21,716 nucleotides of DNA from a virus. The translations under genes were made by a program, and so were the position numbers. Below the pieces are notes generated by a model. It was not told the DNA's origin, searched no databases, and saw only the letters and a program-made list of their open reading frames with translations. Positions 1-21,716 of the stretch are shown piece after piece (position 1 is the first letter of the stretch; each line of letters starts with the position of its first letter). Location of the stretch: positions 1-21,716 of the IMG/VR virus record IMGVR_UViG_3300030329_002797; one strand, written 5' to 3'.

Positions 1-42
1 AAATGGCATCGAGTTTAATAGTCAATAAAAGAGAGGTGCATT

Positions 43-285
43 ATGACTATGGAGTATCTAGATGAACTGGCGACGTTGGTGTTTCCATCGGTGTCAGAGA
101 AAGACAAGGAAGAGCTATCAAGGAAATATCCAAATGCAGTCTGGACTCGTGGTGGGCCTGAAGAAAAGAAATGGGAGTGGATGGCATTCGTAATTTTCAC
201 CGATGGACCATGTGATCCATTCAACAACGGTGATCACAGCGACTGTAGTGAGGATGAGTGCTATGTAGAGGTGTATTCGTTATGA
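43..285 (+). CDS. Small acidic hypothetical protein (80 aa)
   Basis: I do not recognise this 80-residue protein. It is acidic, rich in Asp and Glu, with a Trp-containing middle (KKWEWMAFVIF) that looks like one beta strand, and an acidic C-terminus with two Cys (DCSEDEC). The start is supported by AGAGG about 8 bases before the ATG. It is the first complete gene of the rightward cluster and its stop overlaps the next ATG (ATGA), so the two are probably translationally coupled. The bases before it (1-42) hold only the tail of whatever lies upstream. It is probably an early accessory protein, but no function can be read from the sequence. Confidence 0.65.
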   Translation: MTMEYLDELATLVFPSVSEKDKEELSRKYPNAVWTRGGPEEKKWEWMAFVIFTDGPCDPFNNGDHSDCSEDECYVEVYSL

Positions 286-467
286 GTAGTGAACACTTTG
301 ACAGGTGGGTTGAATCCTACATTGAATATGTTACCGAGGTACTCGGCGAATACAAAGCTGATGAATACCTCAGTAATCTCAGAGATGAGGATCTCCGCAC
401 TATATACAACGAATCACACGGTACGACACCGGCAGAGATTAAGTCTCTTGAAGAAGCGTCTGTATGA
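282..467 (+). CDS. Small hypothetical protein (61 aa), coupled
   Basis: The reading frame is open from 258, but I place the start at the ATG at 282. That ATG overlaps the previous stop as ATGA and has GAGG about 8-9 bases upstream. The product, beginning MSSEHFDRWVESYIEYV, is predicted mostly helical and acidic. I see no known domain. It ends in an ATGA overlap with a further small gene, so three short genes form one coupled chain. The function is unknown; position suggests an early accessory protein. Confidence 0.6.
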   Translation: MSSEHFDRWVESYIEYVTEVLGEYKADEYLSNLRDEDLRTIYNESHGTTPAEIKSLEEASV

Positions 468-643
468 ATCTCGCAGAATACAAGATAAGAGAACAAATGT
501 TGGAAAAGGTCAAGACAAGACTTCAAGAGCGCATGAAAGGTGATGAATACGAGCCAGGAATACGCAAAGCAATAGTCTTGACCTACGAAATGCTTGCAGA
601 GAACACAACTAGATTTTACGCAACAGCACATAAGGATAGATAA
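464..643 (+). CDS. Small charged helical protein (59 aa)
   Basis: This 59-codon frame starts MNLAEYKIREQMLEKVKTRL and ends FYATAHKDR. Its ATG overlaps the preceding stop as ATGA, which is the main support for it. The sequence is strongly helical and charged (alternating Lys, Arg and Glu), as in many small phage early proteins. The stop is followed at once by AGGA, the ribosome site of the next gene. No family is recognised. Confidence 0.55.
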   Translation: MNLAEYKIREQMLEKVKTRLQERMKGDEYEPGIRKAIVLTYEMLAENTTRFYATAHKDR

Positions 644-653
644 GGAAAATATT

Positions 654-1196
654 ATGACTTTCAATTTAGAAAACTACGTCGAAGTTAAAGACCGAATACC
701 TTTGTTCAAAAAACAATTTGAGGATGCTCGGATTACCACTCAGGTAATTCATCAGGATGCAGACAGCATCACCATCATGGCATTTCTATGGCGTGACGGT
801 ATCGATCAGGCTGCCAACACTCCGCTTGCCACTGGCATAGCGAAAGAGAAGGACGGTGGGTATATCGATAAGTATGTCGAGAACTGTGAGACCTCAGCCA
901 TTGGCCGCGCCCTTGCTAACTACGACATCCTCGGGGATAGCTCTGAGCGCCCAAGCAGGGAAGAGATGAGGTCCGCTCAGTCCATGAAGCAGGTTAAGGA
1001 AAACAGACCTGCTCCATCAGCCCCTGAGCCATCAGCTCCTGCCCAGTCAGGTGAATCAATAACTGCCCCACAGATTAATTACCTGCAAAGGCTAGGCTAC
1101 CAAGAAGACCCCACGGGTCTGAGCAAGAGAGAGGCTTCCTCTTTGATATCTGAGCTGCAAGAAAAGCAGGATCAGTTAAGTACGGACCGGAGGTAA
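654..1196 (+). CDS. Phage single-strand DNA annealing-like protein
   Basis: The product is 180 aa from the ATG at 654, chosen because AGGA lies 7-8 bases before it; the frame is open from 594 without a better start. Residues 1-110 match, from memory, a common phage family marked by a plATG.A.E....yv...ENCETSAIGRALA pattern, here ENCETSAIGRALANYDI. Proteins with this pattern sit in phage recombination clusters and are related to or placed near ERF/RAD52-type single-strand annealing proteins. A Pro/Ala-rich linker (about 120-140) leads to a C-terminal helical module, ITAPQINYLQRLGYQ...LSKREASSLI, which recurs in the next gene. Together with the nearby ATPase and RusA resolvase this suggests a role in recombination or DNA repair. 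The annealing role is inferred. Confidence 0.65.
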   Translation: MTFNLENYVEVKDRIPLFKKQFEDARITTQVIHQDADSITIMAFLWRDGIDQAANTPLATGIAKEKDGGYIDKYVENCETSAIGRALANYDILGDSSERPSREEMRSAQSMKQVKENRPAPSAPEPSAPAQSGESITAPQINYLQRLGYQEDPTGLSKREASSLISELQEKQDQLSTDRR

Positions 1197-1202
1197 CAGC
1201 TA

Positions 1203-1231
1203 GGGTGGCGGATTCTTTCCGCTGCCCTTTT
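1203..1231 (+). terminator. Intrinsic terminator or attenuator hairpin
   Basis: A 10-bp stem (1203-1212 with 1218-1227, GGGTGGCGGA and TCCGCTGCCC, two G-U wobbles) encloses a 5-base loop and is followed by TTTT. It lies seven bases after the stop of the annealing-like gene and before the next SD. The short U-tract suggests partial rather than complete termination, which would lower expression of downstream genes relative to the annealing protein. Confidence 0.6.
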
Positions 1232-1254
1232 CATTCACAACTACGGAGATAACT

Positions 1255-1614
1255 ATGCCTTGCAATTCAAATGGATGCGACGAACACGATTTTAAGACTG
1301 CTAGTATCTGGTGTGCCTACCAATATCATGAATCGCGTGAAGACCGAAGGTTAAAGGTGATGAGTGAGATCGCTGAGTCTATGAATAAACCTATTGCATC
1401 AGCAGTCCAGACTCCTCAAGCAGATATTCCACAGAGACAGGCAATGCCACCGAGGACAGCAGTTAAAAAAGATCTGGCTACTCAGCGACAAATATATCGA
1501 CTCCAAAATAGACACCAATATAGAGGTGATGTCAGTCAACTCACCGTGTCAGAAGCCTCTGCTCTGATAGAGGATTACACACAAAAAGAAATGGAAGATT
1601 TCTACGATCAATAA
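1255..1614 (+). CDS. Accessory protein sharing a C-terminal module with its neighbour
   Basis: The product is 119 aa, with GGAG about 8 bases before the ATG. The N-terminus contains Cys and His residues (MPCNSNGCDEHDFKTASIWC, then YQYHESRED), which could bind a metal. A Pro/Gln linker leads to a C-terminal helical module, ATQRQIYRLQNRHQYRGDVS then LTVSEASALIEDY. That module aligns with the C-terminus of the annealing-like protein just upstream: Q-I-x-x-L-Q-R/N, then LT/SxxEASxLI. The shared tail suggests that both proteins dock on the same partner or DNA, or that the tail was duplicated. The exact function is unknown. Confidence 0.65.
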   Translation: MPCNSNGCDEHDFKTASIWCAYQYHESREDRRLKVMSEIAESMNKPIASAVQTPQADIPQRQAMPPRTAVKKDLATQRQIYRLQNRHQYRGDVSQLTVSEASALIEDYTQKEMEDFYDQ

Positions 1615-1638
1615 AGGGTATATAGAGGCACAACAACA

Positions 1639-1743
1639 ATGGAAGCTGACTTGATTAAACGACTGGTCTTTGTCCTCGGAATGATGAGGGGTAGAGCAAT
1701 TAGAATGAAGTTAACCGACGGCCCAGTTTCCAGGAAATGGTAG
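1639..1743 (+). CDS. Possible 34-aa basic peptide
   Basis: This short frame reads MEADLIKRLVFVLGMM... and ends PVSRKW. AGAGG lies about 10 bases upstream of the ATG. It fills most of the gap between the accessory gene and the ATPase gene. Without homologues it may be chance, so confidence is low. The rest of the gap (1744-1770) holds the ribosome site of the next gene. Confidence 0.3.
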   Translation: MEADLIKRLVFVLGMMRGRAIRMKLTDGPVSRKW

Positions 1744-1770
1744 TCGATATGATAATTGAGGACGAGATTA

Positions 1771-3114
1771 GTGGCAGACAATAAAACAATATTTGAACCG
1801 ATTGAACAGGCATTTGACTATACAGATCCTACAAACCTCAACGGTAATATCAAGTTAAAAACAATTGCCTTTGAGGGAAAGAAATATATAGTCTCAAGAC
1901 GCTATGTTGTTGGAGACCAGAGAAACTACTCCCTTGATTTCATCGCTCCATTTGACAACCTGAGATCAGAGAAAACAGGTATACATGGAGAGGTAGAACT
2001 CCACCTCAATAAGAGACTGCTAACAAGGGACAACTTTAATTTTGATAAAGATGTGCAGCGGGGACATCTTGCAGGGTCAGCCAACAAACGGACCATCTTT
2101 AAAAACATATCTGATTACTACGACAGGGAAAAACTGGAGATAGATCTTCAGAAATTTACCAAGGAAGCCTACGAAAAGAAAGTAAGGGAAAGTGTCGTCA
2201 TTGAACTGGTGGCAGGTGATCCTTTTCTTGAGACCAACCAGTTGGTTGATGGTCTTGTCATAAAAGGTGGCGGAACTATCTTTAATGCACTACCCAAACA
2301 GGCAAAGTCTTTTGTCTGTATGATCATTGCAGTATCGGTCGATGCAGGAGTATCCCAGATTTGGCAGGTGGAGCAGGGGAATGTCCTGTATATAAACTTA
2401 GAACGAAGCGCCTCATCAATGATCAAGAGACTTGCCGGTGTTAACACGGCTCTTGGCCTCGATCCGATGAGGCCACTAAGGTTCATGAACGTGAGGGGAA
2501 CTCCCCTTATCGACATCATGGATTCAATTAAATACCAGATCGAAAAGGAAGATATTCAACTTATCATCGTTGATTCAATATCGAGGGCAGGGATGGGAAG
2601 TCTCGTGGACGACAGACCTGCGGTAAAGATCACCGATGCACTCAATAACCTGGTCGAAGAGAGTGATAGGTCATGGGTCGGTATAGCTCATAGGGCGTGG
2701 AGCAACGAACACGTTTTTGGAAGCGTCCAGTTCCTTGCAGCTTGCGATCTAATGATCGATATCGAGGCATCACATAATGAAGAGAAGAATGAGCTTGGAG
2801 TAAAGGTGTCTGTCACAGGACAGAACGACCTTCCACCATCAAAGCCATCATTTATCGCACTCGGCTTTGATTCTATGGGTCTCAACTCTGCAAGGCGTGC
2901 AACGGAAGAGGAATTTCCTGATCTTATGGACGAAAGAGACAACATCAGAGACAGAATTTGGAACTACCTCAGAGTCAAGGGCAAGCAGACAACAACACAG
3001 ATCGCAAATGATCTGGGTGAGGTAAGGGATTCCGTTTACAAGACACTCAAGCGAATGGAAAAGAAAAACGAAGTCTCAAAGCAAGGCGAATACTGGGGAT
3101 TAAAAAACAGGTGA
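1771..3114 (+). CDS. RecA/AAA_25-type ATPase with C-terminal winged helix
   Basis: The product is 447 aa from GTG 1771, preferred over TTG 1756 because GAGG lies 9 bases upstream of the GTG. A roughly 160-residue N-terminal part of unknown fold precedes an ATPase core like the RepA/AAA_25 family of phage replicative or recombination ATPases. The P-loop is at about 173-180 (ALPKQAKS), followed by a strand, NVLYINLERS, and Walker B at about 264-269 (LIIVDS). A conserved strand WVGIAHRAW follows. The C-terminal 50 residues form a winged-helix domain (TTTQIANDLGEVRDSVYKTL). The P-loop lacks both usual glycines. The likely role is loading or remodelling at replication forks or recombination intermediates, next to the annealing protein and resolvase. 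The gene ends in a GTGA overlap with the next. Confidence 0.75.
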   Translation: MADNKTIFEPIEQAFDYTDPTNLNGNIKLKTIAFEGKKYIVSRRYVVGDQRNYSLDFIAPFDNLRSEKTGIHGEVELHLNKRLLTRDNFNFDKDVQRGHLAGSANKRTIFKNISDYYDREKLEIDLQKFTKEAYEKKVRESVVIELVAGDPFLETNQLVDGLVIKGGGTIFNALPKQAKSFVCMIIAVSVDAGVSQIWQVEQGNVLYINLERSASSMIKRLAGVNTALGLDPMRPLRFMNVRGTPLIDIMDSIKYQIEKEDIQLIIVDSISRAGMGSLVDDRPAVKITDALNNLVEESDRSWVGIAHRAWSNEHVFGSVQFLAACDLMIDIEASHNEEKNELGVKVSVTGQNDLPPSKPSFIALGFDSMGLNSARRATEEEFPDLMDERDNIRDRIWNYLRVKGKQTTTQIANDLGEVRDSVYKTLKRMEKKNEVSKQGEYWGLKNR

Positions 3115-3515
3115 AAGATGCACCCACCATATGCGACAAATGCCACAGTACATTTATCAAATCTGTCGATGAGGCAGAATTTCGATGCACCATCTGTGGC
3201 TGGCGTTTTTATACCCCGCTCGGAAGGATTGAGAAAAGGCCGTTTAGATTGCAGGTTCGCTACAAAGGGTCTGCCGTCAAAGGAAAGAGAACACCACTTA
3301 CAATCGGCATTGCCGACAACGATAACGAGCCGAACAGAGTCATGAAATACCAGGTCTATTGCCCCGAGTGTTTGCAGATGACAAAGCAGGGGCCAAGAAA
3401 AAAGAGGGATAACAACAATGGGTTTTATTACGAGATCGGGATGAAGTGCAAGAACCACCATATTACAACGCTCATGGAATCGAGTCATACAGGAGAATTA
3501 TTCGGATGGCGCTAA
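3111..3515 (+). CDS. Zinc-ribbon protein
   Basis: The product is 134 aa. The start is GTG overlapping the previous stop (GTGA), indicating translational coupling to the ATPase. Two Cys pairs near the N-terminus (CDKCHS, then CTICGW about 17 residues later) make a zinc ribbon. A second CPEC and a later CxNHH form a possible second metal site. The middle is basic (KGKRTPL, GPRKKRDNNN). Basic zinc-ribbon proteins in phage replication clusters usually bind nucleic acid. I cannot name the family. Its end overlaps the start of the resolvase gene by 10 bases. Confidence 0.65.
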   Translation: MKDAPTICDKCHSTFIKSVDEAEFRCTICGWRFYTPLGRIEKRPFRLQVRYKGSAVKGKRTPLTIGIADNDNEPNRVMKYQVYCPECLQMTKQGPRKKRDNNNGFYYEIGMKCKNHHITTLMESSHTGELFGWR

Positions 3516-3868
3516 GAATTGAATATCCATACATGCCACCAAAAGAACTGCGGGGAAATTCCAGTACACGATGGCAACAGAAGAGCGGGGTAAAGAATCA
3601 GTTTCAGGACGCAACTATATTTCGTTTAAGAGAACAGAATCCTGAGCCAATGGAGAAGGTGAACGTCAAATATATTGCCTACTGGTGCGGCCAGAAGATC
3701 GATCCTGACAATTTGATTATCGGAATGAAGTACGCCCTTGATTGTCTAACTATCGAAGGGATTATCAAGGATGACAATTCCGATTTTATTCAAAGCATTA
3801 CAGCCGAGTACCATAGGGTACCGCATAAAGATCAGATCAAATTAGTAATGGAAGTGACGGAGAATTAA
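3506..3868 (+). CDS. rusA: RusA-family Holliday-junction resolvase
   Basis: The product is 120 aa from ATG 3506, the same length as E. coli RusA. This start is chosen over an in-frame upstream GTG because AGGAG lies 10 bases before it. The hallmark acidic core is present: KIDPDNLIIGMKYALD at about 64-79, with Asp66 and Asp68 in the DxDN context, and IIKDDNSDF with the final Asp pair at 89-90. These correspond to the catalytic aspartates Asp70, Asp72 and Asp91 of E. coli RusA. The enzyme acts as a dimer cutting four-way junctions in phage recombination or before packaging. It follows the zinc-ribbon gene with a 10-base overlap and abuts the methyltransferase locus, whose SD lies inside its last codons. 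Confidence 0.88.
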   Translation: MALRIEYPYMPPKELRGNSSTRWQQKSGVKNQFQDATIFRLREQNPEPMEKVNVKYIAYWCGQKIDPDNLIIGMKYALDCLTIEGIIKDDNSDFIQSITAEYHRVPHKDQIKLVMEVTEN

Positions 3869-3873
3869 ATGTG
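3859..3873 (+). promoter_or_regulatory. One ribosome site serving two overlapping starts
   Basis: GGAG at 3859-3862 precedes ATGTG at 3869-3873. ATG 3869 (6-base spacing) opens the WPTP-repeat frame, and GTG 3871 (8-base spacing) opens the methyltransferase frame. Both spacings are within the normal range. The stop of the resolvase gene is immediately before the ATG. Confidence 0.6.
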
Positions 3874-5293
3874 GCTACACGTACCTACAACACTATTAGC
3901 ATCTGTTCCGGATACGGCGGAATCGAACTTGGACTCAGAGAAGTTATCCCTGTTAGAACAGTCTGCTATGTGGAAATCGAAGTCAGCGTCGCAGCAGTCC
4001 TGGCAGCGCGTATGGAAGAGGGATACCTCGATCAGGCGCCTATCTGGACTAACCTCAAAACATTCGACACTGAGCCGTGGCGTGGAAAAGTTGACATCCT
4101 CACTGGCGGCTTCCCTTGCCAGCCCTTCTCAGTCGCAGGGGCGCAGCTCGGAGAAGATGACCCAAGAAACCTCTGGCCAGATACAGCCAGACTTATACGG
4201 GGGCTTAGGCCACCAGTTGTCTTTCTCGAAAATGTTCCCGGAATCCTTGAGTATTACTTCAGTACAATCCGACCCGAACTACGAGAGATGGGTTACGAGG
4301 TTACGGAAGGACTATTCTCAGCGTCAGAGACAGGCGCACCCCACAAACGCCAGCGAATCTTCATTCTGGCCTACGGCTCGGGCATCTGATAATGAAGGGG
4401 GAATACCCTCTAATGTTGAACTATCAGAAGGTTCATTCAGCAGGACAAATGCTGATGGTGTCAGATGGGGTGTGAAGTTAAAAGATGCTACAGCCCATTG
4501 GCCTACCATGACTGCCGGTAATCCATCAAACGCAAACTCAAAGAGGAGATCTGATTCGATATACGGTGCAGTGGAGAAATGGCCGACACCTTTAGCTTCC
4601 GATGAAAATTATAGAGTCCCAAGTGAAAACTGGAACGGCACAGATCTCCCTTCAGTCGTGAGCAACTGGCCGACCCCCACTGCATCAGAAAAGTCAGGAA
4701 CGAACCCGAATACAGGCAAAGGTGAGGGACTTAACAAGACAGCCAAACATTGGCCAACACCCAAAGCAGGAAACCCCGGAAGCAGAAAGCCTGGAACAGG
4801 GGGCAAGGTATTAAACGAGGAGGCAAAGAAATGGCCTACCCCGAATGTTTCTGACAATAACGATCCTAACTTGAAAGATAACCATGACCTTGAAAAAGGA
4901 TATTTGAGAGGAGTAGCTACAACATGGCAGACACCACAGGCAAGAGATTACAAGGGGCCGAACACAGGGTTTCAGGAGATGCTACCCAACCAAGCTCTGA
5001 ACTGGGGAACACCGACATCGAGGGACTGGAAGGACGGGACATCGGCAGGGACAGTAGAGGAGAACGGCCTGCTAGGGAGACAAGCCCCGAATATGTACCA
5101 CTCTATCCTCCCGGACCCGGAGACAGAGACGGATGGGCATACCTGCTCTCCATCGTGCCGGAGGCTGAACCCACTTTTTGCAGAACACTTAATGGGACTA
5201 CCTCTGGGGTGGACCTGCGTCTCAGGGCCGTTGGAAACGGAGTCGTTCCAGCGGTGGCAGCTCGCGCTTTCCGCGTACTTAGCGAGAAATTAA
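3869..5293 (+). CDS. WPTP-repeat protein overprinting the methyltransferase (474 aa)
   Basis: This frame is open for 474 codons and overlaps both methyltransferase fragments in the +1 frame. The N-terminal 165 residues are Ser/Gln/Arg-rich and overlap the catalytic domain. From 4367 come about eight WPTPxASD-like repeats spaced 26-31 residues apart, the first gap being longer. The tail, RLNPLFAEHLMGLPLGWT, resembles motif IX of C5 methyltransferases. From memory, phage proteins with the same WPTP/LPTP repeats and an LNPxFxExLMGxPxGW tail are annotated beside or fused to C5 methyltransferases. In M.EcoHK31I a second polypeptide encoded in an alternative frame supplies motif IX. This product is therefore a candidate target-recognition subunit. 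Alternatively only the part after about 4370 is translated, by frameshift from the catalytic frame. The central 500 bases are open only in this frame on this strand, which argues that it is real. Confidence 0.6.
   Translation: MWLHVPTTLLASVPDTAESNLDSEKLSLLEQSAMWKSKSASQQSWQRVWKRDTSIRRLSGLTSKHSTLSRGVEKLTSSLAASLASPSQSQGRSSEKMTQETSGQIQPDLYGGLGHQLSFSKMFPESLSITSVQSDPNYERWVTRLRKDYSQRQRQAHPTNASESSFWPTARASDNEGGIPSNVELSEGSFSRTNADGVRWGVKLKDATAHWPTMTAGNPSNANSKRRSDSIYGAVEKWPTPLASDENYRVPSENWNGTDLPSVVSNWPTPTASEKSGTNPNTGKGEGLNKTAKHWPTPKAGNPGSRKPGTGGKVLNEEAKKWPTPNVSDNNDPNLKDNHDLEKGYLRGVATTWQTPQARDYKGPNTGFQEMLPNQALNWGTPTSRDWKDGTSAGTVEENGLLGRQAPNMYHSILPDPETETDGHTCSPSCRRLNPLFAEHLMGLPLGWTCVSGPLETESFQRWQLALSAYLARN
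3871..4389 (+). CDS. C5-cytosine DNA methyltransferase, catalytic part (motifs I-VIII)
   Basis: The product is 172 aa from GTG 3871. It contains the AdoMet-binding motif I (SICSGYGGIELGL, 10-22), motif IV with the catalytic Cys (GGFPCQPFSVAG, Cys83), motif VI (FLENVPG, Glu120-Asn121-Val122) and motif VIII (KRQRIFILAYG, about 159-168). It then stops at TGA 4387, followed by many further stops in this frame. The usual target-recognition region and motifs IX and X are missing from this polypeptide. C5 methyltransferases normally run over 300 aa. A motif X piece reopens in the same frame at 4924, and motif IX-like sequence is encoded in the overlapping frame. It may be one chain of a split enzyme, a frameshifted gene, or a decaying gene. 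Likely roles are self-protection from host restriction or orphan methylation. Confidence 0.78.
   Translation: MATRTYNTISICSGYGGIELGLREVIPVRTVCYVEIEVSVAAVLAARMEEGYLDQAPIWTNLKTFDTEPWRGKVDILTGGFPCQPFSVAGAQLGEDDPRNLWPDTARLIRGLRPPVVFLENVPGILEYYFSTIRPELREMGYEVTEGLFSASETGAPHKRQRIFILAYGSGI
4367..5040 (+). repeat. WPTP repeat array, period about 84 bases
   Basis: Degenerate TGGCCNACNCC-like units begin at 4367, 4499, 4580, 4667, 4751, 4832, 4925 and 5003. Spacings are 132, 81, 87, 84, 81, 93 and 78 bases, all multiples of three. Each unit reads W[PQG]T[PAM]xA[SGR][DEN] in one frame. In the catalytic methyltransferase frame the same bases read LAY, MADT, LADP, LANT, MAY, MADT or LGNT. That matches the FILAY segment that ends motif VIII and begins the first unit. 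Confidence 0.7.
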
Positions 5294-5322
5294 AAAAACA
5301 GGGGAACTTTCCGAAGCTATGA
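4924..5322 (+). CDS. C5-methyltransferase C-terminal fragment (motif X)
   Basis: The product is 132 aa in the same frame as the catalytic fragment but separated from it by about 500 bases with many stops. It begins MADTTGKRLQGAEHR, the kind of text that follows motif VIII in many phage C5 methyltransferases, and continues PPGPGDRDGWAYLL. It carries motif X at about 103-114 (AVGNGVVPAVAA). GAGGAG sits about 10 bases before the ATG, and its stop overlaps the next start as ATGA. Both support independent translation rather than a dead remnant. No motif IX is visible in this frame. It may complement the upstream catalytic polypeptide in trans. The alternative is a degenerate gene whose end is kept open by the overlapping frame. 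Confidence 0.55.
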   Translation: MADTTGKRLQGAEHRVSGDATQPSSELGNTDIEGLEGRDIGRDSRGERPARETSPEYVPLYPPGPGDRDGWAYLLSIVPEAEPTFCRTLNGTTSGVDLRLRAVGNGVVPAVAARAFRVLSEKLKKQGNFPKL

Positions 5323-5528
5323 CAGATAAATGCTTGCATCACTACATCCTGGAACCACCCAACGGAGCCAACTGTCTCGGGGTCTGTAAGAAATGCGGTG
5401 CGACAAAGATTCACTCAAATGAACTCGGCAAAAAAGTTGTCGCAAGAGAGACAAGACGGGGCTTCGTCCAAAAGGTCGTGGAATTTTCGTTGAATAATAA
5501 GGGAACACTAAAAGAAAAGAATGATTAG
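5319..5528 (+). CDS. Small zinc-finger-like phage protein (69 aa)
   Basis: The product begins MTDKCLHHYILEPPNGANCL and has VCKKCGATK. The HHxxxEPPNG...GVCKxCGA pattern is, from memory, shared by many short phage proteins of unknown function. The Cys and His residues are arranged as a likely single zinc site. It starts in an ATGA overlap with the motif X fragment and overlaps the next gene by 8 bases, so it belongs to the same message. A DNA-binding or protein-contact role is inferred only. Confidence 0.7.
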   Translation: MTDKCLHHYILEPPNGANCLGVCKKCGATKIHSNELGKKVVARETRRGFVQKVVEFSLNNKGTLKEKND

Positions 5529-5736
5529 AACAAGCCCAAAATATCGTCCTCAAATAGAACTGCTATTGGCAAGGCATTATCAAGGATGGAAAACATCAAA
5601 AATCCTAAATGAATTGGTAGAGAAATTCGATAGGCCAATTGGACTCAGGCAAATACAGAGAATACGGAAGGATTGGGGTCGATACGAAACAATAGATACC
5701 CACCCATTAGCCAAACAGTTCAATTGGACAAAATAA
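5521..5736 (+). CDS. Small helix-turn-helix-like protein (71 aa)
   Basis: The product is basic. Residues about 20-50 (GWKTSKILNELVEKF...RQIQRIRKDWG) read as a helix-turn-helix pair like the ones in resolvase or transposase N-termini. It is the last gene of the rightward cluster and overlaps the previous one by 8 bases. It may be a small regulator, but no named family is recognised. No typical rightward terminator follows directly. Confidence 0.6.
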   Translation: MIRTSPKYRPQIELLLARHYQGWKTSKILNELVEKFDRPIGLRQIQRIRKDWGRYETIDTHPLAKQFNWTK

Positions 5737-5741
5737 ATCGT

Positions 5742-5781
5742 CAGTTAAAAAAACCGAGACGACCTAGGACATAGGTCACTC
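5742..5781 (-). terminator. Terminator-like hairpin for the leftward late operon
   Basis: On the minus strand a perfect 6-bp stem (GACCTA and TAGGTC, 5-base loop, 5761-5777) can extend through GAG/CTC pairs and is followed by GG and seven T (5745-5751). It lies past the last leftward gene and suits late-operon termination. The T-run is a few bases from the core stem, so strength is uncertain. In the rightward direction there is no U-tract next to it. Confidence 0.55.
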
Positions 5782-5821
5782 TATTTAAAACGCTCTATGA
5801 GCCTCTGAGAGGGGTGCTAGT

Positions 5822-5845
5822 CACGGACTGAGTTGTTGATCCGTG
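5822..5845. other. Second hairpin in the convergent gap
   Basis: CACGGA (5822-5827) pairs with TCCGTG (5840-5845) across a 12-base loop. It lies just after the stop of the last leftward gene. A short CCTC/GAGG hairpin lies a little left of it (about 5803-5813). The roughly 110-base gap 5737-5846 otherwise holds no gene. The structures may be 3'-end stabilisers or a small structured RNA. Confidence 0.4.
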
Positions 5846-5846
5846 C

Positions 5847-6032
5847 CTACGCTGCTTTTCTCGGAGCCTGAATTGATTTTACCAAGGCCCAGAACCTCGA
5901 CATCAATTTACTTCTTTCCTTCTGGGAAATTGAACCGTCATCTCTCATCGAGATTTCGATCTCTTTTATCAGGTCCACGGCAAGAGGCAAACTGTCCTTG
6001 TACTGCATCGCTAACTTAATTGCTGCAAACAT
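5847..6032 (-). CDS. Small helical hypothetical protein (61 aa)
   Basis: This is the last gene of the leftward operon. AGGAG followed by a T-run and ATG gives a clear start. The product (MFAAIKLAMQYKDSLPLAVD...) is predicted all-helical with a basic C-terminus (KSIQAPRKAA). It has no membrane segment and no known family. It lies next to membrane-protein genes of a probable lysis group, but nothing in it shows a lysis function. Confidence 0.65.
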   Translation of the reverse strand: MFAAIKLAMQYKDSLPLAVDLIKEIEISMRDDGSISQKERSKLMSRFWALVKSIQAPRKAA

Positions 6033-6042
6033 AAAAAACTCC

Positions 6043-6324
6043 TTATTCGTTTTCCAATACTTTTAGACTGACCCCGCCTAAAAAGCCGAAGAGCCCACCG
6101 ATAATTGCGGTGATGATCTCTATGGCTTCTAGCTGAAGTCCAATCCATAAACCTAGGCAACTGAATATCGTGGCACATACAATGCCGAGAGCTATCTGTG
6201 GTCTAAATCTTCCCATCATGCCTTCTTTTTTCCGTGGTATATTTGCCGATGGTCCAATAGCGCCTTGGTAAGAGCTATGGACACCTCGGTCATCTTTGTA
6301 TTCTTCTCCTGATTCTTGAGCCAT
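6043..6324 (-). CDS. Two-TM membrane protein, possible holin
   Basis: The product is 93 aa with a hydrophilic N-terminus of about 40 residues, a hydrophobic segment at about 45-64 (ALGIVCATIFSCLGLWIGLQ), and a second one (IITAIIGGLFGFLGGVSL) near the C-terminus. Small proteins with two membrane segments in the late operon are often holins. An alternative start at the internal MMGRFRP would make it about 58 aa. The upstream SD for the longer form is weak (AAGGGA, distant). No endolysin is visible nearby, so the holin call is tentative. Confidence 0.55.
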   Translation of the reverse strand: MAQESGEEYKDDRGVHSSYQGAIGPSANIPRKKEGMMGRFRPQIALGIVCATIFSCLGLWIGLQLEAIEIITAIIGGLFGFLGGVSLKVLENE

Positions 6325-6349
6325 TTGCAGGTATCACATTCCCTTGTCA

Positions 6350-7711
6350 TTATGGATTAGCTTCCTCTATCGTTGGCTCTGACATAATCAATTCTACGTT
6401 GTCAGTTACAGTCCAGTTACTTCCGAGTACAGTATTAAGAATCTGGAACTCCTTGGTAAGCAAACTACTATCGTGACCAACCTCGTTCTCAATAATCTTT
6501 AATACTCCTATGTCCAAATTTTTAAATTGGCAGGAGCTTCCTTTGGAATATACGTTGCTTAACGTAAGTGAGCCTATATCTCCGTCTACCCCAGAATTAG
6601 GAGCCACTATAAGCACCCTATCGTAGGTACCTCCACTAGTCACCATAGCTTCAGCCTGATGATGCCCTCCCATAGCTGTTCTACGCGGGGCATTTCCTGG
6701 TTGTTGGTATATAGATAACCCATCGGCTACATTATATTCAACCTGTATTGTATGAGCGTCAATATCGGAGAACGACATACTCTTACAGCGACTACGTTCC
6801 ACCGTTAAGGTGCCTATGTTTAACCTGGTGGCTACCTGTGCAGGAGTGTCACCCTGTGCTGCTATTGCAGGGATACCAGTAACGAGTATCGCAGGGCACT
6901 TGGCGTTACCAGACTTGGCAGGATCAGTAGCATCACAGGTAGAAGGAATTACAGACCCATCGTTGTTGCCTGTACCACCTTTATATATTTCACCTACCGA
7001 TACGTTCTCAAGTGTAATTGCCCTGACTGGAATATTTCCCAGATTGATAGCTAACGTATTGTCTCTGTCATCAAATGAAGTAGGGATATCAGAAGGTGCC
7101 AGATACACTCCGGCATCTCCGTTTGAGAATGAGCGTTCGGCTAAGACGGTTTCGTTCACAACGACCCCTGTCCCGGCCGTACTGGTCACCGCTAATATTC
7201 CCACGGCAGCCTGTGGACTTAGGCCACAAGCACGCAATAAGCTATAGGGGGATTTAAGTACGTTGAAAGTTCTACGCCACTTGGCACTTTCTCCATTTAA
7301 ATATTCAATCTTTCCAAATACCCAGTCTCTCCAGACACATACCCTTCTGTATGCCGCAATTACCTTTGAAGGAACTGACCGTATACCTCTGCGTACCTCG
7401 GGCTGAAGTATGCCAAGCACAAGCAGCCCAACCGATACTGAAACCGTATACAACATATAGTTGTTTAGCGTTCCAATGATTCCATCGATGTATGCAAGAG
7501 CCGAATGAATCCAGCACCCTGTGGTAATGATGTAGTTAAAGCAGTCGGGGGAATTTGCCGTAATGTAAACGACAGGGTTGTAAAAAGAAATTGTAAGTCC
7601 AACGGCACCGGAAAGGATAAGAAAGAAAGTAAGGAGATATCGAAGCGGGGTTCTCGGATCAGGCACCTTAACGTCAGGTGGCTTAAAGTCAGGGAACTTT
7701 ATTTTATTCAT
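6350..7711 (-). CDS. Membrane-anchored protein with beta-solenoid-like C-terminus
   Basis: The product is 453 aa, with AGGAG 8 bases before the ATG. A Pro-rich N-terminus (DFKPPDVKVPDPRTP) precedes hydrophobic segments at about 25-47 and 88-107, with a shorter one near 65-85 and a weaker one near 168-190. The C-terminal 250 residues contain recurring strand-like units with Ile-Gly spacing: LGNIPVRAITLENVSVGEI, LNIGTLTVERS, GDIGSLTLSNVY, LDIGVLKIIEN. These suggest a right-handed beta-helix. The gene sits between an XhlA-like and a two-TM gene. I recognise no family. Membrane-linked phage proteins may act in lysis, superinfection exclusion or DNA injection, but none of these is shown by the sequence. 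Confidence 0.7.
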   Translation of the reverse strand: MNKIKFPDFKPPDVKVPDPRTPLRYLLTFFLILSGAVGLTISFYNPVVYITANSPDCFNYIITTGCWIHSALAYIDGIIGTLNNYMLYTVSVSVGLLVLGILQPEVRRGIRSVPSKVIAAYRRVCVWRDWVFGKIEYLNGESAKWRRTFNVLKSPYSLLRACGLSPQAAVGILAVTSTAGTGVVVNETVLAERSFSNGDAGVYLAPSDIPTSFDDRDNTLAINLGNIPVRAITLENVSVGEIYKGGTGNNDGSVIPSTCDATDPAKSGNAKCPAILVTGIPAIAAQGDTPAQVATRLNIGTLTVERSRCKSMSFSDIDAHTIQVEYNVADGLSIYQQPGNAPRRTAMGGHHQAEAMVTSGGTYDRVLIVAPNSGVDGDIGSLTLSNVYSKGSSCQFKNLDIGVLKIIENEVGHDSSLLTKEFQILNTVLGSNWTVTDNVELIMSEPTIEEANP

Positions 7712-7726
7712 GACATCATCTCCTCT

Positions 7727-7939
7727 TTAATATCCGTACTTATCCAGAATTTTCCATGCGATATAGGCGCCGACACTCACTCCAAGGCCAGCTAAAATTC
7801 CGCCTGCCCACCATGTCTTTTTCTCTATTCCTTTCTGCACTGCCTCTAATCTCCTTGTCTGCGCTCTTAGGTCATCGACCAAATTTTTTAACCTGATTAT
7901 TTCGGTCGTCCAATCACGACCGTCTTTATTTGAAGACAT
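7727..7939 (-). CDS. XhlA-like lysis-associated membrane protein
   Basis: The product is 70 aa. An N-terminal coiled-coil stretch (IIRLKNLVDDLRAQTRRLEA) leads to a KKTWW boundary and a single C-terminal membrane segment (GGILAGLGVSVGAYIAWKIL) with a short charged tail. This layout matches the haemolysin XhlA family, small phage proteins that act with a holin in lysis. Similarity is by architecture rather than residue identity. It overlaps no neighbour and its SD is weak. Confidence 0.6.
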   Translation of the reverse strand: MSSNKDGRDWTTEIIRLKNLVDDLRAQTRRLEAVQKGIEKKTWWAGGILAGLGVSVGAYIAWKILDKYGY

Positions 7940-7949
7940 TTGCTTCTAT

Positions 7950-8276
7950 CTAGGAACTACCCGGAGCAACTATCTTCGCCTGACGCCTTCTCTTTACATT
8001 GAGAAGTGCGCTCTTTCTATGGGGATCAAAGCCTCCGATCCCTGAATTCATATAATCACTGAACGAGGACTTGCCCTTGCCGACTCCCTGCTCTCTCCAG
8101 TCTGCTGCCCATTTCCTCATGTGGTTGTTAACAATTTTCATGACGGTCTCAGGGTTGTCGTGACGCGCGAGCATTTCGTTCATTGCCGTTGTAATTTTGG
8201 CCAGAGATTGCTCCTGCTGCTTATCGTCCTTGACGAGCTGCGATAGGGGCATTCGCCCTTCTTTCATAACAGCCAT
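7950..8276 (-). CDS. Hypothetical protein (108 aa)
   Basis: The product is charged and mostly helical: MAVMKEGRMPLSQLVKDDK at the N-terminus and a basic tail (NVKRRRQAKIVAPGSS). The start overlaps the preceding stop as TAATG, so it is coupled to the small basic gene upstream. It lies between large virion genes and the membrane-protein group. No family is recognised. Confidence 0.65.
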   Translation of the reverse strand: MAVMKEGRMPLSQLVKDDKQQEQSLAKITTAMNEMLARHDNPETVMKIVNNHMRKWAADWREQGVGKGKSSFSDYMNSGIGGFDPHRKSALLNVKRRRQAKIVAPGSS

Positions 8277-8410
8277 TACTTTTTCCTCCTTGCCTGACTT
8301 GCTTTAATAGCACGCTCCTGCCTTCTGGCCTGAGCTTTTGTCTTGTGAGTTCCAAGTACCTTGCCTCTGCCCGATACGAGGACCATCTTGTTACCTCTCT
8401 TAACTATCAT
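8276..8410 (-). CDS. Small basic protein (44 aa)
   Basis: The frame begins at ATG 8410, overlapping the stop of the large virion gene as ATGA. A second in-frame ATG at 8386 has AGAGG about 7 bases before it. The product reads VLVSGRGKVLGTHKTKAQAR... and ends ASQARRKK. The LGxHxTKxxAxxQxxAIxAS pattern resembles short basic proteins found in many phage structural operons, whose job is unknown to me. Coupling on both sides (ATGA in front, TAATG behind) makes it likely to be real. Confidence 0.65.
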   Translation of the reverse strand: MIVKRGNKMVLVSGRGKVLGTHKTKAQARRQERAIKASQARRKK

Positions 8411-11067
8411 GAAGCCACCTTCTCAACGAGAACGCAGTTAAATGTTCCCGTCCTTTCCGCCAGAGCATTCGGCGCACCGCCTGCGTCCCATGAATTAACA
8501 CCAAAACTAAAGCCCGATCTTTCACGATCAAGCGTTACGTACTTTGATACGGATCCAAACTTAAACTGGGTCTGAATTACACTTTCAACAAGTGACTCGA
8601 TGTTGGAGATAACCGTCTCGATACTCTGGCCTGTATCCTCTGCCGTCTGCTCGATATCGATAGTCATCTGGTGTTCGTAGAGAATGCCCGGCACCACGGC
8701 ACCCTCGATAATGATGTCCTTTATCTTGGGGGTTTTTGATGTGTCATCATCTTGCCTGTTTAGCTTGAGCGTTATCCCAATATCTTTTGCGCTAACCCCA
8801 GCTCCCGATGCGAACTGCAATTTGCTTACCGCTGAAGTGAAGTCACCGAGGTCTGCAAACGCATCCCGTTCAGCACCGTTAAGCCCGTAATGAAATTCAA
8901 CCGTCTCATGTGATGCAGTCAGATCGTCTGCTGACAGATGAGCCGTAAGGAAATTCTTACTTTCATGCGGCATACCAAGATCATAAAAAGGTAAATCTAT
9001 AAACTGTCCGTCTGCTGCACGTTTAATAGATACTCCTGACCTTGGATTAACTAAGGGCTGCTCCAGAAACTCTGCATCACAGGTATTTGTACCTGTTCTC
9101 ATAGAGAAGTGAAGTCTTGGAACGCCGTCATCACCGGAGCCAACATCTATCCAGTCTATTGGCTGATTGACAGTTGTGTTCTTGTACATATGGTGCCAGC
9201 CCTTACCATTCCAGGCTAAGATTCTGGCATTTCTATCGTCAGCTCCTTCTTGTCCACCAACAGATATGAACAACTGATCGCCCGAACTTTTCATATACCT
9301 AACTGGCCCCAACATATCTTCAGGAACACCATCTCCGTATGAAAGGCCGAAGCCCGATTCAATTATTCTGGAATTACCCTGAACGGTCAGCTTGTAGATT
9401 GGAGCAGGGGAGTCATTATCAACGCCCTGTGCAAACCACAGACTCCCCTCATGAACTGTCATTCTGCGGCAGTTATGACTTGAGCCTGTCATAGGCATAA
9501 TTAGTTGATAAGTCCAAGTCGAAGGCGAGGTGTCCACAATATATAGCCCCTCGCTAGTTCCCACATACAATTTATCCTCACCATCTATATCAGGATAAAC
9601 AGCAACTCCCTGTGGTCCATTAGCTGAAGGGATTTGGACAGTTTCGTCAGCCCACACAACGCCACCATTAGTCGAGGTATAAAAAGTAATAGCCGAACTG
9701 TCTTCATGCCACACACAGGCTGTAAGTTCACCACCTATCGTTGCAAATAACCCTGCGTCATATGGGTCGGTTGTTCCAAAATCAGCAGTAACATTACTGG
9801 CAAGTAACCCTTTGGCAATCGGGGTTGTTGATTCAGTCCATGAAGAACCATTTGCAGAAGTATAAGTTCGGATATCGTCTGCAATTGCTGTCATTGCAAC
9901 GAGGTTTCCACTATCAGAAGTTATATCTACAGGAACCTGCGGGTGCATAGCAAAAGCCCCGACAGCGTGTAAGAAAGTGCCACTTATACTTGATGCCAAG
10001 GTATGGCTCATTGTTGTCGATGTAGTTGTGGCAGTTTTATATCCTGAGTAATGACTGTGAGTTAAACTTGCTCCGGTAGCAGCCATACCGCTGGTCTGAT
10101 CGGAACCACTTGAAGATACTGCAATATTGTCACTGCCAGCAAATACATCAATAACAAAGTCATTTACAGCAGTTGTTAGCGATGTTGATATACCAGTTCC
10201 ACTTGTGTCTGAACTATTAGCAACTGCGGCACTTATTGCATCAGTGTTAGCCCCACTTATCGTATAGGCAACTGCGTTAATTTCATCTACCGCACTTCCA
10301 CTATCCATTCGGGCAGTAAAATATTTATCATCAGCAATAGTTGGGTTGACTGTATAGAATATACCTATCCCAACATCGTTTGTAGTATCAATTGCATTGT
10401 AAAGTTCTGTCATCGATGTTGCACTGCTTCCATTAGACGCAGCGTTATATCCAACATTAGTTAAAGTAGCTGAAAGAGAGTTGTCTGTATAAGCAACTGC
10501 CACTACAAGCAGGTCAGTTCCTTCAGGTATAGGCAGTGCTTTGTTGTACGTAATAGTGTCAGTAGCGGTACCTAAATTTCTTACACCAGGGCCACCCAAT
10601 ATATAACCACCGTTTTCCCATGCATCTGTAGATGCCCCTGTAAACTGCCTGTTAACGGCTCCTCTACTTGTGGCAGTAGCACTTGGAGTGCAACTCCATA
10701 AAGAATTTAATTCGCCTTTAAAAGAAGTCGAACACTTAACTACATTAAGTCCTGACTGTGTGGCATTCTCAGAAAGGATTGGCAGATAAATCCTGTCCAT
10801 CCATCTCGTATCACACGTTGAATTAAAGAACCTTCGGTATTCCTTGGGATCAAAGGCAACGTCTGAATTTATCCTTGCCCTGCCAAACCCGTATGCAAGG
10901 TTCGGAACGACAAAGGATTCATATGCAGCAACGTCCTCTGGTCTTGTTCTTCCCGTATCCCTGATCGGCTGAACAAACTGCTGAACGGGGCGCGTGCTTA
11001 CTTTCGTACCATCGCCACTCGGTACAAGGCTGTACTGCTTGGAGTTTATCTCGACATCGAGACTCAT
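8407..11067 (-). CDS. Large virion protein with Ig-like insert and propeller-like region
   Basis: The product is 886 aa. Residues 1-130 (including AYGFGRARINSDV) look like a particle-attached domain. Residues about 168-378 form a separate Thr/Ser/Gly-rich beta module with the pattern TDLLVVAVAYTD...YTISGANTDAI...NDFVIDVFAGSD...LHAVGAFAMHP. I recognise that pattern from surface-exposed Ig-like or jelly-roll modules in phage and bacterial adhesins. Residues about 383-600 have recurring strands with YTSANGSSWTEST and FYTSTNGGVVWADE, like BNR/sialidase-type propeller repeats. The C-terminal 280 residues return to a mixed fold. It is a probable tail, neck or baseplate-associated protein that may bind cell-surface sugars; the exact position is inferred from gene order. 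Its stop overlaps the next gene. Confidence 0.7.
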   Translation of the reverse strand: MSLDVEINSKQYSLVPSGDGTKVSTRPVQQFVQPIRDTGRTRPEDVAAYESFVVPNLAYGFGRARINSDVAFDPKEYRRFFNSTCDTRWMDRIYLPILSENATQSGLNVVKCSTSFKGELNSLWSCTPSATATSRGAVNRQFTGASTDAWENGGYILGGPGVRNLGTATDTITYNKALPIPEGTDLLVVAVAYTDNSLSATLTNVGYNAASNGSSATSMTELYNAIDTTNDVGIGIFYTVNPTIADDKYFTARMDSGSAVDEINAVAYTISGANTDAISAAVANSSDTSGTGISTSLTTAVNDFVIDVFAGSDNIAVSSSGSDQTSGMAATGASLTHSHYSGYKTATTTSTTMSHTLASSISGTFLHAVGAFAMHPQVPVDITSDSGNLVAMTAIADDIRTYTSANGSSWTESTTPIAKGLLASNVTADFGTTDPYDAGLFATIGGELTACVWHEDSSAITFYTSTNGGVVWADETVQIPSANGPQGVAVYPDIDGEDKLYVGTSEGLYIVDTSPSTWTYQLIMPMTGSSHNCRRMTVHEGSLWFAQGVDNDSPAPIYKLTVQGNSRIIESGFGLSYGDGVPEDMLGPVRYMKSSGDQLFISVGGQEGADDRNARILAWNGKGWHHMYKNTTVNQPIDWIDVGSGDDGVPRLHFSMRTGTNTCDAEFLEQPLVNPRSGVSIKRAADGQFIDLPFYDLGMPHESKNFLTAHLSADDLTASHETVEFHYGLNGAERDAFADLGDFTSAVSKLQFASGAGVSAKDIGITLKLNRQDDDTSKTPKIKDIIIEGAVVPGILYEHQMTIDIEQTAEDTGQSIETVISNIESLVESVIQTQFKFGSVSKYVTLDRERSGFSFGVNSWDAGGAPNALAERTGTFNCVLVEKVAS

Positions 11068-12435
11068 TTAGAACACCATTCTTGGAACTGCAACTGGGGG
11101 AGTCTTTATCTTTACAAGGTCTCCCTCGACAGCCCGCACATAGCTTGCCTCAAACTGCCGTGCCATCTCGGTCCAGTTGGAGTCGGGATTTCCAGCAGCC
11201 ATCCTCAGACAAAGGAGCTGTCTTGTCTTGTCGTAAACCGGATGAAGTAATTCGCCGTCAATTTCCACCGTGCCAGCATCAGTCGATGCCGCAGTCAGAA
11301 GGTCTCTTCCGACAATCCTTATCCTGTATTTATCGGGGAGTGTTTCCTGGAATCGTATAACCCCGCCATTGGATGCACCTGCTGCCGGTGGAACATGATC
11401 CCAGTTCCGAAGTTCGTTATACGGAACATCGATCATCTCGCTCTGGCCGAGAGTCATCCATATCTCATCGATATAGGCAGCCATAGCAGCAGTAGAACCA
11501 TCTGTAGTCGTACTTAATCCAACAACTGCTGTAGTAGCATTGTAGGCAAGAGTTGCGCTCGCCTTCATCAGTTCCCATCCAGTTCCACCATGATAGGAAC
11601 CGACTTCTGCTCCAATATAAAGTTTCAATCTTCCTGATATATTGGAATATACCCATGCAGACAGGTTAACTTCCTGACCTTCAGTAGGTAATGTCGTATA
11701 GGACGATGATGCAGGAGTAAAAGTTTGTAAAAGTGTTACTGTAGTATTTGCAGGGACATGTAATCTTCCTGAATTATTTCCATGAAGAACTGCATAGTTT
11801 TCTGGATTGGTTGTCTGTGCTTCCTTATTGAAAGTTGCCCCTGATCCGGCAAGTGTCCAGTTGTTCTGTGAACCTGGAGTTAATTGATCTGCGTCCCAGT
11901 CCTCAAAGTCCCCATTTAATAAAAGGTTATCGCCTGAATCTGCGTTCCTTCTGTTGCCACGATATACGCGGTCAACTCTCCTTATGGTGGAGGGTAGGGT
12001 ATAGGTGTACTGGTTAAGGCCGGTGACGATGGTCTCGATATCTCTTACCATCGATATATCTGGAAATACTAATTCCCTTGCCTCGTTATAGGCATCTTTA
12101 ACATCATCGGGATGAAATGTGGAAAGCTCGTAAGTTATAGAGCCTGATTCACTAGCAGGCCAATTGTTGCCTGAAGCCCCTGCACAAGTAAATGTACCAC
12201 TAGTCTGTGCGTAATCTAAAACTCGCCTTGTACTGTTTTGGTTGCTAGTTGAACTACCTGTTAACTGCATAAACCATCTGTTATTAAAGTAATCATCTAC
12301 AGGGAAGCGTTGACTAATTTTTGTATCTTTAACCAAAAGGTTGCTATCTGAAATATTCGTTGTCGTAGAGCCGGTGATAAGGCCGAGCGGTCTTAATATA
12401 TCCTGGCGCATTGTTGCCCATGTAGTTGTCGGCAT
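11068..12435 (-). CDS. Neck/connector-like virion protein with inserted carbohydrate-binding-like module
   Basis: The product is 455 aa, with AGGGGTG before the ATG. N-terminal residues 1-165 (LRPLGLITGSTTTNISD, DDYFNNRWF, STFHPDDVKDAYNEARE) match, from memory, a common family of phage proteins near the head-tail junction. Residues about 171-332 start NLLLNGDFEDWDADQLTPG, include NNWTLAGSG and LSAWVYSNISGRLKLYIG, and end in AAYIDEIWMTLG. This is the layout of CBM4/9-like carbohydrate-binding modules. The host protein resumes at about 333-455 and includes LLHPVYDKTRQLLCLRMAAG. Such an insert would be displayed on the particle and could help bind host glycans. Confidence 0.68.
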   Translation of the reverse strand: MPTTTWATMRQDILRPLGLITGSTTTNISDSNLLVKDTKISQRFPVDDYFNNRWFMQLTGSSTSNQNSTRRVLDYAQTSGTFTCAGASGNNWPASESGSITYELSTFHPDDVKDAYNEARELVFPDISMVRDIETIVTGLNQYTYTLPSTIRRVDRVYRGNRRNADSGDNLLLNGDFEDWDADQLTPGSQNNWTLAGSGATFNKEAQTTNPENYAVLHGNNSGRLHVPANTTVTLLQTFTPASSSYTTLPTEGQEVNLSAWVYSNISGRLKLYIGAEVGSYHGGTGWELMKASATLAYNATTAVVGLSTTTDGSTAAMAAYIDEIWMTLGQSEMIDVPYNELRNWDHVPPAAGASNGGVIRFQETLPDKYRIRIVGRDLLTAASTDAGTVEIDGELLHPVYDKTRQLLCLRMAAGNPDSNWTEMARQFEASYVRAVEGDLVKIKTPPVAVPRMVF

Positions 12436-12436
12436 A

Positions 12437-12616
12437 TTACACCCCTGCTTTTACTTTCTTGGTTCCCTTTAAGCTGTTCTTGGCCATCTCAAGATTCTGG
12501 TCTCGCAGCTCCTTAATCATCCTTTCCTGAGCGATGATGATTGCCTCACGCTTTGCCTCGGGCATCCTTACAAAGAGTTCTGCTATGTCCTGATCTTTGA
12601 GCTGTATGTCGTCCAT
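12437..12616 (-). CDS. Small coiled-coil-like protein (59 aa)
   Basis: This 59-codon frame reads MDDIQLKDQDIAELFVRMPE... and ends KGTKKVKAGV. Its ATG overlaps the preceding stop as TAATG, and it ends one base before the next ATG. The acidic helical N-terminus and Lys-rich tail give a strongly amphipathic, coiled-coil-like profile. Coupling to both neighbours makes it likely real. The function is unknown; position suggests a virion or assembly accessory protein. Confidence 0.65.
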   Translation of the reverse strand: MDDIQLKDQDIAELFVRMPEAKREAIIIAQERMIKELRDQNLEMAKNSLKGTKKVKAGV

Positions 12617-12894
12617 TACGATATTCCTTTATAACTACACCATTCGTTAGCCATTGCAGTCTTCTCTGCATCTGTAGCTTTTGGAGTATGGGCACTTGGG
12701 TCAGCTGGTAAATCAAGCGATTTAACATATTCTATAAATTCTGACTTTGTTAGCACTGTTCCACCACTTGTTCCTATTCCAATAGCAAAATCATTCGCTA
12801 CGTCATGGAAGTAATTTCCATCCGTTACACCAGAAGGAACAGGCGCTCTACCTGTTGCTGTATTCAATACTGTCGAATATTTAATGATAGCCAT
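12616..12894 (-). CDS. Hypothetical virion-operon protein (92 aa)
   Basis: The product begins MAIIKYSTVLNTATGRAPVP and continues with a Gly/Thr-rich stretch (AIGIGTSGGTVLTKSEFIEY) and a helical tail (ATDAEKTAMANEWCSYKGIS). It overlaps the upstream and downstream genes by one base each (TAATG). No family is recognised. Between the coiled-coil protein and the neck-like protein, it is probably a small structural or assembly protein. Confidence 0.6.
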   Translation of the reverse strand: MAIIKYSTVLNTATGRAPVPSGVTDGNYFHDVANDFAIGIGTSGGTVLTKSEFIEYVKSLDLPADPSAHTPKATDAEKTAMANEWCSYKGIS

Positions 12895-13703
12895 TACTTG
12901 GTTGACCTATATAAGTATTCATTTCTTACCAGTGTATTAATACCAATATGTTTCATAACGTGTTCATATTCCTTACCGAATACTTCCACGCAACTATCTA
13001 AAAATTCATAGAGGTGGCTAATGTTAGGCATCTGCCCATCTTCATCAATAACCCTCTGGCATTCAGCAATATATTTATTAATGACATTTTGGGCAGTATG
13101 GATATGTATCCCATACTGCTCTAGGTACTCTGCATTACCTTGAGAAATTGAACCTTGATGAAGGGTATCCCTGTGAGCCTGTCGGAATGCCTGTCGTATG
13201 TGATGGCGTATCTCGTCCATCTCCGCATCCCTTTCATCCCATTCTTCTGGAATATTGTTGTTCCTTCTTATCTCCTCATATGCTTCTTGAAATACAGCAA
13301 TCTCTTTAAAGGCACCTTCTATGTAAATTAATGACTGTTGTTTTCCCAGTTCTGCTTCGGCAATCTTGATGTTAGATAACTCGTCACCCTTTTCCTTCCA
13401 TTGTTTTATTCGTAATTCTGTTTTTAAATTCCTAAAATATTGAGCTTCTATTGCGTTTCTTTTCTTTTGTATCTGAGTAAGACACTGCCTTAATCTCCTG
13501 TAAGGAGAATCAGTCAGCATAGTTAAAGTCATTAATTGATTCGTTGTCTGGGTTTGAGAGCGTCCAAGAGTTTTGTTTGCCCTGTCCATCTCGACCATTC
13601 TTTCGCTTATCTTGGCGAGTTTATCGGGAGTCATAGTTGGCAAATCGTTTGCAAACTGCTCGTTAATTGTTGATAGTTCTGTATTGGTCTTTGATAATTC
13701 CAT
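12894..13703 (-). CDS. Coiled-coil virion-operon protein (269 aa)
   Basis: The start is placed at ATG 13703, where AGGA lies 6 bases upstream, rather than at the in-frame GTG 13724. The product is predicted almost entirely helical, with long charged segments (RRLRQCLTQIQKKRNAIEAQ; IEGAFKEIAVFQEAYEEIRR) and a C-terminal His-containing part (HHIRQAFRQAHRD, EYLEQYGIHIHTAQN). From memory, similar proteins occur in environmental phage genomes without an assigned role. It lies just downstream of the propeller and fibre genes and may be a tail or internal virion component; this is inferred from position. Confidence 0.65.
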   Translation of the reverse strand: MELSKTNTELSTINEQFANDLPTMTPDKLAKISERMVEMDRANKTLGRSQTQTTNQLMTLTMLTDSPYRRLRQCLTQIQKKRNAIEAQYFRNLKTELRIKQWKEKGDELSNIKIAEAELGKQQSLIYIEGAFKEIAVFQEAYEEIRRNNNIPEEWDERDAEMDEIRHHIRQAFRQAHRDTLHQGSISQGNAEYLEQYGIHIHTAQNVINKYIAECQRVIDEDGQMPNISHLYEFLDSCVEVFGKEYEHVMKHIGINTLVRNEYLYRSTK

Positions 13704-13711
13704 AGTCTTTC

Positions 13712-14788
13712 CTATGCTGCCCACCCGGCAGCAGTTCTTTTGTGGTGAGGTAAATCATTCATTGTGGAAGCGTTACCTGTTGATGCAATTGTTATGTACT
13801 CACACTCTCCTGAATTTGTATCATCACCCCCACCAGAGCCTCCACCTCCAAATCTCTGTCCTCTAATATTGTCCGATGAAGTAGCTGCTGGATATCTTCG
13901 TTGAACATTTTGGTCACCAAAATCTGAAGAATTCGCTGTAGAAGTTGGATTTACGTAGTCTATTTCTGAGGCTGCTGTACTACCAGATGTTCCTTCCATT
14001 CCATAGCCACCCCACCTGAGAATAACTCTTGACTCAGTAGAAGGACAACTTGAGCTACCAAAATTACTTTTATCTGTTAAGTCACCGAAATCAGACGCAT
14101 CACCCGGACTAGTCATATCTATATAACCAATATCATTTCTGTAATAAGCACCACCAGCATATATAAACCCGGCAGCATGGATTCCCCTGCTTAATGTAGA
14201 GGTGCCAGAAGGACCATTACCAGTAACGGTTGCATCTCCTACATCTGATGCGTCACCAGTAGAGGCAATTGTTATACGGTCAAGGTCTAATACGTATGAA
14301 CCTTTATGACCCATAGCCGATATTGCTATAGTTCCATTGCTAATCCCTGCACAGTTTTTAGAATACGAACCTGTTAAATCACCAAAGGATGAACTACCAC
14401 CACTGTAGGAAGCAGGGGTAAAATAATCTATATCTTTAAAATTTGACCAACCACCTACGTTAGTCTCGCCACCACCTAAAACTACACGATTACCGTTGCT
14501 TACATTGGAACCACCTACGAAATGTGCTTCTCTAGCTGTCCCTAAATCACCTGCATCACTGGCAGTTCCCGTAGACGTTGTAGATAAAGTGAATACTTCC
14601 TCACTAGCAGTATCAACATTACCAGAAGTTCCAAATCCACCAATTAGAAAACTTGTTAATCCCTGATATGCTTTTAGGGATGCAGGAATTTCTACCCCCA
14701 TTATCTTTTCAATATCACCTTTGTCTATGCCCATAATCTTTTCTATATCATCGGCACTGACACCCATAACCTTTTCGATTTCAGCCAT
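13712..14788 (-). CDS. Six-repeat propeller protein, candidate receptor-binding protein
   Basis: The product is 358 aa, starting in TAATG with GGAG upstream. The N-terminus carries three copies of an IEK[VI]MGV/I-like unit (3-10, 15-21, 26-32), a short repeated segment seen, from memory, at the base of some marine phage fibre proteins. About six repeats follow, centred on ITIASTGDASDxGDL-like motifs at about 65-82, 118-138, 170-187, 220-238, 275-294 and 329-347, spaced about 52 residues apart. Each is followed by Gly-rich segments such as AGFIYAGGAYYRN and ILRWGGYG. The spacing fits a kelch-like beta-propeller. It lies directly after the fibre gene, suggesting a tip or receptor-binding role. 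Sugar binding is inferred. Confidence 0.72.
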   Translation of the reverse strand: MAEIEKVMGVSADDIEKIMGIDKGDIEKIMGVEIPASLKAYQGLTSFLIGGFGTSGNVDTASEEVFTLSTTSTGTASDAGDLGTAREAHFVGGSNVSNGNRVVLGGGETNVGGWSNFKDIDYFTPASYSGGSSSFGDLTGSYSKNCAGISNGTIAISAMGHKGSYVLDLDRITIASTGDASDVGDATVTGNGPSGTSTLSRGIHAAGFIYAGGAYYRNDIGYIDMTSPGDASDFGDLTDKSNFGSSSCPSTESRVILRWGGYGMEGTSGSTAASEIDYVNPTSTANSSDFGDQNVQRRYPAATSSDNIRGQRFGGGGSGGGDDTNSGECEYITIASTGNASTMNDLPHHKRTAAGWAA

Positions 14789-16680
14789 TATGCAATCTCC
14801 ACAATAGCTAGGTCTGGCATTACCAACAAAACATCATCGGTTACAGCTACCCCTACCCTTTGTACATAGTCTCCATCATCTGACGGAGCAGTTTTAGTAA
14901 GTGCGCCAGCCGATTCACCTAGATAAACTGGGTCACCAGCATCAAATGCTTCAGCATCCATTCTCCAAATACCATGTGTTAATACATAACAATCATCACC
15001 ATCACTACCAGCAGCATTTGTGGCTATCCCGATGCAAGGTTCAGTTATACTTCCTGCTGCTGCATTTGCTTGAGCAGCTTTTCCACTACTATTTATACAA
15101 ACAGCATCTCCAGCAGCAATACTGCCAGCACTATCAATACCTATAACTATTCCATAACCTGAAGTGTTACTGCCAGGTTCGGCAGTAGCCATAGTTGAAC
15201 CACCCAACTTTATCCATTTACCATCAGTCGTTGAGATATCTTGAGCAAACGTAACTCCACCACCATCAGCTACGGTCATAGCATCATCGCCATCGGTATA
15301 GCTAACCTTGGTTGTCATGACTTCACCAGGAACAACAATTCCCGCAGCAGCATCCTTGATCGTTAGGCCAGTAGCATCACCGTTATCTGTGAAGATGAGG
15401 TCTTTAGCATTGGTAACCAATTTAATCGTCACATCACCTGAGTTACCCTCAGTAATCCTGAGAACCTCAGTGTTTGCATCTTGGAAAATAAAGATGCCCG
15501 TGTGTGCGTCGAGTGTGATGTTTCCACCGGAGTCAACCTCAAATGGATTTGCAGCTACGGTAAGACCTGTAGTGCCATCGTGTGTGAGGGTGACATCATC
15601 ATCTGCACCCATTTTGATTACAGCACTATCTGTGTTTAATAGAACATCATTTCCAAATGTTGCATTTAAATCGTCACTTATCGTAAGTGCGGTTGCGTGA
15701 GAGTTTAAAGAAGAACCACTTCCCGAAGCATTTGCGGTCTGAAAAATAATATCTCCACCAGCCCCAGAACCCTTTCCTTGACCGCCCTGTAAAGTTAATG
15801 CTCCACCTGCAATATTGTTTGTAGTACCAGCAGTAGTTGGTCCGGCAGTTATGGTTAGGTTTTTACCGGCAGCATCGTGTGCTGTTGCCGTCACAGAAGC
15901 TGTTGCGTTCTGTCCGTTTCCGTAAACTATATCGCCACCCGATACCGTAAGGTCAGTTGATATGGTAACCGCACCCGTTACAGCTAAAGTAGAACCGTCA
16001 AACGTAAGGTTGGCTTCTCCTGCTAACGCATTAGCCCCAGTGACAGTAGCCACTGTGTTGTCTGTACTTCCTGTTAATGCTGCTCCACCTATATCCGAAA
16101 GCACCTCGGAAGTTGATCTGCTTTCTAATCCATTAGCTGTAAACCTAGCGTATTCATCGTCAGCTACTGATGCTGAATCAATCTTTACAGCGTTAGTGTT
16201 TGAAATACCAAAAGTTAAAGATGCCTGACCGCCTATATCTGAAAGTACCTCTGACGCACTTCTTCCTTCTACGACTGTACCGTCAATTCTAAGAAAATCG
16301 TCGTCCGCTACCCCTGATGTAAATTGTGCGACATCGTGTTGGCTAATCCCCTTGGCTATCTGCAACTTGTTGCTAGATATTTCTAGTCCGGAGTTTGTGC
16401 CTAAATCGACTGTCATTACAGCATCTGTAGCAGTAAGTCCATCTCCAGCAAACAATGTCGCAAGAGCGTCAGTTGTCGTTAACTGTTCGTTGGCCTCGTC
16501 TGAGTCCAGCGTAGCAAACCAGTCACCACTGGTAGGAACTACAGCACTAAGTTCAGATAAATCTAAAGTTAATGTGGCATCATCAGCCGTAGCTCCACCT
16601 GATAAACCAACCCCTGCTACAACAGAGGTTATATCACCGCTACCAGCCTTAGAACTTCCGGGTAAAAATATGCCCGCCAT
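14788..16680 (-). CDS. Tail-fibre-like protein (630 aa)
   Basis: The composition is dominated by Gly, Ala, Thr, Asp and Ser with short beta strands, as in trimeric fibre shafts. The N-terminus (GDITSVVAGVGLSGGATADD) is a common fibre beginning. Residues 124-151 and 172-199 are two copies of a VADD(D/E)...(G)RS(A/T)SEVLSDIGG unit. The shaft contains typical segments such as TALTISDDLNATFGND and VTLTHDGTTGLTVAAN. The last 130 residues (GDAVCINSSGKAAQANA, GIATNAAGSDGDDCYVLTHG, VQRVGVAVTDDVLLVMPD) form a distal cap domain seen, from memory, in many environmental phages. The fibre probably mediates adsorption. Confidence 0.75.
   Translation of the reverse strand: MAGIFLPGSSKAGSGDITSVVAGVGLSGGATADDATLTLDLSELSAVVPTSGDWFATLDSDEANEQLTTTDALATLFAGDGLTATDAVMTVDLGTNSGLEISSNKLQIAKGISQHDVAQFTSGVADDDFLRIDGTVVEGRSASEVLSDIGGQASLTFGISNTNAVKIDSASVADDEYARFTANGLESRSTSEVLSDIGGAALTGSTDNTVATVTGANALAGEANLTFDGSTLAVTGAVTISTDLTVSGGDIVYGNGQNATASVTATAHDAAGKNLTITAGPTTAGTTNNIAGGALTLQGGQGKGSGAGGDIIFQTANASGSGSSLNSHATALTISDDLNATFGNDVLLNTDSAVIKMGADDDVTLTHDGTTGLTVAANPFEVDSGGNITLDAHTGIFIFQDANTEVLRITEGNSGDVTIKLVTNAKDLIFTDNGDATGLTIKDAAAGIVVPGEVMTTKVSYTDGDDAMTVADGGGVTFAQDISTTDGKWIKLGGSTMATAEPGSNTSGYGIVIGIDSAGSIAAGDAVCINSSGKAAQANAAAGSITEPCIGIATNAAGSDGDDCYVLTHGIWRMDAEAFDAGDPVYLGESAGALTKTAPSDDGDYVQRVGVAVTDDVLLVMPDLAIVEIA
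16084..16311 (-). repeat. Tandem repeat within the fibre gene
   Basis: Two copies of a segment ending SEVLSDIGG, 48 codons apart (residues 124-151 and 172-199), form a short repeat within the shaft-encoding region. The start of each copy reads VADDD or VADDE. Such internal duplications lengthen fibres. Confidence 0.6.
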
Positions 16681-16681
16681 C

Positions 16682-16990
16682 TTAGTTCATTCCTGGAACT
16701 TTGTTGTAGAACTGGAAGTCGATGGTCGCAGCGTTTGATGCGTTTTCCCTTATGACCTGAAAGCCTGTAACTTCATCTCTCGATCTGAGTGTGATGATGT
16801 CGCCTGCTGCCCACTGGGTTCCCTTACTGGTCGTCGGGGTAGTTCCATCTCGCGTTTCTACAACGCTGTTTGTTCTGACATAGCCCTCTGCATAGTTTGC
16901 GGTCGAAGGTACTGTTAATGATGTTGCAGAACTTGTTACCGCATGGGTAACAAGTGCATTTTGTATTGGAGAAAAGTTATTTCTTGGCAT
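16682..16990 (-). CDS. Small beta-rich head-associated protein (102 aa)
   Basis: The start is placed at ATG 16990 (MPRNNFSPIQNALVTH), with GGGAGA about 7 bases upstream, overlapping the preceding gene by 14 bases. A longer in-frame start at 17032 lies inside the preceding gene and is less likely. The product is beta-rich (SSATSLTVPSTANYAEGYV, GDIITLRSRDEVTGFQVIR). It may be a decoration or neck protein, judged only from position between capsid accessory genes and the fibre. Confidence 0.6.
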   Translation of the reverse strand: MPRNNFSPIQNALVTHAVTSSATSLTVPSTANYAEGYVRTNSVVETRDGTTPTTSKGTQWAAGDIITLRSRDEVTGFQVIRENASNAATIDFQFYNKVPGMN

Positions 16991-17543
16991 TATTGTTTCT
17001 CCCGTTATTGATATTCGCATTACTTTCAGCAAGCAGTTTTATTGCATCAGCCAACTGGTTCTCGCGGTCGCGTTCTTTTATTCTTTCTTCTTCTTTTCTT
17101 TCCCCGTCAATAGTTGCCCACTCCCTGCGATGTCTTTTTTCCATGTGGATTCTTAGATCATGGAGTGCGTGTATGGTTGCCTTTCTGCAATAGGGAAGGC
17201 CCATCTGATCGTAAAGTTTCCTGTTGGGATCATCCTTGTGAAGAAGGCATTTAATCTTGCCTCTCACTGGCTCGATTCCCTCGGGCTTCCTTGTACTGAA
17301 GGCATATGTCCCATCTTCAAATTTTTTCTGGAGCTGCTGTTCAAGCATATTTCTGTTGACAGTGCTTCTTCCACCGGTCCGCACGTTATAAACATAGACC
17401 CAGCCAGCACTGCTTAATTCGGTTGCAGTCATGGTCATGCCATTGGAATTTCCAACCACAGAGCCGCGCTTTATATTTCCAGGCTCTTCAGCAATTTCTG
17501 CGTCTCTTAACATCTCTTGTACAGATTCGTTGTTCTCTGCCAT
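16977..17543 (-). CDS. Zinc-finger-like protein in the structural operon (188 aa)
   Basis: The start overlaps the previous stop as TGATG, with AAGGAG upstream. Residues about 97-140 contain a Cys/His array: KCLLHKDDPNR, LPYCRKATIHALHDLRIHME and KRHRREW. This could coordinate one or two zinc ions, like a degenerate C2H2 finger. The C-terminus is a charged helix (EEERIKERDRENQLADAIKL) ending in Asn/Lys. From memory, similar proteins occur downstream of capsid genes in environmental phages. A role in head completion or DNA contact is possible but not shown. Confidence 0.62.
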   Translation of the reverse strand: MAENNESVQEMLRDAEIAEEPGNIKRGSVVGNSNGMTMTATELSSAGWVYVYNVRTGGRSTVNRNMLEQQLQKKFEDGTYAFSTRKPEGIEPVRGKIKCLLHKDDPNRKLYDQMGLPYCRKATIHALHDLRIHMEKRHRREWATIDGERKEEERIKERDRENQLADAIKLLAESNANINNGRNNNAKK

Positions 17544-17962
17544 CAGGTTCGCTCCTTCTTATAGTTGGGGCCAAATATGCTCTGACCCTTCATCCACTTG
17601 TTTCTTTCTTCTATGTTTTCCCAGAAGATTTTTGTCCAGTCTTTTGGTTTAACCTCCGTCTTGGTAGGTGGTGTGAGGTTCATGTCCTGTGCCATCCGTA
17701 TCGCCTCATCGACGGTATAGAGAGCTTCACCACCACCTTTGCCATCGGGAACTCCGCATATGAGTTGGAACTCCTCGCCAAACAGACGGGCATCACCAAG
17801 GTCCCTTTCAAGTTTCATTCTTCGGTCATTTCTTATAACCGTGATCGTCTGGTACCTTCTAACGCTCTTAGAGTCAGGAGCCGGTCGGTTAATCTCAGAG
17901 AGATACCAACACGGCTCATGACCCCATATATCTGTTGTGGCCAGTTCAACAAGTGCAGCCAC
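17543..17962 (-). CDS. Hypothetical head-accessory protein (139 aa)
   Basis: It starts at GTG 17962, with AGGAG about 7 bases upstream. The product has a beta-type N-terminal part (VELATTDIWGHEPCWYLSEI) and a Lys/Trp-rich C-terminus (DWTKIFWENIEERNKWMKGQ). It is coupled to the zinc-finger-like gene through TGATG. No family is recognised. Position between the beta-rich virion protein and the zinc-finger-like protein suggests a particle-associated role. Confidence 0.6.
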   Translation of the reverse strand: MAALVELATTDIWGHEPCWYLSEINRPAPDSKSVRRYQTITVIRNDRRMKLERDLGDARLFGEEFQLICGVPDGKGGGEALYTVDEAIRMAQDMNLTPPTKTEVKPKDWTKIFWENIEERNKWMKGQSIFGPNYKKERT

Positions 17963-17971
17963 TAAAAGCTC

Positions 17972-18721
17972 CTATTCAGTCCAGTCTCTGTTGGCCTCGA
18001 TTGCTACATAGTCAAGCCACGCATATTCGATAGCAGCAGTTTTAGCTTCTACCATTGCGATTACAGCAACTTCGGCAGTAGTCGATACTGCACCTGTTTT
18101 TGTCTGCTTTAGAACGCCGTTGATGTACCAGCGAGCTGTCCCGTTAGGGGAAACTTCCAGTCTCAAAACGTCGTATTCACCGGCAACGGCATCAACGTCA
18201 GCGTCGATATTTGTGGAATTAGTTTCTCCAGTGGTTGTCCCCCCTGCATAAACCATGTGCCAGTCCTCGTCGTCTGTCAGTTCTGACGACAAAAGAAAGC
18301 CACAAAGGTTTGATGCAGTCAAAGTGACCGTAGTTGTCTCGCCGTGAATAGTGGAACCCTGTAAATTTTCAGCGTCCACGTTTTCATCGGTTAACCCAAA
18401 GTAAAACTCCTTGGTGTCAAGATCAGGGAACTGTACCCTGCACTCAATATTTATAGGAGCCATCTTCCCGACCACAAACGCCTGAGCTGTTGCAACACCA
18501 CATGAGTGATCCGCTTCGTCTGTCGTTGTCAGGATACCGACACCATTATTTGCGTCAGTCTCGCCAACGGTAATTCCTGAGTCGGTCTCTGCGATTCCCT
18601 GTCCGAGAACTCTAAGCCCACTGCCACCAAAGGTCCTGGTTGCTGCCGTAGCTGCAACAATATCCTCGCCTGCAAGAAAGTCCTCAAAAATACTTATTCT
18701 TCCATATCCTGTTTGCGCCAT
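17972..18721 (-). CDS. Beta-sandwich virion protein, possible capsid decoration
   Basis: The product is 249 aa, with GGAGG about 10 bases before the ATG. It begins MAQTGYGRISIFEDFLAGED, then strands such as PINIECRVQFPDLDTKEFYF, GEYDVLRLEVSPNGTARWYI and EYAWLDYVAIEANRDW. This layout is typical of concanavalin-like/jelly-roll proteins that phages encode just downstream of the capsid gene. It is likely a surface or decoration protein. The ligand and the exact site on the particle are unknown. Confidence 0.65.
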   Translation of the reverse strand: MAQTGYGRISIFEDFLAGEDIVAATAATRTFGGSGLRVLGQGIAETDSGITVGETDANNGVGILTTTDEADHSCGVATAQAFVVGKMAPINIECRVQFPDLDTKEFYFGLTDENVDAENLQGSTIHGETTTVTLTASNLCGFLLSSELTDDEDWHMVYAGGTTTGETNSTNIDADVDAVAGEYDVLRLEVSPNGTARWYINGVLKQTKTGAVSTTAEVAVIAMVEAKTAAIEYAWLDYVAIEANRDWTE

Positions 18722-18723
18722 CT

Positions 18724-18933
18724 CTATTTATTCTCCTCCCGAAGCTGTAGCTCCAAGTCTTTTATACGCGCCCTGTAGGGAGCGACTACTTCTGATATAT
18801 TTCCTGTTTTTCTGGGGATACAGGCAAGATTCTCAAGCCTGTTATCCTCCAAATCGCCATTCATATTGTGGATAATCCATCCTTTCGGAATGGTTCCACG
18901 CTCATTCGTCCACGCTATTCGACGCAGATTCAT
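18724..18933 (-). CDS. HNH-derived small protein (69 aa)
   Basis: The start overlaps the capsid stop as TAATG. Residues 6-40 (AWTNERGTIPKGWIIHNMNG, then DLEDNRLENLACIP) match the core of HNH_3-type homing-endonuclease domains, whose pattern is WxxNxGxIPxGxxVHHxxGxxxDNRxENL. Here the second His of the HH pair is Asn (IHN), and the N-terminal DNA-contact part is missing. A charged helix follows (APYRARIKDLELQLREENK). It may be an inactive or repurposed HNH domain rather than a working nuclease. It sits between the capsid and decoration-like genes. Confidence 0.6.
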   Translation of the reverse strand: MNLRRIAWTNERGTIPKGWIIHNMNGDLEDNRLENLACIPRKTGNISEVVAPYRARIKDLELQLREENK

Positions 18934-19826
18934 TAGCTTGTTGGTGCAGTAGCGTCTGCTATTACTTCACACAGCCAGTTGCCTGCCGATCTCTCTCCGT
19001 AGGCATACTCATCGTAGTGATACAGAGCTGTGGCTCCGCCGCCTAATTCAGGCATTCTTTTGGTCTCTACATATGGAGAGCGACCCTCGACCAATACCAG
19101 AGCCATTTGCGAAAAGACCCCGCCTTTAACGTCGTCTGCACTGTCGATAGTTAAGTTTCCGTCCTCATACAGTCTTGCCCCGGCGATTGTTCCCCGATAT
19201 CTGTTCTGGTATGCCTCGACGGCTACCCCGTCAGTTAAAGGAGCGCCTGTGGTCTGACCAATACCTGCTGAGATCAGCTCGTCATCGATGTCCTTCAAGG
19301 AAAATCCGTGGTGGACAGCGTTGATTGGAGCATTGGCAGGAGCTGGCTCAGTTGTGTTTGAGGTAATCCTGTATGCTGCCGCTGCAATTTCACCTGAATC
19401 AAGACCGTTACCGGCAGCACCAAGTTCAACACTCGCACCGTCGATAGCAGTCAGCCCGTCCTGGTCTTTCTTTCTTTCAATAGCGTTCTGTGCAAGTGAC
19501 CCTGTCTGGGCATATGCGTTTGCGCTAATTCTCAGGGCAACCCTGTCGGTGATGACGGTGTGAACTCCGATAACCGTAGGGGTTATTGAGAACAGTGTGT
19601 CTTCCATCTGCTGAGGGTTGTCTAGTTCTGTATTTTCGGTAACCGCCTGAGCTGATAGTTTCGCCATCGAAACCTCATTCCAGACTGTTCCAGTGTTTTC
19701 GTCGAGCCTTTGCCTATCGACGAGGTTAGGCATAACACCAGCGAACTCTCTCACAATTCTTGCCGAAGCAATCATCGTGGGAATAGAGTCGGCTAATGAA
19801 TCTGTTATCGTATTTCCAACAGCCAT
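18933..19826 (-). CDS. Major capsid protein (HK97-fold-like)
   Basis: The product is 297 aa, with GGGAGA 7 bases before the ATG. Gene order (scaffold directly upstream, structural genes downstream), length and Ala/Thr/Gly-rich composition fit a phage major capsid protein. Typical segments are an N-terminal helix (SLADSIPTMIASARIVREFA), a middle region ITPTVIGVHTVITDRVALRI, and a C-terminal part MALVLVEGRSPYVETKRMPE followed by LYHYDEYAYGERSAGNWLCE. The IASARIVREF...VRQRLDENTG-like N-terminus is, from memory, common in environmental phage capsids. No protease gene is visible in the window. Confidence comes from context as well as sequence. Confidence 0.8.
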   Translation of the reverse strand: MAVGNTITDSLADSIPTMIASARIVREFAGVMPNLVDRQRLDENTGTVWNEVSMAKLSAQAVTENTELDNPQQMEDTLFSITPTVIGVHTVITDRVALRISANAYAQTGSLAQNAIERKKDQDGLTAIDGASVELGAAGNGLDSGEIAAAAYRITSNTTEPAPANAPINAVHHGFSLKDIDDELISAGIGQTTGAPLTDGVAVEAYQNRYRGTIAGARLYEDGNLTIDSADDVKGGVFSQMALVLVEGRSPYVETKRMPELGGGATALYHYDEYAYGERSAGNWLCEVIADATAPTS

Positions 19827-19841
19827 TTTCTAATCTCCCAA

Positions 19842-20681
19842 TTAAATGCGGATGCCGAGTTTTGCCATCTGCTCCGCAGCTTGTGCTATTTCGTCTCTTG
19901 ATACCGACGCACCCGTATCGCCGAGGCGGGAAAGAAGAGAGTTGGAGTTCATCGCGGTGGGAATTCCCGGTCCCGAATCGAGATCGTTAATTCCGAGTTC
20001 CTCGTTTTGCTGCCTTCTCTGTTCTTCTGCTGCGCTCTGGGCGTTAGCAAGGTCTGACTCACGCTTGTCCCTTTCAAGTCGGCGTGCCGTCTTGAGGAAT
20101 TCTGCGTAAGCGTCATATAACCCTGCGAGATCGGATGCCTGATAGGCCGGAGTCCATTTTTCCCTGAAGGAGCGGAGTTCCTCCGAGCGTTCAAGGTCTA
20201 GGTCCAGTTCGTCAGTAATGTCCTGTATCTCACGGATCATGTCGGCTGAAGCGTTTGTAAAAGACCGATTGGTAGTGCGGCTTTGCGTATCTGCCTGAAC
20301 CTTCTCAAGCTCCTCTGCAAGTGCCTGTTCGTCCTGAGTCGCATTATGGCGAAGCAGGGCTTGCACTACTCCTGTTAGAGATACCTGTGAGTCGGCTATT
20401 TCATCAAGCGTTTGCTTCTCCTCGACGGCTCGCCTGTAGCGTCCGTTAAGTGAATTAAAGTCGTTTCTTGATTTCTCAAGCTGCGCCTTATGGTCTTCAA
20501 CCTGCTTCTTCATTTCGGCTAAATCAGCCTGGAGTGTTTCTACTGTGGGAGGTTGCCCAGAATTCTCGGCCGGTTGCGCTTGTGCGGGCGCGGCCTCTGT
20601 CTCTGGTGCAAGGCTGCCAGTTCCGTTCACTCTTTCCTCTGGCGGGTTTTCAAAACCGGCCGTCTGGTTCTGTAATGTCAT
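19842..20681 (-). CDS. Scaffold-like protein
   Basis: The product is 279 aa, with AAGGGG about 7 bases before the ATG. A Pro/Ala/Glu-rich disordered N-terminus leads to a long coiled-coil (TLQADLAEMKKQVEDHKAQL and onwards), acidic helices (DITDELDLDLERSEELRSFR), and a short C-terminus (EIAQAAEQMAKLGIRI) likely to contact the capsid. Low-complexity coiled-coil proteins directly before the capsid gene are scaffolding proteins in most tailed phages. It is the first gene after a promoter-like gap. Confidence 0.75.
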   Translation of the reverse strand: MTLQNQTAGFENPPEERVNGTGSLAPETEAAPAQAQPAENSGQPPTVETLQADLAEMKKQVEDHKAQLEKSRNDFNSLNGRYRRAVEEKQTLDEIADSQVSLTGVVQALLRHNATQDEQALAEELEKVQADTQSRTTNRSFTNASADMIREIQDITDELDLDLERSEELRSFREKWTPAYQASDLAGLYDAYAEFLKTARRLERDKRESDLANAQSAAEEQRRQQNEELGINDLDSGPGIPTAMNSNSLLSRLGDTGASVSRDEIAQAAEQMAKLGIRI

Positions 20682-20719
20682 GCACTACCCCTTAAAATAA
20701 TATGTTTAAGTTACTGTCT

Positions 20720-20749
20720 AGTTTAGGTTTTTTAGTCTTCCTTTGTCAA
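20720..20749 (-). promoter_or_regulatory. Candidate sigma70-type promoter for capsid genes
   Basis: On the minus strand TTGACA (20744-20749) is separated by 18 bases from TAAACT (20720-20725). The -35 is perfect and the -10 matches four of six positions. It sits in the only sizeable gap upstream of scaffold and capsid, about 40 bases before the scaffold start, so it would raise capsid-module expression. Confidence 0.45.
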
Positions 20750-20811
20750 AGACAAGTTACCTTGCTTCCGCAATGCGGGCATCTTATTCCTGTCTTTGCC
20801 GTGGTTGTCAT
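20746..20811 (-). CDS. Possible 21-aa CPHC mini-protein
   Basis: The ATG overlaps the preceding stop as TAATG, and the frame reads MTTTAKTGIRCPHCGSKVTC plus Leu. The CPHCGS motif is half of a zinc ribbon. It may be a genuine coupled microprotein that pairs as a dimer around zinc, a truncated zinc-ribbon gene, or chance. Its stop overlaps the -35 of the candidate promoter. Confidence 0.35.
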   Translation of the reverse strand: MTTTAKTGIRCPHCGSKVTCL

Positions 20812-21716
20812 TACTGTCCGCTTTGAGCTGCCTGAATAATTGCCTCGAGGTCATTGAGATTTGCAACTGGCTCTTTCCCTTGATTAACCCTGTTTTGAAT
20901 CATCGTCTGCCTCATACCTTCAACCACCGGATTCATGGGGGTGGAAATTGCTCCCCATTTATAGAGCTTTGCTTCAAGAAGCCAGTTCGTTGATCTCAAA
21001 TACTGCTTTTGCCTGCCGGCTTCCTTTTGAATTGCCTTAATTATTTTGGCGTGCTTACCGCTTTTTAGATATTCTTTTGGATTTGTTGATCTCAGGTATT
21101 CTTTCCACTCATCCTCATATCCACTTGCCTTGGCCACCCTGACACCAACATCAAAGTAATCTCTCATAATCTCAAGGTCTGCCTCGTATTGCTCTACGAC
21201 TTCTCTTACCTTGGGGTGTTCAAAGCGTTCTCCCCTGAAAGATCCTGTACCTGTTGCCGTTATGTATTCAACAAGACCCGGATCAACCTCGGCCGCTTCA
21301 TCGAGTACAGCCTGACGTTCTGCCTCAAAGGTTTCAAAGTCCATATAACCCGAATCTGAATAGAGTTTAAGTTCGATGTCGTAATACTTCTGCGCCCACG
21401 CATCAGCCATATGCGGGTCGTTGGTATCAAGCTCATCAAGCTCTTCCTTGTTTTGCCTCTCGAAGTTTTCAAATTCAACAGCTCTGTCACCTTTAAGTGA
21501 GCGAATGAGTCCGGCCAGCCTTGGAGGTTCTGCCCCTGCGGAAATAGCATTAAGTAATCCTTTCTCCGCTGCAATGAGATCTCCATTTAAATTCTCATAA
21601 GCGCGGCTCAGATCATCTTTGCCGTCAGCGTTAAGTTTTTCCATGTACTCTTTCATTCTGGGGTCTTCGGCAATAATGTCCTTTTCAGCCTCTGACAAAT
21701 TCTCAGGGTCCCAGCC
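20811..21716 (-). CDS. Partial helical virion-operon protein (C-terminal 302 residues seen)
   Basis: The frame stays open to the window edge (upstream residues GWDPEN), so the true start probably lies outside. The visible part is acidic and almost entirely helical (MSEAEKDIIAEDPRMKEYMEK-like start region). It has a doubled EYLRSTN/QYLRSTN motif near the C-terminus, followed by WLLEAKLYKWGAISTPMNP. It lies directly before the scaffold gene, where a portal or portal-linked gene is usual. I do not recognise portal features in the visible part, so its identity is open. Confidence 0.6.
   Translation of the reverse strand, partial: GWDPENLSEAEKDIIAEDPRMKEYMEKLNADGKDDLSRAYENLNGDLIAAEKGLLNAISAGAEPPRLAGLIRSLKGDRAVEFENFERQNKEELDELDTNDPHMADAWAQKYYDIELKLYSDSGYMDFETFEAERQAVLDEAAEVDPGLVEYITATGTGSFRGERFEHPKVREVVEQYEADLEIMRDYFDVGVRVAKASGYEDEWKEYLRSTNPKEYLKSGKHAKIIKAIQKEAGRQKQYLRSTNWLLEAKLYKWGAISTPMNPVVEGMRQTMIQNRVNQGKEPVANLNDLEAIIQAAQSGQ

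Follow-up and report, generated by a model that had tools for sequence, protein, structure and literature searches.

A phage C5-cytosine methyltransferase locus that probably encodes one enzyme in three separately translated chains

What does a DNA methyltransferase gene make when its reading frame is closed part of the way along while a second frame runs open across the gap? The locus that raises this question lies in a virus fragment of 21.7 kb (the window, meaning the whole stretch of DNA analysed, to which coordinates refer unless a relative is named), where three overlapping open frames are found between an upstream RusA-like resolvase gene (3446-3868) and a small ORF. All three frames are on the + strand: alphaN (3871-4389), the catalytic piece of a C5-cytosine methyltransferase; beta (3869-5293), an overlapping subunit of 474 aa in the +1 frame, with an array of eight W-x-T-x modules, or cassettes, at 4367-5080; and alphaC (4924-5322), a separately started piece in the same frame as alphaN (frame A). 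Sequence comparison shows that three frames are conserved, that there are two start sites, that the alpha frame is lost between alphaN and alphaC, and that the last piece codes in two frames. We consider it likely that the product is a single orphan phage C5-cytosine DNA methyltransferase, built from three chains that are translated separately. The original prediction had described an enzyme like M.EcoHK31I with its alpha frame broken in two, and the same layout in eight further contigs of two lineages now supports this at the sequence level. The small ORF (5319-5528), which contains Cys and His residues, lies directly 3' of alphaC, and its start region is found again in L004 and L011, there too behind the methyltransferase.

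Searched separately, alphaN (GTG start, 172 aa) matches PF00145 (E=1e-36) and phrog_363 (5e-48), with PDB matches of the M.HhaI type, and beta matches phrog_1008 (1.5e-26). Motifs I (CSGYGG, at 3904), IV (GGFPCQPFS, 4105-4131), VI (ENV, 4228-4236) and VIII (HKRQRIFI, 4342-4365) of alphaN lie where the original prediction had read them, and the PCQ, ENV, QRxRxF and AdoMet motif I signatures of C5 enzymes (PF00145) are all present and invariant in the alphaN alignment. From 4387 to about 4893 frame A is closed, reopening with motif X in 4924-5322, again as predicted. The window has no second PF00145 match elsewhere, and no sigma-70 promoter or terminator was found between the pieces on the + strand within the gene. 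The intact alpha of a two-piece relative, L011, is predicted at pLDDT 82 with the fold of the M.HhaI large domain (Foldseek E=1e-12).

The first two chains appear to start together. A single GGAG (3859-3862), the putative Shine-Dalgarno (SD) site common to beta and alphaN, precedes the sequence ATGTG (3869-3873), in which the ATG of beta (3869) overlaps the GTG of alphaN (3871). A dual start with a shared upstream site is kept in relatives, as ATGTG in the window, L001-L006, L010, L011 and L019 and as GTGTG or GTGAATG in other families. In 134 of 150 loci a beta start fell within 8 nt of an alpha start, against 44 of 150 for the third frame as control, counts that are approximate since the choice of start codon was automatic.

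Relatives were collected by scanning IMG/VR and GTDB contigs, mostly by alpha patterns and therefore without bias toward an open beta. Among 259 loci classified (some of them duplicates), 201 have alpha in one piece and a beta that covers a similar span, the M.EcoHK31I layout; since some 200 loci with intact alpha carry it, the beta subunit, and with it the two-piece alpha/beta layout, is widespread among the sampled loci. No relative paired an intact alpha with random +1 stops except the monomeric L223, L224 and L289, which have motif IX in their own frame and no long +1 frame, and about two others, L245 and L251. These last encode large alpha-like C5-methyltransferases in which motif X is present; neither a long +1 frame nor a match to the motif IX pattern was found in them. 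In Phage C75C1 (L133, OQ984151.1) and Mycobacterium phage Zerg (L135, NC_051720.1) alpha alone is annotated, and in both the overlapping beta frame is open with a motif-IX-like end.

Three-piece loci form two clades, the first comprising the window, L001/L002, L003, L004, L005/L006 and L010, the second L071, L218 and L219. In all of them alphaN ends soon after motif VIII, its stop falling within a few codons, beta is open, and motif X lies where frame A opens again. Because loci of one clade are related, the nine do not count as independent observations; the three-piece trait needs three changes on the alphaN tree, at least two of them on starred branches, which indicates that the split of alpha into two cistrons arose at least twice independently. 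No third three-piece lineage appeared in 80 more loci. L146 and L220 were left uncounted as three-piece loci, alpha being partly broken in each and the rest being without a good start.

Other rearrangements occur in the family. L011 (2993-3774), two-piece and with a single cassette, is nested among the first three-piece clade, so that a return to two pieces by cassette loss is possible. In L059, L061, L065 and L173 it is beta's frame that carries motif X, following motif IX, and alpha has motifs I-VIII only, an AquI-like layout that, on this comparison, arose inside the overlapping alpha/beta family. L082, L140 and L178 were rejected as AquI-like, motif X being shifted in them because of an HNH-like ORF inserted between motifs IX and X (L082, 1286-1588; L178, 3699-3917; L140, 3891-4307). 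The L082 and L178 inserts are in the third frame and match Pfam HNH (E=0.0021 and 1e-4); in L140 the insertion is of a similar zinc-finger/HNH-like kind, with weak zinc-finger matches only. With such inserts a single gene region holds as many as three or four coding layers, for which the ShiLan element offers a comparison.

Is alphaC itself a gene? Frame A is open from 4894, and alphaC runs from an ATG at 4924 to a stop at 5322 (132 aa, with RAVGNGVVPAVAARAF as motif X), behind a putative SD site of its own, GAGAGGAG (4906-4913). Stops were compared with an expectation in which beta was held fixed and its synonymous codons resampled, a procedure that keeps amino acids and not all constraints. 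At 4387-4893 of the window, where frame A is relaxed and beta is the sole coding frame, 18-19 frame-A stops were observed against 17.6-18.3 expected, and the stretches between the pieces of all nine loci have 113 against 111.4, the neutral rate; inside alphaC the nine loci have none against 21.1 expected. (The 102 intact loci also have none, against 349, partly by selection, since they were chosen for an open alpha.) The first ATG past the last frame-A stop has an SD match of at least 5 nt in 9/9 three-piece loci, and by beta-synonymous resampling an ORF of this length with such an SD site would arise by chance with a probability between <0.001 and 0.013 per locus. Of the 183 cassette junctions of intact loci, one has an ATG with an SD match of at least 5 nt. 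At the other junctions of split loci, ATG is found in 6/30 and ATG with an SD match of at least 4 nt in 4/30, so cassette ends provide such sites fairly often; some internal cassettes of split loci have ATG and SD without an open frame.

Two further observations concern the codons themselves. The beta codon preceding the tryptophan at the alphaC start differs within the first clade (ACA, AAA, AAA, AGA, TCA, TTA), and its last base is always A, so that the ATG is preserved. Counts of differences by codon position are A1:A2:A3 = 306:121:387 in the alphaC overlap (L011 included) and B1:B2:B3 = 138:108:258 in the middle region, where beta alone is coding; they indicate selection on both frames in the third piece and on beta only in the middle. 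All four tests (stops, ATG with SD, the final A and the codon-position differences) agree that alphaC is a gene.

These results bear first on decay, in which mutations have disrupted alpha and alphaC survives as a leftover that its overlap with beta happens to keep open. The alpha-frame stops of the middle are exactly neutral, as decay would have it, and, given beta, alphaC would be open by chance with a probability of about 0.09 in the window taken by itself. We nevertheless hold decay to be unlikely: nine contigs of two lineages are in the same state, alphaC substitutions fall mainly at A3 and its stops are missing from the pooled loci, an ATG with SD stands at every reopening, and the catalytic motifs are intact in every alphaN of the three-piece loci. 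It is also quite unlikely, in our judgement, that alphaN and beta suffice as a two-chain enzyme with alphaC dispensable or in another role. The requirement for alphaC in activity is here a sequence-based reading, which leaves room for such an enzyme, but motif X (LRAVGNGVVPAVAARAF) and the YPPGP segment of alphaC are conserved in relatives, in frame A except for a few that have them in another frame, and alphaC is under purifying selection. In solved C5 enzymes motif X packs beside motif I.

A single polypeptide could in principle be made by programmed frameshifting, +1 from alphaN into beta after motif VIII and back to frame A before motif X. The order of parts (I-VIII, variable region, IX, X) is that of a monomeric enzyme, and the position of the alphaN stop, so near motif VIII, would suit the first shift. 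This account needs two shifts in opposite directions, however; alphaN ends vary in length and sequence with no common slippery site seen, beta has a conserved start of its own at that of alpha, and alphaC has its own start and SD. We think it improbable.

The +1 frame of the window is open for 474 codons and closes, as the original prediction had it, with a motif-IX-like segment, RRLNPLFAEHLMGLPLGWT (5159-5215). Across the first survey, of about 90 loci, alpha holds 75 stops in its +1 frame against 481 expected by synonymous reshuffling of alpha, and some of the 75 may lie beyond the end of beta, which often stops short of alpha's end; the +2 control frame of the same loci has 1538 against 1527. 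The window by itself has no +1 stops in alphaN (2.4 expected, P=0.017) or alphaC (3.0 expected, P=0.012), which is weaker evidence, so the weight of the open frame rests on relatives. Over alphaN, alpha dominates the substitutions and amino-acid-level constraint on beta is weak for much of the way (A3 share 0.50); change at A3 is depressed in codons 43-72 and 123-152, which argues that beta is constrained there. An AlphaFold2 model of beta alone (pLDDT 58, low confidence being expected if beta folds on alpha) has helices at 42-58, 68-81 and 138-157, in or beside the constrained segments.

In an alignment, 44 beta C-termini share LNPx[FW]VEWLMGxPxGW. The beta profile, compared with monomeric enzymes by hhalign, gave its sole match at their motif IX, ungapped (PRRLTPRECERLQGFPDDWT, E=0.014), with a probability of 3% that is low because the segment is short; a PDB sequence search with the beta C-terminus gave just a spurious WW-domain match. 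Joined, motif IX of beta and motif X of alphaC align in the expected order with positions 273-321 of PF00145 (E=0.34), and the joined chain scores 134.6 bits against PF00145 with beta and 126.7 without. Beyond the variable region, motif X is clear in alphaC, and motif IX is recognised in beta by its short motif only.

Overlapping genes are known in phage methylases, and some loci of this family carry an HNH insertion; beta might accordingly be a selfish or unrelated overlapping gene, like the out-of-frame HNH insertions in phage methylases (ShiLan, PMC11855218). We find this very hard to credit, as beta matches nothing in Pfam, HNH or other, spans the whole gene, has a motif-IX-like end, and is found in about 200 loci whose alpha lacks motif IX but is missing where alpha has that motif. 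That faulty sequencing or assembly split an intact alpha, a possibility raised in the original prediction for 4387-4923 and conceivable in a metagenomic contig, is excluded in practice, since nine contigs in two lineages share the layout, eight of the nine having 8-28 alpha stops in the middle (L219 has 3) with beta open throughout, and independent contigs differ in cassette content.

The variable region of beta is a row of modules of 25-50 residues starting W-P-T-P; those of the window begin at 4367, 4499, 4580, 4667, 4751, 4832, 4925 and 5003. Module types recur reordered and in distant phages (identities of 92% for window_1/L010_1, 71% for window_3/L023_5, 65% for window_5/L219_0 and 59% for L001_2/L071_0), a pattern that looks like recombination of interchangeable units. 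The overlapping subunit had been thought to be enlarged by repeats. Enlarged it is, and the repeats prove to be diverged, exchangeable protein cassettes, not a DNA tandem array; expansion of beta by DNA tandem repeats was rejected, with just one 37-bp match. In intact loci the variable region is beta-dominated (B1:B2:B3 = 295:198:773, DNA-seeded matches). Because beta's frame shapes its evolution even in loci with an intact alpha, target recognition is probably in beta, which corrects the first reading: beta would be the target-specificity subunit besides the source of motif IX. That beta is the protein that matters there, with alpha carried along, would account for alpha's tolerance of a break in the variable region. 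Multispecific Bacillus phage enzymes carry target-recognition domains in tandem, and by analogy each cassette may read a DNA target.

The mechanism we propose is as follows. AlphaN, from its GTG at 3871, would provide AdoMet binding and catalytic motifs I-VIII; beta, started at the ATG at 3869 from alphaN's ribosome site and read in the +1 frame, would provide motif IX and the modular variable region, probably the reader of the DNA target; alphaC, from the ATG at 4924 and its own ribosome site, would provide motif X. We infer that the three chains assemble, methylate DNA and shield the phage from restriction. The ancestor would have been a two-chain alpha/beta enzyme of the M.EcoHK31I type. 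Because its variable region is constrained in beta's frame, gain of cassettes by recombination would tolerate alpha stops, and the alpha C-terminus would have been rescued where the A-TGG junction at a cassette start offered an ATG and the purine-rich end of the cassette before it an SD site. More generally, and with slightly more doubt than belief, we suggest that most phage C5-methyltransferases without a recognisable motif IX might be obligate complexes with a hidden overlapping beta, that beta might be a recombining array of specificity cassettes, and that cassettes incompatible with alpha might repeatedly have given three cistrons, so that overprinting led to enzyme splitting.

The three-chain enzyme, if real, would be a natural case of overprinting fragmenting an enzyme and would supply ready-made components for methyltransferases that are split and can be targeted. 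From the survey, annotation seems to miss a necessary subunit in a large class of phage methyltransferases, which could account for failures in cloning alpha alone, and specificity may sit in swappable beta cassettes.

Comparison with known systems begins with M.EcoHK31I (target YGGCCR), whose beta, of about 176 aa, is read from an alternative frame inside the gene, and M.AquI (target CYCGRG). These two are the natural two-chain C5 enzymes named in the literature that was found (PMC3404938); a literature search of incomplete coverage found no three-chain C5-methyltransferase. In M.EcoHK31I the alpha chain has motifs I-VIII and X and the second polypeptide alone gives motif IX (PMC3404938), in agreement with what the original prediction had said of it. 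The present locus likewise has a predicted second polypeptide, with a motif-IX-like segment, in the +1 frame inside the gene; the layout of M.EcoHK31I is that of L011 and about 200 loci. It resembles M.EcoHK31I and, as its sequence reads, lacks one defining feature, the single alpha chain: motifs I-VIII and X are on one chain in L011, whereas here frame A is closed at 4387-4893 and alpha is two cistrons, in the window and eight relatives, with a beta of 360-506 aa that carries cassettes. The TRD of M.EcoHK31I was predicted in alpha (PMC3404938), with which a variable region evolving in beta's frame disagrees.

M.AquI is divided in nature within the variable region, past motif VIII (PMC3404938), as is this locus; its second chain, however, has both IX and X, whereas here the putative IX is in frame B and X in frame A, and it is L059, L061, L065 and L173 that stand nearer to it. 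The C5-methyltransferases of Bacillus phages SPR, phi3T and H2 have several tandem target-recognition domains (PMC8936443) on single chains; here the blocks lie in a separate overlapping subunit and would read DNA by analogy. ShiLan also has an overlapping frame in a phage methylase gene, an out-of-frame HNH insertion (PMC11855218), but what was inserted there is a homing endonuclease, whereas beta is read as part of the methyltransferase; true HNH insertions are those of L082 and L178. PHROG 363 (alpha) and 1008 (beta) are both 'DNA methyltransferase' families, listed apart. Set against these systems, the comparisons made here indicate as new a catalytic subunit split into two cistrons, with at least two origins, and a variable region that evolves in beta's frame, its repeats being shuffled cassettes.
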